A DNA stretch of 64,000 nucleotides from Parapedobacter lycopersici (GTDB lineage Bacteria > Bacteroidota > Bacteroidia > Sphingobacteriales > Sphingobacteriaceae). Positions within the stretch are counted from its first letter, which is position 1, and every line of letters starts with the position of its first letter. Location of the stretch: positions 1 to 64,000 of the forward strand of contig NZ_JAMSLW010000006.1 of the NCBI RefSeq assembly GCF_024643285.1, in the 5' to 3' direction. Position numbers and translations under genes: made by a program. The notes below the pieces were generated by a model. It saw only the letters and a program-made list of their open reading frames with translations. It was not told the DNA's origin and made no database searches. Below are positions 1-64,000 of this stretch, piece by piece.

Positions 1-319
1 CTCCTTCTATCCGGGCGTATTCAGCGGTAATATCCTTGAATTTTATAATTTCGGTTTTTATGGTTCTGACGATAGCTTTAGGCTCTCCATCCCAATTGGT
101 AATGATGGCCAGGTCGCCAATTTTTGGGAATTCTTCTTTATACTTTTCAAACCACCAGACTGAAGGCGAAGTTGCTTGCTTGATTTTCTTTACAACCAGG
201 TCAGCGCATTCGTCAGCATCCTTTTTGTTATCGCAGTAATGATAGGTTAGCGGCTTCACGTCCGCATATTCAGGATGGTTTTCCTGGAAAGTTTTCCAAT
301 AGTCGGCTATCAAATTCAT
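1..319 (-). CDS. ASCH-domain protein, 3' end cut by window edge
   Basis: Translating the minus strand from the ATG at 319 gives an open frame to the window edge, 106 residues. It begins MNLIADYWKTFQENHPEYAD and contains the ASCH-type core GDLAIITNWDGEPKAIVRT at about residues 68-86, followed by ITAEYARIEG. ASCH proteins are small beta-barrel proteins thought to bind RNA or modified nucleosides; some hydrolyse acetylated cytidines. No exact substrate can be given. The C-terminal part lies outside the window. A decayed copy of its first 30 codons is present at 9675-9763, where the start codon has become ACG. Confidence 0.8.
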   Translation of the reverse strand, partial: MNLIADYWKTFQENHPEYADVKPLTYHYCDNKKDADECADLVVKKIKQATSPSVWWFEKYKEEFPKIGDLAIITNWDGEPKAIVRTIKTEIIKFKDITAEYARIEG

Positions 320-415
320 CGTTGCACGTTTAGGGCCAATACAATAGACTGACGTAGATTATATGCTGGGAAGGGAATATGTTACTCAATAAATGAACCT
401 TAAACCGCTGTTTTA

Positions 416-1171
416 CTACTCCAATCGTTTCACCACATTATCCAGGTATTCCACAATCAGATTAACAACCACTTTATTATCCGGGAAACGCTCCTGTACA
501 TCATCGCGCAATTGCATAAATAGTGCCAGGGCCGGATCATCTTGCGCGATATCACCCACTACTGGAATGAACAGTTCATAATTGCCTTCCACCTTTTCCG
601 CAAATACGTACTTGGTCATTGCCTGGTCGAAAAAGCCTGTCGTGATCAGGCCGTTAGCAACCTGGTCAACTTCCGCTTCCGTCAAGTTCTTTTCGTAGTA
701 ACTAATTTCATGCTGCATTGTCCCGTAGGTCTTATGCAGTGTCTTGCCGTTCGTCTGCTGGTCAACCAACCAGACGATACTTATCACCGCCGCCATCGTT
801 ACCACCAGGCCAATCACCCCTACGCCAACTGCCCTTTTCCAGGTGTAAAAAAGCCCGCCCGCATCCTTGTGGGCTTCAATGCTTTTCCCCTGATAATGCT
901 GCGCCAATACATAACCTATGGAAGTGTAAAATATGGGAATCAGGGCGTTTGGAACATTTTCCAAGGCGGGGATCAGTATTATGCTGCCGAATATCAATGC
1001 AGTAGCCAAAACAGCAATGATCCAGGCCCATCTTGCCTGCTTCGGTTGGTTAAAGACCTTAAAGTTTTGGGCAATCGCGTAGCCTATAGTCAAAGGACCG
1101 CCAATAAAGGCAGCAATGCCAATGGCCTTGTCGTTATAGATGCGTTGCTCTGGTGGCTTCTCAGTGTTCAT
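416..1171 (-). CDS. Membrane protein of unknown function
   Basis: A 251-residue protein with an ATG start at 1171. Hydrophobic segments at about residues 16-34, 48-68, 76-92 and 113-136 suggest four membrane helices in the first half. The second half (about 140-251) is soluble and acidic and ends in a helix-like stretch VVVNLIVEYLDNVVKRLE. I recognise no catalytic motif. It is the last of three consecutive minus-strand membrane protein genes (1883-2419, 1226-1747, this one), probably co-transcribed. Its C-terminal domain could be a cytoplasmic or periplasmic partner-binding part; that is a guess. Confidence 0.7.
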   Translation of the reverse strand: MNTEKPPEQRIYNDKAIGIAAFIGGPLTIGYAIAQNFKVFNQPKQARWAWIIAVLATALIFGSIILIPALENVPNALIPIFYTSIGYVLAQHYQGKSIEAHKDAGGLFYTWKRAVGVGVIGLVVTMAAVISIVWLVDQQTNGKTLHKTYGTMQHEISYYEKNLTEAEVDQVANGLITTGFFDQAMTKYVFAEKVEGNYELFIPVVGDIAQDDPALALFMQLRDDVQERFPDNKVVVNLIVEYLDNVVKRLE

Positions 1172-1225
1172 TTTGTTTAGGGTTTCAGTATTTGCTTTTG
1201 GAGGATTGTAACTCTTTTAAGGATT

Positions 1226-1747
1226 TTAGTTATCCGGAGCGCTCAACTTCAAAGCTCTTTGGATCCGTGGCTGTGTAAACCAAATTCCAACCGGCAAAAG
1301 CCAGATAAGGAAAAAGTCAATAAGCCTTGATGAACCCGTTAGTCCAAGTTCGTTTTCGCGCTGATGCAATCCCTTGCGAATTAGATTGATGCAATAGAGC
1401 AATCCAATGAAATTCAATAATCCGATGATCTCCATCAGTACAGGCAAATGGTCTTTAAATAGCACATTCAACAGCGGGCCCACCAAAAAACCAACGATGA
1501 ATATCGCCCAATATAACCTCCGAAACCATTTCATCTTATTTGGCTCACAAATAAGATAAATTCCGGCATTCCACAGCCATCCGGCATAAACAATAATGAT
1601 AGGTAGCCAAGCAATCACGGTGCCGATCGATATGATGCCCGGTATTTCCAGTACCCTGCCAATCGTAACCACCACAATTGTTCCCAATATCGGAAACAAG
1701 AGCAAGAAGAAGAAGATGACCCAAGCCTTTGCCTTTAAAAATAACAT
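1226..1747 (-). CDS. Small membrane protein, paralogue of the next gene
   Basis: The frame is open from a GTG at 1810, but I choose the ATG at 1747. The product then starts MLFLKAKAWVIFFF, which aligns with the start of its neighbour (MKSLVKAKPWVVFLL). About 173 residues with four hydrophobic segments. The C-terminus carries LLPVGIWFTQPRIQR, matching ILPIGIWFLQPKVKR in the gene at 1883-2419, so the two are diverged tandem paralogues. Function unknown. The shared ending, a final membrane helix followed by a basic GIWFxQPxxxR tail, looks like a conserved interaction or anchoring motif. Confidence 0.7.
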   Translation of the reverse strand: MLFLKAKAWVIFFFLLLFPILGTIVVVTIGRVLEIPGIISIGTVIAWLPIIIVYAGWLWNAGIYLICEPNKMKWFRRLYWAIFIVGFLVGPLLNVLFKDHLPVLMEIIGLLNFIGLLYCINLIRKGLHQRENELGLTGSSRLIDFFLIWLLPVGIWFTQPRIQRALKLSAPDN

Positions 1748-1882
1748 CGTTATAAGATTAGTGTGTTCTTGTTTTTCTGTTAGTAAGTCACTTACCGATG
1801 CCTTCACCACTCTTGTCAGCCCAATGGCCTCAATAAGATAGCGATAAATAGTATGATATTGCTTGCTTTTATTCCCATTGGT

Positions 1883-2419
1883 TTATTGTTCCTTGTCCTT
1901 AAAACCATTTGTAGATTCCCCTTCCAGCTCCCGTTGCATAATGCGCTTTACCTTGGGCTGCAAAAACCATATTCCAATAGGAAGGATCAACAGCAGCAAC
2001 GCATCGCCGTAATATTCACCTATACGAGCCTCGCGCTTTCTTTGTGCACACCATAATACCTTAGCGGGGTACATCATAAAATAGAAGTATGCAAACAAAC
2101 CATAAAGTGCGGGGAGCAATTGCCAGCTGGTAAATGTGATTCTTTCATTAGTAAATAATATGATGACTATGGCGTACGAGACAAACCAAGTGAATCCATT
2201 AAAAAGATAAAAGTTTTCGTTGATCGTGACCTTGCGCGGCACATAATCTTGAATTGCCTGTTGAAGCGAGAGCGGATAAGCAGCCCACATAGCCAGGCCC
2301 AATATCCGGATCATTGCAGTCATAGTCGGATAATCGACGATGATGAAATTTGAAAACCATCCACTAACAGTCGTCAATAAGAAAACCACCCACGGTTTGG
2401 CCTTTACTAAGCTTTTCAT
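1883..2419 (-). CDS. Small membrane protein, paralogue of the previous gene
   Basis: 178 residues, ATG at 2419. Predicted helices lie at about residues 9-27, 33-52, 73-90, 100-118 and 138-155. The C-terminus ILPIGIWFLQPKVKRIMQ matches the neighbouring protein at 1226-1747, and both begin with a KAKxWVxF signature. After that motif comes a charged tail ending GFKDKEQ. I do not recognise a named family. A sequence just upstream (from about 2472) is duplicated, in degraded form, at 9812. Confidence 0.7.
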   Translation of the reverse strand: MKSLVKAKPWVVFLLTTVSGWFSNFIIVDYPTMTAMIRILGLAMWAAYPLSLQQAIQDYVPRKVTINENFYLFNGFTWFVSYAIVIILFTNERITFTSWQLLPALYGLFAYFYFMMYPAKVLWCAQRKREARIGEYYGDALLLLILPIGIWFLQPKVKRIMQRELEGESTNGFKDKEQ

Positions 2420-2471
2420 GATAAATCAATAGTTGTCGCTTATCGATTCAATATAAACCAAAACTCCGCTC

Positions 2472-2566
2472 GCTTCAGGCCTAGGTCACATCGGTTTAGT
2501 TAAAAGTAAAGACTAATCCGATAAATTCCAAAATTTAAAGCCTTATCCCACAATTGACTTCCAATA
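2472..2566. repeat. Direct repeat, right part of copy 1
   Basis: This stretch covers the 3' end of the phosphatase-like gene and its downstream spacer. It is repeated at 9812-9905 with about one change in ten. In copy 2 it is joined directly to the sequence corresponding to 231-367, so the 2.1 kb carrying three membrane protein genes is absent there. Confidence 0.8.
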
Positions 2567-2860
2567 TTGTTCAAGTATTTCCACCAGTTCAGGTTCCATA
2601 TAGCCATATTCATCCGGAATGTCGAGTACAAGCATTTTTCTTCTCTGCAGACTGTTGCCGAATTTTTCCTGTAAGATCACCTTATGCCGCTTCTCCATTA
2701 CCAAAATCAAGTCGGCCCACTGTATTATTTTCTCTGAAATCTTTATTCGTGCCGATGACGCCGTTCCAGCAGATCGGACCTGATGCTGCTGGTATTTAAA
2801 CAAGTCTTCGGCGGTCCGGCTACGCCACTGGTTACGGCTGCAAACAAAGAGGATATTCAT
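2543..2860 (-). CDS. Low-molecular-weight protein tyrosine phosphatase-like protein (short form)
   Basis: 105 residues from the ATG at 2860. The N-terminus holds the phosphate-binding loop C7-S-R-N-Q-W-R13-S14, a C-x5-R-S signature right after the first strand (MNILFV), as in low-molecular-weight phosphatases and arsenate reductases. A D-containing segment LDIPDEYGY near residues 79-87 sits where the general acid aspartate is found. Classical members are about 150 residues; this compact 105-residue form is common in bacteria and little characterised. The expected role is hydrolysis of a phosphotyrosine-like substrate in the cytoplasm. The last codons are duplicated as a scar near 9890-9905. 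Confidence 0.75.
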   Translation of the reverse strand: MNILFVCSRNQWRSRTAEDLFKYQQHQVRSAGTASSARIKISEKIIQWADLILVMEKRHKVILQEKFGNSLQRRKMLVLDIPDEYGYMEPELVEILEQYWKSIVG

Positions 2861-2902
2861 GGTTACATCTGCTAGTAACAGCTTTTGACTTATTCAACGT
2901 TG

Positions 2903-2910
2903 CAAAGTTA
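2903..2910 (-). promoter_or_regulatory. Possible promoter -7 element
   Basis: The minus strand reads TAACTTTG, a full match to the Bacteroidetes -7 consensus TAnnTTTG, 42 bases upstream of the ATG at 2860. I see no convincing -33 TTTG at the right spacing. Confidence 0.35.
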
Positions 2911-2949
2911 AGTGTATAACAGTAATCGCGTCGCCACGTGAACAACACA

Positions 2950-3972
2950 CTAAATTTGAATAATCTCCTGTCTTATGCTGCCCCAATTATTTTCGACGGT
3001 TAGAACCACCGAAGTTGTACCCGGTATAACTACCAGTTTTTTTATATTCCCATTCTTCAATTTGCGGTATCTAATTCTTGATGCGCTTACTTGGTTATTA
3101 AACTTGACCATCCCATAATCGTCGGTATCCTTAAAATAGTTGGGCTTAATCTCGAAAATGCCTAGCCCCTTTTCTTTGCTGGCGACAACTATTTTATCTT
3201 CTACAATTACAAAGTCAGAGAATGTATGATAACCTTTATCATCCATTCCGCTGGTAATAGCAAAACTTCTTTTTAAGTCAATTCCATCATAAATAGAAAT
3301 GTGCCCGGACGCTCCGGTGTCACCACTGTATGTTCCAGACCGAAGGCCAAAATATTTATTAGTTATCCGTCCTTGGTAGATGCTTTCGTAAGGTCCATTT
3401 GATTTTAGCATCGTGGAATGCGACAGTGTTAAACTACCCGTTGAACTAAACTTATAACATAGGATGTATTTTGGCATAACAAGGTTATCGATCGCGATAA
3501 GCAGGTTTTCATTGACGACAATGTCGTCTATTGCCTTACCTGGGAGACTTACTTCTTCTGGTATTTCCAAAGCATACCATTCATCCTTTGCAATATGATA
3601 TTGAACAAGCATTTCACTTATCATTTCCCCGCCAATGAAAACACTCCCCTGGATTAAAAATACCGTTTTAGTCTTCAGCGCATACGGTACGGTTAACCTA
3701 ATTTCATTTAACGTATTAATATCAAAAATCAACAGGTCATTTTTGGCTGTATCCAATAACGCTACCGCCGACGCTCCATCAGTCGCGTAAATCATATCCT
3801 TGTTAATTGTATGCGTGGTATGTTCAACTAACTGATCATTTTTATATGTGTTAACCGAAATTGTCCGTTGATTCTTTAATAATAAAAAGTAATCTCCCTT
3901 CGCTGGCCCATGCTGCCCATAGGCGACGAGTATAAAAGAAACTAACGCTATTGCTAAAGCGAATTTTTTCAT
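2950..3972 (-). CDS. Exported protein of unknown function, propeller-like
   Basis: 340 residues, ATG at 3972, with a clear signal peptide (MKKFALAIALVSFILVAYGQ). The mature part has regularly spaced beta segments such as ALLDTAKNDLLIFDINTLNE and HISIYDGIDLKRSFAITSG, which resemble blades of a beta-propeller, but no named repeat is certain. It is the last of three closely spaced minus-strand genes (4441-4938, 3997-4404, this one; gaps of 36 and 24 bases), probably one operon. No catalytic motif is visible. A periplasmic binding or surface role is possible. Confidence 0.65.
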   Translation of the reverse strand: MKKFALAIALVSFILVAYGQHGPAKGDYFLLLKNQRTISVNTYKNDQLVEHTTHTINKDMIYATDGASAVALLDTAKNDLLIFDINTLNEIRLTVPYALKTKTVFLIQGSVFIGGEMISEMLVQYHIAKDEWYALEIPEEVSLPGKAIDDIVVNENLLIAIDNLVMPKYILCYKFSSTGSLTLSHSTMLKSNGPYESIYQGRITNKYFGLRSGTYSGDTGASGHISIYDGIDLKRSFAITSGMDDKGYHTFSDFVIVEDKIVVASKEKGLGIFEIKPNYFKDTDDYGMVKFNNQVSASRIRYRKLKNGNIKKLVVIPGTTSVVLTVENNWGSIRQEIIQI

Positions 3973-3996
3973 AGTATATAGCGAGGTTCTAGTGTG

Positions 3997-4404
3997 TTAT
4001 TCCACTTTATCGTCGGACAATTCACTCTCTATTTCAATAATCTTAACACTTTTATTGATTGCCATAATAATAAAAACCCCAATAAGCAGCGTCACGCCTG
4101 TTTTTAAGTAGTGCATTTTATCGATATTAACGAAGCCCTCAACAAAATCCTGCAGTAATCTTCCGATAAATTGTAGCCCTGACGCAATACAGAAAAATAT
4201 AATTGCCCAAACCTTTATAGCGATTTTAGCATACTGATGGTTATCAAAAATCAACCACAATAGCGCGCCTTGAATAGTTATTGGCAATAGCCCAATCAAT
4301 TGTCCTGTGATTACAGTCGCATAGAAGTTCCAAAGCATCAGCCCGCTGATCAACACGATAACTATCCAATATATTGTCTTATTGGTGAAATGTGATTTTT
4401 TCAT
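3997..4404 (-). CDS. Small integral membrane protein
   Basis: 135 residues, ATG at 4404. There are four hydrophobic stretches, at about residues 11-27, 33-50, 60-78 and 100-118, and an acidic C-terminus (IEIESELSDDKVE). It lies between two genes for exported proteins in the same direction. I do not recognise it. Confidence 0.65.
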   Translation of the reverse strand: MKKSHFTNKTIYWIVIVLISGLMLWNFYATVITGQLIGLLPITIQGALLWLIFDNHQYAKIAIKVWAIIFFCIASGLQFIGRLLQDFVEGFVNIDKMHYLKTGVTLLIGVFIIMAINKSVKIIEIESELSDDKVE

Positions 4405-4440
4405 CTTATCAAACTTATTCGATATTTTCCTTGTAATATC

Positions 4441-4938
4441 TTACTTAGGCTCCAACCCGAAATTTTCTAATATCCCACGATATAATGTCCAGTCAGGATC
4501 AGTATCCTTTTCAATTGCAAGTGAAAGTTTGAGATTCTCTTGTATATCACTGAATCGCTTTTCAAACTCTTCAGCAGATTGCGTGTATAAAATCCATGTT
4601 CGTTGTCCATTATGGGTATATACCAGTGTCAATACCGACTGTAAATCCGCTTCAAGAACTTCGACGAATTTGTCTTCAAACTCACCCATTTTCACATTTT
4701 CGTCTGGTGTCGGCAATGCAGAGTCATTAGTAGGTTTATAGTTCCAAATTACCTCCACTAAACTGGAGAAGCGCTCTGACATCATCAGGTTTTTCAAGTG
4801 TTGCCTACCCCGGATGATTATTGGTCTACCGTTATTTTCTCCTTCTCCAGTAAACCATGTGTCGTTTATCATCAGTTGTTGGCTACGGGCAGCCCCGAAG
4901 ATTGAAATAATAAGCATAGCTAAAGTCAGTTTTTTCAT
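4441..4938 (-). CDS. Small exported protein of unknown function
   Basis: 165 residues, ATG at 4938, with the signal peptide MKKLTLAMLIISIFGAARSQ. The mature protein of about 145 residues has no cysteines and no motif I recognise; it is mixed alpha and beta and acidic. It is the first gene of the apparent three-gene operon running down to 2950. Confidence 0.65.
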   Translation of the reverse strand: MKKLTLAMLIISIFGAARSQQLMINDTWFTGEGENNGRPIIIRGRQHLKNLMMSERFSSLVEVIWNYKPTNDSALPTPDENVKMGEFEDKFVEVLEADLQSVLTLVYTHNGQRTWILYTQSAEEFEKRFSDIQENLKLSLAIEKDTDPDWTLYRGILENFGLEPK

Positions 4939-5126
4939 TGGTTAAATCTTTGTGGCATTATTTCACCTATACGTATTATAATTGGAATGGTGAAGACTAC
5001 CATCCAGATCATGTATTGAGCGATAACCAGTCAAAATAATAGTTTAAGTAAAAAGTACTTTGGTTTAGGTGTTTCACGTATAATAGCCACTTTAACTGAT
5101 CTAATAATCACCTTTTAAAATCTCAT

Positions 5127-8100
5127 TTAATACCCAGGGTTTTGCATCATATTAGGATTTAATACAAGTTCCTGTTGAGGTATGGGTAAGAGAAGTTTAT
5201 ATTCTTCAATGTGTAGTTCGCTTGTTGCAAGTTCATTTCTTTTCAGTGCCAAGAAATAAGAACCTTCTCCACCAAGGTTTTCTCGCCATTCATCAATCAG
5301 AATCGTAATGAAGTCTTCGTTTATTTTGTCTATTGCCTCCTTATTATTTCTTCTTTTAAGCTTATTAATGAAATTCGTAGCATCATCATAATTTCCTAAA
5401 TGAAAACTTGCCTCAGCGGCCATTAAAAGGATTTCTGTATTCCTTATAATATGAATGTACTTTCCCTTACCGCATAATTCCACATACTCACTGTTTTGTA
5501 TGTCTTTGTGTTCTCGAAGATTGTGACCCATTATGGCTTCCTTTTCAGTATCGAAAATTTCATCGGTTACTGCTAGAGAAAAATTGGGAGCATTAATGAT
5601 TGATTTTGTGTACTCGCTCACCGCATAATAGTCTTTCGTTTCCAAATAGTATTTCGCTATAATCGAAGCCGCTTGAATATAATGAGATGTGTTTTCTTTA
5701 GTTTTATGTAACAAATCCTTAAGTTGAGAGATATTTGTATCTCTAACCTGTACCGCAGAGACCCTTGGCGGAGCAAAGCTTACATCATGTCCGCTCAGTT
5801 CTGATAACAATGGTACATCTCCCCATAACCCGATCATCACGTAATAAATATATGAAGTAATCAAGTCAAGATTGTTTTGCTCGTCTGATTCAGACCTATT
5901 TTTTAAAGTTTCTATATGTCGAAGAATTTTATACGATGATTGCCATAAGGAGTATATATGGTTAAGATTAGGCGAAATGTCATTTTGTTGAATGGATAGC
6001 AAATCGCGCTCAATATTTGTATTATTCACTATACTATGGCTATAAAGTGCTTCAAACAGAAAGTAATCTTGGATGTATTTTAGAAACTCTTTAGTCAGAT
6101 TTTCCTTGGCCTCAAATTGATTAAATCCGGGGGAAACTGAATAGGCTTGGATTTCTGGCTTTGCCGCGAGCTCCTGTAGTTTTTCTGTGAAGATTTTTTT
6201 GAATGATTCGTCGGGATTTTCTGAAATATAGACAATTTCAGCACTGTCTTTCAGTGCTGAAAAATCTTTATCTAAAAGCCTACGGACAGTCCCCTGTAAC
6301 TTGGAATAGGTGCTTTCGGCGGCGACGAAATAGAATAATACATATCTCGTATTATGAGGAGTGATTTTTTTGAAATTTTCGAAATTTCGAAATGCATTTA
6401 TGACGTCTGAGGTGTTTGCTGAAGCTTTTTTTCGGTATTTTACATCGACTGCAATTGTTTTATTGTTGCTTTCTGCAACAAAATCGAAATTACCGCGGTT
6501 ATCCCTTTGTATAATATAGTCTGGCAGTGTGTCTTTGCCAATATAAAACACATAGTCTTCCAAAATTTCAGCCTTCAGCCGTCTAAGATTAAAAATGGAT
6601 TCGTCCACAAGCTTAATAGCCTCATTACCGACTCTTTCCCCATGCACAATTTGATTTCTTGCTTTTATTATTTCTTTCGCCGAATCGATAGGTTTTTGTC
6701 CTATTACACCTTTTGATTTAAGAGTGCTAAGAAGTGTATCTAATGCCATAACCGGTTGTTTTTGATTTATCCCGATTTCCCCACTTATATGTCTAGTCAA
6801 CTGCTCAAATTCGGCAAATTCTGTAATGAAATCTCCACTGCTAATCCCTTGTTGAGATGCCTGACTCCACAGACCGGTTTCGTCATTAGAAAACCTGTAT
6901 TCGATAGGGCTCTCATTAAACCGGGTCCAATAATAATGACTTTCTTCTTCCTCATCGTCGCTATGGCTGATGCCTAATAATTCTTTTTGCAATAGCTCGT
7001 CAGTCAATAACTCCCCAAGATTATCTAGTTGCAGATAGTAGCGTGCCGGAGCTTTTCCCTTATAGGAATTGATATCCTTAACTTCACTTAAAAGAAAATG
7101 AGCCGATCTATATTCTATCATCCTACGTGCCCAAATGTGTATTTGTGCTGTAAAAAAATCAAGTTGAGTCGGCGTTATAGAAATTTTAGAAAGGGTTTGG
7201 TCGGTAACTTTGCTTAAGCTACTCAATAATTTTGCGTTTCTACTGTGTTCGCTGCTTTTGATTTCATCCAGTACTAAATACGCCTCGTTATTTTGCCATT
7301 GTAGATTCGATCTGATCAAGTTAACCAATATGCGAGGAATTCTCCTTGAATGTAATATCATCGAATCTAAAAAATCTAATACAAGTTCATTTTTCTTATC
7401 TTTTTCTTCGATTAACAGGTTTAAGCAATAACTCTTTAGCGTTGCCTGACTGAGAAACGGAATATGGATGGTTTTAGAAAAAATGCTCGAAATCACTTCA
7501 TTTTCTTTCATTGCTGCTTCTTCATAATGATAGCTAAGCTGCTGTCCGGCAATAACAAAGAAATTTGCTCTACCAGAAAGTAGTAGTGGCTTAAGATCAT
7601 CTATGATTCGCATAACGTCTGTAATATTGTCGTGCTTATCCAATTCATCAAAAGCAATGAGAACTTTTGTTTTGTTCTCGTTTATTTTTTTCAGAATCTC
7701 TAAAAGATAGTGTTCAGCAATCTCGTCATCATATAAGCTTTTTCTAGATGATTCATTGGTATTTGTCTCCGTTGCTGTTTTTTTGATTGCTAATTTCCAT
7801 GTTGTAAGTGTACTCCAAATCAATCCGGTAATAGCTAGAATGGTATTGGTTAGTCTTGAAGGAATAAGATCGAGCCCAAGGTTGATGACAGTTATTAATG
7901 CGAATGCAATCGGCAGAAATAGCTTCTTCAGATTTAATGCTGCGGTATGTTCAAGCTTATTTTCTTCTTGTTCTCTAATTAACTGGTTATTGACAACATC
8001 GTTAAATGTGCGGTCGTATAACAAAGCAAACTCATCTATGAGCTCTTGATCAACATTTTGCTTTTTTGTATAAGCATCAAAAGAAAGGTATAGTTGTCTA

Positions 8101-8375
8101 ATTAGGCGTTTTACGAGGTGAGGATAGCCCTCATATTTGGCAACATTTATGGATGCAAATATGTGATCTGCTTTAAGGTGTTCAGCCACTCTGACAACGA
8201 AAGACGTCTTGCCAACACCTCGATAACCCGAAACCAAAAAAACAGATGGATGGGCATTTTTGAGCTCCTGTATAATTTGCTCTAAGAATTCGTCATCCTC
8301 AAAAACGAATGCTGATTTTTTTGACTCGGAATAAGGTGAGTCAATCAGGTTTTCCGTGTTTATTTTTATATCCAA
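5127..8375 (-). CDS. KAP-like NTPase / HEPN-like / PD-(D/E)XK / SusD-like fusion protein
   Basis: 1082 residues starting at a TTG (8375); an in-frame stop lies six codons upstream and no ATG is available before residue 255. Walker A is GYRGVGKTS (50-58) and Walker B is VLIAFDELDKHD (238-249). Two membrane helices (about 151-171 and 176-196) sit between them, the layout known for KAP-family NTPases such as the phage-exclusion protein PifA. RNQIVHG (573-579) is an HEPN-like R-x4-H motif. D631...D644-V-K646 fits a PD-(D/E)XK nuclease core. Residues from about 770 match SusD: YIYYVMIGLWGDVPLLSEL (843-861), LLMAAEASFHLGNYDDA (983-999), LALKRNELA (1042-1050) and the ending LLLPIPQQELVLNPNMMQNPGY region. 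There is no signal peptide, so the SusD-like part is not a surface lipoprotein. I infer a membrane-attached defence protein with a SusD-like sensor. Confidence 0.8.
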   Translation of the reverse strand: MDIKINTENLIDSPYSESKKSAFVFEDDEFLEQIIQELKNAHPSVFLVSGYRGVGKTSFVVRVAEHLKADHIFASINVAKYEGYPHLVKRLIRQLYLSFDAYTKKQNVDQELIDEFALLYDRTFNDVVNNQLIREQEENKLEHTAALNLKKLFLPIAFALITVINLGLDLIPSRLTNTILAITGLIWSTLTTWKLAIKKTATETNTNESSRKSLYDDEIAEHYLLEILKKINENKTKVLIAFDELDKHDNITDVMRIIDDLKPLLLSGRANFFVIAGQQLSYHYEEAAMKENEVISSIFSKTIHIPFLSQATLKSYCLNLLIEEKDKKNELVLDFLDSMILHSRRIPRILVNLIRSNLQWQNNEAYLVLDEIKSSEHSRNAKLLSSLSKVTDQTLSKISITPTQLDFFTAQIHIWARRMIEYRSAHFLLSEVKDINSYKGKAPARYYLQLDNLGELLTDELLQKELLGISHSDDEEEESHYYWTRFNESPIEYRFSNDETGLWSQASQQGISSGDFITEFAEFEQLTRHISGEIGINQKQPVMALDTLLSTLKSKGVIGQKPIDSAKEIIKARNQIVHGERVGNEAIKLVDESIFNLRRLKAEILEDYVFYIGKDTLPDYIIQRDNRGNFDFVAESNNKTIAVDVKYRKKASANTSDVINAFRNFENFKKITPHNTRYVLFYFVAAESTYSKLQGTVRRLLDKDFSALKDSAEIVYISENPDESFKKIFTEKLQELAAKPEIQAYSVSPGFNQFEAKENLTKEFLKYIQDYFLFEALYSHSIVNNTNIERDLLSIQQNDISPNLNHIYSLWQSSYKILRHIETLKNRSESDEQNNLDLITSYIYYVMIGLWGDVPLLSELSGHDVSFAPPRVSAVQVRDTNISQLKDLLHKTKENTSHYIQAASIIAKYYLETKDYYAVSEYTKSIINAPNFSLAVTDEIFDTEKEAIMGHNLREHKDIQNSEYVELCGKGKYIHIIRNTEILLMAAEASFHLGNYDDATNFINKLKRRNNKEAIDKINEDFITILIDEWRENLGGEGSYFLALKRNELATSELHIEEYKLLLPIPQQELVLNPNMMQNPGY

Positions 8376-8623
8376 TATTATGTTTATAAGTTACGAGAAT
8401 AATTCGAACATTTTTATCGTAGCGTTCTTTTCTTCGTCTTTTTTCGTTTACTTTTCAGTAACTTTTGTCGCGTTACTCTAACGCTACAAAAGCCTAACAC
8501 CCATTACATTGATGATTTAGTCCTAGCCAAGTAATTGATAATGTCCGAAGGGCCCCGGATAGTCGGCAGTGGCAAAGGCATATTGCGCACTCCAGCAGTG
8601 CGTCAAACTGTAATATCAATAGC
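8376..8623. other. Intergenic region upstream of the KAP-SusD gene
   Basis: About 250 bases, AT-rich. There is a loose inverted pair GTAGCGTT / AACGCTAC (near 8421 and 8481) between the TTG start and the small gene upstream. No promoter consensus is clear. Confidence 0.3.
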
Positions 8624-8752
8624 TTATTTTTTTGGCTTAGGTGGTGGAGGGTTTCTTGATGTGGGAAGTTGTACGGATTTCGGTGACCGGTCCCCGCCTT
8701 TGTCAGTTTTTGTAGTAGGATTTGGTCGTTTGGTGTTATTTTGCTTTGCCAT
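8624..8752 (-). CDS. 42-residue Lys/Pro-rich small protein
   Basis: A short minus-strand frame from the ATG at 8752 to a TAA at 8624-8626. It encodes 42 residues starting MAKQNNTKRPNPTTKTDKGG and ending RNPPPPKPKK. The composition (Lys, Pro, Thr, Asn, no hydrophobic core) indicates a disordered, basic peptide. It follows the SLATT-like gene at 8984-9490 on the same strand after a 231-base gap. Similar tiny basic proteins near two-helix membrane proteins exist in Bacteroidetes, in my memory, so I treat it as real but unproven. It could instead be a chance frame. Confidence 0.45.
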   Translation of the reverse strand: MAKQNNTKRPNPTTKTDKGGDRSPKSVQLPTSRNPPPPKPKK

Positions 8753-8983
8753 AACTGTTTATTTTGTGTGTTAATATTTAAAGATGCGCTTGAGGACTGG
8801 GATTTATCGCTTTCTTGGTGGTTTAGGGTTCGTGCTGATTGGTATCTGACCGTTTTTGACAGTGTACCTTAGTTTTTCGGCTAATACATATCTATATCGA
8901 TGTATATCTTTTAAATGTAGCTTAACAGCTTTATGCTTTCCGTTTATGTTAGTTACTATCCAAACGTTTTATTTCTTTTAAAA

Positions 8984-9490
8984 TTAGTCGCCATCTTCTA
9001 AATCATACATGTTGTGGATAAATACATCGAATTTCGATATTGCTCTATCATAGAGCTTCTTTTTTTCCGGCAAATGGATTGAATTATCCAAGTCCTCAAT
9101 CCTTATGCTAATCTCCCTGATTTTAAAATACTCTTCTGTTGCTTCTGCTTCGCTTAATATTGTGTTTTCTAATTGTATAAACAATCGGTCTAGTTGCTCG
9201 AATTTATTCACATATAACATTCTGTATTCCGGTAATTTGTCCAATAGTTTTTCATCGATTGACAGAGCGGGTATTATTTCTTTAAGCAGCTCTGAAAATG
9301 TTAAAAGCATTAATACTACTAATGAAGAATTCGACAGCCATTTTTCAGCAGCTATACCCCCGATCGAAGCGATGATTTTAAGCATGTTTATCTTTTTTCT
9401 CTTCGATCTCAAACTTGAAAGATAGCAACCTAGATAGAAGTCATATTTTTTTGCGTCACATAACTCATTCCATATACGATCCCTAATCAT
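8984..9490 (-). CDS. Two-transmembrane SLATT-like protein
   Basis: 168 residues, ATG at 9490. The layout is a short N-terminal helix with IWNELCDAKKYDFYLGCYL, then two adjacent hydrophobic helices (about 34-48 and 51-76), then a long helical cytoplasmic tail (77-168) rich in Glu and Lys. This matches the SLATT class of small membrane proteins, which are proposed pore-forming effectors in nucleotide-activated or other bacterial conflict systems. No SMODS or SLOG partner gene is present next to it; the nearest neighbours are the 42-residue gene and the KAP-SusD gene. Family assignment is from pattern only. Confidence 0.55.
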   Translation of the reverse strand: MIRDRIWNELCDAKKYDFYLGCYLSSLRSKRKKINMLKIIASIGGIAAEKWLSNSSLVVLMLLTFSELLKEIIPALSIDEKLLDKLPEYRMLYVNKFEQLDRLFIQLENTILSEAEATEEYFKIREISIRIEDLDNSIHLPEKKKLYDRAISKFDVFIHNMYDLEDGD

Positions 9491-9674
9491 AAAAGAATTT
9501 TAATAGCTTTTGATTAATCTTATATTTCATTATGCAGCATTCAAAAGCATATCCAACACCTCTGCACGATGAAAATCGATGTTTCTTGAATTAGGCCAAG
9601 TTGAACTGGTCACAATAAAGATAGGTGATTGAATTTGAACCTCCTAACATTTAGTGAAATAAAAACTGTTCACA

Positions 9675-9763
9675 TCGTAGTAATGATAGGTAAGCGGCTT
9701 CACGTCCGCATATTCAGGATGGTTTTCCTGGAAATTTTTCCAATAGTCGGCTATTAAATTCGT
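9675..9763 (-). pseudogene. Remnant of the ASCH gene 5' end
   Basis: On the minus strand from 9763 the sequence reads TNLIADYWKNFQENHPEYAD, continuing VKPLTYHYYD. This matches the first 30 residues of the ASCH protein at 1-319 apart from the lost start codon (ACG for ATG) and a few changes. The rest of the gene is missing. It is followed immediately by sequence homologous to the spacer upstream of that gene. Confidence 0.8.
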
Positions 9764-9905
9764 CGCTGATGCTTAGAGCTAATACAATATACCGGGGTAG
9801 ATCATATGCTTGCTTCAGGCCTAGATCACGTTGTTCAGCTAAAAGTAAAGACTAATCCGATAAATACCAAAATTTAAAGCCTTATTCCACAATCGACTTC
9901 CAAAT
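9675..9905. repeat. Compacted direct repeat, copy 2
   Basis: 9675-9808 matches 231-367 and 9812-9905 matches 2472-2566, in the same orientation and order. The intervening 2.1 kb of copy 1 is absent. At the join, ATATGCT from the left part meets GCTTCAGGCC from the right part, so the two ends share GCT, which is typical of a deletion through microhomology. Together with copy 1 it brackets the region from about 2.5 to 9.7 kb that holds the KAP-SusD and SLATT-like genes. Confidence 0.8.
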
Positions 9906-10073
9906 AGCTGATCGATATGTTATGCTTTGGCCGGCTTCTTTGTAACGTCAATTTACTCGTCTTAGATTAAAAACCCTAGATCACCTTAAGGGGAGTTCCC
10001 ATCACTCCCGCGGTAATGGGTTTCTTTTTGATGTCGTAATTGAATCGCACCGTTTACCGGTATTGCGTGCCGG

Positions 10074-10727
10074 TTAACACCTAATATAATGCAATTGTGT
10101 ATCAATCTTCACTTTCTTCAACGGTCCACCATTCCGTATTAAAACCGCTAAACCTTTTTCCAGATCCGCTGTAGAAAAAGAACCATCTGCTAATACCCGC
10201 TTCATCTCTAAATAAAGCGGCAGCGCCAGCCGAGGCTCAGCAAAATAACTCGAAGCTACCGTCGTCTCCAAAAACTCCTGAACCACCGGATTCGCTTTCC
10301 GTCGTACACCCGTCATAAAAGTCTTTTGCCAAATCACCTTCATACCATCACCACCTTCGTGTGGATAAACAATGTGGCTATATGTTACCGTATTATCTTC
10401 TTCGTTAACTTTCTTAGTAACGTGGTGTAATTGAATCATCTCTCCAGGCTGAATGTCCAGCGGGATAATCTCGCTATATGGTCGCCCAAGAATCGCGGGC
10501 AGCGGATCAAGTTGATCCGTTTTCAGTTTTTGCTTTTTACGTGGGTCGATGAGGTCAAAGAAGTATTGATTGCGCTTACCCAGCAGAAACGAAAACTCTT
10601 CGTCGTCCATACCAATTTCCTGAACCAACCGTAGAATACGACAAACCACTTCATAATCCATCCGCGACAGATTCAAAAATGAACCAGCGGGTTTACGTTC
10701 GGTATGTTTAGTAGTGAAGGCAACCAT
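10074..10727 (-). CDS. Helix-turn-helix-like protein (XRE-like)
   Basis: 217 residues, ATG at 10727. Residues about 24-90 have the spacing of an XRE-type helix-turn-helix (VVCRILRLVQEIGMDDEEFS ... LLGKRNQYFFDLIDP ... ILGRPYSEIIP). The C-terminal part (about 150-217), with SYFAEPRLALPLYLEM and LKKVKIDTQLHYI, aligns loosely with the C-terminus of the protein at 13611-14087. It is divergent from the HEPN-like gene at 10831 with a 103-base intergenic region, so it may regulate the HEPN-Shedu pair. The key helix is atypical, so DNA binding is inferred. Confidence 0.55.
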   Translation of the reverse strand: MVAFTTKHTERKPAGSFLNLSRMDYEVVCRILRLVQEIGMDDEEFSFLLGKRNQYFFDLIDPRKKQKLKTDQLDPLPAILGRPYSEIIPLDIQPGEMIQLHHVTKKVNEEDNTVTYSHIVYPHEGGDGMKVIWQKTFMTGVRRKANPVVQEFLETTVASSYFAEPRLALPLYLEMKRVLADGSFSTADLEKGLAVLIRNGGPLKKVKIDTQLHYIRC

Positions 10728-10797
10728 TGCTAGGCTTAAATTCTAAATATCATAATTTTAACGATAAGCAACGGGGTCATTATCTATATTAAAAAGA

Positions 10798-10805
10798 TAT
10801 ATTTG
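10798..10805 (+). promoter_or_regulatory. Promoter -7 element for the HEPN-Shedu pair
   Basis: TATATTTG is a full match to TAnnTTTG and lies 25 bases upstream of the ATG at 10831. The -33 element is not clear. Confidence 0.45.
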
Positions 10806-10830
10806 TTTATTAACCGAATAAATCAAACCA

Positions 10831-12246
10831 ATGAGCGATCAAGACCTAACGAAAAAAATTGATACATATTTTGCTTCTCTGCCAATAAGATTAGAATCAA
10901 CCGTCGAAATCAATATACCTAATGCCCCAGTTCGTATTTACAAAGGCTTGGCAAATATAAGATATGACTGCAAATCGATTGAATGTGCAATTGAAATCTT
11001 ATTTAAATGGCAACCAAGAAGAGGTGTGGAGTTTTTTATAGAAGATGACCGTCCTGAAGTATCAAATATGTTTATGCGTCAAATGGTCGATTCGTCAACT
11101 GTTCAATTTTTAATTGACGGATTTGAATTTGGACAAGTATTGCCAACGAATGCCAACGAGAGCGATAATAAATATGTTATTAGTGGTCTGATTAATCCCC
11201 CTGTCCAACAATATAACAAACTATCAACCAGGACAACTAAATATGACAAAATAGTATTTCATCTATTTAATTTTGTGAATATTCATGGTAGCCCCGTTCG
11301 CAAAGCAAACCAAAAAAGCAGTAGTTTAGCTAGGTTACATTTTCCTGCACAGCATTTTGATATTGTTGTAGACTGTATCCTAAACAACCAAACCGAATGG
11401 GGTGAAATCTCTAAACATGGAGGATATGGGCTTACTCACGTTGGAGAGCTTATATTAAAGGATAATGCGAAAATAGATCAAGATATAGCCTACAAGATAC
11501 TGAATCAATTTGATCTTTTTTTGTCTTTTCTTACGGGAAGAAAGGTGACTCCGTTTTTTATGACTGGAAAACGAGGAGACGAAATACTTTGGGTCGAGTA
11601 CAATAATCGCAGACAGGAGCCTTATATGTACCAACATTCTTGGTTGCCGCAACTATTTGATGAAAAAATCAGTGCTATTTGGGCCGAATTTTATCAGCTT
11701 GCACAAGATAACTATGATCTTGATACATTATACTTGGTCATTCATTGGTACTTGTCTGCTAATAAAGGCTCAGGCGGATTAGAAGGATCTATCATCCTAT
11801 TGCAGAATGCCTTTGAGTTATTGTTCAGATGGATCATTGTCGAACGAAAGAATATGATATCTCCTGATGGCGGGGATGCTCTTCGTGCCAGTGATAAAAT
11901 AAGAATGCTTCTTTATTTAATCAATTGCAGCACTGAATTGCCTACGCATTATCAAAAACAATTTGAAGATCTTATAAAACAAGATCGATCCCTGATTGAT
12001 TTCCCCTTTTTGTTCACTGAAATCAGAAATTCATACGTCCACGCAAATCGCAAGAAAAGAGAAAAAATAAACAATTTGCCAAGTGACTACTTGTATGCAA
12101 TGTTGACTTGCGGTCTCTATTATATCGAGTTACTTATACTCTACTTATTGAATTATGATGGAAAAATCGCTCAACGTATATCTACGGAAAAATTCAGAGG
12201 TGGCAATGAGGTTTTAGTACCTTGGAATAAGAGTGTTGAAAAGTAG
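10831..12246 (+). CDS. HEPN-like protein of the Shedu-linked pair
   Basis: 471 residues, ATG at 10831. The N-terminal 300 residues are mixed alpha and beta with no known motif. The C-terminal part (about 310-445) is all-helical, with GSIILLQNAFELLFRWIIVE and then EIRNSYVHANRKKR (397-410), an R399-x4-H404 motif typical of HEPN RNase domains. A hydrophobic helix LLILYLLNY lies near 434-442. The GTG-started nuclease gene follows after 47 bases on the same strand, so the two are likely co-transcribed. I infer a defence function, with this protein as a second effector or a sensor of the nuclease. Confidence 0.6.
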   Translation: MSDQDLTKKIDTYFASLPIRLESTVEINIPNAPVRIYKGLANIRYDCKSIECAIEILFKWQPRRGVEFFIEDDRPEVSNMFMRQMVDSSTVQFLIDGFEFGQVLPTNANESDNKYVISGLINPPVQQYNKLSTRTTKYDKIVFHLFNFVNIHGSPVRKANQKSSSLARLHFPAQHFDIVVDCILNNQTEWGEISKHGGYGLTHVGELILKDNAKIDQDIAYKILNQFDLFLSFLTGRKVTPFFMTGKRGDEILWVEYNNRRQEPYMYQHSWLPQLFDEKISAIWAEFYQLAQDNYDLDTLYLVIHWYLSANKGSGGLEGSIILLQNAFELLFRWIIVERKNMISPDGGDALRASDKIRMLLYLINCSTELPTHYQKQFEDLIKQDRSLIDFPFLFTEIRNSYVHANRKKREKINNLPSDYLYAMLTCGLYYIELLILYLLNYDGKIAQRISTEKFRGGNEVLVPWNKSVEK

Positions 12247-12293
12247 TTTTTACTTTAAAATTATTTCGCCTTTTTCACAACAATTAAAACGTC

Positions 12294-13547
12294 GTGACAA
12301 TTTTGTACCTCTCCGAAAAACAACAAAGTAAAGAAGATATTGCAAAAATATTTTTAGAGGATTATATTGAATCTCCTGAAGATATATGGCCATTTTTCGA
12401 TATTGATTCGTTAACTATATTTCTTCGCGGGACTGTAATTGTTAAGCAGAAACATCTTGATTTTATTGTAGCGGAGATTGAAACAGATCGTTTTTATTCA
12501 AGATTTCTCGATCTGGCTGGGTGGATTAGACAAACCGAAGCTACTTATTCCAGCAATAATTTTCGGCTAAATGCTATTCCGATTTTTGTAATCAAAAAAG
12601 ATGAGCTGGGGAAGGATCAACTGATAGAAAGACTATTGACTGACGAAACCCAAAGACGTATTGATGAAGAGAAAATTTATAGACTTGAAAATTTGCTAGA
12701 AGGTCGTATTATAAAACCCGCTGATGGTGGTCGACTTGGAGTTCGATTTGGAGTATTGCCAAGCAATCTGGATACTTGGTTAGATAGGCTACAATCAGAC
12801 CTCGATACAGTCGAAATTGACCCAATTTCCGGCAGGTTTGGTGACAACTTGAGCATGATATTGCGCCAGAGCCATCGCCTAAAGATATTGTCGGAAAAGT
12901 TTGTCCAAAATGTCCGTAAAATGGACTATATCTGGATTGGAAATAAGGGGAATATTATCGAGTCGGTAGGCGATGAGTTCACAGCTTTATTAAAAAAAAG
13001 TGAGAATAATCCCACGTTGAGAAATGAAAAGGCTTTACACGATTTTCTTAGAAAAAATGAGCATTTGTTGAAAAGTGAAAAGTTTGTTGGGTCAATTTAC
13101 GAGCACCATTTTTATCATCAAAATAGTCGTCGATATGAAGAAGTGGATTTGATTAATGTTACTCAAACTTATACATTGGGAAATATAGAGCTATTTGAAG
13201 TAAAACTGCCTAATCAACGTTTTTTTTATAAGCGAAATCGTAATCCCCTAAAGGTTGCAAAAAAATACTTTCAGCAAATCGGATTGCAATATCATTCGTA
13301 TTTTAGTGATCCAAAAAACTTTCAGGAGATACAGAGGGGATTTAGAAAACATGGCTATTCGATCGAAAATCAAGATTTCGATTTTACTTTATTAATGGGA
13401 AGGGACTATGATAAACCTGAATTCCAAGAGCTAATGGAATATTTCTACCCCAATTTAGCCACCCAAGTACGCTTGATTACTTATGACAGCTTAATTCGGA
13501 AACACGAGTTTTTATTTAATAGAATTAGAAGGTTTGGAATCAATTAG
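12294..13547 (+). CDS. Shedu-type (DUF4263-like) nuclease
   Basis: 417 residues from a GTG at 12294; there is no early ATG. The C-terminal 180 residues have the Shedu layout: E244 in LRNEKALHDFLRKNEHLL, D285 in YEEVDLINV, E302-V-K304 in NIELFEVKLP, and a Q-containing helix VAKKYFQQIGLQY (321-333). This is a PD-(D/E)XK nuclease core in which the conserved aspartate and E-x-K bind metal. Shedu (SduA) is an established single-gene antiphage nuclease; its N-terminal parts vary and act as sensors. Here the N-terminal 230 residues are unlike anything I can name. The coupling to an upstream HEPN-like gene is unusual. Confidence 0.78.
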   Translation: MTILYLSEKQQSKEDIAKIFLEDYIESPEDIWPFFDIDSLTIFLRGTVIVKQKHLDFIVAEIETDRFYSRFLDLAGWIRQTEATYSSNNFRLNAIPIFVIKKDELGKDQLIERLLTDETQRRIDEEKIYRLENLLEGRIIKPADGGRLGVRFGVLPSNLDTWLDRLQSDLDTVEIDPISGRFGDNLSMILRQSHRLKILSEKFVQNVRKMDYIWIGNKGNIIESVGDEFTALLKKSENNPTLRNEKALHDFLRKNEHLLKSEKFVGSIYEHHFYHQNSRRYEEVDLINVTQTYTLGNIELFEVKLPNQRFFYKRNRNPLKVAKKYFQQIGLQYHSYFSDPKNFQEIQRGFRKHGYSIENQDFDFTLLMGRDYDKPEFQELMEYFYPNLATQVRLITYDSLIRKHEFLFNRIRRFGIN

Positions 13548-13610
13548 GTTCTTGGAAATTCCGCTACGGAAAAAGAAGGATCTATCAGACCAAGCCGTTA
13601 TTAATTCCAG

Positions 13611-14087
13611 CTAAGCTTTAGTATATTCTGACCCGTTTCCTTTTAATAACCTTTCCGTTAACAACTGCTCCAAAACCCACCCCAAAACCTTCTCTTCCTC
13701 CTTACCGTCGATATACAAATGCTTCGCTACATCCGTAAGCGACTTTGGCTTATCAAAAAAGCCGTACTCAGTTAATCCTTCAACAACTAATCGCATATCC
13801 TGGGGGTTGGAGAGGCTCAACACTTTTTTATCTACCTTGGTGCCATCGCTTACCGGGGCATCGTCAGGAGGGAGTAGGTCTTTGATTGTCCAATTCAAGG
13901 CTTTGGCTAAACCAGCGTATTCGTGAGCGGGATATTGGTTATCATTTGTAGCACTCTCAACTGATGCAATATAACTTTCTGAATGATTTAATATCCTTGA
14001 TAAAGCTTTCGACGCTAACCCTATTACTAGGCGACGATATTTTACTCTGTTTATGATATATACCGATAATGATGTGATTCCAGCCAT
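13611..14087 (-). CDS. XRE-family helix-turn-helix regulator
   Basis: 158 residues, ATG at 14087. Residues 12-72 fit an XRE domain: IINRVKYRRL, LASKALSRILNHSESYIASVES and YAGLAKALNWTIKDLLPP. The C-terminal part (about 90-158) aligns weakly with the C-terminus of the protein at 10074-10727. It converges on the Shedu gene with a 63-base gap. It may be a second regulator of the cassette or belong to the next gene. Confidence 0.65.
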   Translation of the reverse strand: MAGITSLSVYIINRVKYRRLVIGLASKALSRILNHSESYIASVESATNDNQYPAHEYAGLAKALNWTIKDLLPPDDAPVSDGTKVDKKVLSLSNPQDMRLVVEGLTEYGFFDKPKSLTDVAKHLYIDGKEEEKVLGWVLEQLLTERLLKGNGSEYTKA

Positions 14088-14169
14088 GATGCATATTAAT
14101 CACGACTCGACTGTTCTGAATAACTAAAGGGGTTATGTAAATTTGCATTTTTGATTATTACTATTTATC

Positions 14170-14436
14170 TTAGCCCCATTGAAAGACATATAAGTGTTTA
14201 TCTGTCTTTAATTTATTGGCGATTGACGCTGAATCTTGCTGTAGAAAACGTAGGAAATTTTCAATGAACGCAGGATCAGGAGTCAAGACCCATTCTCTTA
14301 CCTTTGTGGAAAGAGATGGGTTCTTACTCTTGTTTTCGTTCGTGGGCTTCCTACGGCCTTCTGCAGAGAACGGGGTAAGGCCCACCTCTTTTCGAGTAAG
14401 CTTTCCTTCATATATAGGTTCATAGTTCAATGCCAT
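14170..14436 (-). CDS. Small hypothetical protein
   Basis: 88 residues from the ATG at 14436; a TTG five codons upstream is also in frame. The sequence is hydrophilic, with a basic middle (EGRRKPTNENKSKNPS) and an ending in KTDKHLYVFQWG. I recognise no family. It lies upstream of the XRE gene on the same strand (82-base gap) at the right edge of the AT-rich island. Confidence 0.45.
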   Translation of the reverse strand: MALNYEPIYEGKLTRKEVGLTPFSAEGRRKPTNENKSKNPSLSTKVREWVLTPDPAFIENFLRFLQQDSASIANKLKTDKHLYVFQWG

Positions 14437-15041
14437 AAGCGTGTTGGCCAATGCAACCTAAGAAACAGCATGATGTAAGTAAAACATTTATCGTCATCCA
14501 AAATGATGCGATAATGCCGTATACTGCCCTAAGCATATACGAGCGGCTGTTTCCGTTAAAGCCCAAAAATCCTGTTTAGGTGTTTCGGCGAAAGCCGATA
14601 CTGGTACCACTAACCACATTATTCCTTACACCTAAATACACCCAAATGGAACAAGATTTACTTGAAGGGGAGGGGTATGCCCTTTCTAGAGATATAATAC
14701 CGCACATAAGTCATAACCGAATTTCCAAGCGATCGTCGGCCAACGTTCGGCAAGTATTGCAGGTCGCTTCGACATTTGTTCGAGATTCCTTCGGGACTGC
14801 TTCGGGAATCCCTCGAATGTCTTCGGAACGCAATGCATTGCACTCCGAGCAGCCCCGAAGCGCGGTCGAAGCGGAGTCGAAGCCGACTCGAACAAGGGTC
14901 GAACAAGTCTCGAAGAACAGTCGAACAGCACTCGAAGAACCCTCGAAGCGGAGTCGAAGGGTTGTCGCAAAATATGTGAATACGGAATTAGTAGTTCACT
15001 CGCCCATGCCCATTTTCAATGGTGCTCGTGGAATCTTTGCA
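14437..15041. other. 605-base region upstream of susC, mostly repeat array
   Basis: A GTG at 14580 opens a frame that runs into susC. Its first 150 or so codons are translated through the 11-bp repeats and look like no protein domain, so I treat this stretch as non-coding. 14437-14761 shows no other feature I can support. Confidence 0.55.
14762..14969. repeat. Mirrored array of 11-bp TCGAA repeats
   Basis: To the right of 14841, TCGAA-like cores start at 14844, 14855, 14866, 14877, 14888, 14899, 14910, 14921, 14932, 14943, 14954 and 14965, exactly 11 bases apart. The six bases between cores vary. To the left of 14830 the complementary core TTCGA/TTCGG starts at 14768, 14779, 14790, 14801, 14812 and 14822, again every 11 bases (last step 10). 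Between the arms is the perfect palindrome GCAATGCATTGC (14830-14841). The 11-base phase is close to one DNA turn, so all cores face about the same side of the helix. Confidence 0.85.
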
Positions 15042-15064
15042 ATGTTTGATTCATTGCAAAGATT
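15032..15064. promoter_or_regulatory. 13-bp perfect inverted repeat at the susC 5' end
   Basis: AATCTTTGCAATG and its exact reverse complement CATTGCAAAGATT are separated by seven bases. It contains the halves GCAATG and CATTGC of the palindrome at the centre of the array upstream. It overlaps one candidate susC start (ATG 15042) and ends just before another (GTG 15069). It could be an operator, or a hairpin in the leader that controls translation. Confidence 0.6.
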
Positions 15065-18056
15065 TCATGTGTGCAGCCATTTGCGCAGGCCCCTGACCAA
15101 CCCCAGACGGGGCCTCGCATTTGGTGTTTTATTAACGGTATTGCTGTTTATGTGCAAGCCATTGGCGGCTCAGCAGCAGGTAACCGGCCGGGTCGTATCC
15201 GCAATCAATGGTGAGCCATTGCAAGGGGTTACCGTAACCGTGCAGCATACGAACATCCGTGCGCTAACGGATGACGGCGGCCTGTACCGCATTGCCGCAG
15301 CCAGTGATGCCGTACTGGTATTTACTTCCATCGGCTACGAGACCGCCGAGGAAGCCGTACGCAGCAGGAGGGAAGTGAATGCTTTCCTGGAACCGGCCGA
15401 AAGTGCATTGCAGGAGGTAGAGGTAAACGCAGGTTACTACACCGTAAAAGACCGCGAACGTACAGGGAGCATCAGCCGGATTACGGCAAAAGAAATTGCA
15501 AAGCAACCCATCCGAAACCCGATGGAGGCCATGATTGGGCGTATGCCGGGTGTATTCATTGAGCAGGGGACCGGGGTTCCGGGAGGCGGCTTCCGCATCC
15601 AGATCCGCGGGCGAAACAGCATCAGCAGCGGGAACCGCCCACTGTATATCGTGGATGGCGTGCCTTTCCCTGCCGAATCGGTGAACAATTCCATGGGCAC
15701 CACTATCCTGATGGGCGCAACCGCCGAGCGGGGCAGCCCGTTGGACGGGATCAACCCATCGGACATTGAGAGCATTGAAGTGCTTAAGGATGCCGATGCC
15801 ACGGCGATCTATGGCAGCCGGGGCGCCAATGGGGTGGTGTTGATTACCACCAAAAAGGGTAGGATAGGTAAACCCCGTCTCCAGGCCGGTTTCAGTACGG
15901 GTTTTGGGGAGGTAGCGAACCGGCTGGAGCTACTTAATACAGAGCAGTGGCTGGCCATGCGCGAGCAGGCGTTTTGGAACGACGGGCTGGAACCTACCGC
16001 AGCCAATGCGCCGGACTTGCTGGAATGGGACCGTTCCAGGTATACGGACTGGCAGGATGTGCTGATCGGTGGCACGGCCCGTAGTAATAGGCTCCATGCC
16101 TCCATCAGCGGTGGCGGCAGTGGTACCAGCTTCCTGCTTTCGGGCAATTACATGGATGAGGGATCGGTATATCCTTCTGCTGATAAATACCGGAAATATG
16201 GTGCGCTTTTCAATATGCACCATACGTCTGCAGATAACCGGCTGGAGATCGGTTTCTCGTTTAATGCAGTGGGTAGCGCAAATACACTGCCCACCACTGA
16301 TTTTACGGGCAGCGCGATTGATATGTCGCCGATGGCGCCGCCTGTTTATAAGGAAGATGGTTCATTAAGCTGGGAGCATTACAACGCCATGGCCAATCCA
16401 TTGGCGATTGCGGCGACATCGTATCGCGCCGATAATACAAACCTGAATACGCAGTTGCAATTAGGCTACCGCCTGATGGAAGGATTGCGCATCAAACTGG
16501 CGGTTGGGTACAATCGGCTCGTGTTGGATGAAATTACGAAATGGCCGGCACGGATGTATAATCCCGGTTTTGGCATTACCACCAGTGAAGCATTCTACGG
16601 CCGGGGGCACAACGGAACACTTACGGTGGAACCGCAGGTGTTTTATGACCGGCAGTTTCCGCAGGGTGAATTGAATGTGTTGTTTGGCGGTAGCTACCAG
16701 CAGACCCGGCATCACCAAGAATCGTTTGTTGGAACGGGTTTTACGAATGAAGGGATGCTGGATAACATGTCCTTTGCGCCTGATCTGCGTGTTGCCGATG
16801 TTTCGGGTTCCCAATACCGATACGCGGCGGCATTTGCCCGGGTTAACTACCGGCATAACGGTCGGTACATTGTAAACCTTACGGCGCGGCGGGATGGCTC
16901 CAGCCGGTTTGGCCCGGATAAACGGTTCGCTAATTTCGGTGCGGTTGGTGCCGCCTGGTTATTCAGCGAGGAACAGCCGATAAAGGAACACCTGCCGTTT
17001 CTAAGTTTTGGTAAGCTGCGGGGCAGTTACGGTGTTACGGGTAACGACCAGATTGCCGATTACGGGTATATGCACACCTATTCGCCCACGGACCGGCCGT
17101 TTTTGGGTGCCATTGGTATGCTGCCCGACCGGCATGCCAACCCCGACTATTCCTGGGAAACGAACCACAAGCTGGAAGCAGCGCTGGAACTGGGGTTATT
17201 CCGCGACCGGATTGGACTGGAAATAGGTGTTTACCGCAACCGCTCGTCAAGCCAGTTGCTGGGTTACCCGCTTTCGGCGGTAACAGGCATGCAATCCGTA
17301 CAGCAGAACCTGGCGGCCACGGTGCAGAACAGTGGCTGGGAGTTTTTGCTGCGCACGGTAAATGTGCAGCGCGGTCGTTTCCGGTGGGAAACGCATTTTA
17401 ATATCAGCTTGCCCCGGAATAAATTGATCGCGTATCCCGGCCTGGAATCATCATCGCATCGTAATACATTGGAAATTGGCCGTAGCCTGAATCTCTCCCG
17501 CCGGTACATTCTGCTGGGGGTCGATCCGGAAACGGGCACCTATGCCTTTGAACAGGACGCCAATGGCACGCTGGTGCGCAGGCTTTTTGATACCGATAGC
17601 CGCTACTACGGTGGACTGCAAAATGACTTTCAATATGGGCGGCTGTCGCTTTCTGTATTCCTGCAATTTACGGACAAGCGGGGGGAAGGGTTGTTTGCCA
17701 GTTTCCCGGCACCGCCGGGCAGCCTGTATAGTAACCAGCCCGTACAGGTTATGGAAGGTGAAGGAACGCTGGTGCAGCGCTATACGCGGGGCAGTAGTGC
17801 GGAATACCGGCGGTTCGGTGAAAGTGACCGGACACTGGTGGACGCTTCTTTTATCCGCCTGAAAAACGTGGCATTATCCTATAGCCTGCCGGCTTCGGTC
17901 GTGCGCAGGCTGGGTGCCGGGAATATTACCTTTTCGGTAACGGGGCAGAACCTGCTTACCTGGACGGGCTATGATGGCCTGGACCCGGAGACGGCAAACA
18001 GCCGGGTGCTGCCACCGTTGCGTACCATTACCTTCGGTGCGCGGGTTCAGTTCTAA
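15042..18056 (+). CDS. SusC/RagA-family TonB-dependent outer membrane receptor
   Basis: About 1004 residues if started at the ATG at 15042. An ATG at 15006 and a GTG at 15069 are also possible; the GTG would give a compact signal peptide MCSHLRRPLTNPRRGLAF followed by a hydrophobic core ending in AAQ. After the signal come a carboxypeptidase-D-like regulatory domain (VTGRVVSAINGEPLQGVTV), the plug with NPMEAMIGRMPGVFIEQGTG and RPLYIVDGVP, and a long barrel ending in TITFGARVQF. SusC proteins import oligomers through the outer membrane using TonB energy and form a complex with the SusD lipoprotein encoded next. There is no STN domain, so no sigma/anti-sigma signalling is expected. The ligand cannot be told from sequence. 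Confidence 0.9.
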   Translation: MFDSLQRFHVCSHLRRPLTNPRRGLAFGVLLTVLLFMCKPLAAQQQVTGRVVSAINGEPLQGVTVTVQHTNIRALTDDGGLYRIAAASDAVLVFTSIGYETAEEAVRSRREVNAFLEPAESALQEVEVNAGYYTVKDRERTGSISRITAKEIAKQPIRNPMEAMIGRMPGVFIEQGTGVPGGGFRIQIRGRNSISSGNRPLYIVDGVPFPAESVNNSMGTTILMGATAERGSPLDGINPSDIESIEVLKDADATAIYGSRGANGVVLITTKKGRIGKPRLQAGFSTGFGEVANRLELLNTEQWLAMREQAFWNDGLEPTAANAPDLLEWDRSRYTDWQDVLIGGTARSNRLHASISGGGSGTSFLLSGNYMDEGSVYPSADKYRKYGALFNMHHTSADNRLEIGFSFNAVGSANTLPTTDFTGSAIDMSPMAPPVYKEDGSLSWEHYNAMANPLAIAATSYRADNTNLNTQLQLGYRLMEGLRIKLAVGYNRLVLDEITKWPARMYNPGFGITTSEAFYGRGHNGTLTVEPQVFYDRQFPQGELNVLFGGSYQQTRHHQESFVGTGFTNEGMLDNMSFAPDLRVADVSGSQYRYAAAFARVNYRHNGRYIVNLTARRDGSSRFGPDKRFANFGAVGAAWLFSEEQPIKEHLPFLSFGKLRGSYGVTGNDQIADYGYMHTYSPTDRPFLGAIGMLPDRHANPDYSWETNHKLEAALELGLFRDRIGLEIGVYRNRSSSQLLGYPLSAVTGMQSVQQNLAATVQNSGWEFLLRTVNVQRGRFRWETHFNISLPRNKLIAYPGLESSSHRNTLEIGRSLNLSRRYILLGVDPETGTYAFEQDANGTLVRRLFDTDSRYYGGLQNDFQYGRLSLSVFLQFTDKRGEGLFASFPAPPGSLYSNQPVQVMEGEGTLVQRYTRGSSAEYRRFGESDRTLVDASFIRLKNVALSYSLPASVVRRLGAGNITFSVTGQNLLTWTGYDGLDPETANSRVLPPLRTITFGARVQF

Positions 18057-18090
18057 TCACAGGTAGTTTTATTCAAAATTATATACCAAA

Positions 18091-19479
18091 ATGAAAAAGA
18101 TATATTTCATTATTCACTTGCTGATCGGGTCGACAGTACTGTCGTGCTCGGAACTGGTGGAGATCGATCCGCCGACGGACAGCCTGTCGGGTGATCACCT
18201 GTTTGCCGACGATGCGTCGGCTACTTCGGTGCTTAACGGCATGTACACGCAATTAGTCAAAGCGGGTTTTGCGAGCGGCTCCTCAGCCAGTGTTACGCTG
18301 CTGGCCGGCGCGTCGGCGGACGGATTTGTGGCCAACGGCTCCAGCATCGCATCACAGGACATTGCGGCATTTAATGAAAACGCGTTACATAGTGAGATAC
18401 AGGGTGTAGCCGGGTTATGGAACAGCCTGTACCAGCAGGTTTTCTATGCGAATACGGCATTGGAGGGGCTGGCTGCCGCAGATGGGCTTTCGTCCCCGGT
18501 TAAGCGGCAGTTGCAGGGGGAAGCGTTGTTTGTCCGCGCGTTCTGCTATTTCTACCTCGTAAACCTATTTGGCGAGGTGCCGTTGGCGCTGACCGGCGAC
18601 TACCGGGTGAACAATGCGCTGACGCGTGCATCGGTAGCGGCGGTTTACGCACAGCTGATGGCCGACCTGCGCGAAGCGGTGGAATTGCTTCCGGAAGGCT
18701 TTGCCCACACGGGTGGCGAGCGGGTGCGCCCGAACCGGGCTGCCGCGCAGGCCCTATTGGCACGGGCGCTGTTGTTTACGGGCGATTGGCCGGGTGCTGT
18801 GGAACAGGCTTCGGCGGTGATCGACCGGACGGATATGTACCGGCTGACACCGTTGGATGCGGTGTTCCTGAAGAACAGTGAGGCGGCGATCTGGCAGCTG
18901 ATCCCTCCGAATGCGTATACCAATGAAGGGTGGTCATACATTCCTGCGGAAAACAGTTTGCCCAGGTACGTGACGTTAAGCGATGGCTTGCTGGCGCTTT
19001 TCCAGCCGGATGACCAACGGCTTGCTGAATGGATAGGCCGGAGTACATACCTCGACCTGGAATTTTACTACCCTCATAAATACAAGGTGTGGGATAACAG
19101 CATGCCACAGGATGAATACACAATGGTGCTGCGCCTGGCGGAACAATACCTGATCCGCGCGGAGGCGCTGGCCCGACAGGATCAGCTTGCGGAAGCAAAG
19201 GCGGATATGGATGCACTGCGCGGCCGCGCGGGTCTTGATGGGCTGCCCGATGGTATGGGGAAGGAAGCGCTGCTTGCGGAGATTGAAAATGAACGGTTCC
19301 GCGAACTGTTCGGGGAGTGGGGACACCGCTGGCTGGATTTGAAACGCACTGGTAGGGTGGATGCGGTACTAAGTGTGGTAAAGCCGAACTGGCAGTCGTA
19401 TCAGCAGCTGTACCCCATACCGAAAGTTGAACTGGACCGAAACGGAAACCTAAACCCAAACCCCAATTATGAAAATTAA
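18091..19479 (+). CDS. SusD/RagB-family nutrient-binding lipoprotein
   Basis: 462 residues, ATG at 18091, 34 bases after susC. It has a lipoprotein signal (LIGSTVLSCSELVEIDPP, lipid on the Cys). SusD landmarks are LWNSLYQQVFYANTALEGL, AFCYFYLVNLFGEVPLALT, the helical TPR-like repeats RPNRAAAQALLARALLFTGD, and the C-terminal LIRAEALARQDQLAEAKADM, HRWLDLKRTGR and LYPIPKVELDRNGNLNPNPNY. The protein caps the SusC barrel on the cell surface and captures the ligand. It is a good in-window reference for the SusD-like end of the protein at 5127-8375. Confidence 0.92.
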   Translation: MKKIYFIIHLLIGSTVLSCSELVEIDPPTDSLSGDHLFADDASATSVLNGMYTQLVKAGFASGSSASVTLLAGASADGFVANGSSIASQDIAAFNENALHSEIQGVAGLWNSLYQQVFYANTALEGLAAADGLSSPVKRQLQGEALFVRAFCYFYLVNLFGEVPLALTGDYRVNNALTRASVAAVYAQLMADLREAVELLPEGFAHTGGERVRPNRAAAQALLARALLFTGDWPGAVEQASAVIDRTDMYRLTPLDAVFLKNSEAAIWQLIPPNAYTNEGWSYIPAENSLPRYVTLSDGLLALFQPDDQRLAEWIGRSTYLDLEFYYPHKYKVWDNSMPQDEYTMVLRLAEQYLIRAEALARQDQLAEAKADMDALRGRAGLDGLPDGMGKEALLAEIENERFRELFGEWGHRWLDLKRTGRVDAVLSVVKPNWQSYQQLYPIPKVELDRNGNLNPNPNYEN

Positions 19480-19489
19480 ATCAGGACGA

Positions 19490-20827
19490 ATGAATTACAA
19501 CAGAATAATAACGGTGATAACCATCCTGGTGATGGCGATTACCCAAGTTATGGCACAGGATGACGCCGGGGTGGTTTATCATGAGGCGGAAGCCGAAACT
19601 GTTAAATCCACTTTAAAGGAATTGAAGGTAGGGGATACGCTGCCGGATTATACCTTTGCGCATCCATTAGTGAATTATCCGGGAGAAAATGTGCGAACGT
19701 CCGATTTCCGTGGCAAGCTGTTGATCCTGGAGTTTTGGAGCATGGGCTGTGTAAGCTGCATCGCCGGATTTCCGAAGTTGCAGAAATTACAAGAGGAGTT
19801 TGATGACCAAATACAGCTCGTTTTGGTAAATCCATGGAGCGACCGGAAGGCGGTACTCGACCTGTTGGAACGGCGAAGGAAGCTGACCGGTTTTGAAATG
19901 AAACTGCCGATTGCATTCGGGGATACGGCCTTGAGCGATCATTTTCCACGAGTGGGTGTGCCTCACGTAGTTTGGGTGAATGAGCATGGGGTCATTGCCT
20001 CGATCACCAGCGGCTCTCAACTTGATGCCGAAAATATAAAGCAGGTTTTGGCAGGTACAAGAAAAGGAATCCGACAGGCGGTTACCCACTTGACCGAACG
20101 GAATTACGAAAAACCTTTGTTTGTAGCGGGTAACGGTGGGGATGGTTCAAACATACTTTGGCATTCGGTACTGGCGAAGGCCGATTTCAGGCTGCAATCT
20201 ACGGTATCAGTCCGACCTAACAAAATCATCCTCCAGAATTCACCGTTGGCATTTATCTATCGGGTGGCATACGGTTATCCCGAACATCCGTTTAACTATG
20301 GATTGGCTGTCCGCCTGCAGCCCAACCGGATTGTTTTTGAACTACCGCCAGCGCAGTTGAAGCTGACGGATTCGGTTTTTGTGTACGAACTTAGCGCCCC
20401 CGAAAAGCGCTCACAGGGAGAACTACTGAAGGTGTTGCAGCAAGACCTCAAGCAGTATTTTGGCTGGCAGACGCGATGGGAAAAGCGGCGCGTTGAGTGC
20501 TTGGTACTTACTGCGTCAGACACGGCCTTGCTGATGCGGGAAAAGCAACGGGAGAATCCCCCGGTATGGCAAAATTTGAATGAGCTAACGGTAAATATCG
20601 AAAATGCCTCCGTGCCGGAGTTCGTTTTTTGGCTGGAAAATTTTCCGCTGCTGCACGGTGAAATGCCAATCATCGACGAGACGGGTTATCAGGGTCGGAT
20701 AACAGGTATTCGTCTGGAAGGGATCAACCGAAAAGACTGGAAGGACTGGAACCGGCACCTCGAACCTTATGGATTGCAGTTTGACGTGAAATACAGGGAA
20801 GTGGATATGCTAGTGGTAAGCGAGTAA
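19490..20827 (+). CDS. Exported TlpA-like redoxin with long C-terminal domain
   Basis: I start at the ATG at 19490, which gives a clean signal peptide (MNYNRIITVITILVMAITQ); an ATG at 19469 overlaps the susD stop by 11 bases. 445 residues. A thioredoxin-like domain (about 35-190) has LLILEFWSMGCVSCIAGFPK with a C-x2-C pair. The C-terminal 250 residues, with NRIVFELPPAQLKLTDSVFV and IDETGYQGRITGIRLEG, resemble the DUF3738-type domain seen in other exported proteins. Redoxins of this type are often encoded after susC-susD in Sphingobacteriaceae. They may keep cysteines of periplasmic or surface proteins in a set redox state, but the substrate is unknown. Confidence 0.75.
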   Translation: MNYNRIITVITILVMAITQVMAQDDAGVVYHEAEAETVKSTLKELKVGDTLPDYTFAHPLVNYPGENVRTSDFRGKLLILEFWSMGCVSCIAGFPKLQKLQEEFDDQIQLVLVNPWSDRKAVLDLLERRRKLTGFEMKLPIAFGDTALSDHFPRVGVPHVVWVNEHGVIASITSGSQLDAENIKQVLAGTRKGIRQAVTHLTERNYEKPLFVAGNGGDGSNILWHSVLAKADFRLQSTVSVRPNKIILQNSPLAFIYRVAYGYPEHPFNYGLAVRLQPNRIVFELPPAQLKLTDSVFVYELSAPEKRSQGELLKVLQQDLKQYFGWQTRWEKRRVECLVLTASDTALLMREKQRENPPVWQNLNELTVNIENASVPEFVFWLENFPLLHGEMPIIDETGYQGRITGIRLEGINRKDWKDWNRHLEPYGLQFDVKYREVDMLVVSE

Positions 20828-20831
20828 TAAA

Positions 20832-20857
20832 AAGGAGCCAATGTTAATTGGCTCCTT
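20832..20857 (+). terminator. Hairpin after the susC-susD-redoxin operon
   Basis: AAGGAGCCAAT and ATTGGCTCCTT form an 11-bp stem with a four-base loop, directly after the stop at 20827. The T-run is short (CCTTATCC), so it may act in both directions between the convergent genes. Confidence 0.65.
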
Positions 20858-20882
20858 ATCCAGCACAATATACCGACAGAGA

Positions 20883-21146
20883 TTAGTTTTCCGGCTGGCG
20901 GAAAATCTCATTCATGCAATTTGCATCGGAATACGCGGGTTTTGGCAGTCCATCAATTTCCACTTGGCATTGATCGTCGGTTTCATTGTTAGAACAACGT
21001 TCAGGCTCTAACAATTCACCGGTGGTACACTGGTTTGATGCATTCCGGCCGAAAGCATCCACCCGCATTCCCGTTTCCGCGGTTGCATGGGCTCCCGCTG
21101 CAGCGACTATCGCTGCCACCAGGGGAATAAAAAATGATTTTTTCAT
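20883..21146 (-). CDS. DUF6520-like small exported protein
   Basis: 87 residues, ATG at 21146. The signal peptide MKKSFFIPLVAAIVAAAGAH is followed by a short mature part with four cysteines (QCTTGE, ERCSNN, DQCQVE, NCMNE). Small proteins of this kind are common beside MauE/redoxin genes in Bacteroidetes. The cysteines suggest disulfide bonds or a substrate for the neighbouring redox proteins. The true role is not known. Confidence 0.6.
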   Translation of the reverse strand: MKKSFFIPLVAAIVAAAGAHATAETGMRVDAFGRNASNQCTTGELLEPERCSNNETDDQCQVEIDGLPKPAYSDANCMNEIFRQPEN

Positions 21147-21306
21147 ATTTTTGAAAAAATAAAGATTAGTAAAATTGAAGCCTTCCGTCTTGCCACGGAG
21201 GGCTTCGTTATTGTGGTGGCTTCATTTGCTGCGGGGTGTAAAGCCATGCCCCGGTTTGCAAGGCAGCTGTCTGCCGCTGGCAGGCGCGTAGCCCACCGGA
21301 TCTAAA

Positions 21307-21789
21307 TCACTTGTTGCCGGTTACCTCCTTTCCCGTACTATGAAAGTTAAATCGACGCTGTAGCAAGATGCCAGCCACGGCCAATAACATAAATCCAATA
21401 TTGAACAACAGGTGCTCGCTCCACGAAAGCAAGCCAATAACCCCACCACACGAACACGGCAACCGCTCGCTGAAAAACAGCGTCTGCACGATGTAAATAG
21501 TAAATAGTGCCATCAATCCCAGGAATGCATACAGCCCCGCCTGCCGCCACCGGGAAAAGCAAAGCATGGTAGCAATGAGTAATTCGCACGCGGGTACGGC
21601 CCACGCGACAAACCCAGCAATCGGGGCCGTTAAGGGGGCAAGTTTGAGCTGCGCGGTGGTGTATTCATAAATCATGAGCTTGCTTACGGCCGCATAAACG
21701 AACAGCAGCACGCAGAGGAAAACGATGACCTCCAATGCCACCCGGCGCCGGGAGCGGGGAAGATTGCCTGAATGTTGTAAGGTATTCAT
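21307..21789 (-). CDS. MauE/DoxX-like membrane protein
   Basis: 160 residues from the ATG at 21789. Four membrane helices (about residues 20-38, 55-78, 82-100 and 122-140) and the conserved ERLPCSCGGVIGLLSWSEH segment identify the MauE family. MauE-like proteins act in disulfide or redox processes across the inner membrane, with the CSC motif as likely active cysteines. It is upstream of the DUF6520-like gene on the same strand and converges on the susC-susD-redoxin operon, consistent with a shared redox theme. Confidence 0.75.
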   Translation of the reverse strand: MNTLQHSGNLPRSRRRVALEVIVFLCVLLFVYAAVSKLMIYEYTTAQLKLAPLTAPIAGFVAWAVPACELLIATMLCFSRWRQAGLYAFLGLMALFTIYIVQTLFFSERLPCSCGGVIGLLSWSEHLLFNIGFMLLAVAGILLQRRFNFHSTGKEVTGNK

Positions 21790-22000
21790 GGTTAGTATGT
21801 TTTGTTTGTGAAGCATAAAGTTAGGGAGGGGAATCAGCGAAAGGCAAGTAAATCAAGGGCTTTCGGGATATCCTGGCCGAAAATCCGGATGGCTGGGACA
21901 TTTGCCCGACTATCGGCCGGATGCCTGGATATCCGGGACAGGTGCGTTGCCATTGCTGGCTGTCCGACGGCCTGTTTTTTGCATGGGATATCGATTTAGC

Positions 22001-22031
22001 TTTGGTATTATCCGCAGAATGCGTACCTTAG
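22001..22031 (+). promoter_or_regulatory. Promoter of the LytTR gene
   Basis: TTTG (22001-22004), 19 bases, then TACCTTAG (22024-22031, one mismatch to TAnnTTTG). The ATG at 22059 lies 28 bases downstream. The spacing fits the Bacteroidetes consensus. Confidence 0.5.
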
Positions 22032-22058
22032 ATTACCATTAACCAATTGGTAACGCAC

Positions 22059-22916
22059 ATGGAAGAACCGGTAAATACGGCGGACCCGGGTGTGCAACAA
22101 CCTAAAATTCCTAAAGTCAGCAGTGTAGCATGGTGGATTATTGGCTTAACAGGCGTTTTTGTAGGCTTGTTGATACCTATCTATGACACGCGGATCGCCT
22201 TTAGTAAACTGATCGGGCTGAGTACATTCTGGAAGTCACTGGTAAGCAGCGTATGCTGCGCGTGGCTGCTGATGTTGGCTGTAATCATGATTACACACTG
22301 GCTGGATATGGCGTTGCCCTGGCGCCGGCCGAGGTACCAGCGACTGCTTTGCCAGCTGTTGCTGGGTATTGGGATTCCGGGTATGCTGGCGCTGGGCTGG
22401 CAGCTGATTTTTTTGGCGTGCTTAAACTGCATCCCTCAGATTGCGAATTATTTTTATTACAAATTTCCGTTGATGCTGCTGTTTGTGGCATTATTTAACC
22501 TGTTATGGATAATGGGGCTGCGGCAGCAGGGTAGGACGGTATCAGACAGCGGATTGGTTTCGGGTGCGCCTACTGACGCATCCCGGCCGGAAACCGCCGC
22601 GTATGATCGGGCAATAACGGAGCTGGCGGATACCATTGCTTTCTTTGTGTCGGAAGATAAGCAGACCATCGGATACCGGCTGGATGGCGGCACTACCGTA
22701 GAAGTGGATACGGTCCGGGAAATTGCGCAGGCGCTGGAGGGGGATGATTTTTTCAATATCCGCCATGGTGTGGTGATCAACCGGGCGGCGATTGGTCATG
22801 TACACCCGGAGCAGCGGCATTACCGCATTGTGCTGAAACCACCCTATAACGACCGTGTTTTCTATACCAGCAAATCGCATTCCCGCGAGTTTAGCGTGTG
22901 GTGGGGCCGGGGGTAA
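22059..22916 (+). CDS. Membrane-bound LytTR-family DNA-binding regulator
   Basis: 285 residues from the ATG at 22059; a TTG at 22047 is less likely. Four membrane helices lie in residues 20-160. They are followed by a linker and a LytTR domain (about 180-285) with YRLDGGTTVEVDTVREIAQ, FFNIRHGVVINRAAIGHV and YTSKSHSREFSVWWGR. Such proteins bind DNA directly through the LytTR beta fold while anchored in the membrane, and probably sense a membrane or envelope signal. It has no receiver domain. Targets are unknown; the AraC-type gene follows in the same direction but has its own promoter. Confidence 0.85.
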   Translation: MEEPVNTADPGVQQPKIPKVSSVAWWIIGLTGVFVGLLIPIYDTRIAFSKLIGLSTFWKSLVSSVCCAWLLMLAVIMITHWLDMALPWRRPRYQRLLCQLLLGIGIPGMLALGWQLIFLACLNCIPQIANYFYYKFPLMLLFVALFNLLWIMGLRQQGRTVSDSGLVSGAPTDASRPETAAYDRAITELADTIAFFVSEDKQTIGYRLDGGTTVEVDTVREIAQALEGDDFFNIRHGVVINRAAIGHVHPEQRHYRIVLKPPYNDRVFYTSKSHSREFSVWWGRG

Positions 22917-22974
22917 GGTTTTACCCGGCAGCGGTCGGCGGGCGGCAAGCCGGGAGTTTCGGACAATTGTAGTA

Positions 22975-22982
22975 CATTTGGG
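22975..22982 (+). promoter_or_regulatory. Promoter -7 element of the AraC gene
   Basis: TACATTTG matches TAnnTTTG fully, 18 bases before the ATG at 23001. A weak TTTCG occurs at the -33 distance. Confidence 0.5.
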
Positions 22983-23000
22983 AACAGCGCAACTTACCAA

Positions 23001-24113
23001 ATGGCTGATATAAACGCAGTAGCTATTTTTTATGCTTTTTCCGGAGGGGCCTTATGGCTGCTTGGGTCACTGTCTTTGCTCGGCATTAACCGGGTAAATG
23101 CAAGTGCCGATCGCTGGCTTAGCCTATTTTATTTTATTTTAGCCTGTACGTTTACCCGGGTTTCACTGGAGGAGTTTAACGTTGGCAGCGAATTGCTGCG
23201 GCACCTGCTTGAACTGCCCACATGGGCCATGCTGCCCTGCCTGTATATGGCGGTACGGCATTACGCATCGCCTTCATTACCTAAAAAGGGCTGGCCGCTC
23301 CATTTTGTGCCTGTGCTGCTTTTCCTGCTGTTTTCGCTGGTATACTTAATGCCCGTGCTGCTTAATAAAAGGGACCACCTGCCGGTTTTACCTTCGTGGG
23401 TGGCATTTATCGTACGCTATTTTTTCTTTGTCCAGATGGTTTATTATTGGGGCGCCTGTTTCGTGCTGCTTCGGCGGCACCAAAGGAATATAAAACAGGT
23501 GGCTTCGTTTACCGATAAAATAGACCTGGAGTGGCTGAGGTACCTGTTGATTTCGATGTTGTTCCTGATACTGATCCGTATGCTGAGCATGGCCAACATG
23601 CAGGTAACGCATTATGCACCCTTCCTCTATTTTCTGGGGATCATTCTGCTGGCCTATTCAACGCTCAGGCAGAAATCAATTTATGCGATTGAAGCCTACC
23701 GGGTTGCGGAAAAGGACGGAATGGCATCCAAAAAGGTGCGGAATGAACGGCTGACCCTGGAACAGGTGGAAGAGCTGAAGAACATCGTGATGCGAAGGAC
23801 GACCGATGAAAAGCTATACCTGGACCCAGGCCTGACGCTTTCGGTGCTTTCGGAGCGGATAGGCATTGGCACGCATGAACTGTCTTATGTGCTTAATAAC
23901 GGGGTGGGGAAGAATTTTTATCAGTTTATCAACGAACTGCGGACGGAAGAAGCCAAATCACTGCTATTATCGGAAGATGCCAGGCGGTTGGATATGCTGG
24001 GTATCGCAGTCCGCGCGGGCTTCAACTCCAAAACGACTTTTTACACGACCTTTAAAAAAATAACGAACCTCACGCCGAAGGAATACATTCAGGCAAATAC
24101 CGGGGCGGATTGA
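23001..24113 (+). CDS. Seven-helix membrane AraC-family regulator
   Basis: 370 residues, ATG at 23001. There are seven hydrophobic helices in residues 5-225, then an AraC-type helix-turn-helix pair (about 250-365) with LSVLSERIGIGTHELSYVLN and the second helix region GIAVRAGFNSKTTFYTTFKK, ending in TNLTPKEYIQ. This architecture, a 7TM sensor plus AraC domain, is typical of Bacteroidetes. It probably senses a membrane or extracellular signal. Likely targets are unknown; the exported protein gene downstream (24192) is a candidate. Confidence 0.85.
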   Translation: MADINAVAIFYAFSGGALWLLGSLSLLGINRVNASADRWLSLFYFILACTFTRVSLEEFNVGSELLRHLLELPTWAMLPCLYMAVRHYASPSLPKKGWPLHFVPVLLFLLFSLVYLMPVLLNKRDHLPVLPSWVAFIVRYFFFVQMVYYWGACFVLLRRHQRNIKQVASFTDKIDLEWLRYLLISMLFLILIRMLSMANMQVTHYAPFLYFLGIILLAYSTLRQKSIYAIEAYRVAEKDGMASKKVRNERLTLEQVEELKNIVMRRTTDEKLYLDPGLTLSVLSERIGIGTHELSYVLNNGVGKNFYQFINELRTEEAKSLLLSEDARRLDMLGIAVRAGFNSKTTFYTTFKKITNLTPKEYIQANTGAD

Positions 24114-24191
24114 CCGCCATGTGGTTCGGTTGTATCCATCCGGACGGTTTCCGGTAGCCGGAGCGCTATCATTGCATCATAAAAAAATTAA

Positions 24192-24884
24192 ATGATGAGC
24201 ACAATGAATGCATTCCAATCAGCAGTTGCCACCGGAATCCGAGGGGTTATCGGTGGCATTTTATTCGGCAGCGTCCTTATTTCAAACGGTTTTGCGCTTA
24301 CGCCTGCCCGGGCAGGTGTTGCCGGACCCTTAGCAGGCCAGCACGTGGCAGCGGTACCGCTGGAAACGTTCGTGGGGTTTTACCAGGCGCCAGACAAAGC
24401 CTCGTTTGTGCAATTTGAGCTAAAGGACGATGCGCTTTTTGCCCATTGGCAGAACAAAGAGTATCAGCTTGTCCGGGTTGATGAAACCCATTTTAAAACG
24501 AAGAGTGAGGGCCATGAGGTGGAATTCCTGAAAGACGGTTCCGGCCGGTTTACACAGGCGATGCTGTTGGGAAATATCCTGACGGTAAAAGTCGGGTTTA
24601 ACCCCTATACCGTCAAAACGCTATCGGCTGCACAGCTCAAAGGGTTTGAAGGGACGTATCGCTTAACGAGAGACGACAATAGCTTTGAGATTGCGATCCG
24701 GCCGTCAGCCAACGGGTTGATATTGAAACAGCTGTGGGACGATAAAGAAATTGCCTTTACGCCCCGGTCGGATACTTTTTTCCTGGATGCGGAAGGTACG
24801 TTCCCGCTTACTTTTCTGCTGCGCGAGGGCGAAGCCGTGCAGGTTACCTGTTTTGAGGCCGATGTATGGCGCAGAACTGAATAG
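24192..24884 (+). CDS. Exported protein with DUF3471-like repeats
   Basis: 230 residues, ATG at 24192 (second ATG at 24195). The signal sequence includes GVIGGILFGSVLISNGFAL. Two similar segments follow (ETFVGFYQAPDKASFVQFEL near 55 and LKGFEGTYRLTRDDNSFEIA near 150), the pattern of the small beta domain found at the C-terminus of some serine hydrolases. No catalytic part is present. Function unknown. Confidence 0.6.
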   Translation: MMSTMNAFQSAVATGIRGVIGGILFGSVLISNGFALTPARAGVAGPLAGQHVAAVPLETFVGFYQAPDKASFVQFELKDDALFAHWQNKEYQLVRVDETHFKTKSEGHEVEFLKDGSGRFTQAMLLGNILTVKVGFNPYTVKTLSAAQLKGFEGTYRLTRDDNSFEIAIRPSANGLILKQLWDDKEIAFTPRSDTFFLDAEGTFPLTFLLREGEAVQVTCFEADVWRRTE

Positions 24885-24930
24885 CCGCAGAGCGCGCAGG
24901 AAGGGAGGAACGGGGATGTACCGCTTTACG

Positions 24931-25434
24931 TTATTTTTTTAAGGTGGCCAGTAAGTCGTCCAGTTGCTGGAAATCGATCGTCATCCCTTCTTTAAAGCCC
25001 ATTTCGATTTCCTTTTCGAGGTCGGCCAGGGAATCGTAGGTGAGCAGCATGTCAACGAGCACGTTCGTTTCCTGCGGGATAAAGTTGTTTTCCCAAAGAT
25101 TCTGGGGGAGCATTGACGTCATGGTGCCGTTTTCATCGCTGGACCCGCCCCGCGAAGCAAATGATTTTTCGGTGACGATGGATAGAAAATTGGTTTTTGC
25201 GTAATGCCTTTCCCCTTCGGGACTTACCATGGCATAGAGCCAATAGCCGCCTTCACGGAAATCCAGGGTCTTGGTTTCTGCCCGCCAGGGTTTGGGGCCC
25301 CACCATTGGTCTAATAATTCGGCGGTTGTCCATGCTTGCCAGACCGATGAGAGGTCGGCGTTAAATTCGCGCTTGATGCGGATGGTGTTGTTTGCTTTGT
25401 CGATGGTAAAATCGAATAGGAGATTGCTGTTCAT
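24931..25434 (-). CDS. SRPBCC (AHSA1-like) protein
   Basis: 167 residues, ATG at 25434. It shows the AHSA1 pattern [40 protein letters not shown] and LDFREGGYWLYAMVSPEGER, then a C-terminal helix. SRPBCC domains form a hydrophobic cavity and in such operons are thought to bind small ligands. It is about half identical to the upstream gene (25436-25942), separated by one base. It is the last gene of an ArsR-led operon. Confidence 0.85.
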   Translation of the reverse strand: MNSNLLFDFTIDKANNTIRIKREFNADLSSVWQAWTTAELLDQWWGPKPWRAETKTLDFREGGYWLYAMVSPEGERHYAKTNFLSIVTEKSFASRGGSSDENGTMTSMLPQNLWENNFIPQETNVLVDMLLTYDSLADLEKEIEMGFKEGMTIDFQQLDDLLATLKK

Positions 25435-25435
25435 G

Positions 25436-25942
25436 TCAGTTGTTTTTTAGTGTCAGTAATAATCCGTCCAGGTTCTTAAGGTGTGATGAAAACCCTTTTT
25501 GGTGGCTGGTTGTAGCCATCTTTTCAAACATTTCGGGGCTGCTGTATTTCTCTGTCATGGTTACGCATGTTTTGCCGTCCGTTTCGCTGAACAGCAGCGT
25601 GCATTCGGTGCGGGGGAAATCCGGATCGATCTTTCCGTTTTCATCGCTGAACGCCCGCAATTCCGTAATGCTTTTTTGGGGTTCTATTTTTTTGTAATCG
25701 TACCTGCTCCAATGTTTTTTCCCTTCGGGGCTTACTATCGCGTAATGCCAACGGCCGCCTTCACGGAAATCCAATGTTTTTGTTGCTGTCCGGTACGGGT
25801 TTGGAGCGCACCATTGGTCCAATAATTCCGCGGTTGTCCATGCCTGCCAAACCAGTGAAAGGTCGGCATCAAATTCACGTTTGATGCGGATGGTGCGGTT
25901 TGCTGTGTCGACGGTAAAGTCAACGAGTGGGTGCTTTTTCAT
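25436..25942 (-). CDS. SRPBCC (AHSA1-like) protein, paralogue
   Basis: 168 residues, ATG at 25942. It shares [14 protein letters not shown] and KTLDFREGG with the next gene, but has C-A-P where the paralogue has W-G-P in the loop after DQW. The ATG overlaps the stop of the 49-residue truncated gene upstream (ATGA), implying translational coupling. It is probably a ligand-binding protein controlled by the ArsR repressor at 26092-26412. Confidence 0.85.
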
Positions 25943-26088
25943 AACGCTATTGTTTTTCCAGAAATTCCTTCAATGAGTGGCCACCATTGCGCTATGTATT
26001 CGGGTTCCGTCCAGGCTTTCCAAACAAGATCGATCGGCGCTTTTACCGTTCTTGTCATTTTCAGTTCCCTGTTAGCTGTGTTTTCCAT
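25939..26088 (-). CDS. 49-residue truncated SRPBCC gene in the ArsR operon
   Basis: A short frame from the ATG at 26088 to a TGA at 25939-25941. It reads [20 protein letters not shown], then [20 protein letters not shown] and GISGKTIAL. This is the N-terminal third of an AHSA1 domain, with the typical [14 protein letters not shown] segment, and then it stops. It starts 3 bases after the arsR stop and its own stop overlaps the next ATG by four bases, so it is embedded in the operon. Either it is a degenerate paralogue kept to preserve coupling, or a functional small protein. Confidence 0.7.
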
Positions 26089-26091
26089 CGG

Positions 26092-26412
26092 TTACTTCTT
26101 TTGCATTTTTGCCAATAGTTGATCGAGGTTATCGAAGCGGTCTTCCCAAATTTTGCGGAACTGCGCAAGCCAGTTATCTATTTCTTTCATTTTGTTTAAT
26201 TCAAGTTGATAATAGATTTCCCTGCCTTTTTGTTTTTGAGTGACCAGTTCGCACTCGGTCAGAATGCGCAGGTGTTTTGATACTGCTTGCCGGGTGGTAT
26301 CAAAATGTGCCGCAAGTGAATTGGGTGTCATGGCCTGTAAGGCAATCAGGGCAATAATGCCCCGCCTCGTGGGGTCTGCAATCGCCTGAAAGATATCTCG
26401 TCTTATTTCCAT
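26092..26412 (-). CDS. ArsR-family transcriptional regulator
   Basis: 106 residues. The correct start is the ATG at 26412 (MEIRRDIFQAIADPTRRGII), not the TTG further up. The winged helix comprises LAAHFDTTRQAVSKHLRILT (recognition helix) and a wing QKQKGREIYYQL. No cysteine pair for metal sensing is present, so this is the metal-independent class usually paired with SRPBCC genes. It lies first in the operon and probably represses it through the operator-like inverted repeat over its own promoter. Confidence 0.88.
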   Translation of the reverse strand: MEIRRDIFQAIADPTRRGIIALIALQAMTPNSLAAHFDTTRQAVSKHLRILTECELVTQKQKGREIYYQLELNKMKEIDNWLAQFRKIWEDRFDNLDQLLAKMQKK

Positions 26413-26426
26413 AGTGCAAACATGTG

Positions 26427-26462
26427 GTTGCAAATATAAGTGCAACTATTTGGTTTCACAAA
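26427..26462 (-). promoter_or_regulatory. Promoter and operator of the ArsR-SRPBCC operon
   Basis: On the minus strand, TTTG (26459-26462), 20 bases, then TATATTTG (26431-26438): a complete TTTG/TAnnTTTG promoter, 18 bases before the ATG at 26412. A perfect inverted repeat GTTGCA / TGCAAC with an eight-base spacer (26427-26446) straddles the -7 element, the expected place for an autorepressor site. Confidence 0.65.
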
Positions 26463-26686
26463 ATTTTTTTGAGTTTTTTTGTGTTGGGTTCTTGTGTTCC
26501 AGTCTTTTGGCCCATTGCGTTCCAAAAGGTACCCTGGTGGATACGGTTGCGTCTAAATAAGCTGGTTTTTTGTTTACTCAATACAATGAGTAAATCAGAT
26601 AGTATGTTTGAAAGGCCTTGTTTACAGCAGGTTGCTAAGTGAATGGATGAGCCAAGGAGGTCTGGAATTTTTTTGATACCGGCTCG

Positions 26687-27175
26687 TCAAAAGCGGCGCG
26701 GGATATAATCCACCTCCTGGGCGTCGTTAAGGTCGGCTGATTCGTCGGCCACCAGTTCAAAGCGTGCCAGGGGTGCCATGCGGGCCTTGTTCAACGATAG
26801 TGTATTGCCGCTGATGGTATAGTTATCCACTTCCTCCAGCATGCTTTTAAACCCGTTTTCGATTTCCATATGGTCGCACGCCATCATGGTGGACATGCCC
26901 TGCGTAAATTTGAGTTGCCCGTTGCCGGATAGCGTAAAGGTGCCACCGAGCCCGTTGCAGCCCGCCGAAGCGGAGTAACGCTGGTCGGCTTCGTCAAACT
27001 GGATAAAGGGTACTTTACCGTTGATGGTTGCCGCAACCGGCTTGCCGCCAAGTTCGATGAGTTGCCATTTCTTGCCGGTGATGCTGTCGGTTTCCGCGGT
27101 AGCCGCTTTTTTGGTGTGGCAGGCACTGAACAGGATAACCGCGCTGATGAGGGGAGTGAACAGAAGGGCTTTCAT
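26687..27175 (-). CDS. META-domain (HslJ-like) lipoprotein
   Basis: 162 residues, ATG at 27175. It has a lipoprotein signal (LISAVILFSACHTKK). The META domain spans about 30-140: GKKWQLIELGGKPV, SASAGCNGLGGTFTLSGNG and MSTMMACDHMEIENGF, with the two conserved cysteines. META/HslJ proteins are heat- or stress-linked envelope proteins; the fold is known but the biochemistry is not. Confidence 0.85.
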   Translation of the reverse strand: MKALLFTPLISAVILFSACHTKKAATAETDSITGKKWQLIELGGKPVAATINGKVPFIQFDEADQRYSASAGCNGLGGTFTLSGNGQLKFTQGMSTMMACDHMEIENGFKSMLEEVDNYTISGNTLSLNKARMAPLARFELVADESADLNDAQEVDYIPRRF

Positions 27176-27478
27176 AGTCTTGTTTTTTATATGTGTTACA
27201 AAGCTAGTTAAATTTTTGCGGGTTGGTTAGTATTAAGCTATTGGCGGTTAGCGGCAGAAGCCCATTATTGCCGTGATGTTTGCGGTGAATGAAATGAATG
27301 GCGGCCGGCTGCGGACGATTAATTATAATTGTCTGATTATGAGTTATGTGAATAGTTGGTGAAAATAGTGAAATAGAAAATATCCAACCGGCTTTAGTGT
27401 AAATTAACAACATTATCTATATTCGCACTTTAATCGGCCTAATGATTTAACCTTAATTACCATTTATCATCTGCCAAT
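27176..27478. other. 303-base intergenic region with a candidate promoter
   Basis: AT-rich. A TATATTCG at 27418-27425 (one mismatch to TAnnTTTG) with TTTA about 21 bases upstream could drive the surface operon starting at 27479. No gene is seen. Confidence 0.4.
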
Positions 27479-28888
27479 ATGAATAAACAGTTACTATTAA
27501 TGCTGCTGGGCCTGTGTGCATTCAGCGCTCCATTAACTTTACAGGCGCAAGTAGGTGTCGGTGTCGAGATACCGCACGAATCCGCCCAACTGGAAATACG
27601 TTCAGACAGTAAGGGGCTATTGATCCCCCGGATGACGGAAGCCAATCGGCCCGCGTCGCCGGCGGAGGGTCTGCTGATCTATCAAACCGATGCCGCACCG
27701 GGGTTTTATTATTTTTCCGGTGGTACTTGGCAACGGCTCGGAACCGGCGAAAATCCATTCACCAACACGGTTGTATTTGACGCCGGCGAGGCGGCAGGCT
27801 ACGAAGCGGGGCAGGTGGTGACGCACGACGGGTCGACATACATTGTTAACGCTGACGCACCTGCGGGAACGCCCGGCAGCAGCGCGTCATATACCCTGAT
27901 CGCTGCACAGGGTTTGCAGGGTGTGGCCGGTCCCGTGGGTCCGGCAGGCCCCGTCGGTCCGCAGGGAGCACCGGGCAGCACCGGACTACCGGGCCCGGTT
28001 GGCCCCGTTGGTCCAGCCGGTCTCCAGGGATTACAGGGTGACCCCGGTTTGCAGGGCCCGGTCGGTCCCATCGGCCCACAGGGAGTACAGGGAGACCCCG
28101 GCATTCAAGGACTTCAGGGTGATCCAGGTCCCGTGGGTCCAGCCGGCCCAGCGGGCCCCGTTGGGCCACAGGGGGGCTTATTCAACCTGGTGGTTTTCGA
28201 TGCGGGAACTGCGCCAACCTATCTTGAAGGGCAACCTGTTTCGTACAATGGATCGACTTATACGGTGAGTGTTGCCGCGCCTACCGGCATTCCGGGCACC
28301 AGTCCGGATTATGCATTGGTGGCTGCCAAAGGTGATACCGGGCCTGTGGGGCCTGCGGGCACTGCAGGGGGTGGAGCCATCATCCCGTTTGCCTCGGGTG
28401 TCCCCGTCACGATGACGACCATATTGGGAGGGCTTTCTGGCACATCCGCCGCGCTCGGTTTCGGAAATTCCGCATCGGGTATACAGAATTTCGGCGGAGG
28501 TATCGATTTGACCGGTGCGAGTGGGACAAACCTGAACATGGCCTTTTCCGTACCACGGGACGGGACCATCACCTCGCTGTCGGCCTTCTTTAGCACGACA
28601 TTGGCGCAATCGCTCATTGGCAGTACTGTTACGGTGACGGCGCAACTGTACCAAAGCTCGACGCCAGATAATATGTTTTATCCGGTGCCGGGTGCTGTGG
28701 TGACATTGGCGCCTGCCTTTACCGGAGTTTTAGCCATGGGGACTACAGCCGACGGCATAACCACAGGCCTATCCATCCCCGTCACTGCCGGGTCGCGGCT
28801 GTTGCTGGTGTACTCAGCCACGGCTGCTGGCCTTTCGCTGGTGAACACCTTACAAGGTTATGCCAGTGCTGGTGTAGCGATTGACTAA
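27479..28888 (+). CDS. Collagen-like surface protein with BclB-type C-terminal domain
   Basis: 469 residues, ATG at 27479, with the signal [21 protein letters not shown] Bacteroidetes adhesin head follows ([20 protein letters not shown]). Two related carbohydrate-binding-like modules ([20 protein letters not shown] near 100; [20 protein letters not shown] near 240) flank about 29 collagen Gly-X-Y triplets (145-233, rich in GPVGPAG); a few more triplets lie at 285-297. The C-terminus (about 298-469), with [20 protein letters not shown] and [18 protein letters not shown], matches the C-terminal domain of the exosporium protein BclB of Bacillus. It likely forms a trimeric stalk on the cell surface. 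It is first gene of a three-gene operon. Confidence 0.85.
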
Positions 28889-28899
28889 CGGAGGGCGCG

Positions 28900-30984
28900 A
28901 TGATGAATAATCGACTCCGGACACTGCACCGACGACTGTGGGCTCTTGCCGCGGTCGCGCTGCTCGTTTGGCTGGCCCCGCCGGAAGCATTGGCACAGGT
29001 CAGTGCAGGAAATGAAGGCCTATCCATACGACCCAACGAATGGTTCTCTTCGGAGGGCCTGGCTTTCCGGCCGGCCGCGGGGAATCCCCTGCCGGTGGTA
29101 CAGAACCGCCTGTCGCGAAGTGCCACGGCGGTAACCATCGGGCCGGGCACCTCTTTGCCGCAGGTATACCGGTTTGCTGCGCCTGTTCCTTTTTCGGGAA
29201 CCATCCGCATCCGGTACCGCCAGACGGACGCAATCGGCCATGAAGAAGCAAACCTCTGGGTTTTCGTGCAACCGGCGGCCGACGCACCGTTCCGGCCGGT
29301 TGCCAGCGTACGCGATATAGACGAGCGGTTCGTGCAGGCGACACTGGATAACCAGCCGCTGCATGCAATCACGCTGGCAGATCCTACTACGGTGGGCTAC
29401 ATTATGGCGCCGGAAACACCCGACGTGTCCGCGATTACCCAGCAGGGATTTACGCTAACGTGGCCGCCGGTTGCCGGTGCGGCAGCCTATCACATTGAAG
29501 TAGCCACCACGGCCGATTTCACGGCACTGGTGCCGGGAATGGATCCTCTTGTGGTAGGTGAGCAGACTTCGGTAACCCTCGATGGACTGGAGGCGGGTAC
29601 GCCATACCATTTCCGGCTGGTGGCCGTGGATGCGGCGGGCGGTACACAGGTATCCCCAGCAGGAACGGCACAGACGGAATACTGGAAGCTGGACCGTATC
29701 GGTCCGTTTGAACCCATTACCGTCGACTATGGCACGCCGCTGGCCAACCTGCCCTTGCCCGAAACTGCAACGGTTTTCCTGGAAAATGGCGATGCCCGGT
29801 CGTGGACCGTTAACTGGGACGCTGGCGCACCGGTATATAACGCCACAGTGCCGGCAACGTATTCGTTTACGGGAACGGTGGTGCCGGAGGATGGCACGTC
29901 CAATCCGGATAACATCCGGGCATCCATCGCGGTGACGGTGGAGCAAGGGTCATTGGCCGGCGTAACGTTGGCGCCTACTACGGTAACTTACGATGGCCAG
30001 CCACATGCACTGGCGGTGCAGCACCTGCCGGCTTCGGCAAGGGTGCGCTATACCATTCAGCGTGATGGCGGTGAACCAATGGCGGGCAATACGGCGGCTG
30101 ATGCCGGTACATACACGGTAACCGCACGCATTGAACTGGAAGGATATGACGACCTGACGCTTAATGCACGCCTGGTGATTGCCCCAGCGGTCCGTACGCT
30201 GGATTTCCCGGCCATTAGCAACAAGGTTTTCGGGGACGATGATTTCCGTGCGGGAGCCACGTCGAGCAGCGGGGAAGAGGTGACCTACACCAGCAGCAAC
30301 CCGGCGGTGGCGGACATCACCGGAGACGGACTGATTACGCTTACGGGCGCGGGTGAAACAACGATCACGGCCACGGTGCCGGCGAACGGCAACTTCAGCA
30401 ACAGGCCGGAAGCTGCCCGCACGCTGGTGGTAAGCAAAGCTGTACAGTCGATCAGCTTCAACGCCCCGGCGGAGGTGAACCGCGATGCAGGCAGCATCCA
30501 GTTGGATGTATTGGCTTCCAGCGGCTTGCCGGTCAGCCTGGCGCTGGACGATGAACAGGTGGCAACGCTGGACGGCAGCACGCTCAACATTCACCGGATG
30601 GGCACCGTCCGGATTACGGCCACGCAGGCGGGCGACGGCAATTACGAAGCGGCGGAACCGGTTACGGTAACGATCCGGGTGGTTGACCCGTCGTCGGGCT
30701 TTGTGGTGCGGGTGCACCCTGCGGTATCGCCGAACGGGGATGGCATAAACGAGTTCCTGATGATTGAGGGAATAAAGGATTTCCCCGAGAACCGCGTGAC
30801 GCTCATTAACCGAAACGGTACCATCGTATGGGAGGCTAGTGGCTACGACAACGGCGACGTCGCGTTCAGGGGCACCTTCACGGGCGGGCATAACGCACCG
30901 GCGGGTACGTACTTCTACATCGTGGAAGTGAAGATAAACGGCCGCTGGGCACACCGGAAGGGCTATTTCGTGCTGCGGTATTGA
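28900..30984 (+). CDS. CHU_C-type adhesin with Ig-like and fibronectin III domains
   Basis: 694 residues, ATG at 28900 (or 28903), 11 bases after the collagen-like gene. A signal peptide ends near LAPPEALAQ. It has a fibronectin type III module (about 168-250; TWPPVAGAAAYHIEVATTAD), Ig-like modules (about 265-345; MBG-type TYDGQPHALAVQHLP near 364; BIg2-like TYTSSNPAVADITGDGLITL near 464), and a C-terminal CHU_C domain (NGDGINEFLMIEGI, NRNGTIVWEASGYDNG, GTYFYIVEVKINGR). CHU_C is the type B signal for export by the type IX secretion system. It probably works with the PorP/SprF protein encoded next. Confidence 0.87.
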   Translation: MMNNRLRTLHRRLWALAAVALLVWLAPPEALAQVSAGNEGLSIRPNEWFSSEGLAFRPAAGNPLPVVQNRLSRSATAVTIGPGTSLPQVYRFAAPVPFSGTIRIRYRQTDAIGHEEANLWVFVQPAADAPFRPVASVRDIDERFVQATLDNQPLHAITLADPTTVGYIMAPETPDVSAITQQGFTLTWPPVAGAAAYHIEVATTADFTALVPGMDPLVVGEQTSVTLDGLEAGTPYHFRLVAVDAAGGTQVSPAGTAQTEYWKLDRIGPFEPITVDYGTPLANLPLPETATVFLENGDARSWTVNWDAGAPVYNATVPATYSFTGTVVPEDGTSNPDNIRASIAVTVEQGSLAGVTLAPTTVTYDGQPHALAVQHLPASARVRYTIQRDGGEPMAGNTAADAGTYTVTARIELEGYDDLTLNARLVIAPAVRTLDFPAISNKVFGDDDFRAGATSSSGEEVTYTSSNPAVADITGDGLITLTGAGETTITATVPANGNFSNRPEAARTLVVSKAVQSISFNAPAEVNRDAGSIQLDVLASSGLPVSLALDDEQVATLDGSTLNIHRMGTVRITATQAGDGNYEAAEPVTVTIRVVDPSSGFVVRVHPAVSPNGDGINEFLMIEGIKDFPENRVTLINRNGTIVWEASGYDNGDVAFRGTFTGGHNAPAGTYFYIVEVKINGRWAHRKGYFVLRY

Positions 30985-31080
30985 CGGTAAACGGTAACGG
31001 ATTGGCTCGGTTTAGTGAGGCATGCCTTGCACGGGCCCAAGCGGAAAAAGAAAAGAGCTATTGATTCGATATAACAAAGA

Positions 31081-31974
31081 ATGAAAAATTTTTTATTGAC
31101 CACGGTATTGGCGGCCGCTTCGGTCTTAACCCTGCACGCACAGCAGCCCCTCACTTACACACAGCACGGGCAGCTGCGCACGTCACTGAACCCTGCGGCA
31201 AGCCTGCTGCACATGGAGGGGGAAGTGGCGGTTGTCGGCCGGCGGCAGTGGGTAGGCATTGACGGGGCGCCAACGGCATTCTGGGGAAGCGGACATATGG
31301 GCTTTGGAAGTTTCGGCGCTACGGCGGGTGTCAATATCCGCCACGAGCGGCTGGCGGTGGAGAAACTGACGGAGGCCAGCGCATTCTTCGCCAAGGGGAT
31401 CAGAATCTCGGAGAGCGAGTACGTTGGGCTGTCGCTGAATGCGGGGATTGCCTACCACGATGGTCGGTTCTCCCAGCTGGACCCGGCGGACCCGGCCTTC
31501 CGGGAGGACATCACCGAGACGGATGCGTTGGTCGGTTTCGGTGTGATGCTTTACCGGCCGAGCCGGTACTACGTGGGGCTGTCTCTTCCGCGGCTGATGC
31601 TGGGCAACCTGGGTGTTACGGGCGACAGCCGTTACAACTTCCGCAACCAGTATCACCTATCGGCGGGTGCGCTTTTCGGCCTGGGTGCCGACTTTAACTT
31701 CCGCCCGGCACTGCTGGTGACGTATGCGGGGAACCTCCGTCCGCAGGCAGACGTGCAGGCCATGTTCTTCGTGAAAGAGATATTCGGCCTCGGAATGAAC
31801 GTACGGACTTACGGTGACCTTGCGGGCATGGCGGAGTTCCATTTCGGCGGCTTCGGGGTGGGTTATAGCTACCAGTTTAACCCGGGCAACGAGCCACAGA
31901 ACCGAAGGGTGGGCAACACAACCCATGAGCTTGGCCTGAATTACCGCTTCGGCGGGGTGGGCGGACTATTGTAG
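31081..31974 (+). CDS. PorP/SprF-family outer membrane protein
   Basis: 297 residues, ATG at 31081. The signal peptide is MKNFLLTTVLAAASVLTLHA. Family marks are QPLTYTQHGQLRTSLNPAAS, RRQWVGIDGAPTAFWGS, the barrel strands DEALVGFGVMLYRPSRYYVG-like and NYRFGGVGG at the end. PorP/SprF proteins anchor or help export partner adhesins carrying type B (CHU_C) domains. The partner is the gene just upstream. Confidence 0.85.
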   Translation: MKNFLLTTVLAAASVLTLHAQQPLTYTQHGQLRTSLNPAASLLHMEGEVAVVGRRQWVGIDGAPTAFWGSGHMGFGSFGATAGVNIRHERLAVEKLTEASAFFAKGIRISESEYVGLSLNAGIAYHDGRFSQLDPADPAFREDITETDALVGFGVMLYRPSRYYVGLSLPRLMLGNLGVTGDSRYNFRNQYHLSAGALFGLGADFNFRPALLVTYAGNLRPQADVQAMFFVKEIFGLGMNVRTYGDLAGMAEFHFGGFGVGYSYQFNPGNEPQNRRVGNTTHELGLNYRFGGVGGLL

Positions 31975-32019
31975 GTACGGATAACCACTGCACGGGGTTT
32001 ACGCCATGCAGGTGGACAT

Positions 32020-32056
32020 AAAAAAGGCCGCCCTTAATCCGGGGCGGCCTTTTTTA
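32020..32056. terminator. Bidirectional intrinsic terminator
   Basis: A run of A, the stem GGCCGCCC (32026-32033) / GGGCGGCC (32042-32049), an eight-base loop and a run of T. It lies between the convergent PorP/SprF and DUF4374 genes and can serve both. Confidence 0.88.
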
Positions 32057-32074
32057 TGTAGTGACGGCGGTCTG

Positions 32075-33442
32075 CTAATAAACGCCGATGTATTGGTTGC
32101 CGGTTTTGTTAACCAGTTTGGCACCTACGGTCATTTCGCCGGTTTTGCTGTCGAAAATGTAAATGTTACCGTCCTGGCCGACAGGGGCCACTGCCACGTA
32201 AACTTCGTCGCCTTCGATGGTCAGGTTCTGAATCTGGCGGAAGTTCAGGTTAGCTTCGTTCGGAAGGTCGTATTTGGTTGCTGTTTTGGCATTGAGGTCT
32301 ACCCGGGCAATGTAACCGCCGGTGCGTTCGCCGGCAGCATTCACCAGGCTGTAAACCACAAAACCGATACCGTTACCGGCATATTTCCAGGTTTCAATGT
32401 ACGTGTTGGTCAGCCCCAGTGCCTGATCCAGGCTAAATACGTAGCTGTTGTCGTAATCGTTGGTTGCGGAGCTGATCCGAAGGATCTTGGAACCACCGTC
32501 GCCTACGGCTTCACCCGAAGTGGCCTGGTATACGTGGCCGTCCGTGCCCACGTATTGCATGGTGCTGCGGTAGCCGTTGGTGTTGGCGCGGGTTTGGGTA
32601 GAGGTGATAAGCTGCGGGTTGGTCAGCGAAGGGTAATCCAGTACCAGGGTTTTTGCCCAGGCTTTGGGGCTCGTTCTGTCGGTAGCGAAAACGGGTTTGC
32701 CGTCTTCGAGGGTGAAACGGGCCGGATCGACCTTGCTGATGGCCGCGCCGATGAATACCTTGTTGCCGGCTTTGTTGATTACCGGTACGTCAATGCGGGA
32801 TACGTAGTATCCGGCCGCTTGTTCCTCGGCGGAAAGTGCAAGTTCAAAGGACGCAGTCTGCGTGATTTTCGGGTCGTTGAGGTCGAGGGTAATGGCATCT
32901 GTCTTAGCGGTGATGTGCTGGAAGACGAAATTCGGGTTGGTGCCTTGGTACACGGCATCGTTGGCGGTTGCCCGCACGGCTACACCGATGCCTTCGGCGG
33001 CTTTCAGCCAGCGGGGCGAGGTGCTGACGTAGGTAGCGGTTTCCACTTCAGGGCCGTCCGGACGGAAATCTTTTTTCCCGTGTACGCTGTATTTGTTGAA
33101 AATACCGCCGTCATCGCCCACGTACTGGATGTTATACAGGAAATTTCCGTCGGCGGAAGCCTGCAAACGTGCGGTACGCTGTGATTTGATGTGCATCCCT
33201 TGGTCAAAAACATTGATGGACACGTTCGGGTCCTTGGCTTGTGCGGTGGTTACGCTGTATACCATGGTGCCGCCGTTGCCGTCGCCGGCCTCTTCGTCCA
33301 TCAGTGCACCGGATACGGTGATCCACCGGCCTTCGTTATCGGGGGGCGTGGTGCCCGGGCCGTCATTTTTGCTGCAGCCAGCCAGTGTGAGGGACGTTAC
33401 TGCGACGCCCAGTAAAGCGGTTTTGATCGGATGTACTTTCAT
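32075..33442 (-). CDS. DUF4374 lipoprotein
   Basis: 455 residues, ATG at 33442, 19 bases after the stop of the TonB receptor gene. A lipoprotein signal (LAGCSKNDGPGTTPP) is followed by propeller-like repeats of the DUF4374 type (GRWITVSGALMDEEAGDG, YSVTTAQAKDPNVSINVFDQ, TWKYAGNGIGFVVYSLVNAA). DUF4374 proteins accompany iron or haem-type TonB receptors in Bacteroidetes and probably act as the surface partner for ligand capture. Confidence 0.85.
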   Translation of the reverse strand: MKVHPIKTALLGVAVTSLTLAGCSKNDGPGTTPPDNEGRWITVSGALMDEEAGDGNGGTMVYSVTTAQAKDPNVSINVFDQGMHIKSQRTARLQASADGNFLYNIQYVGDDGGIFNKYSVHGKKDFRPDGPEVETATYVSTSPRWLKAAEGIGVAVRATANDAVYQGTNPNFVFQHITAKTDAITLDLNDPKITQTASFELALSAEEQAAGYYVSRIDVPVINKAGNKVFIGAAISKVDPARFTLEDGKPVFATDRTSPKAWAKTLVLDYPSLTNPQLITSTQTRANTNGYRSTMQYVGTDGHVYQATSGEAVGDGGSKILRISSATNDYDNSYVFSLDQALGLTNTYIETWKYAGNGIGFVVYSLVNAAGERTGGYIARVDLNAKTATKYDLPNEANLNFRQIQNLTIEGDEVYVAVAPVGQDGNIYIFDSKTGEMTVGAKLVNKTGNQYIGVY

Positions 33443-33461
33443 GTTAATTAAGTATTTACAT

Positions 33462-35888
33462 TTAGAAATTATTGATGAGATACGTAAGTTTCAGGTAAAA
33501 GGCCCGCCCGGGTTTCTGCACGCCGAAGTTGTCATAGATTTCGGCATTGAATACGTTTTTAACATCGAGGCTGGTAACGATCCGCCGCTGGGGGAAGGTG
33601 TAGCTGGCCCCGATGTTCTGCGCGTACTGGGCCGGGGTAATAAACCACTCGGACTCCGGCCATACGGTGCGGAAGGGGTGGACATAGCCCAGCGTGTAAA
33701 ACAGGTTTAACTCGGATGCCTGCTGGATGAGGTTGTTAAGCCGGTAGTGCACGCTTCCGTTGATGGTAAAGAACGGCTCATTGGGAATCTGGGTGTTGTA
33801 GTAGGTCATCCGCTGGCCCGAAGCCGGGTCAAACTCCTGCTTGAACAGGGAGTTGAATTTGGAAAAGTTGGCCATCAGCGTCAGGTTGTTCCGGTAGGTG
33901 TATGCCAGCTCGCCCTCGAAACCCAGTGACTGGGCCAGGCCGAGGTTGATGTACTGGGTTTCTTCGATTTCCTGGTTGTTGAGCAGCTCGTTGGTGCGCG
34001 GCATGATCCGGTCCTTGATGTTGCGCCAGAATACGTTGGTGGACACGGAGAATTTATGCTGGTCGAACTCGAAGGTACCCAGCCGGAAGCCCGCGTTGTA
34101 GTTGTCGCTCCGCTCGGGTTTCAGCGACGGGCTGGACAGGATGTTCTGGTCGGGGCTGCCGAATATTTCGTCGTCGCCTGGCATGCGGATCGCCCGTTCG
34201 GCCGAGGTAATCAGGACGATCCGGGGGAATAGCGAGTATGCCGCGGCAAGGCCGAAGCCGGTGTTCGACCGGTTGTCACGCACTACGTTTTTGTTGACTA
34301 CCACTTCGCCGTTTACGCTCGATCCGTTATAGGTAGTGCTAGTTAACGACTGTTGGTAGATTTTGGCAAATAGGTTGGTTTTTAGTTTACTGTCCAGTAC
34401 CTGTGCCTCGTAGTTAAATGACACCACGTTTTTGGACAGGTCATTGGTATTCTTAAGTGCTCCGGAGCCGACGGGGTTCAGCAAATCGTCGTCTTTCCGG
34501 TCAATGGTGTAATAAATGTGATTGACGGATAGGCGGTGCCCGGCAACGATGTCATAGCTGATGTTGGACCGGATGTTGGTGATCTGCCGGTCGATATCCG
34601 TCATGGTTGGCCTCGACCCCTGCTGCGCGTTGCCCAACCGGCGTATGGGATTGCCGTTCAGGTCCATCCGGATGTTGCCGTCCCAGTTGTAAGCCCAGGG
34701 AACGGTATCCTGGATATAGGTGTTCCGGTAACTGTGCACGCCGTTGACCGTGAGGTTCAGGCCGGGGGTGAACAGGTCCTTTTTGCTGTAGTTCAGGCTC
34801 AGCACATGGGCCTGGGCTTCGGAGGTGCGGCCCATGTACGGCGTGCCCATGGTTTGCCCGTGCTGGATTTCCTTGTAGGAATCGGATATGTTGTACCCGA
34901 CCAGGAAGGCATCCGCCCAGTTGACGTTGGTAAAGCCGAGTTCGACACGCCCGCCGAGGGTGTTGTACCCATCAAAAAAACGGGTGGTCCGGTAGTTCCG
35001 CGTGACGATGCCATTGGGCTGGATGTATTTGGAGAATTTGCCCCACTGCTCGTAATCGTTGTCGGTGGAGGTGTAAAAACCGGAGGCTTTTACGGTAAAT
35101 CCGTTTTTGGCCTGACGGTAATTGGCGCTGAGGTCCGATTGCAGCGTGTTGAATGAGCCATAGGAAACCGAAGCGGTGATGTTGTTTTGGATATTTCCTT
35201 TTTTCAGCACGATGTTGATGGCCCCGCCCAGCAGGTCGCCGGAGAGGTGGGCGGGCAGTACGCCCTTGTATACTTCGATGCGGTCGATCATCGCCGGCGG
35301 GATGTTGTTCAGGTTGAACGAGGAGCCGTACGTTGAAATCTCGATCCCGTCGATGAATATGCCGACCGACCTGCCGGTCATCCCGTTGAGGTTGTATTGC
35401 ACTTCGGAACCCAGGCCGCCGCTCTGGCGGACCCGCACGCCTACCGTCCGGTCGAGGAGTTCGTTGGTCTGCAGGTTGCGCAGCGAAGCTTCTTCGGTTT
35501 CGATCACGTTGACGGCAAACCCTTCGGTCTCAATCTCCCGTTTGACGGTCTTTGTGGCAACGGACACTTCGTCGAGCTGGGTCTGGTCGGTGGCTTCGGC
35601 GGTGATGTTGAGGGTTTCGGCCGCATCCCGGATACGGACACGCACGACGGTCTCCCGAATCTCCAGTGACGATACCACCACGCGGTAAGTGCCCTGCGGC
35701 AGGCCGCTTAGCCGGTAACCCCCCCGCGCATCGGTAACGGCCCCTTTGCCAAGCTGTTCTACGTAGACGGAGGCGGCCTCCACGGGGGTGCCGTCAGCGA
35801 GACGGACGGTGCCGGAAAGTGTGCCGGTTTGGGCGAGGGAGAGCGAAGCGCTGCAGCATAATAACAGGAGAACGTAGTAGTGTTTCAT
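33462..35888 (-). CDS. TonB-dependent receptor, probable iron/siderophore type
   Basis: 808 residues, ATG at 35888. The signal peptide MKHYYVLLLLCCSASLSLAQ is followed by a carboxypeptidase-D-like domain (LSGTVRLADGTPVEAASVYV), a plug (NELLDRTVGVRVRQSGGLGS, GIFIDGIEISTYGSSF, PPAMIDRIEVYKGVLPAHLS) and a barrel ending in FYLKLTYLINNF. It is shorter than SusC and lacks SusD pairing. Its link to DUF4374 and the divergent PepSY gene indicates ferric siderophore or haem uptake. Regulation by iron is suggested by the palindrome in the shared upstream region. Confidence 0.87.
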   Translation of the reverse strand: MKHYYVLLLLCCSASLSLAQTGTLSGTVRLADGTPVEAASVYVEQLGKGAVTDARGGYRLSGLPQGTYRVVVSSLEIRETVVRVRIRDAAETLNITAEATDQTQLDEVSVATKTVKREIETEGFAVNVIETEEASLRNLQTNELLDRTVGVRVRQSGGLGSEVQYNLNGMTGRSVGIFIDGIEISTYGSSFNLNNIPPAMIDRIEVYKGVLPAHLSGDLLGGAINIVLKKGNIQNNITASVSYGSFNTLQSDLSANYRQAKNGFTVKASGFYTSTDNDYEQWGKFSKYIQPNGIVTRNYRTTRFFDGYNTLGGRVELGFTNVNWADAFLVGYNISDSYKEIQHGQTMGTPYMGRTSEAQAHVLSLNYSKKDLFTPGLNLTVNGVHSYRNTYIQDTVPWAYNWDGNIRMDLNGNPIRRLGNAQQGSRPTMTDIDRQITNIRSNISYDIVAGHRLSVNHIYYTIDRKDDDLLNPVGSGALKNTNDLSKNVVSFNYEAQVLDSKLKTNLFAKIYQQSLTSTTYNGSSVNGEVVVNKNVVRDNRSNTGFGLAAAYSLFPRIVLITSAERAIRMPGDDEIFGSPDQNILSSPSLKPERSDNYNAGFRLGTFEFDQHKFSVSTNVFWRNIKDRIMPRTNELLNNQEIEETQYINLGLAQSLGFEGELAYTYRNNLTLMANFSKFNSLFKQEFDPASGQRMTYYNTQIPNEPFFTINGSVHYRLNNLIQQASELNLFYTLGYVHPFRTVWPESEWFITPAQYAQNIGASYTFPQRRIVTSLDVKNVFNAEIYDNFGVQKPGRAFYLKLTYLINNF

Positions 35889-35931
35889 CGATCAAATGCG
35901 GGGAATTAAATTTTTTTATTCCTTTTACTAT

Positions 35932-35970
35932 TAAGAATTAGTCTAAATTCTTATTTTCGCAGCAAAAGTA
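35932..35970. promoter_or_regulatory. Divergent promoter region with iron-box-like palindrome
   Basis: TAAGAATT and AATTCTTA flank AGTCTA (35932-35953). On the minus strand TACTTTTG (35963-35970) is a full -7 match for the TonB receptor, so the palindrome lies just downstream of its start point. On the plus strand TATTTTCG (35952-35959) is a weaker -7 element for the PepSY gene. Such AT-rich palindromes near iron receptors in Bacteroidetes are often Fur sites; this one is a candidate only. Confidence 0.5.
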
Positions 35971-36018
35971 AAAATAAATCAATAGGAATAGTAAAAAACT
36001 TAAAATTTAGCTGAACGT

Positions 36019-37350
36019 ATGGGATCATCGAGTACTGCGGGCCGTAAACGCCGCCCGGGAACCTGGCAAAAAATCCGGAAAGCATTTAATGACGTGCACC
36101 TGTGGCTGGGCCTGGCCAGCGGCATCGTAGTAGTGGTGGTGTGCCTCAGCGGTACGATCTATACATACAATACCGAACTGCGCGAAATGGCGGCTTCGCA
36201 CCTGCACCGGGTAGATGTGCCCGATGGCGGGCAGCGCCTGCCGGCCGACTCGCTGGCCGGCATGGTGGCGCAGGTTTCGGAAGGCACCGTGAGCGCGGTG
36301 GTGATTCCGGCAAACCCGAAGCGTTCGTTTCAGTACAGCGTGCGTACCGAGGGTGATAACAGCCGGTTCGGGACCGTTTACTACCTGAACCCCTATACGG
36401 GCGCGATACTGGGCACCTCCAAGGAGGAAACCGGTACGGCCAAGTTTATGGGATTTCTCTTCAGCCTGCACCGCTGGCTGCTGCTGGATAAGATTGAGGA
36501 GCCGATTTTCGGCGAACTGCCGAACCGGAAACTGGGAAGCTACATTACGGGAGCGGCTACCATCCTGTTTACCCTGGGGGTGATTACGGGGATGGTGATC
36601 TGGTTTCCGCAGAAACTGCGTTCGTGGCGCCACGGCCTGAAAATCAAATGGTCCGGCGGATGGAAACGTATTAACCACGACCTGCATAATACGCTGGCGT
36701 TCTACTCGCTGATTTTCCTGTTCCTGATGGGGGTTACCGGCCCGCAATGGTCGTTTCCGTGGTACCGGGAAGGACTGCAGAAGTCGCTGGGCACGTATAA
36801 GGAAGCCCCAGGCGGGGGCGGTCGCGGCGGAAACGGGCCGCAGGCCGGCGGTGGACGTGAGCGCGGGGCGGGCGCACCGGGTGCGGACCGGCAGCAGGCG
36901 CCGGAGGCTCAGGAGGCGGTGGTGGAAGCGGTTCCAAGGCTTTCGCTGGAAACCTACCTGGCTGCGGCCGATCAGGCGTTGCCGTATAGCGGCGACTACC
37001 GGGTAACCCTGCCGGCAGGGGATAGTAAGGAGTTAAGCTTGAGCAAGAACCGGACTGGTTTTTTTGCCCCGGCTGCGGGCGACCAGCTGAAGCTGGATAT
37101 CGCAACGGCATCGGTGCAGGAGGTGACCCGGTTCCGGGATAAGCCGTTCAACGAACGGGTGGCCGGTTCCATTAAGGCGCTCCACATCGGCGACGTATAC
37201 GGGCAATTTACCAAACTGCTCTACTTCTTTGCCTGCCTCGTGGCTACCTCACTGCCCATTACGGGCACGCTGATCTGGCTGAATAAGATGAAGAAGAAAA
37301 AGCCGGCCAAAGACGGGCGCCGTAAACGGGTACTGGAACCGCAGGTGTAG
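36019..37350 (+). CDS. PepSY-associated transmembrane protein (iron-locus type)
   Basis: 443 residues, ATG at 36019. Four membrane helices: VHLWLGLASGIVVVVVCLSG (near 30-48), a second near 175-200 (GSYITGAATILFTLGVITGM), a third near 225-243 (HNTLAFYSLIFLFLMGVTG) and a fourth near 400-420. Histidines in the helices (FNDVHLWLG, FSLHRWLL, INHDLHNTL, KALHIGDVYG) are the usual haem or metal ligands of this family. A Gly/Arg-rich periplasmic loop (about 268-290, GGGRGGNGPQAGGGRERGAG) is unusually long. Related proteins are proposed to reduce ferric siderophores after import. It is divergent from the TonB receptor. Confidence 0.85.
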   Translation: MGSSSTAGRKRRPGTWQKIRKAFNDVHLWLGLASGIVVVVVCLSGTIYTYNTELREMAASHLHRVDVPDGGQRLPADSLAGMVAQVSEGTVSAVVIPANPKRSFQYSVRTEGDNSRFGTVYYLNPYTGAILGTSKEETGTAKFMGFLFSLHRWLLLDKIEEPIFGELPNRKLGSYITGAATILFTLGVITGMVIWFPQKLRSWRHGLKIKWSGGWKRINHDLHNTLAFYSLIFLFLMGVTGPQWSFPWYREGLQKSLGTYKEAPGGGGRGGNGPQAGGGRERGAGAPGADRQQAPEAQEAVVEAVPRLSLETYLAAADQALPYSGDYRVTLPAGDSKELSLSKNRTGFFAPAAGDQLKLDIATASVQEVTRFRDKPFNERVAGSIKALHIGDVYGQFTKLLYFFACLVATSLPITGTLIWLNKMKKKKPAKDGRRKRVLEPQV

Positions 37351-37468
37351 CCGTAATCCTTTTGGCCGATAGCGCTAAAACGGACCCGCAGGTATTCATG
37401 TGGGATGCGCCGATGCGATTTTGGCTTCAATTTTGCTGAAATAAAGGCATAAATTGAAAGGAGAGATT

Positions 37469-38302
37469 ATGGTAACAATGAAACGTATTTTAGTGGTTCC
37501 TGCATTGGTGGGGGCCTTGCTAACCGGTTGCAATGACGATACCGTGGAGCCGACCCAACAGCCCGACCAGGTTTTCGCGCAGCTGTACCCTGATGCAACG
37601 GATGTGGAATGGGAAGCCGAAGGGGAGTACCGGGTGGCGGAGTTCCGCGATGGCGGCATGGAGAAGGAGGCGTGGTTTGACCGGGCGGGTGCATGGCAGC
37701 TCACCGAGACGGAACTGGCCTATGCGGATCTTCCCGAAGCCGTGCGCACGGCGCATGAAGGTGGTGATTTTGCCGCATGGACGGTAGACGATGTTGATTT
37801 TGTGGAACGCAACGGCCGGGAGTCGCTTTATGTACTGGAGGTGGAGCGCGGCAATGCCGAGTATGACCTTTATTACCTGGCGGACGGCACACTCGTGAAA
37901 GCGTTTCCGGACAATAATAACGACAACGACTACCTGCCGGTGGTGCTGCCTGACGCGGTAACGCAGCTGCTGAACGAACGGTACCCCGAGCATCGGATCA
38001 TTGACGTGGAAACCGACGATAACCGCATCACGGTGGAACTGCTGGATGGTAATATCCGGCGGGACGCTGATTTTGCCAATGATGGCACCTGGGTTCGCAC
38101 GGAAACGGATGTCCGGCTCAATGAGGTGCCTGATGCGGTATTGGATGCACTGGCAACCTCTGAATATGGCGCTTACACGGTTGATGACATTGACTTTGTG
38201 GAAACGCCCGATGGTAATTATTACCATTTCGAACTGGAATCACGCAATGGAGATGTTGAAATCACCATTGATGAGGCCGGCAATATTGAACCGGTGAATT
38301 AA
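37469..38302 (+). CDS. PepSY-like lipoprotein
   Basis: 277 residues. The ATG at 37469 is preceded by AAGGAGAG at a proper distance, a clear Shine-Dalgarno for this genome; a TTG at 37454 is unlikely. The lipoprotein signal is LVGALLTGCNDDTVEP. Two tandem PepSY-like domains follow, with FAQLYPDATDVEWEAEGEYR and LLNERYPEHRIIDVETDDNR as the domain starts. These periplasmic proteins are very acidic and are seen beside iron or two-component loci. Ligand unknown. Confidence 0.8.
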   Translation: MVTMKRILVVPALVGALLTGCNDDTVEPTQQPDQVFAQLYPDATDVEWEAEGEYRVAEFRDGGMEKEAWFDRAGAWQLTETELAYADLPEAVRTAHEGGDFAAWTVDDVDFVERNGRESLYVLEVERGNAEYDLYYLADGTLVKAFPDNNNDNDYLPVVLPDAVTQLLNERYPEHRIIDVETDDNRITVELLDGNIRRDADFANDGTWVRTETDVRLNEVPDAVLDALATSEYGAYTVDDIDFVETPDGNYYHFELESRNGDVEITIDEAGNIEPVN

Positions 38303-38324
38303 TATCACCCGATTCGGAAAAGAT

Positions 38325-38351
38325 AAACCCCGCTGTTGGCGGGGTTTTTTT
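38325..38351. terminator. Intrinsic terminator after the PepSY-like gene
   Basis: AAACCCCGC (38325-38333), five-base loop, GCGGGGTTT then further T to 38351. It lies between convergent genes and can serve both. Confidence 0.88.
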
Positions 38352-38391
38352 GTTAGGATGCCAAGACAATAGGCCCGGCACCGGCGTACGG

Positions 38392-39300
38392 TTACTGCAC
38401 TACGCGGACTTTATACGCTTTCATATCGGGCACCTCGATGCGGAAATCGGGGTTTACGCCATACACGTGGTGTGTCCACCAGCTTTCCTCGGCAACGGTA
38501 TAGATCAGTGCGCCGGTGGTGGCGTCGTAATTGGCCGATTTGATGTTTTCGCGGTCTTTCAGTGGCTCAAACGGGGTAAACCGGCCGGTCTCCATATCGG
38601 CCAGCCACACGTGGTGGTGGGTGCTGACCAGCAGCTGGCCGGATGCGGTAGGTGATAGCTCATGCCCGCCGTCATCGGGCAGGGGATAGGCACGTACTTT
38701 CTTCAGTGCGGGGTCCGGATCATCCACACTTTGCCGGTACACCAGCAGGCTGTCGAAACCGAGAGCGAAAAATTCCTTGCGATCGGCCACCCATACGGCC
38801 CCGTGGCCGGAATACAGTGTATCTTTATAAACTACTTTTTCGGGCGTACGTGCATCATAGAGCTCCAGGCTGTTGCCCGCGGCGTGCGTGGAGTTGGCCA
38901 CGGCGATGAAACCTCCCGGCAGTAGATCGGCCGAGTGGGCCATCGGCGTACGGGCATAAAACAGCACCCGTTTGGTGGCAATATCCAGCAGCAGCGTGGC
39001 ACCGGATGAGGAGGTGACGAGCAGCTGGGTGTTGCCCTGTACGGGCTTACAGTCGTCCAGCGAGCGGAGCATGTCGAAATAAGCTTCGGGCAGCTGGCCC
39101 CTGGCCTCGCTGGCCTGCCACGACCAGGTGAGCCTGGCTTCGCCGGCACGTGCCGCATCACCGTCGTAGACATGGATCTTGTCGTCGCCGCACACCACCA
39201 GGTCGCCCCGGCTGAGGACAGGCGTATCCGTAACGGTGGCAACCAGGGTAGCCTGCATCAGCAGCAGGCATGCGGTTAAAAGTGTAAAGCGTATTTTCAT
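38392..39300 (-). CDS. DUF6528-like exported beta-propeller protein
   Basis: 302 residues, ATG at 39300, with a signal peptide MKIRFTLLTACLLLMQATLV. Blade-like repeats include GDLVVCGDDKIHVYD, QLLVTSSSGATLLLDIATKR, GGFIAVANSTHAAGNSLELY and GQLLVSTHHHVWLADMETGR. These fit the DUF6528 propeller, found in Bacteroidetes and often tied to polysaccharide use. No active site is evident. Confidence 0.75.
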   Translation of the reverse strand: MKIRFTLLTACLLLMQATLVATVTDTPVLSRGDLVVCGDDKIHVYDGDAARAGEARLTWSWQASEARGQLPEAYFDMLRSLDDCKPVQGNTQLLVTSSSGATLLLDIATKRVLFYARTPMAHSADLLPGGFIAVANSTHAAGNSLELYDARTPEKVVYKDTLYSGHGAVWVADRKEFFALGFDSLLVYRQSVDDPDPALKKVRAYPLPDDGGHELSPTASGQLLVSTHHHVWLADMETGRFTPFEPLKDRENIKSANYDATTGALIYTVAEESWWTHHVYGVNPDFRIEVPDMKAYKVRVVQ

Positions 39301-39524
39301 CGGGTATTCCTTAACGGCTCCCGTCCGGGAGTTTATACAAGATTAGTATTTATCGTGCGCTCTTGCAAGGGAATGGGGTTAAATAACCGTTAAGTCGGTG
39401 CTCCTACTGTCCGGTTTGTTGGCATGACCATTCAAGTGACATTCACGTTCCATACTACACCCAGGTAAGTATAAATTAGCTAAAAAAATTAGTATATTTA
39501 GTTTTTGTTTGGTATGTTTGCCTC

Positions 39525-40328
39525 ATGCCTAATAAACCTAACCCGGTCCGGAAACCTCCCCGGAGGAAAAATGATGAATTGCTTAAGGGTGCTTTTGAGG
39601 AGCATTTTGTGGATTTTCTGCGTTTCCTGTACCACAATGCGGATGAGCTGTTTGATTTTGGCCGCGACCTTGTGTTTATGGACAAGGAGCTTCATGCCAT
39701 TATCCCCAGTCGCGAGCGGTCCAGGGATAAACGGGTGGCGGATCTGCTGGTTAAAATTTACCTCAAAAGCGGGGAAGAAAAGTATATTTTACTCAATACC
39801 GAAATAGAGGCCGGAAGCAGAGAAACGTTTGCGCGGCGCATTTACCAGTATAATTACCGCATTTGGGACCGATACGCGATTCCCGTGGCTACGATTGCGG
39901 TGTTCATCGGAGACCGGAACCAACGGCGGCCGGGGGAATACTGGAGCCAGGTACTGGATACCACGGTGAGTTTCCGTTACCGCACATATCATATTTTTGA
40001 CCATCCGGAAGATGAACTGATGGCCATGGACAATCCATTTGCACTGGTGGTGCTTGCCTGCCAGAAGGCACTGCTGGAAGGAAAGGTTTCCGATGAGGTG
40101 CTTGGGCGGGAGCGGCTGATGATCGCAAAGGCGTTATTGGCGCATGACTATCACCACGACCGGATTTTGAGTTTTTTGGTGTTCTTAAAGAACTTTGTTT
40201 TTGTCGGGAGTGCTGAAATTAATCGTAATTTCATCGGTCAAGCTGCTTTTTATAGGCCGATGAGAGATCGAAAAGCTTGCTTAGTCGGGCAAACTTTTCT
40301 AAGTTTGATCAACAAGTGGAAGAATTAA
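39525..40328 (+). pseudogene. Rpn-family nuclease/transposase-like gene, frame broken near its end
   Basis: 267 residues, ATG at 39525. It has the Rpn (PD-(D/E)XK) layout: ELLKGAFEEHFVDFLRFLYH, DKELHAIIPSRERSRDKRVADLLVK, then YILLNTEIEAGSRETFARRI with D/E residues in place for the nuclease core. The frame ends in ...AEINRNFIGQAAFYRPM and stops at 40328. The expected continuation FDQQVEELTGG lies in another frame after a 74-bp insertion (40229-40302). Rpn proteins cut DNA and take part in recombination or antiphage defence. The nuclease domain itself is complete, so the truncated protein might still be made. Confidence 0.7.
40229..40302. mobile_element. 74-bp insertion in the Rpn gene
   Basis: The gene would read AATCGTAAGTTTGATCAA if this stretch were removed; TAA is found at both edges (40226-40228 and 40300-40302) like a three-base target duplication. 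The insert contains an inverted pair CATCGG / CCGATG and another CAAGC / GCTTG. It has no coding content and no long terminal repeats, so its origin is unclear. Confidence 0.55.
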
Positions 40329-40345
40329 CAGGAGGAACAATCAAC

Positions 40346-40549
40346 ATGGGAATTATCGAGACTGTAAAACGGCAGGAAAGGCGAGAAGGTAAGTTGGAAG
40401 GCAAGCTGGAAGGTAAGTTGGAGGGTAAGCTGGAAGGGAGACGAGAGGAAGCCATTGCAATCGCGCGAGAAATGAAGAAGGACGGAATCCCTGTGGCACA
40501 GATTGTTAAGTTTACCAAGCTTACCATCAAGGAAATTGAAAAGCTCTGA
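40346..40549 (+). CDS. Rpn C-terminal tail, possible stand-alone small protein
   Basis: 67 residues from the ATG at 40346, which is preceded by AGGAGG at a good distance. The sequence runs MGIIETVKRQERREGKLEGK, has four LEGK-type repeats, then EEAIAIAREMKKDGIPVAQI and ends KLTIKEIEKL. It is the usual C-terminal tail of Rpn-type proteins, now out of frame with its nuclease domain. Internal start sites making a short antitoxin-like product from rpn genes are reported in E. coli. The strong ribosome binding site supports that here. Confidence 0.6.
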   Translation: MGIIETVKRQERREGKLEGKLEGKLEGKLEGRREEAIAIAREMKKDGIPVAQIVKFTKLTIKEIEKL

Positions 40550-40550
40550 C

Positions 40551-40730
40551 ATGGGAATTATCGAAACCGTAAAACGGCAGGAAAGGCGAGAAGGTAAGCT
40601 GGAGGGCAAGCTGGAAGGGAAACGAGAGGAAGTCATTGCAATCGCGCAAGAAATGAAGAAGGGCGGAATCCCTGTGGCACAGATCGCCAAGTATACCAAG
40701 CTTTCCGTTAAGGAGATCGAGCAGCGCTGA
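40551..40730 (+). CDS. Duplicate Rpn tail, stand-alone small protein
   Basis: 59 residues, ATG at 40551, only one base after the stop of the first tail (TGACATG). It repeats MGIIETVKRQERREGKLEGK, with two LEGK units instead of four, then EEVIAIAQEMKKGGIPVAQI and ends KLSVKEIEQR. No nuclease domain is attached. The two tails are about 80 percent identical in sequence, so this is a tandem duplication of the tail alone. Confidence 0.6.
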   Translation: MGIIETVKRQERREGKLEGKLEGKREEVIAIAQEMKKGGIPVAQIAKYTKLSVKEIEQR

Positions 40731-40956
40731 TCATCAGGTAACCCGGCAATACCCGTCCACAGCAGCTTACATCGCTAAGCGAATACGCCGGGCACGCTAA
40801 CCCAATACTTTCGCAATAAAACAACAGCTGGCGGAAACACCCCGCATAGCCGGCTGCTACCATGCCGATTTGTTTGCGATCCTAGCAGGAAACGCAGGGT
40901 TGGGCGGCGCTGTAGCAATTTCAGCCCCGGTTACGTTAACCTGTAAAAGCCAAACC

Positions 40957-41598
40957 ATGAATACAAACCTTATCCTGCTCCTCCTGATTACCGCCACTGT
41001 TTTTTCGGCCTGTGAGAAAGAAAATTTCGAATACGAAAATGCATTTAACCGAAGCCATGAGAAATGGCTGGAATTCAAGGCGTCTTCCGCCGACAGTTAC
41101 CGGTATGTCGTAACGGGCATGTCCTGGGCGGGTTCGCGGTGGGAGACGACCATCACCGTCGAAAATGGCGTCGTGACCGCGCGCGATTTTCAGTTTGCCC
41201 GCTTTAACAACGTATGGATGCCGGAGACGGGATGGACGTCAGCTGAAGCGGACGAGATACTGTCAGCACTGAATACAACCGCCGATAAATTTGCCGAACG
41301 GGAGGGGATTTCCTTTCTGGAGGTATTGCAATGGACGGAGCGGGACAGTCAGTTGGGTGCCGGGGCGCATACGCATTCGCCCGCCGCGGCATTGCGTACG
41401 CTGGATGAAATCTATGACGAAGTCCGCGAGTGGCTGAAAAACCCGGAGGACGTCCGTACGATGTCTTTCGAAGCGGCCAACAATGGCTTGATTTCCGTGG
41501 CGGGGGGTGTTGCGGAAAACTGCATGGACGATTGCTTTGCAGGAATCAGCATTGCATCCATCGAGGCGCTGGACCAGCGCCAGGTAGCCCGTAACTGA
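40957..41598 (+). CDS. Small lipoprotein of unknown function
   Basis: 213 residues from the ATG at 40957; the frame is open further upstream but lacks a signal there. The signal MNTNLILLLLITATVFSACE ends at a lipobox Cys. The mature part starts with an acidic segment and FNRSHEKWLEFKASSADSYRYVVTGMSW-like residues, then a TxxxGVVTARDFQFAR beta part and a helical part; DUF6174-like proteins have such a layout, but I am not certain. It ends with a Cys-rich NCMDDCFAGI. Confidence 0.6.
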   Translation: MNTNLILLLLITATVFSACEKENFEYENAFNRSHEKWLEFKASSADSYRYVVTGMSWAGSRWETTITVENGVVTARDFQFARFNNVWMPETGWTSAEADEILSALNTTADKFAEREGISFLEVLQWTERDSQLGAGAHTHSPAAALRTLDEIYDEVREWLKNPEDVRTMSFEAANNGLISVAGGVAENCMDDCFAGISIASIEALDQRQVARN

Positions 41599-41758
41599 CG
41601 AAGGCTGTTACTACGGCTTTTATCCAGCGGAGAACCTCGGGCGGACTGCCATGGGCCGGGTGGCTAAAACCTAAACTGCTTTTAGTTGTTTACCGTTTGC
41701 CTGCGGATGGTTAAGAACCGGAGCCGCATGCATTTTCGTAAACATAACTAACAACACC

Positions 41759-41938
41759 ATGGCAAAGTATTCAAAAAAAGCGGGCGAGAAGGTCGAAAAG
41801 GCCGTGCACGAAATGAAGGAAGGTAAACTGAAATCGGGCAGTGGAAAGAAAGTAACATCGAAAAAACAGGCTGTGGCCATCGGGCTTTCGGAAGCGCGGG
41901 AAGCGGGGGCGAAGGTGCCAAAGAAAAAGAAATCATAG
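41759..41938 (+). CDS. DUF6496-like small basic protein
   Basis: 59 residues, ATG at 41759, TAG at 41936-41938. It reads MAKYSKKAGEKVEKAVHEMK, then EGKLKSGSGKKVTSKKQAVA, then IGLSEAREAGAKVPKKKKS. This short Lys-rich pattern with KVTSxKQAVAIGLSEAR is the DUF6496 family, widespread in bacteria. Function unknown; the basic residues suggest nucleic acid binding. It lies six bases before the next gene. Confidence 0.85.
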   Translation: MAKYSKKAGEKVEKAVHEMKEGKLKSGSGKKVTSKKQAVAIGLSEAREAGAKVPKKKKS

Positions 41939-41944
41939 CCGTGT

Positions 41945-42346
41945 ATGGATTTCAGGAAGAATAACCCCACCCACAAACGCCCCGAGGGGGAACGGGTGCT
42001 TGACGACCGCGTGGTGCCGATTGATATTCCGGAATACACTGCACGCCTGCTTCGGGAGGACAGCTGGCAGCAGAACGACCGGAATGCGATGACGCTGTTT
42101 AAAACAACGGCATTGACCGTTACGCTGCTGGCACTGCACCACGGTGCGGTAATTGAGCCGGGCAGTATGGACGTTGCCGGTGTGTTGAGCGTGCAGGTGC
42201 TGCAGGGGGCTGTGAGTGTGGAAACGCTCGGACGGCTGGATGAACTTGTGACAGGGCAGCTCATTGTGATCCACGAACACCTGGAGTTTGCAATAACGGC
42301 GCAGGCGGAGGAAACGCTCTGCCTACTGACGGTGATGCTGTCCTGA
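41945..42346 (+). CDS. Cupin-like small protein
   Basis: 133 residues, ATG at 41945. After a polar N-terminus, residues about 48-133 follow the cupin pattern (ALTVTLLALHHGAVIEPGSM, VLSVQVLQGAVSVETLG, VTGQLIVIHEHLEFAITAQ), with His residues that could bind a metal or ligand. It follows the DUF6496 gene and may be co-expressed with it. Function unknown. Confidence 0.65.
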   Translation: MDFRKNNPTHKRPEGERVLDDRVVPIDIPEYTARLLREDSWQQNDRNAMTLFKTTALTVTLLALHHGAVIEPGSMDVAGVLSVQVLQGAVSVETLGRLDELVTGQLIVIHEHLEFAITAQAEETLCLLTVMLS

Positions 42347-42361
42347 AAGTAGGGGTAGGTT

Positions 42362-42706
42362 TTAATTAGCTATTTCGCCGATTATATGCTTTATCCGTTG
42401 CTCGAAATCGGGTAATACATCTTCAATGACGCCCCAAACGGCACTTGCATCCACCCCCATGTAATCATGAATTAATTTGTCGCGCATACCAGCTATGTTT
42501 TTCCAGGGAATTTCGGGGTATTTTTTTCGAATAGCAGGATTAATTTTTTTAACGGCCTCGCCGATGACTTCAAAATTCCTTATCACGGCATCCTGGATGA
42601 GAAAATCCCGGAGAAATGCTTGCTCATCAATGTTTTTTGTGTAGGCGCGGATGCGGGATATACAATCCTGAATATGTAAAAGATAGATGGATGGCGATTT
42701 ATCCAT
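42362..42706 (-). CDS. hepT: HepT-like HEPN toxin
   Basis: 114 residues, ATG at 42706. The catalytic HEPN signature R75-D-K-L-I-H80-D-Y82 (R-x4-H-x-Y) is intact and the family pattern QDAVIRNFEVIGEAVKKI is present. HepT is an RNase toxin whose partner MntA adds AMP to the Tyr of this motif to silence it. The ATG overlaps the stop of mntA by one base (TAATG), so the antitoxin is made first and translation is coupled. Confidence 0.88.
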   Translation of the reverse strand: MDKSPSIYLLHIQDCISRIRAYTKNIDEQAFLRDFLIQDAVIRNFEVIGEAVKKINPAIRKKYPEIPWKNIAGMRDKLIHDYMGVDASAVWGVIEDVLPDFEQRIKHIIGEIAN

Positions 42707-42987
42707 TAGGTAATCCGGATGAGATCCCGCTCAATCAGCGGCTTTAAATGCTGATGCAGGGATTTGGCGGTTACTAAATCCACTTTGATACCTAATCGTT
42801 TAGATAATTCGGCTTCAAGATGGATCAATTCTAATAGATTCACCCGATGATTAAAATCAATCAGGATGTCAAGATCGCTACGGTTGTTTTGTTCTCCTCT
42901 TGCGTATGAACCAAAAACACCAATCAGCGAAGGCTGGTATTTCGCCGTGGTTTCTTTGATAATCTCTTGTAGCCGCAAATCGATCAT
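42706..42987 (-). CDS. mntA: MntA-like nucleotidyltransferase antitoxin
   Basis: 93 residues from the ATG at 42987; the longer TTG-started frame is not needed. The minimal nucleotidyltransferase motif G26-S-Y-A-R-G followed by D38-L-D40 is intact (GSYARGEQNNRSDLDILIDF). It transfers AMP to the HepT toxin. The gene is directly upstream of and overlapping hepT. Confidence 0.88.
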   Translation of the reverse strand: MIDLRLQEIIKETTAKYQPSLIGVFGSYARGEQNNRSDLDILIDFNHRVNLLELIHLEAELSKRLGIKVDLVTAKSLHQHLKPLIERDLIRIT

Positions 42988-43005
42988 AATGCAAATGCTG
43001 ATATG

Positions 43006-43013
43006 CAAATATA
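43006..43013 (-). promoter_or_regulatory. Promoter -7 element of mntA-hepT
   Basis: The minus strand reads TATATTTG, a full match to TAnnTTTG, 18 bases upstream of the ATG at 42987. Confidence 0.5.
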
Positions 43014-43125
43014 CATAATTCCTTATTAAAGAGGTTATTTGCAATACGTTACTTTCTAACAGATCAGGAGTATCACGTGACAACTACACAGATTGCCAAT
43101 TACTCAGGAGATAGATTACGCTGTG

Positions 43126-43533
43126 TTACGGACGCATATCAATAATGCTATCCACAATGAAAACACTGAACCCGCGCCAGGGAATGGCTTTTTTGTATTC
43201 TTTGTAATGCAGGTCAAACGTTTTGCCGCTATTGAGCATCAGTACGTTGGCGATGCTGTCGTCTTCCACTGAAAACTCAAATTCGTTGGACTGGATAGTG
43301 CCTGCATTAGCCGAACGCAGCCCTACCTGTATCAGTTTGCCTTCGTAGGTCTTAAAGATATTGCCTTTTTTGACGACGTAGTTGAGCTGGCCTGATTTTA
43401 CCCCTTCGCCGAATACATAGTAATACTTCCACCAGATGAGGGCGGCCGCAATGACGAGTAGACCGAACCCGGCAATATACATGAACTTCCGGAACGGACT
43501 TTTCTGTTTGGGGGGCATTTGTACCTTTTCCAT
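43126..43533 (-). CDS. Small single-helix membrane protein
   Basis: 135 residues from the ATG at 43533; a TTG at 43542 is also possible. One membrane helix (about 16-35, FMYIAGFGLLVIAAALIWWK), then a periplasmic beta-rich domain (YYVFGEGVKSGQLNYVVKKG, SNEFEFSVEDDSIANVLMLN). Homologues are often misnamed 6-phosphogluconate dehydrogenase in databases, but nothing supports that. It follows the sensor kinase genes on the same strand. Confidence 0.65.
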   Translation of the reverse strand: MEKVQMPPKQKSPFRKFMYIAGFGLLVIAAALIWWKYYYVFGEGVKSGQLNYVVKKGNIFKTYEGKLIQVGLRSANAGTIQSNEFEFSVEDDSIANVLMLNSGKTFDLHYKEYKKAIPWRGFSVFIVDSIIDMRP

Positions 43534-43640
43534 AATATGCAAATGAAAGGTGGAATCGTTAAAACAAACATAGGTAAATTCACCAGGAGATACAATGCCT
43601 GCCTGCGCTTAAAAACAACCCGGGTAATCCGCATCCGCCG

Positions 43641-45572
43641 TTAAGCCGGTTGGGGGATATACGCAATCAGCTCCACACCCGACCCGCCGTTGTTTACCGC
43701 CAGGGAGCCTCCCAACGCCGCCACCCGGTGTTCAATCGATGGCAGCCCCAAACCCTGTCCGTTGGCGTGCGGCCGTATGCTGAGCCCCCGGCCATTGTCT
43801 GCTATACTTAAGACCAAGCGATTCGCCTCGTTGTAGATTAATACATTCACTTTGGTTGCCCGGGCGTGCCGGATAATATTTGTAACGCCTTCCTGAATAA
43901 TACGCAGCAGTTCGATGCGGGTTTCCAGGGTAACATCGGAAAGGACGGCGTCATCCACGTGTACCGCTTTTGCATACCGGCTGTCCGGCAGCGCGCTGTC
44001 GAGCAGGGTTTGGATGTGGTTCTGAAAATCAGATTCGCGGAAGGCCTCCCCGTCCCGGTACCATTGATGGCTTTTTCCGCGCGCAATGGCATGCGCCTGT
44101 TCCACATATTCGCTGATTTCGACCAGCTTGGTGTTAATATCTTCATTGGGGTTGTCAATCGTCAGCAATTCAATCTGGTGTTTTATGGCTGCCAGGGTAG
44201 CCGACAGGCCGTCATGCAGGTCGCGCCCCAGCCGCTGTTGCTCCTGGCGTACCGCTTGGGCGGTAATCTCCTCCATGGCCGCTACCTGGAGGTTGGCGGC
44301 GTTATTGAGTTTGTCGATCAGCTTTTTGGCCTGTTTGCTTTTCCGGGCCAGTAAGAAGGAAATGCCAACGATCCCGCCGATGGAAAGTAAAATAATGCCG
44401 ATCAGCCACCACTTGCGCTGGTTTTTGACGTGTTCTGATTCCTGCAATGCCAGCCGGCTGTATTCGGCGTCGGTATGGGCATACAGCAGCGTGTCAATAT
44501 CGTTGACCAGAATGGATTGGATGGAATCGATGGACTGCGTAGCGGCTTTGGCGCGTTCATAGGCGGTTTGGTACAGCCCCTGGTTGGCCAGCAATTCGGC
44601 TTCAAAACGGTGCAGCGTGAAATCATGATCGGTAAAGACACCCGGCATTGATTTCAGTTTGGCCAGGTAGTGGGCGGCGCTGTCGTTGTTTTTGTAGGTT
44701 AGGTGGTATTCTACCTGTTTGGTAACCAGCACTGGCTCGAGCATGCCGATCAGCGGGGCAGGCCGGGTAGTGTCGCCATACAGCGCCTGTTCCATATCCG
44801 CCAGGGCGTGGGCAGTTTGCTCCCGGTCTTTCAGTAAAGTAGCGTATTTGTAATAATAAAGCTCTTTCATATAGAACGCCGTGATAAACGCGTTGGCCGA
44901 GGTGGGTTTGATTTGCTCAACCAAGGGGGCGTAGATCGCCTCGGCCAGGGCGAGTGTTTTTGCGACGTTGGCGGTATCGTTTTTAGCGGCGTATGCGTGG
45001 ATGGCGGGATCCAGCACGTTGATAAAGCTGATGGCAATATTTAAGTTGATGGACTTCTTTCGGAGCAATTCCGGAAATTGCTCGATATAAGCCCGTTCTT
45101 TTTCGTATGTTCGGATTACGTTGTCGTAGTTCCGTTTATCGATATAGGTGTTGCTTTTGCGACCTGCAACCAATAGGGGTTTCTCGCCGTACGCAGCCAG
45201 GATTTCCTGTTCGGCTTTTTCCAGAAAGTAGACGCTTTCCCCTTCCCGGTTTCCGTAATTGGCATTATTGCTCAGGCTGATGTAGTAGTTGATCCGGTAG
45301 GCATTCAGGGAATCGGCACTCCACGCCAGCCTTCGGTAATGCATTAGCCGGTGCATCAGCGTATCCCGATCATAGTGCATGCCGGAGGCAAATTGGATAG
45401 TGATCCAGTCGTCCACGGCATCCAGGTAATGTTTGGTGTCCAGTTTATTATTGTCCAGTTGCCGTTTAAGGCTGCTGATGTCCGGCGTGTTAGTGCCTTC
45501 CTGCTTAGCAAATGCGGTGGCGGTAGTTACGTATAGCACCATGATGGCGGTACAGATCGATTGTATGTGCAT
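43641..45572 (-). CDS. Sensor histidine kinase with TPR-like extracytoplasmic domain (HisKA_3 type)
   Basis: 643 residues from the ATG at 45572 (MHIQSICTAIMVLYVTTATA signal). The periplasmic part (about 30-385) is helical and TPR-like. A membrane helix WWLIGIILLSIGGIVGIS lies near 393-410. The dimerisation part has RDLHDGLSATLAAIKHQIE with H453 as phosphoacceptor; N-box EGVTNIIRHA and G-box DNGRGLSIR follow. This is the NarX/DesK class that pairs with LuxR-type regulators. It is a paralogue of the kinase at 45736-47691; 163 bases separate them. Confidence 0.88.
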   Translation of the reverse strand: MHIQSICTAIMVLYVTTATAFAKQEGTNTPDISSLKRQLDNNKLDTKHYLDAVDDWITIQFASGMHYDRDTLMHRLMHYRRLAWSADSLNAYRINYYISLSNNANYGNREGESVYFLEKAEQEILAAYGEKPLLVAGRKSNTYIDKRNYDNVIRTYEKERAYIEQFPELLRKKSINLNIAISFINVLDPAIHAYAAKNDTANVAKTLALAEAIYAPLVEQIKPTSANAFITAFYMKELYYYKYATLLKDREQTAHALADMEQALYGDTTRPAPLIGMLEPVLVTKQVEYHLTYKNNDSAAHYLAKLKSMPGVFTDHDFTLHRFEAELLANQGLYQTAYERAKAATQSIDSIQSILVNDIDTLLYAHTDAEYSRLALQESEHVKNQRKWWLIGIILLSIGGIVGISFLLARKSKQAKKLIDKLNNAANLQVAAMEEITAQAVRQEQQRLGRDLHDGLSATLAAIKHQIELLTIDNPNEDINTKLVEISEYVEQAHAIARGKSHQWYRDGEAFRESDFQNHIQTLLDSALPDSRYAKAVHVDDAVLSDVTLETRIELLRIIQEGVTNIIRHARATKVNVLIYNEANRLVLSIADNGRGLSIRPHANGQGLGLPSIEHRVAALGGSLAVNNGGSGVELIAYIPQPA

Positions 45573-45735
45573 GTGTTGCAGTTTAGGGTGTGATAATAAA
45601 CCTGATACCTGTAAATATAACAATAAACGGGCGTCAGACGGGTAACAATGCGTTGACGTCGGAACACTGAAAAGTAAATCGCACGCGAGGGAGCAAAGCT
45701 ACCTAAATCAAATGGCATTCATAGGCATACCGGTA

Positions 45736-47691
45736 TTACTGCGGCAAATTCAGCGGGATGGATACCATGATTTCGGTGCCGGTCGTGTCGGAATGCAGGG
45801 TCATGTCGCCATTCAGGTACTGCACGCGGCGGCGGATAGATTGCAGGCCCATTTTTGATTTGCTGTCGTCCAGCTTCATGCTGTCCGAACCCTTTCCGTC
45901 GTCTTTGATCGTCAGGACAAGGCTATCCGTTTCCGCATAGATTAAAATATCCACCGCCGTGGCTTTGGCGTGTTTGATGATGTTGGTAATGGCTTCCTGG
46001 ATGATGCGGAGCAGCGCAATCCGGGTGTCGATATTGACCTGGCGCAAAGCACCATTATCAATCTCAATATGCTTGCGGTATCGGTTATCTGGCAGCGCGC
46101 TGTCTGCCAATAGGTTAATCTGGGTTTCCAGTGATTGTTCCTGCTGTCCTTCCGCGGCGTAGAACCATTCGTGGCTTTTGTTGCGGGCCGCATCATACGC
46201 GTACGTTAAACTGGTTTGCAGGGTGCCTAGTTTAGTCTTCAGCGGCAACTCTTCGGTTGACATCATTAACACTTCCAGCTGGTGCTTGATGCCCGCGATG
46301 GAAGCCGACAGGTTATCGTGGAGGTCCTGGCCCAGCCGTTGCTGTTCGTCCCTGATTGCCTGGTGTTTCGCTTCTTCCATGGCGATGACCTGCATGTTGG
46401 CTACGTGGTTAAGGGCTTCTACCTGTTCTTTCGCTTTCCGGCTCCGGCGGAGCATAAGCAGGTATATGGCCAGTACCACTGCCGATGCTACGGCCGAAAT
46501 GATCACCAGCCAAACGGTCCGTCGCTCTTTCACGTGCTCTGCCCGGCGAAGGGAAATTTCGCTGTGCTCAGCTTGGGTATAGGCATATAGCAGGTCGCTC
46601 GCTTCCGACATTAGGGCCATTTGCAGGTCGCGTTCATGATTGAGTGCGTCAGTAAGCGACGCATAGGCATCGCGGTAATTGCCCTGCATGGCCTGTAGCT
46701 GGCCTGTAAATTCAGCAACGTCTGCCTGTTGACTGTCGCCGAAAACAGGCGAAGACTTGTATTTTTCGAGATAGCGCCGAAGGCTGTCTACCTGCTGTCG
46801 ATCGCGGTAGTTTTCTAAACGCAGACGGACCAGGTTGAAATCGATAAAGTTTGTCACTTGGTCACTGTAGGTGGTCTTCAGTGCCTCCATGCGATTCAGG
46901 ATGGTGGCTACGCTATCATAGCGGTGCTCAAATTTAGCTATGGAGTGGTCCGTGTCGATCAGTAACAGGTCATTGTACAGCAGCTGGCTCCGGGTAATCG
47001 AATCTTTTTGTTGGAGGGCATGGCCAATCTGCCTGCTGAGGTCTGCGGTTTGGTAGACCGCTGCGGTGTCATTCATCTTGATATATCCCGATAGTACGGG
47101 TGATAAAATGTACATGGCGTTCAGGCCCACGGAAAGGTCAACCTGACCTGAGCGGAGGCGCTCGGGCAGGCTAACCAGGTAGCTGCGCTCCGGTTCATAG
47201 ACCGAGAGGACGCTATCGTACAACCGCAACTCCTGATAGATCCTGGTTTTTTGCAGTTGTTCGACCAGTGGATGCTCCTCGCCGGCCTTTTTATATTCCT
47301 CCGTAATTTTTTCGGCGTAGTACATGGATGCCCCCCGCTTTTTAAACATGCGCGCGTTGTTAAAAAAGAGGAAATAATAGCTGATGCGGCCACGGCTGTG
47401 TGCGACTTTATTCCAGGCAATGTCCTCATACAGCTCGAGCAGGTCTACCAGTTCCCTGGTTTCAAAGTGTTTTCCCTCCGAGAACAGGCGGTGTGTCAGC
47501 GAATCGGCTTTAGCCAGGTATTGGTCTGCGGATATGCTATTGGAATGATAAGCGTTGGCCAGCTTGTCAAATTCCTGCTGTGCGCGGGATGCCGGTTGCG
47601 CGCTGGCAATCTGACCGATACTCGCCAGGAGAAAAAATAAAATGGCAAGGAAAATAAATTTCCTTGCCGGTAGGTAGAAGTTGATAGTCAT
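45736..47691 (-). CDS. Sensor histidine kinase, paralogue of the previous one
   Basis: 651 residues, ATG at 47691. Signal sequence (FIFLAILFFLLASIGQIAS), helical extracytoplasmic domain, membrane helix VWLVIISAVASAVVLAIYLL, then QDLHDNLSASIAGIKHQLEV with H458 as the phosphoacceptor. N-box EAITNIIKHAKA and G-box DDGKGSDSM are present. It lies 31 bases after the response regulator gene, which is most likely its partner. It and the second kinase share layout and clearly arose by duplication. Confidence 0.88.
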   Translation of the reverse strand: MTINFYLPARKFIFLAILFFLLASIGQIASAQPASRAQQEFDKLANAYHSNSISADQYLAKADSLTHRLFSEGKHFETRELVDLLELYEDIAWNKVAHSRGRISYYFLFFNNARMFKKRGASMYYAEKITEEYKKAGEEHPLVEQLQKTRIYQELRLYDSVLSVYEPERSYLVSLPERLRSGQVDLSVGLNAMYILSPVLSGYIKMNDTAAVYQTADLSRQIGHALQQKDSITRSQLLYNDLLLIDTDHSIAKFEHRYDSVATILNRMEALKTTYSDQVTNFIDFNLVRLRLENYRDRQQVDSLRRYLEKYKSSPVFGDSQQADVAEFTGQLQAMQGNYRDAYASLTDALNHERDLQMALMSEASDLLYAYTQAEHSEISLRRAEHVKERRTVWLVIISAVASAVVLAIYLLMLRRSRKAKEQVEALNHVANMQVIAMEEAKHQAIRDEQQRLGQDLHDNLSASIAGIKHQLEVLMMSTEELPLKTKLGTLQTSLTYAYDAARNKSHEWFYAAEGQQEQSLETQINLLADSALPDNRYRKHIEIDNGALRQVNIDTRIALLRIIQEAITNIIKHAKATAVDILIYAETDSLVLTIKDDGKGSDSMKLDDSKSKMGLQSIRRRVQYLNGDMTLHSDTTGTEIMVSIPLNLPQ

Positions 47692-47722
47692 AAGTAATAC
47701 GCACTGAAGTGGTGGTTCGTGA

Positions 47723-48355
47723 TCAGATTAATTCCTGTGTACGGGCATACGCCAGCAATTCCGTAATGGAATTTACGTGCGCCTTAGCCATCATCTTACG
47801 CCGATGCGCGACAATTGTATGCTTGCTCAGGTGTGTCTGATCGGCCGTTTGTGCAATGGATAGCCCTTGTGCAAAATACTGTAAAATTTCCAATTCACGA
47901 ACGGTAAAAGGAATTTCGATGGTTTGGTTCAGGTCTTCCAGAATTTTACTGATTACCGGACAAACGTACTGTTCGCCGCGATCTATGGTCGCTAAACATT
48001 CAAGAATGGTGTCAAAGCCAGACGACTTGCTAATCAGTCCTTTGGGATTGTACGCCATGATGTTGGCCACGGTAGTGGGGTTAACGACCGAGCTGATGAC
48101 AATGACCGTCACCTTACGGTTCAGGCGCTTGACCTCATTGATGAGCGGAAGGGCGTTTTTATTCTTCAGGTAATAGTCCAGGAACAGGCAGATCGGCAAC
48201 TGGGAATGCTTGATCAGGAACTGGGTCAGTTCCCGTTCCTCGTTAAAAGCATGCACAGCGTGAAAAATTTCCAGCCTTTCGATCAGTGCCGAAAAGGAAT
48301 CCGCAAACAGGCGGTGGTCGTCAAAGACGATAGCTGTGGTATTAGTTCGCTCCAT
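47723..48355 (-). CDS. LuxR-family response regulator
   Basis: 210 residues, ATG at 48355. The receiver domain has the acidic pair in FDDHRLFADSF, the phosphoacceptor D60 in CLFLDYYLKN, and a conserved K (GLISKSSGF). The C-terminal LuxR helix-turn-helix (about 145-208) has FTVRELEILQYFAQGLSIAQ and HLSKHTIVAHRRKMM. It is the first gene of the operon that continues with two sensor kinases. Its targets may include the surface operon transcribed in the opposite direction from 48968. Confidence 0.88.
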   Translation of the reverse strand: MERTNTTAIVFDDHRLFADSFSALIERLEIFHAVHAFNEERELTQFLIKHSQLPICLFLDYYLKNKNALPLINEVKRLNRKVTVIVISSVVNPTTVANIMAYNPKGLISKSSGFDTILECLATIDRGEQYVCPVISKILEDLNQTIEIPFTVRELEILQYFAQGLSIAQTADQTHLSKHTIVAHRRKMMAKAHVNSITELLAYARTQELI

Positions 48356-48967
48356 AGGTCAGTGCCAATGTAGCAAAAGTATTGATTTTGATTTATGATG
48401 CATTAGGCCTGTTTGGGTATCGATTGATTTTAGTGACTAATTAATGTGGTATAAGCATGGTTCAATAACATGTTTTTGTTATCTGTACTTCTTGATAATA
48501 CCGGCTAAATCAATTAATTAAAGGTTCATTTACATGACAGTAGCCTTTTTTTTGCTCGGATCAGCTTACGGATATAAAATGACATAAATAGGTTATTTTA
48601 TAAAATCATAATAGCCAAAAAATGTTATTGTGTATGTAGTGTAGTGATATAATAGACTTATCTCCATTTCTTTGTGAAAAATATTCTATCAAAGAAAATT
48701 GAAATTTAGTAAAAGAAACTTAGGCCTGTTTTAACGCTGATATCTTCAGAATACCGTGATCAATTTATATGCCAAGGTTTTTTGGCATCCACGGAACGGT
48801 TACACAGATTGGTCTTCAAATACCGAAGAACCAGCGCTATGGGCGATTTTGATTCGTGAAGCGGACAACCGATGCCGAGCGAATAACCACCAACTTAGTC
48901 AATTCTGCACTATCAAATGAACAATTTAAGCCAATTGCTGACACCGACTCCCACTGGGAGAACAAGG
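48356..48967. other. 612-base divergent intergenic region
   Basis: AT-rich control region between the response regulator operon and the surface adhesin operon. On the minus strand TACTTTTG (48374-48381) is a full -7 match 18 bases upstream of the regulator ATG. I see no clear promoter for the plus-strand operon and no gene; a short frame from 48917 joins the next gene. Confidence 0.45.
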
Positions 48968-49339
48968 ATGAAAATCAATTTCATGGTATCGTGTGTGATT
49001 ACCTTCCTAATCCTGCTATGTGCCGTACCTTCTTCATGGGCACAGAGCCACCCGGCAGGAAATAACGACGAATCAACGGCTGCGCAGCTGGCGACCCGCG
49101 ACCTGGCGACCCTGAAGGAAAGTGCACAGCTTTCAAAATTGCAGGAAGACTATGTGTATAATATGTTTTTAGGGAAATATCAATACCTCGAACAGCATGA
49201 AGCTACCGGTCCGCGCTGGGAATTAAACATGCAGGCGAGTGCCCGAAAACTGCGGGAATTGCTGGGAGAAGATGTCTACCTGCGGTTGATTGACCTGGGC
49301 CTGATAAATCGTTGGTTCGGAATTAATGAAAAAAACTAA
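48968..49339 (+). CDS. Small exported protein at the head of the surface operon
   Basis: 123 residues from the ATG at 48968, which gives the signal peptide MKINFMVSCVITFLILLCAV ending SSWAQ; an ATG at 48917 would add 17 polar residues. The mature part is helical (LATLKESAQLSKLQEDYVYN, LNMQASARKLRELLGEDVYL). Unknown function. It lies 11 bases before the giant adhesin gene. Confidence 0.65.
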   Translation: MKINFMVSCVITFLILLCAVPSSWAQSHPAGNNDESTAAQLATRDLATLKESAQLSKLQEDYVYNMFLGKYQYLEQHEATGPRWELNMQASARKLRELLGEDVYLRLIDLGLINRWFGINEKN

Positions 49340-49350
49340 GCCTGCTATCT

Positions 49351-52300
49351 ATGAATAAATTTTACGCGAACTCCATGCGGATAAAAAGCTATGTATTAGG
49401 TCTTGTTGCCCTTTGCTTAATGGTAATGCCCAGTGCATTCGGACAGGCAAGTTTTTCGACAAACCCGGCTGATGCTGCCATTATCAATGCGTTGACCGGC
49501 TCGGGTATCGGCATTACAAGCCCGTCGTTGGAACGTGGAAATCGAACTTCCCAGATTGCTACTTTCACTAATGGAAATTCCGGAGCCGGCTTTGGGATGG
49601 ATCAGGGTGTGCTGTTTTCCACAGGGAATGCAGGAAGTGATCTAACCACCAGAAATACACGTGCTGTTACGTCAAATGACCCCGGAAGTTCTGGAACGGA
49701 TGCAAATCTAATTGCAATCAATTCGCAGGCAGCATATAACACGGTCTCGTATTCCTTTGACATCACGCTTGAGCCGGAAGTAACCGGAATTCGGATTGTG
49801 TTCCAGTTTGGCTCCGAAGAATACCCCGACTATGTGGGCAGTGTCTATAATGACCTGTTTGGTTTCTTCGTGTCTGGACCGGGTATTGGTAACGGTACGA
49901 CACCGCAGAATTTTGCGCTTTTACCCTCCAATAATGACGTCATTGCGGTGAATTCGGTCAATGGCGGGGTATTGGGTGCGTCTTCAGATGGTACTGCGGT
50001 CAACCTAGGGCAAACCGAGTTTTATATCAACAACGGTCACCGGAATGATGGGCAGACAAATACAAATCCGCAGCCAGGGCCATTCCCGGTTCATATTGAA
50101 TATAATGGGGTCACCAAGGCAATCACGCGGGATATTGCCGGGCTGACGCCCGGCGCTACCTACCGATTTAAGGTGGCCATTGCGGATGTGGGGGATCCAT
50201 CCTACGATTCTGGTGTCTTATTACACCAAATCATCGGATTACGGGAAACAGATTTGTCGGTTGAAAAGACAGTGGACAACGCCACACCGATAGTGGGTGG
50301 TACCGTGACGTTCAACATCAAGGCAATAAATAAAAATATTCCCGAAGGGAACGAAGTGACGCAGGCGGAAGTAAGGGATTTACTGCCATCAGGGTATACG
50401 TTTGTGTCGGCTACGCCTTCGCAGGGAACCTACGACCCCGTGACGGGTTTATGGGATATCGGCACGATGCCGATTGGTGCCGAAGAGGAACTGGCGATCC
50501 AGGCAACCGTCAATGCAACCGGTGATTATCGAAATCTGGTCAATATCCAGGCGCTGGATGCGGTGGACGCTGACCAGACGGATAATTTTGATGAGGCCTC
50601 GGTAACGCCGAGTCCGCCAAACCCGTCGTTTACACTGGTTAAAACGGTTACATCGGTGACGGATGCCGCCAATGTTGTGCGTGCCGGAGGTACGTTTGAA
50701 GCGGTTGGCGATAAGATCAATTACACGATTACGGTAACCAATACCGGCAATGTGGAGCTGACGGATATTATCGTTACCGACCCGCTTACAGGACTTTCAG
50801 AGACGATTACCTCCCTGGCCTCGTTGGATACAGAGGTTTTCACAACAACCTATACGATACAGCAGTCCGACCTGAATACGGGTTCGGTAGTGAATACGGT
50901 TACGGCTACGGGTGATGATCCGGACGGTGATCCCGTCAATCCGGAGGATCCGAATGACGGCGAGGTAACTACGCCGGGTACGCAGACCCCGGAGCTGACG
51001 GTAACCAAGATCATCACGAGTGCGGGTCCGTACAATGCGGTGGGCCAGGAGATCACCTACGATATTGTTGTGACGAACACGGGCAACGTAACGATCGATA
51101 ACATCGTACTGACGGATGCCAATGCGGATATCCCGGCTGGCGAGGAGAATATCGGCACGCTTGACCCGACGGAAAGCGTAACCATCACGGTTACCCATGA
51201 GGTTACCCTGACGGACCTGAACAACGGCAGCGTGAGCAACCAGGCCACGGCTGCGGGCGATGACCCGAACGGTGACCCGGTGACGGAGGATTCGGATGAC
51301 CCGGGTACACCGGGTGTTCCCAACGACCCGACGGACACGGACGTGGTACAGACCCCGGAGCTGACAGTCACGAAAACGATTACAAGCGCGGGTCCTTACA
51401 ACGCAGTGGGCGACATAATCACCTACGATATTGTTGTGACCAATACGGGCAACGTAACGATCGACAACATCGTGCTGACGGATGCCAATGCGGATATCCC
51501 TGCGGGTGAGGAGAGCATCGGCACGCTTGACCCGACGGAAAGCGTGACCATCACGGTTACGCATGAGGTTACCCTGACGGACCTGAACAACGGCAGCGTA
51601 AGCAACCAGGCCACGGCCGCGGGCGATGACCCGAACGGGGATCCGGTGACGGATGACTCGGATGATCCGGGCACACCGGGTGTTCCCAACGACCCGACGG
51701 ACACGGACGTGGTGCAGACCCCGGAGCTGACGGTAACCAAGACCATTACAAGCGCTGGCCCTTATAATGCGGTCGGCGACATAATCACCTACGATATTGT
51801 TGTGACGAACACGGGCAACGTGACGATCGATAACATCGTGCTGACGGACGCCAATGCGGATATCCCTGCGGGCGAGGAGAACATCGGCACGCTGGATCCA
51901 ACGGAGAGCGTGACCATCACGGTTACCCATGAGGTCACCCTGACTGACCTGAACAACGGCAGCGTGAGCAACCAGGCCACGGCTGCGGGCGATGACCCGA
52001 ACGGGGATCCGGTGACGGATGACTCGGATGATCCGGGCACGCCTGACCCGAACGACCCGACGGATACGGATGTGGTCCAGACCCCATCGTTATCATTTGC
52101 AAAAACGGGCGTGCTGGCTACCGATGGCAATACAATTACTTATACGTTCACGGTAACTAATACCGGCAACGTAACCATGACGGGTATTACGCTGGCTGAA
52201 ACCGGCTTCAGCGGTACAGGTACGGCACCGGTTCCGGCGTTTGTTTCCAACAGCAATGGTAGTCCGGCTGGCACGCTTGTGCCTGCCGAAGTAGCCACTT

Positions 52301-54105
52301 ACGCGGCAACATACGCATTGACACAGGCCGATAAGGATGCGGGCAATGTGGAGAACCAGGCCTCGGTAACGGGTACGCCTCCGACGACCGATCCGGGCAA
52401 TCCTGCTACACCGATAACGCCTGTCCCGTCTACACCGGATCCGGATAATCCGGGCACGCCGGGTAATCCAGGGGTGCCGACCGTGGTAGATGTTCCCCAA
52501 CGCGCGGAAATCGACGTGATTAAATCGGCACGGGAAGGTAACTATGCACAGGTAGGCGATGTAATTACCTACGATATAACCGTACGCAATACCGGAAATG
52601 TAACGCTCCGCGACATTGTGATAACGGATGCTAACGCCGATGCGGGTAGTGTTACACCGGCAACGATTGCGACATTGGCACCCGGTGCAACGGTTGACGT
52701 AACGGCCAGGCATACCATTACCCAGGCAGATGTGGATGCTGGATACGTATACAATTCGGCGAAAGTAACCGGAAAAACACCCGAAGGTGATCCCATCGAT
52801 CAGGACTCGCATGACCCGGATCCGCAAGACCCGGATGCACCAGTGGATCCCGCCTGTCCGGATTGTACGGTAACACCGGTCAACATGTCGCCATCGGTTG
52901 CGTTGGTTAAGGCGGTGTCCAACAGCGGTACGGGCCGGGATGGGCGGTTTATTATCGGCGACGAGATGATGTTTACATTCACCATTCACAATACCGGCAA
53001 TGTGTCGCTCACGAACTTCCGGCTGACGGATGCCAAGCTCGGCTTGGTAAATGTACCGGTCAGTGGTACGCTGCTGCCGGGTAATAGCCTGACCTATGAG
53101 GCGGCTTATATCGTGACGGCGGCTGATATCGCGGCCGGGGAGATTGTGAATACGGCAACCATCGGAGCGGAAACGCCGAATGGGGAAACGGTAACCGATG
53201 TGTCGGGTACAGGTATAGACAACGACACGCCGACAACGGTGCCGGTAGCGGAAGGACCAGTGGCGGTAAATGACGCAATTAACACGCCACAGCAAACACC
53301 GGTTTCAATTCCGGTACTGGACAACGACCGGGAGGGCAGCAGTCCGCTCGATCCGTCGACAGTATATGTGATTGATCCGGAAACTGGCGGACAGGTGAAA
53401 GAGGTGACCATTCCAAATGAAGGTACATATACAGTACAACCCGATGGCACTATTGTATTTACGCCGGTAGATGGGTTCTTCGGCGAGAGCGGCATCCAGT
53501 ATGTGGTAAGTGATACGAACGGGCTGCAGTCCGATCCGGCAGCAATCACCGTTACCGTAATAAGGAGCGAGCCCGAGGCAGTGGATGACCGCGTGGAAAC
53601 GACCTTCAATACGCCGGTCAAGGTTCCAATATTGGATAATGATGTGGCCGATGGTGCCCCCTTCGATCTGACAGCCATCGAAATAGTCGACCAGCCGCAG
53701 TTTGGTACGGTAGTCATAAATCCAGACGGTACGGTAACCTATACGCCGAACCAGTATTATACCGGAAGTGACCGGTTCACGTATCGCGTCCGGGATGCGA
53801 ATGGGAATTGGACGAATGTGGCTGCGGTGGAAATCACGACTTCCGGATTCCAGATTCCGAACGTGATTACGCCGAACGGTGACGGACGGAACGACCGGTT
53901 TGTCATCGTTGGCCTGGAAGACTATGATAATGCGGAGGTAACCATCTTCAACCGCTGGGGTAACCAGGTGTACCGGAGTGCTAATTATCGGCAGGACTGG
54001 GATGGCCAGGGACTGAATGAGGGTACGTACTATTACCTGATTACCCTGAAGAAGAACGGGAAAGAAACGGTGCACAAAGGCTGGGTATTGGTAAAACGGA
54101 AATAA
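49351..54105 (+). CDS. Giant repeat adhesin, type IX secreted (CHU_C)
   Basis: 1584 residues, ATG at 49351. The signal is MRIKSYVLGLVALCLMVMPS (from a second Met). A choice-of-anchor L domain spans about 30-310 (FQFGSEEYPDYVGSVYNDLF, ALLPSNNDVIAVNSVNGG). Then come a DUF11 domain (DLSVEKTVDNATPIVGGTVT), a series of DUF7507-type beta domains from about 425 to 1290, including three nearly identical tandem copies (546-910), two Ig/cadherin-like domains with VLDNDREG and ILDNDVADG, and a terminal CHU_C domain (NGDGRNDRFVIVGLEDYDNA, NRWGNQVYRSANYRQDWDG). Many Asp-rich loops suggest calcium binding. It is exported by the type IX system, probably with the PorP/SprF protein downstream. Confidence 0.9.
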   Translation: MNKFYANSMRIKSYVLGLVALCLMVMPSAFGQASFSTNPADAAIINALTGSGIGITSPSLERGNRTSQIATFTNGNSGAGFGMDQGVLFSTGNAGSDLTTRNTRAVTSNDPGSSGTDANLIAINSQAAYNTVSYSFDITLEPEVTGIRIVFQFGSEEYPDYVGSVYNDLFGFFVSGPGIGNGTTPQNFALLPSNNDVIAVNSVNGGVLGASSDGTAVNLGQTEFYINNGHRNDGQTNTNPQPGPFPVHIEYNGVTKAITRDIAGLTPGATYRFKVAIADVGDPSYDSGVLLHQIIGLRETDLSVEKTVDNATPIVGGTVTFNIKAINKNIPEGNEVTQAEVRDLLPSGYTFVSATPSQGTYDPVTGLWDIGTMPIGAEEELAIQATVNATGDYRNLVNIQALDAVDADQTDNFDEASVTPSPPNPSFTLVKTVTSVTDAANVVRAGGTFEAVGDKINYTITVTNTGNVELTDIIVTDPLTGLSETITSLASLDTEVFTTTYTIQQSDLNTGSVVNTVTATGDDPDGDPVNPEDPNDGEVTTPGTQTPELTVTKIITSAGPYNAVGQEITYDIVVTNTGNVTIDNIVLTDANADIPAGEENIGTLDPTESVTITVTHEVTLTDLNNGSVSNQATAAGDDPNGDPVTEDSDDPGTPGVPNDPTDTDVVQTPELTVTKTITSAGPYNAVGDIITYDIVVTNTGNVTIDNIVLTDANADIPAGEESIGTLDPTESVTITVTHEVTLTDLNNGSVSNQATAAGDDPNGDPVTDDSDDPGTPGVPNDPTDTDVVQTPELTVTKTITSAGPYNAVGDIITYDIVVTNTGNVTIDNIVLTDANADIPAGEENIGTLDPTESVTITVTHEVTLTDLNNGSVSNQATAAGDDPNGDPVTDDSDDPGTPDPNDPTDTDVVQTPSLSFAKTGVLATDGNTITYTFTVTNTGNVTMTGITLAETGFSGTGTAPVPAFVSNSNGSPAGTLVPAEVATYAATYALTQADKDAGNVENQASVTGTPPTTDPGNPATPITPVPSTPDPDNPGTPGNPGVPTVVDVPQRAEIDVIKSAREGNYAQVGDVITYDITVRNTGNVTLRDIVITDANADAGSVTPATIATLAPGATVDVTARHTITQADVDAGYVYNSAKVTGKTPEGDPIDQDSHDPDPQDPDAPVDPACPDCTVTPVNMSPSVALVKAVSNSGTGRDGRFIIGDEMMFTFTIHNTGNVSLTNFRLTDAKLGLVNVPVSGTLLPGNSLTYEAAYIVTAADIAAGEIVNTATIGAETPNGETVTDVSGTGIDNDTPTTVPVAEGPVAVNDAINTPQQTPVSIPVLDNDREGSSPLDPSTVYVIDPETGGQVKEVTIPNEGTYTVQPDGTIVFTPVDGFFGESGIQYVVSDTNGLQSDPAAITVTVIRSEPEAVDDRVETTFNTPVKVPILDNDVADGAPFDLTAIEIVDQPQFGTVVINPDGTVTYTPNQYYTGSDRFTYRVRDANGNWTNVAAVEITTSGFQIPNVITPNGDGRNDRFVIVGLEDYDNAEVTIFNRWGNQVYRSANYRQDWDGQGLNEGTYYYLITLKKNGKETVHKGWVLVKRK
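50986..52080 (+). repeat. Three near-identical 366/366/363-bp tandem repeats
   Basis: Units start at 50986, 51352 and 51718, each with TPELTVTKxITSAGPYNAVG. The third unit is one codon shorter (GTPDPNDP for GTPGVPNDP). The identity is high at both DNA and protein level, unlike the older beta domains around them, so copy number may change by recombination. Confidence 0.9.
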
Positions 54106-54121
54106 CAGCGGATTGGCAAGC

Positions 54122-55147
54122 ATGAATTCGAAGAATATGAGAAGACTAATAAAAGCAACGATATGGTTATTTGCGGTTGGCCCGGCCCTAACGGCCAATG
54201 CCCAGCAAAACATCCAGTTTACGCAGTACATTTTTAATTCGATGAGCGTGAACCCGGCTTACACCGGATATAAGGAGGAATGGTTTGGTCAATTGGGGTT
54301 GCGCAGCCAGTGGGTGGGTATTGAGGGTGCCCCGCAGACGGCGGCACTGTCCGTTGACGGGGTAGTGGACCCCGTCAACAAGCGGCATGGGGTAGGCCTG
54401 CAGCTGACAGCCGATCGGCTGGGTCCGCAGGCGGCCTCTTCGGCATACCTGAACTACGCATTCCGGTTACGGCTGAATGACGAGGATACGCAGCGGTTGA
54501 GCTTTGGGGTCGGTGCCGGTGTAACGCAGTATGGACTGGATGGCGGCATGCTGCGTCCGAATGACGGGAACGATCAGTTGCTCCCTTCGGGGAAGATTAA
54601 CAGCTTCATCCCGGATGTGCGGTTTGGCGTCTATTACTACAATCCCCGCTGGTATGCCGGTGTATCGGTGATGGACCTGCTTTCGGGCGACCAGAGCAAT
54701 AACATTTTCCGCTGGGACAATACCACCACCGACAACCTGCGCCGCAAACGGCATTTCTATTTTATCGGTGGGGCTTTGTTTGACCTGTCGGAAGGCCTGA
54801 AACTGCGGCCGAGCCTGCTGGTGAAGGAAGACTTTGAGGGGCCGACGAGCCTCGACCTGAATGCCATGTTTATTTTCGGCGACCGGTTCTGGATCGGCGG
54901 CGGATGGCGTACAGGTGTTGCCGTGTTCGAGCGGGAATACAACCGGTTCAGTGGAAATAACCTGAATGGATTGAACTCGGTTTCGGCCATTGCCCAATTG
55001 TATGCTACCGAGTCGTTCCGGATCGGCTATTCTTACGACTACATCCTGAGCCAGCTGAGCGGTGTACAGAATGGCTCACACGAAATAACACTGGGTATCA
55101 CTTTCGGACAGCGGAGTAACCGGCTGCTGAGTCCGCGGTTTTTTTGA
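54122..55147 (+). CDS. PorP/SprF-family outer membrane protein
   Basis: 341 residues from the ATG at 54122. The signal ends ALTANAQ, then the family start QNIQFTQYIFNSMSVNPAYT and LRSQWVGIEGAPQTAALSVD. Barrel strands follow to ITLGITFGQRSNRLLSPRFF. It is the partner of the giant adhesin just upstream and has about the same role as the gene at 31081-31974. Confidence 0.88.
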   Translation: MNSKNMRRLIKATIWLFAVGPALTANAQQNIQFTQYIFNSMSVNPAYTGYKEEWFGQLGLRSQWVGIEGAPQTAALSVDGVVDPVNKRHGVGLQLTADRLGPQAASSAYLNYAFRLRLNDEDTQRLSFGVGAGVTQYGLDGGMLRPNDGNDQLLPSGKINSFIPDVRFGVYYYNPRWYAGVSVMDLLSGDQSNNIFRWDNTTTDNLRRKRHFYFIGGALFDLSEGLKLRPSLLVKEDFEGPTSLDLNAMFIFGDRFWIGGGWRTGVAVFEREYNRFSGNNLNGLNSVSAIAQLYATESFRIGYSYDYILSQLSGVQNGSHEITLGITFGQRSNRLLSPRFF

Positions 55148-55170
55148 CAAATAGCGCCTACTGAAATATA

Positions 55171-57186
55171 ATGGGAATGAATAATTACATCCAAATGAAA
55201 GATAGGAGATCAGGGACATGGGTAAAAATCTATTCGATGGTTGCCCTTGGATTAGTCACGCTGCTGACACTGGTCATGTTGATGCTTTCAAGAGCCTGCG
55301 CGCAGGAACAGCCCAGCCTCCGCGATCGTGCCGAGCAGCTTTACAGGCAATATGAATATGCAAATGCGATACCGCTGTATACGAAACTGGTGGATACTAA
55401 GCGGCCGAGGCTGAACGACCTGGAGCGCCTTGCGGACAGCTACCTGAAACTTAACGATTACGAGTCGGCCGAAAACTGGTATGCGCGTGTGGTTGCCCAC
55501 GAGGAGAGCCCTGCCGAAAACAGGATTGTTTATGGCGAGGTGCTGAAGGCCAATGGCAAATACGCCGAAGCGCGTAATCAGCTGGAGGCCTATGCTTCCG
55601 AAACAGGTGATAGCGACCGGGTTACCGTGCAGCTTGCAGGCTGTGATTCGGCACTGGTGTGGATGGCGGATCCAACCGCGCATAGACTGCGCAACGAAGG
55701 GGTGAATACCCCGCAGGGTGAATTTGCGGTTTTTCCCATGGATGGCAGGGTATATTATGCCGGTGAACCGGAAGGCGTAGTGCAACGCAAGGGCACATAT
55801 GGCTGGACGGGAAATTCGTTTCTTCGGATTTATACGGCGGACCGCTCCGACGATAATACGCTGACGAATCCGGCCCTGGCGGTAGGGGAAATCAATGATG
55901 CATCCTATCACTTGGGTCCGGTTGCCGCCGACGCCACGGGCAACACGCTTTTTATTACCCGGACCTACCCAGGCAGGGAAGGAGAGCGGACCCGGGAAGA
56001 CCGGCAGAAATTCCTGACGCGTAATTTGGAACTGTACTGTTACACACGCAATAATGATGGCACGTGGTCGGCTGAGCCATTTGCTTATAACAATGTGCAG
56101 GAATATTCACTGGGGCATGCGGCATTGAGCCAAGACGGCAATACCCTCTATTATGTCAGTGATATGCCAGGGGGGCAGGGTGGTACGGACATCTGGTTCA
56201 GCGAAAAACAGACAGATGGAAGCTGGGGTGAACCGGTAAATGCGGGAGAACGGATTAATAGCAGTGGTAACGAACTGTTCCCGAACATCGGTCCTGACCA
56301 TACGCTGTATTATTCAAGCGATGGCTTTGCAGGCATGGGCGGCCTGGATGTGTTCCGGTCGACCGGCAGCCGGGGGCAGTGGACGGAACCGCGGAACCTG
56401 CGGTATCCGGTTAATTCATCAGGTGATGATTTTGCTTATGTCCTTACACTGGATGGGGAAGAAAGTCTGGCGGGCTATTTATCCTCCAACCGCAAAGGGG
56501 GACAGGGCAATGACGACATCTATTCGTTTAGCTACGAAAAGCCGAAGATCATCATCATCTTACGCGGTACCACTTCGGACAAACAGACGGGCGACCGCAT
56601 CGCGGCGGCAGCTGTGACGCTGTTTGACGGAAAGCGGGAAATTGTCGCCCGGAAAAGCAGCGACGGTTCGGGGACTTTTGAATTTGTACTGGACCGCAAC
56701 CAGACCTACACGGTGCTCGGACAAAAGGAGGGTTACCACGCCGACTCGGCCAGCGTAAGTACAATAGGTATTTCGAAATCGGACACGCTGGAGGCTGCGT
56801 TGCTGCTGGAACCGGTATTTAAGGTGGGGGATACATTTGAATTGGAGAACATTTACTACGACTTCGACAAGCATAACATCCGGCCGGATGCTGCTGCAAT
56901 ACTGGATGAACTGGTACGTACGATGCGCGACAATCCGACATTGAAGATCGAACTGTCGAGCCATACGGACAGCCGGGGCAGTGACGCTTATAATATGGCG
57001 TTATCCCAGCGAAGAGCCCAGGCTGCGGTGGATTACCTGGTAAGTCGGGGCATTGCGCGTGAGCGCATGGAAGCGAAAGGATACGGTGAAACCAGGCTGG
57101 TGAACGATTGCGGCAACGGGGTTGCCTGCTCCCGTGAAGCCCACCAGGCCAACAGGCGGACGGAGGTGACCGTATTGGCGTATTAG
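55171..57186 (+). CDS. OmpA-family protein with TPR and propeller domains
   Basis: 671 residues, ATG at 55171 (others in frame at 55177 and 55192). After a signal or membrane helix (MVALGLVTLLTLVMLMLSRA), a TPR segment (about 50-150), a PD40/WD40-like propeller (about 175-465; GHAALSQDGNTLYYVSDMPG, ELFPNIGPDHTLYYSSDGFA), a small beta domain (about 470-550) and the OmpA peptidoglycan-binding domain (about 565-670; IYYDFDKHNIRPDAAAILDE, SSHTDSRGSDAYNMALSQRR). This arrangement is standard after PorP/SprF genes and probably ties the surface system to the cell wall. Confidence 0.88.
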   Translation: MGMNNYIQMKDRRSGTWVKIYSMVALGLVTLLTLVMLMLSRACAQEQPSLRDRAEQLYRQYEYANAIPLYTKLVDTKRPRLNDLERLADSYLKLNDYESAENWYARVVAHEESPAENRIVYGEVLKANGKYAEARNQLEAYASETGDSDRVTVQLAGCDSALVWMADPTAHRLRNEGVNTPQGEFAVFPMDGRVYYAGEPEGVVQRKGTYGWTGNSFLRIYTADRSDDNTLTNPALAVGEINDASYHLGPVAADATGNTLFITRTYPGREGERTREDRQKFLTRNLELYCYTRNNDGTWSAEPFAYNNVQEYSLGHAALSQDGNTLYYVSDMPGGQGGTDIWFSEKQTDGSWGEPVNAGERINSSGNELFPNIGPDHTLYYSSDGFAGMGGLDVFRSTGSRGQWTEPRNLRYPVNSSGDDFAYVLTLDGEESLAGYLSSNRKGGQGNDDIYSFSYEKPKIIIILRGTTSDKQTGDRIAAAAVTLFDGKREIVARKSSDGSGTFEFVLDRNQTYTVLGQKEGYHADSASVSTIGISKSDTLEAALLLEPVFKVGDTFELENIYYDFDKHNIRPDAAAILDELVRTMRDNPTLKIELSSHTDSRGSDAYNMALSQRRAQAAVDYLVSRGIARERMEAKGYGETRLVNDCGNGVACSREAHQANRRTEVTVLAY

Positions 57187-57219
57187 GCCGGGATGCGAAG
57201 TCATCTTAGAATTTTATGC

Positions 57220-57408
57220 ATGAAAACAGACGAACTCATATTTGTGGTGCTGGAGGGGGAGAACAATTCCCTCATGGCCGTTGAAGATAACATCGGACTG
57301 GTGGTTTTTGGCGAGGACATCAACGAAATACGGGACGGCGTGGTGCTTAAGGTAGATGAATATTACGACGGTGAATATAAAGGTGACATCCGTTTTATTC
57401 ACGTATAA
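57220..57408 (+). CDS. Small HicB-like protein, copy 1
   Basis: 62 residues from the ATG at 57220: MKTDELIFVVLEGENNSLMA, VEDNIGLVVFGEDINEIRDG, then VLKVDEYYDGEYKGDIRFIHV with one residue between. The pattern matches the small family often mislabelled 2-oxoisovalerate dehydrogenase in databases and is like the partial RNase-H fold of HicB antitoxins. No HicA toxin gene is adjacent. Confidence 0.65.
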   Translation: MKTDELIFVVLEGENNSLMAVEDNIGLVVFGEDINEIRDGVVLKVDEYYDGEYKGDIRFIHV

Positions 57409-57568
57409 GCAACCAATGAGAGTTATCATTTTCGCGGTATCGCGTCGGATAAACAGACCGATGACCGCATACGACAGTAACATTAACGCCTAGGACATGG
57501 CAATATTACAGCACAGCGTACAACCTGGTGCGGATTACCCAGGATGCAGTCATCTTAAAATGTTAAGC

Positions 57569-57778
57569 ATGAAAACAGACGAGCTTATATTTGTTGTGTT
57601 GGATGGAGACGATAACTCCCTTGTTGCCGTGGAAGGTAATATCGGAATGGTTGTCTTTGGCGAAGACATCAATGAAATACGGGAGGGTGTAAGGCTGAAA
57701 GTAAGTGAATATTTCGACGATGGATTTAGGGGAGAGGTTCGCATCCGCCGGTTCCAGGATATCGTTTTAACGATATAA
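57569..57778 (+). CDS. Small HicB-like protein, copy 2
   Basis: 69 residues from the ATG at 57569: MKTDELIFVVLDGDDNSLVA, VEGNIGMVVFGEDINEIREG, then a longer end RRFQDIVLTI. Its upstream 20 bases (GTCATCTTAxAATxTTAxGC) also match those of copy 1, so the duplication included the leader. Role as for copy 1. Confidence 0.65.
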   Translation: MKTDELIFVVLDGDDNSLVAVEGNIGMVVFGEDINEIREGVRLKVSEYFDDGFRGEVRIRRFQDIVLTI

Positions 57779-58096
57779 CAGTATTAACACCCGGTGGTAG
57801 GGGGCATTAGCCGGGACGGATAGGATGCTGTGGCCTGCTACCGGTATTTTTAACATGATGCGCTGGGTGGTTTTGTGAAATAAAGAACCGGCAGCGGGTG
57901 CCAAGCGATTGAATTGCGCATTGGATGGTAGGCTGCCGGTAATGACCTGTAGTGGGGGGACACAACAAATAAGAACATTTACAGATCAGGTTGGAAATAA
58001 GTGCGTATGTATTATCGTTTGTATGTGGATCGGAAAAGCCGTACAATACTATCGGTTTAAACCGATGGAAACAATAGTATACCATACCAAAAATAA
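57779..58096. other. 318-base region with no gene seen
   Basis: It separates the plus-strand HicB-like genes from the minus-strand LuxR gene that ends at 58097. I see no terminator with a T-run and no credible small gene. Confidence 0.5.
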
Positions 58097-58894
58097 TCAG
58101 AACGCGGGCTCAAGTAGACTGGTGAGGGTGCATAGTTGGGCAAGCGAAGTGTTGTCACGGGCAAAAAGGCGATTCCGAACCGTGTTTAACTGGTTTTTGG
58201 CGGTCTGTGGATTTACACAGGCGATTTCAGCGATTTCGGCAACGGAGTGCCCGTGACGCCAGAGGGAGATCAGGTTTTTTTCCCGGGGTGAAATGATGTC
58301 TTTATGAACAATCCGGCGGGTACTGGAGTGCCAGTGGACAGTATGCTCGCCAATGAGAAAACGCATCCAGTAACCCTCAGTGGATGTCATCAGGGGGGTA
58401 ATATCCTCCAGGTAATCGAAGCTGAGCATCACGTTTCCTGTATCGTCCATAACCAGCGGTTTACAACGGTAGTGCAGACGCATCCGCTGGTTGCGTAGAT
58501 TGACGATGGTACCACCGCATACCGACGAAAGGGGTAAAGCACCCGTGCGTGCCGGAACCGATTGAAGCAGCTGTTGGCGAATGGTGATAAAATCCGAAAT
58601 GCTTTTCCGGTTCTGGACGACGCTGAGATACTGTGAGTCCCATTTCAGGGGACCGTCAGCGCTGACCTCCAGGCCAATGAGGACTGAAAGGTTGCTGCTG
58701 TAATATAGGTAATCGGGTTTCGAGAAATCAAACAGGGAATACATCCGGTTGCTTTGCCAGGCAAGCCGGTCGAGCATCTCCAGCTGCGGGGTAACATCGT
58801 CAGGAATCCGCCAGTTGCCTCCTGGAACATACACTTGCCGTAGTTTTTTGCCGATCTGGATCAGCAAAGCAGAATCTTCAGGTTGGCCCGCCAT
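58097..58894 (-). CDS. LuxR-type regulator with PAS-like domain
   Basis: 265 residues, ATG at 58894. The N-terminal 190 residues have a PAS-like layout (LDFxKPDYLYYSSNLSVLIGLE-like and VMLSFDYLEDITPLM), and the C-terminus (about 200-262) is a LuxR helix-turn-helix (ISPREKNLISLWRHGHSVAE, VNPQTAKNQLNTVRNRLF). There is no receiver domain. It probably responds to a small ligand or partner; targets unknown. Confidence 0.8.
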   Translation of the reverse strand: MAGQPEDSALLIQIGKKLRQVYVPGGNWRIPDDVTPQLEMLDRLAWQSNRMYSLFDFSKPDYLYYSSNLSVLIGLEVSADGPLKWDSQYLSVVQNRKSISDFITIRQQLLQSVPARTGALPLSSVCGGTIVNLRNQRMRLHYRCKPLVMDDTGNVMLSFDYLEDITPLMTSTEGYWMRFLIGEHTVHWHSSTRRIVHKDIISPREKNLISLWRHGHSVAEIAEIACVNPQTAKNQLNTVRNRLFARDNTSLAQLCTLTSLLEPAF

Positions 58895-58991
58895 TTTAGT
58901 TAAGTTAGGATGAGAAGTGAAGGCGGTGGTTTAATTGCGTTATTGGCCGCCGGGCCAAGCAAATATAGAAAATAATCAGAAAGGATGTTGC

Positions 58992-59050
58992 AAAAAAAAT
59001 AGCGATGCCTGCGAAGCGAATTGAAAAAGGCTCCGCAGGTTTGCGCTATT
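58992..59050 (-). terminator. Terminator after the double-SRPBCC gene
   Basis: On the minus strand an imperfect hairpin (AATAGCG...CCTGCG... against CGCAGG...CGCTATT) is followed by a run of eight T. It lies 70 bases after the stop of the gene ending at 59122. Confidence 0.75.
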
Positions 59051-59121
59051 GGAATGTGATTTATTTAAATCTGATTATATGAAGCACTTCGGGACAGTTG
59101 CTGCATACACAGTAAGCAGCC

Positions 59122-60048
59122 TTATTCATACTGATGCGGATAGGGCAGGCCTTTTCCGGTTTCACAAAGGAATTTTAGGCTTCTCAGGAACATGCCCCAG
59201 TCATAGGTGCAGGATGCAAGGTCCGGTGTGTAGGCTGCCCACCCTTCGTGCCGGAGAAATAATAAGGAGCCATTGGAACGGGGTTCCAGCGTAAACGTTA
59301 TGGTGGTGCCTATCCAGTCGGCAAATCCGGTGATACAGCGCCATTTTACGTGGCTGTATGGTATAAGCTCCTCGACTTTCATTTCTTTCACATAGTCCGC
59401 AAAGGTAAACCTGGACGTACTGCCAACCACGGGTTCGGCGTGGGTTGTGGGCGTCCACCAGCCTGCCAGGCCCTCTTGCGTGGTCAATGCGTTATAGATG
59501 GTTTCGACCGGGGTTTCAATGAGCAGCCGGTGCCAGATGCTTGTGGTTGCGTGTTCGGCCGGTGCCGGATTTGCGGACAGGGCCTCCGAAGGCGTGGCTT
59601 CAGCGGCTTTGGGTGTAGGACTGCCCTGGCCCGTCCGGACCAGTGCCGCCAAGCTGCCCTGTATATAATGCGTCCACGCATCGTGGCAGACCTGGAAACA
59701 TTCGTACGATGGCACCAGTCCCTGGTGCGTAAATTGGAGATGGGTTTTTCCGTCTTTTTCGGAAAGCTCGAAAATGATATTGGTGCCGGTCCATTCGCGG
59801 GGATCGCCGGTAAAATTAAAATAGTTGTCAACTACATGCCACACTACTTTTTCATTGGGAACCCATTCGGTGATGCGGATCCGGCAATGGTGTACATCCT
59901 GATAGCGGTACGAGAATTCGCCGTGTAACCTGTCGGTATCGCCAGTGATGTTTTCGGACCACCACTGACGCACCTGATTCACGGCTTGGAATACCTGTTG
60001 GGGAGTAGCGTTGAAGGTAATTTCCGTGTTGAAATGTTGATTTTCCAT
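59122..60048 (-). CDS. Protein with two SRPBCC (AHSA1-like) domains
   Basis: 308 residues, ATG at 60048. Two AHSA1 domains are fused: residues 5-140 (ITFNATPQQVFQAVNQVRQW, YRYQDVHHCRIRITEW, THLQFTHQGLVPSYECFQVC) and 165-300 (LLIETPVETIYNALTTQEGL, KEMKVEELIPYSHVKWRC, GSLLFLRHEGWAAYT), joined by a Pro/Ala-rich linker. Likely binds hydrophobic ligands. It is divergent from the GlxA-type regulator at 60184, which may control it. Confidence 0.85.
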   Translation of the reverse strand: MENQHFNTEITFNATPQQVFQAVNQVRQWWSENITGDTDRLHGEFSYRYQDVHHCRIRITEWVPNEKVVWHVVDNYFNFTGDPREWTGTNIIFELSEKDGKTHLQFTHQGLVPSYECFQVCHDAWTHYIQGSLAALVRTGQGSPTPKAAEATPSEALSANPAPAEHATTSIWHRLLIETPVETIYNALTTQEGLAGWWTPTTHAEPVVGSTSRFTFADYVKEMKVEELIPYSHVKWRCITGFADWIGTTITFTLEPRSNGSLLFLRHEGWAAYTPDLASCTYDWGMFLRSLKFLCETGKGLPYPHQYE

Positions 60049-60147
60049 GAGCTAAATCGTTGATTATAAAATGATATATCCGTTTACAATTCAAAAGTAG
60101 GAATAGAAATGCAGGGGAACCGGGGGTAAAATAGACATTCTGGCGGG

Positions 60148-60178
60148 TTGATTTAGACAGCTTAACATCGTAAGTTTG
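60148..60178 (+). promoter_or_regulatory. Promoter of the GlxA-type gene
   Basis: TTG (60148-60150), 20 bases, then TAAGTTTG (60171-60178), a full -7 match. The ATG at 60184 is so close that the transcript would be nearly leaderless. Confidence 0.55.
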
Positions 60179-60183
60179 TAAAT

Positions 60184-61197
60184 ATGAAACACCTCACTAT
60201 CCTTGTGCCGGATGTACAGACGGCGAACAGCACGGTGGCCTGCATTGTGGGAGCCTATCAGCTATTTACCGGCGCCAATGACTATTGGCAAAAACAGGGA
60301 AAGCAGGCACTGTTCCGGATCGAAACGGCCGGGGTTGCCGGCGAGGCGGCATTCATTAACGGGCTGCTCACCATAAAGCCGCAGGTAAACATCACTTCGC
60401 TGCGAAAAACGGACCTGATCCTGATCCCTTCGCTGACACCGGAGTTTACACAGGCGAAGCAGGGCAACAGGGTGTTGATTGACTGGCTTCGCGAACAGTA
60501 TGAAAATGGTGCGGAAGTGGCCAGTATGTGTACCGGCGCATTTATGTTGGCATCAAGTGGCCTGCTCGAGAAACGGAGCTGTTCCATCCATTGGAATTCA
60601 GCGGACCATTTCCGGACACTATTCCCAAATGTGCAGTTGAAAACGGAACAGGTAATTACCGATGAGCATGGCATTTACACAAACGGAGGTGGTTATTCGT
60701 TCTTAAACCTGTTGCTGTACCTGGTTGAAAAGTATTACGACCGGGAAACGGCGATTTACTGTGCGAAGATTTTTCAGGTAGAAATAGACCGGCAGACGCA
60801 GTCGGTCTTTGCTATTTTTACCGGTCAGAAGACACATGGTGATGAAATGGTCAGAAAGGCGCAGCAATACATGGAAATGCATTTCCCGGAGAAAATATCC
60901 ATGGGCGACCTCTCACAACGGTTCGCCGTGGGGAGGCGGAACTTTGACCGGCGGTTTATAAAGGCTACAGGGAATACGCCCGCGGAATACCTGCAGCGGA
61001 TAAAGGTCGAATCGGCAAAGAAAGCATTTGAAACGACCCGGAAAACGATCAACGAGGTGATGTACGAGGCGGGCTATGCCGATGAAAAGGCCTTCCGGGA
61101 GGTGTTCAGAAAGCTGACGGGCATGTCGCCCCTTGAATACCGGAATAGGTACAATCGGGAAACAGCCGCTACGGGTAGGTCGGTTTCCAATGAATAA
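60184..61197 (+). CDS. GlxA-type regulator (DJ-1/PfpI-like + AraC domains)
   Basis: 337 residues, ATG at 60184. The N-terminal DJ-1/PfpI-like domain (1-200) keeps the nucleophile elbow EVASMCTGAFMLASSGLL with Cys near residue 119. The C-terminal AraC domain (about 225-327) has ISMGDLSQRFAVGRRNFDRR and INEVMYEAGYADEKAFREVF, ending TGMSPLEYRNRY. Such proteins are transcription regulators, with the DJ-1 part as ligand-sensing domain. It is divergent from the double-SRPBCC gene. Confidence 0.9.
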   Translation: MKHLTILVPDVQTANSTVACIVGAYQLFTGANDYWQKQGKQALFRIETAGVAGEAAFINGLLTIKPQVNITSLRKTDLILIPSLTPEFTQAKQGNRVLIDWLREQYENGAEVASMCTGAFMLASSGLLEKRSCSIHWNSADHFRTLFPNVQLKTEQVITDEHGIYTNGGGYSFLNLLLYLVEKYYDRETAIYCAKIFQVEIDRQTQSVFAIFTGQKTHGDEMVRKAQQYMEMHFPEKISMGDLSQRFAVGRRNFDRRFIKATGNTPAEYLQRIKVESAKKAFETTRKTINEVMYEAGYADEKAFREVFRKLTGMSPLEYRNRYNRETAATGRSVSNE

Positions 61198-61216
61198 AAG
61201 ACCGCGCCTGCGGCGG
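61198..61216 (-). terminator. Possible terminator of the DoxX gene
   Basis: On the minus strand CCGC-AGGC-GCGG is followed by TCTTTTATT, just after the DoxX gene ends at 61244. The stem is short. Confidence 0.4.
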
Positions 61217-61243
61217 ATTTCCCAAGATACTGGTGGAAAGAAG

Positions 61244-61663
61244 TTAGCGGGCTTTTGTGAAAAAGAGGGCATCCAGCGAAAAACGTCCGGGTCCGGTAAG
61301 GAGCAGGGCGATGAAAGCACATCCAAACAGAATCACGGTTTCCTGCTGACCGAATGTCTGATCAAAATGAACGGTAAAAAACGCCGTGCTAACGACGATG
61401 ATCAGCGGAATCAGCGCGAGCCGGGTAAACAGTCCCAGCATTAGCAGTATAGCACAGATTACTTCTGCAAAAGTGGCCAGTCCGAGCGAAGCGGCGGCGC
61501 CAAATCCGAAAGGGTCGGCAAACTGGATTTCTTCGGAGCCGAATAACCGGCCGAGCTTACGGAGACCATGTCCGTTCAGGATGCAGAACCCAAAGGCCAA
61601 GCGGAATACCAGCAAGCCGTAGTCATGCAAGCGGGAGGGTAGTTCAATGCGGAGTAAATTCAT
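61244..61663 (-). CDS. DoxX-family membrane protein
   Basis: 139 residues from the ATG at 61663; the longer frame upstream is not needed. Four membrane helices (about 15-33, 52-72, 75-95 and 108-128) and the pattern DYGLLVFRLAFGFCILNGHG, FAEVICAILLMLGLFTRLAL fit DoxX. DoxX proteins are small quinone- or redox-linked membrane proteins. No operon partner; it converges on the GlxA-type gene. Confidence 0.85.
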   Translation of the reverse strand: MNLLRIELPSRLHDYGLLVFRLAFGFCILNGHGLRKLGRLFGSEEIQFADPFGFGAAASLGLATFAEVICAILLMLGLFTRLALIPLIIVVSTAFFTVHFDQTFGQQETVILFGCAFIALLLTGPGRFSLDALFFTKAR

Positions 61664-61818
61664 GTTTTTTAGGATATAATTGTTGTTGATGACAGGAAAG
61701 CGTTGTGCTTCTCCCATACATGTACCAAATATACCGCATAAGTACATACCCGGTATGTAAAATAATTGTTGAAAACTCAGCGTTCCACTGAGCCGGCTGC
61801 CCGGGGTAACCTCCGCTA

Positions 61819-61876
61819 TATGCTATGGATCCGGCCATGGACCGCCCCGCCGTAAACGTGCGGCGGAGCGGGTGTG
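61819..61876. other. GC-rich hairpin downstream of the TlpA/DUF4369 gene
   Basis: CCGCCCCGCCG and CGGCGGAGCGG (one mismatch) can pair with an eight-base loop. There is no T-run. It may stabilise or end the transcript of the gene stopping at 61884. Confidence 0.35.
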
Positions 61877-61883
61877 ACAAGCG

Positions 61884-63002
61884 TTAATCCAGCGTTTCGC
61901 TAAGGAAACGGGCTAAATCCGGACCCCGAAGGTTTTTGGCTACCAGCTTGCCATCCGGCCCGACAAGGAAAGAGGCCGGAATGGCGTTGATGTTATACAG
62001 CCGGGCAACCTCGCCGTTCCATTCTTTCAGGTCGGAAACCTGTGTCCATTCCAGCTTGTCTTCCCCGATGGCGCTTACCCAGGCCTCCCGGGTCCGGTCA
62101 AGCGACACGCCGAGTACTGTAAAACCCTTGTCCTTGAATGCGTGGTACTGGGTCACGATATTCGGGTTCTCGATGCGGCAGGGCGTACACCAGGCAGCCC
62201 AAAAATCAAGCAGCACGTACTTACCGCGGAAGTCAGACAGGCGTACGGTTTTCCCTTCTGGAGTGGTGGAGGAAAAATCCGGTGCCGGCTGACCGACGGC
62301 CAGCCTTTTCATGCTGCCCAGGTGTTCGGAAAAATTCTGTGCCATGGTGTTTTCGGGAAAACGTGTTCCGGCCTCTTCGGCGTAATCGAATAGTTCGGAC
62401 TCGTATCCCTCAGCATCCACGTTGAACAGCAGGAGCATGCCATACAATCCGGCGAGGTTTTCCCGGTTTTCATTTGAAAAATCATAGATTTCACGGGCCC
62501 GGGCATCCAGCGACTGCTGGCTTTTGGTTGTTAGTTCCGTGCGGACTGCCTGTATGTCTTCACCAGCCCCTACCCGGTTTTCAAACTCGTCCATAATGGC
62601 CTGCTGTTCTTCCTCAAGCGCTGTGCTGATGCGGGTCAGCGTCTGCAGCTTGGTGTTGACTTCCGAACCGGATACTTCGTAGGTGCCGTCCTCGGCCAGA
62701 TCGGCCCGGAATGTCAATTCATCGCCGTTCTGTAACAGCAGGGTATATGACTGGGGACCGATCAGCAGGGTAAAGAGTGTAGGTTCGTCAACTTTCCGTT
62801 CAAAGGCAAAGCTGTTTTTGCTGTCCAGTATCGTAGAGTCCACCAGGGATTCCCCTTCGTATAGCTGGACGGTCCGGTCGTTAGCAGGATGTATAATTTC
62901 ACCCGTAAGGCGGAACGGGGCCTGGGTTTGCCCGTCCGTACTGGAACAGGACAGGCTAATAAATAGTACGATAATGGCGGAGATAAAAAAAGACTGTTTC
63001 AT
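61884..63002 (-). CDS. TlpA-like thiol oxidoreductase lipoprotein with DUF4369 domain
   Basis: 372 residues from the ATG at 63002; an ATG at 63011 is also in frame. A lipoprotein signal (VLFISLSCSSTDG) is followed by a DUF4369 domain (about 30-125; FRLTGEIIHPANDRTVQLYE), a helical spacer with LTRISTALEEEQQAIMDEFE, and a thioredoxin-like domain (about 235-372) with LLDFWAAWCTPCRIENPNIV, redox pair C-T-P-C. It acts in the periplasm or on the inner face of the outer membrane as a thiol-disulfide reductant. The second TlpA gene follows upstream in the same direction. Confidence 0.88.
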   Translation of the reverse strand: MKQSFFISAIIVLFISLSCSSTDGQTQAPFRLTGEIIHPANDRTVQLYEGESLVDSTILDSKNSFAFERKVDEPTLFTLLIGPQSYTLLLQNGDELTFRADLAEDGTYEVSGSEVNTKLQTLTRISTALEEEQQAIMDEFENRVGAGEDIQAVRTELTTKSQQSLDARAREIYDFSNENRENLAGLYGMLLLFNVDAEGYESELFDYAEEAGTRFPENTMAQNFSEHLGSMKRLAVGQPAPDFSSTTPEGKTVRLSDFRGKYVLLDFWAAWCTPCRIENPNIVTQYHAFKDKGFTVLGVSLDRTREAWVSAIGEDKLEWTQVSDLKEWNGEVARLYNINAIPASFLVGPDGKLVAKNLRGPDLARFLSETLD

Positions 63003-63025
63003 GATTTGCATAGTTAATCGGGTCG

Positions 63026-63634
63026 TTATTCGTTAATTAATTGGGTAATGAAGGTGTGGAATTCCGCATTGGAATAGTCGCCCATACCCTCGTGTTTAAA
63101 GACCACCTGGCCGTATTTATTGAGTACCAGTGTGGTGGGAATGGATCCGCCCATATACGTGTCGGGTATTGGTCCGGCGGGAGTGTAGACAGGCAGGGTA
63201 AAATCATGCTTGTGCATGAACTTGTCGGCCTTGGCGCGCTGGTTGTCCACATCCACCAGTAGGAATACAACCTGTCCGTCATCGTTAAACCGGTCGTAAA
63301 ATTGCTGGATAGAAGGCATTTCCGCGATGCAGGGCGGGCACCAGGTAGCCCAGAAATTAAGAAATACCACCTTGCCCCGCTGGTCGCCTAAGGAAACAAT
63401 ACGACCCTGCGGATCCTTAAACTGGATGGATGCGGTTTCGGCCGGTAGAAACCCGGTGAGTGGTTTTCCACCATCGCTGCCGGAGACGTCGGGTGAAAAA
63501 AGACCGGTTTTCAGAAGTTGCTGCATTACCGTTCCTTTGAATGAGGGAAAAGCGACCATGGCCAGTATAAAGAGAACCATTAAGGCGCTGATGGCATTGG
63601 ATACCGTGAAATGTTTTTTGATATTCATGATCAT
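63026..63634 (-). CDS. TlpA-like membrane-anchored thiol oxidoreductase
   Basis: 202 residues, ATG at 63634 (or 63628). One N-terminal helix (ALMVLFILAMVAFPSFKG) anchors a thioredoxin domain with VFLNFWATWCPPCIAEMPSI (C-P-P-C) and a cis-Pro loop GSIPTTLVLNKYG. It is the upstream partner of the DUF4369-TlpA gene with a 23-base gap, so the two are probably co-expressed. It likely reduces periplasmic disulfides. Confidence 0.88.
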   Translation of the reverse strand: MIMNIKKHFTVSNAISALMVLFILAMVAFPSFKGTVMQQLLKTGLFSPDVSGSDGGKPLTGFLPAETASIQFKDPQGRIVSLGDQRGKVVFLNFWATWCPPCIAEMPSIQQFYDRFNDDGQVVFLLVDVDNQRAKADKFMHKHDFTLPVYTPAGPIPDTYMGGSIPTTLVLNKYGQVVFKHEGMGDYSNAEFHTFITQLINE

Positions 63635-63738
63635 AGCTGCAAAAGCGTAAGGATGCCGGCATTGTAAAAACTACCGGACAAAAAGGGGTGACCGGACCGT
63701 CGGGACTTATGTGAGCGGTCCACTGCGGGTACGCGAAG

Positions 63739-64000
63739 CTATAAGAGAAGCATGCTGTTTTTCAGGAACAGCGGAATCCCGGGAGCGGGGCGGTTCCGGT
63801 ATCGGTAGAAAAGAACGCTGAACAGCGGTACAGCTGGATTCCAGCGAAGGCAGGGAATCGCGAGAAACAGCAGGCCGGTAAGCGTGTTAAAACCATGTTG
63901 CCGAAGATCCAGCCGGGAAACATGCGCAACGGTATTATTCGTGGCACAGGGCGTAACATGACCGGCATGTATCATGTGCACGGGCTGGTGTGCCCCGCCG
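63739..64000 (-). CDS. Partial gene at the right window edge, unrecognised
   Basis: On the minus strand a frame is open from the window edge to a TAG at 63739-63741. It reads GGAHQPVHMIHAGHVTPCAT (window edge), then a segment with LTGLLFLAIPCLRWNPAVPL and FYRYRNRPAPGIPLFLKNSM. Its His- and Cys-containing start and hydrophobic centre do not match a family I know, and the start of the gene lies outside. It could be non-coding. It sits upstream of the TlpA pair on the same strand. Confidence 0.35.
   Translation of the reverse strand, partial: GGAHQPVHMIHAGHVTPCATNNTVAHVSRLDLRQHGFNTLTGLLFLAIPCLRWNPAVPLFSVLFYRYRNRPAPGIPLFLKNSMLLL

Follow-up and report, generated by a model that had tools for sequence, protein, structure and literature searches.

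Nutrient uptake at the cell surface of Bacteroidota has SusD as a hallmark, normally in the form of an extracellular surface lipoprotein. The phage-exclusion protein PifA is a KAP NTPase, and it is in this second group of proteins that a SusD domain has now been encountered. KAP NTPases also take part in phage defence in the Tmn (PMC11846954) and QatA (PMC13279940) systems; Tmn is a KAP-family P-loop NTPase with membrane segments and a defence setting, in which it resembles the protein described here. However, the described KAP defence NTPases (Tmn, QatA and PifA) have no SusD, whereas the present chain adds HEPN-like, nuclease-like and SusD parts. STAND/Avs-type immune NTPases share its overall logic of an effector, an NTPase switch and a C-terminal sensor. 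A 2026 preprint (PMC13174449) reports DUF4062 to be a TIR-like NADase in the antiphage system Swarozyc, whose proteins bind the phage portal through an auxiliary domain at the C-terminus. The effector-NTPase-sensor logic is known; SusD serving as C-terminal module in an immune-type protein of the cytoplasm is, as far as the literature searched shows, undescribed.

The gene lies at 5127..8375 (-) of the window, meaning the whole analysed stretch of 64,000 nucleotides from Parapedobacter lycopersici, and encodes 1082 aa arranged as KAP NTPase, helical/winged region, HEPN-like region, nuclease-like region and SusD domain. The ORF runs uninterrupted from 8375 to 5127 on the minus strand, from a TTG start to the stop; this start is taken as correct because three relatives begin with sequences (MKIEIDHK..., VKILINHK... 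and LKIQINYS...) that line up with LDIKINTE of the window protein. The NTPase domain begins directly at the N-terminus, with neither a signal peptide nor a lipobox cysteine. The ORF is one protein, and the original prediction of a single 1082-residue product without a signal peptide was borne out by a real, unbroken frame on the minus strand. GC content by domain and across the SusD junction is even (0.36, 0.365, 0.379 and 0.352) and does not jump where the SusD part begins, contrary to what would be expected had the host's own SusD been captured locally in recent times.

The KAP-type P-loop NTPase domain occupies residues 1-415 (7131..8375 (-); PF07693, E 2.5e-6), with the Pfam KAP_NTPase model passing its cut-off of 20 at 27.4 bits over residues 30-415. 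Walker A is GYRGVGKT at residues 50-57 (8205..8228 (-)) and Walker B is AFDELDK at residues 241-247 (7635..7655 (-)); G50-Y-R-G-x-G-K of the former and DELDK of the latter are invariant in four relatives. Between the two, hydropathy places a membrane hairpin at residues about 148-200 (7776..7934 (-)), with a strong peak near residue 162 (2.14) and a weak one near residue 188 (1.43). Of the Walker pair with two intervening membrane helices that had been proposed, the motifs and the first membrane segment were found as described, while the second segment is weak. Walker A and Walker B of one NTPase cannot lie on opposite faces of the membrane; the insert would then make an even number of crossings and leave the C-terminal SusD part in the cytoplasm, as expected from the family layout and subject to the weakness of the second hydrophobic segment. 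Membership of the STAND/Avs group is not supported, as the nSTAND and NACHT Pfam models stay below cut-off on the window protein and its NTPase, with the hairpin in the membrane, is of the KAP kind. A PADLOC scan of the protein gave no meaningful family match and none named Tmn, for which the library may lack a model, and comparison with PHROGs gave solely clamp-loader-like P-loop matches.

Residues about 505-605 (6561..6863 (-)) are a probable HEPN domain, with weak but concordant matches to HEPN Pfam families (HepT-like 0.0036, RiboL-PSP 0.011, DUF4145 0.017 and Apea 0.024), the top profile, HepT-like, reaching 17.5 bits under a cut-off of 23.5. The motif RNQIVHG (Rx4H) is present at residues 573-579, and a low-confidence single-sequence model of residues 505-742 (pLDDT 57) shows four helices in this region. 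A possible PD-(D/E)XK nuclease domain spans residues about 612-735 (6171..6542 (-)), with FDFVAE...DVKYR at residues 630-648 and a strand-strand-helix-strand order in the same low-confidence model (pLDDT 57). Both the RNQIVHG motif and the D...D-V-K motif, the latter as D631...D644-V-K646, were recovered where they had first been placed. As the HEPN profiles are weak, no nuclease Pfam family matches the window protein and the model has a pLDDT of 57, the HEPN assignment is graded as probable and the nuclease as a motif-level possibility. A fold search with this low-confidence model gave scattered matches, none of them meaningful, and was set aside.

The SusD domain covers residues about 750-1082 (5130..6128 (-)) and ends in NPNMMQNPGY. 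On the same chain as the KAP_NTPase match, Pfam SusD_RagB (PF07980) scores 64.7 bits against a cut-off of 23.1 (E 1.5e-17), and a PDB sequence search with this part finds the solved SusD structures 3kez, 3myv and 3mcx. AlphaFold modeling from 22 aligned sequences gave a pLDDT of 83 and a pTM of 0.86; the alignment included SusD proteins and is biased to the SusD fold, the sequence evidence being independent of the model. Foldseek gave 44 matches to the model at E<=0.001, every one of them a member of the SusD family or a glycan-binding surface protein. A second structural aligner places 3mcx at Z 32.7 (rmsd 3.0, 328 residues aligned) and Bacteroides thetaiotaomicron SusD, 3ck7, at Z 31.9. Designed TPRs rank below the SusD matches (TM about 0.25-0.29), and a generic TPR match was thus rejected; the concern raised at the outset, that the resemblance might come from TPR helices only, fails against both structural comparisons. 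The landmarks of the fold are retained to the last residue; the domain is complete, and its assignment to SusD is beyond doubt. It is like the SusD/RagB surface lipoproteins in its whole fold and in its terminal NPNMMQNPGY, but differs from them in lacking a signal peptide, a lipobox and an adjoining SusC, and in being fused to an NTPase.

The ancestry of the domain was traced in a tree of 47 SusD domains, 25 of them canonical, including the window's true SusD (18091-19479). The window domain and a second cytoplasmic SusD, from Sphingobacterium micropteri, nest in a clade of Sphingobacteriaceae lipoproteins without SusC (99/96 for the smallest set), and the 25 canonical SusDs form a separate group (96/89); the two cytoplasmic domains appear as a sister pair in 46% of bootstrap trees. 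The interval between E946 and R978 is 32 residues in the window protein versus 73-140 in SusC-paired SusDs, and measures 27-34 residues in the window protein, S. micropteri, the SusC-less lipoproteins and a fasciclin-SusD group. Every SusC-paired SusD compared thus has an additional segment of about 45-110 residues, which is absent from the window domain. Identity to the SusC-less lipoproteins is 25-31%, with clade-specific residues kept. The landmarks originally matched between the domain and the window's true SusD are genuine SusD landmarks, but by the tree that protein is a distant cousin rather than the source. Origin from it was rejected on the tree and on base composition.

The nearest relatives of the window SusD are the SusC-less "VEKGPFLKGS" lipoproteins of Pedobacter, Sphingobacterium and their kin (for example L006, L007, L016 and L017), which have the same short segment; they differ from the window protein in having a signal sequence and in lacking the NTPase fusion. 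Neighbourhoods were read at six of their loci, and a SusC gene directly adjoins in none of the six; among the SusD loci fetched in the genome scan, almost every one shows a lipoprotein signal and, immediately upstream, a gene of SusC size. Between 5 and 14 kb of the window there is likewise no gene for SusC or a TonB-dependent receptor. In a search of the host's own genome, no other SusD surfaced as a member of the SusC-less clade, the best others being canonical SusDs. Within the clade, L006, L007, L016-L023 and L033 carry the N-terminal "VEKGPFLKGS" domain and miss the segment of about 45-110 residues. SusC-less SusD lipoproteins adjoin an exopolysaccharide export locus in three genomes (G250, G329 and G392), with a tandem pair in G392. 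The SusD lipoproteins L010, L012, L013, L024 and L025 have an extra N-terminal region (a fasciclin domain where scanned) and form a well-supported separate group, also without the long SusD segment.

The S. micropteri protein (L034/L004) is 534 aa long and combines DUF4062 (E 8.2e-30) with SusD (E 9.4e-16), without a signal; its locus has neither an upstream SusC gene nor a lipoprotein signal. One SusD lineage accordingly follows two N-terminal parts that are cytoplasmic and unrelated to each other, the KAP core of the window and DUF4062 of S. micropteri; by Pfam, the window protein itself has no DUF4062. The window protein would be like Swarozyc in joining a cytoplasmic effector to a C-terminal auxiliary sensor, a position occupied by SusD behind DUF4062 in L034, and is unlike it in having no DUF4062 and in that the auxiliary domain studied in Swarozyc is a winged-helix portal binder and not SusD. 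Beside the DUF4062-SusD gene lies an IetA-like fragment (L073:9528-9968 (+); PADLOC E 1.2e-30), probably the remnant of a decayed defence system. A further candidate for a third cytoplasmic SusD (L087, a G1096 fragment) was not counted, its contig being cut and its nearest relatives being lipoproteins.

Relatives of the KAP core occur in Priestia and in genomes G1074 and G164, none with SusD. The protein of Priestia plasmid pFDU301C (L071:5995-8319 (+); 774 aa) has 33% identity over residues 1-622 and stops after the nuclease-like region, with no extra C-terminal domain. The G1074 relative (L082:2877-5687 (-)) has 936 aa in one frame, and that of G164 (L072:4762-7627 (-)) is divided into two overlapping ORFs; the two have in common a non-SusD C-terminal domain of about 150 residues with no clear Pfam family. 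The window and Priestia proteins retain Rx4H, which is lost in G1074 and G164, and among the KAP-core relatives compared the complete D...DxK is confined to the window protein; with these motifs so unevenly kept, the effector at work may not be the same in every member. Effector/switch cores are thus combined with exchangeable C-terminal modules. The KAP-HEPN relative in Priestia megaterium lies on a mobilizable plasmid, and the core crosses phyla.

At the thresholds used, no KAP-SusD homologue of identical layout was found in the samples at family, order, class and phylum level or in two further ones at genus level (altogether 1952 genome scans, overlapping and repeated), nor was the fusion found in plasmids, phages or three viral-contig scans. 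These scans with their repeats, together with one pattern scan of the whole collection, yielded two cytoplasmic SusDs of the window lineage; as SusD fusions of other lineages would rank low in such searches, this rarity applies to the SusD lineage of the window. The KAP-SusD fusion is so far unique. The original prediction had known of no described system with this layout, and a search of the literature outside supplements and subscription journals agrees in finding none; within the same scope, SusD was not found together with KAP, NTPase and HEPN, nor with a TIR domain and phage. A literature search for "integrated decoy" returned nothing for bacteria.

The window protein is probably a stand-alone, membrane-anchored cytoplasmic defence protein built of an effector, an NTPase switch and a C-terminal SusD sensor. 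This reading draws on the SusD fold, on the one SusD lineage behind both the KAP core and DUF4062, on the KAP-core relatives with other ends, on the low-GC island and on the KAP NTPases that act in phage defence. Its role in defence, the sensing of a ligand, oligomerisation and cell killing are inferred and would fit together as follows. The KAP NTPase, whose Walker A and B are separated by two passes through the membrane that leave both ends in the cytoplasm, would be the switch; the HEPN and nuclease-like parts would be the effectors, acting on RNA and possibly DNA; and the C-terminal SusD, kin to SusC-less surface lipoproteins, would be the sensor. At rest, the NTPase would keep the effectors silent. 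Upon infection, SusD would bind a foreign ligand in the cell, for which a structural or receptor-binding protein of a phage is the likeliest candidate and a peptide or glycan a less likely one, and NTP-driven oligomerisation would lead to cleavage of RNA, perhaps also of DNA, such that the infected cell dies or stalls in the manner of abortive infection. Points against this explanation are that the SusD part may be a scaffold, that the effector could differ, as the nuclease motif is not retained in relatives and the HEPN motif is missing from two of them, that PADLOC yields no meaningful family match and that the exact fusion is a singleton.

SusD could instead be a stable helical scaffold for oligomerisation or for binding another protein, for example the 168-aa product of the upstream ORF, with sensing located elsewhere, for example in the NTPase or membrane hairpin; SusD is rich in TPRs and the Priestia relative does without any extra C-terminal domain, as such a role would allow, yet we regard it as unlikely. 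The same lineage stands behind DUF4062, and in the Swarozyc case that has been studied it is the auxiliary domain at the C-terminus that senses; another C-terminal module takes the place of SusD in other KAP relatives; it is because of this recurrence and replacement that a sensor is favoured over a scaffold. That the gene is a functionless recent fusion or an assembly chimera, as its single known copy might suggest, is highly improbable given one open frame without a stop, even base composition including the junction, landmarks intact to the last residue and a second cytoplasmic SusD of the same lineage in another genome.

Another reading has SusD as an integrated decoy, mimicking a surface lipoprotein that serves as receptor for a phage or bacteriocin so that phage receptor-binding proteins newly made in the cytoplasm would bind it and set off the effectors. 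Minimal SusDs of the SusC-less clade are not known to us as phage receptors. The domain does group with a surface lipoprotein lineage and keeps its clade-specific residues, and a Bacteroides phage-host study (PMC8375218) describes phase-variable surface loci that include RagB/SusD loci. On the other hand, identity of 25-31% to the lipoproteins is low for a faithful mimic, the host genome search surfaced no further member of the clade that could be mimicked, and absence of the long segment of SusC-paired SusDs makes mimicry of a SusC/SusD complex unlikely; a decoy role is therefore given a small chance. The version originally put forward, a decoy for phage or toxin proteins targeting SusC/SusD complexes whose engagement would release the nuclease, is weakened in particular as to that target, as the domain lies outside the SusC-paired proteins, among SusC-less lipoproteins without the long segment. 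The broader idea that bacteria build integrated decoys, by moving a surface-receptor domain into the cytoplasm and fusing it to two effectors where it would expose receptor-binding phage proteins, is doubtful to a similar degree.

One SusD lineage behind two unrelated immune-type effectors is of wider interest, as it provides a concrete case in which the reuse of a surface-receptor domain for sensing inside the cell can be put to the test. Should phage receptor-binding proteins be the trigger, the protein would be a bacterial counterpart of the integrated decoys of plant immune receptors; otherwise, it would represent a new candidate sensor type for KAP and DUF4062 defence proteins. It may also explain some annotations of "SusD" proteins that have no signal.

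The surroundings of the gene, about 3 to 14 kb of the window, have 35-41% GC versus 53-57% in the adjacent true SusC/SusD operon; the gene and most of its neighbours lie at 35-38%, compared with 55-57% for the true SusC/SusD. They include a Shedu-like SduA_C protein (12294-13547 (+); SduA_C E 1.4e-8), preceded on the same strand, with a gap of 47 bases, by the gene for an Apea-HEPN-like protein (10831-12246 (+); a weak Pfam match, below cut-off); the two are possibly a two-gene defence unit. This low-GC region resembles a defence island, which is context rather than proof. The initial picture of a KAP NTPase fused to a genuine SusD, predicted cytoplasmic, is upheld by Pfam and the fold, and the gene sits among defence-type genes. 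Upstream of the KAP-SusD gene, the 168-aa protein (8984..9490 (-)) has a central hydrophobic stretch and no Pfam family, and possibly belongs to the KAP-SusD unit; by eye it is SLATT-like. A 42-aa proline/lysine-rich ORF (MAKQNNTKRPNP...PKPKK) also lies upstream, at 8624..8752 (-).
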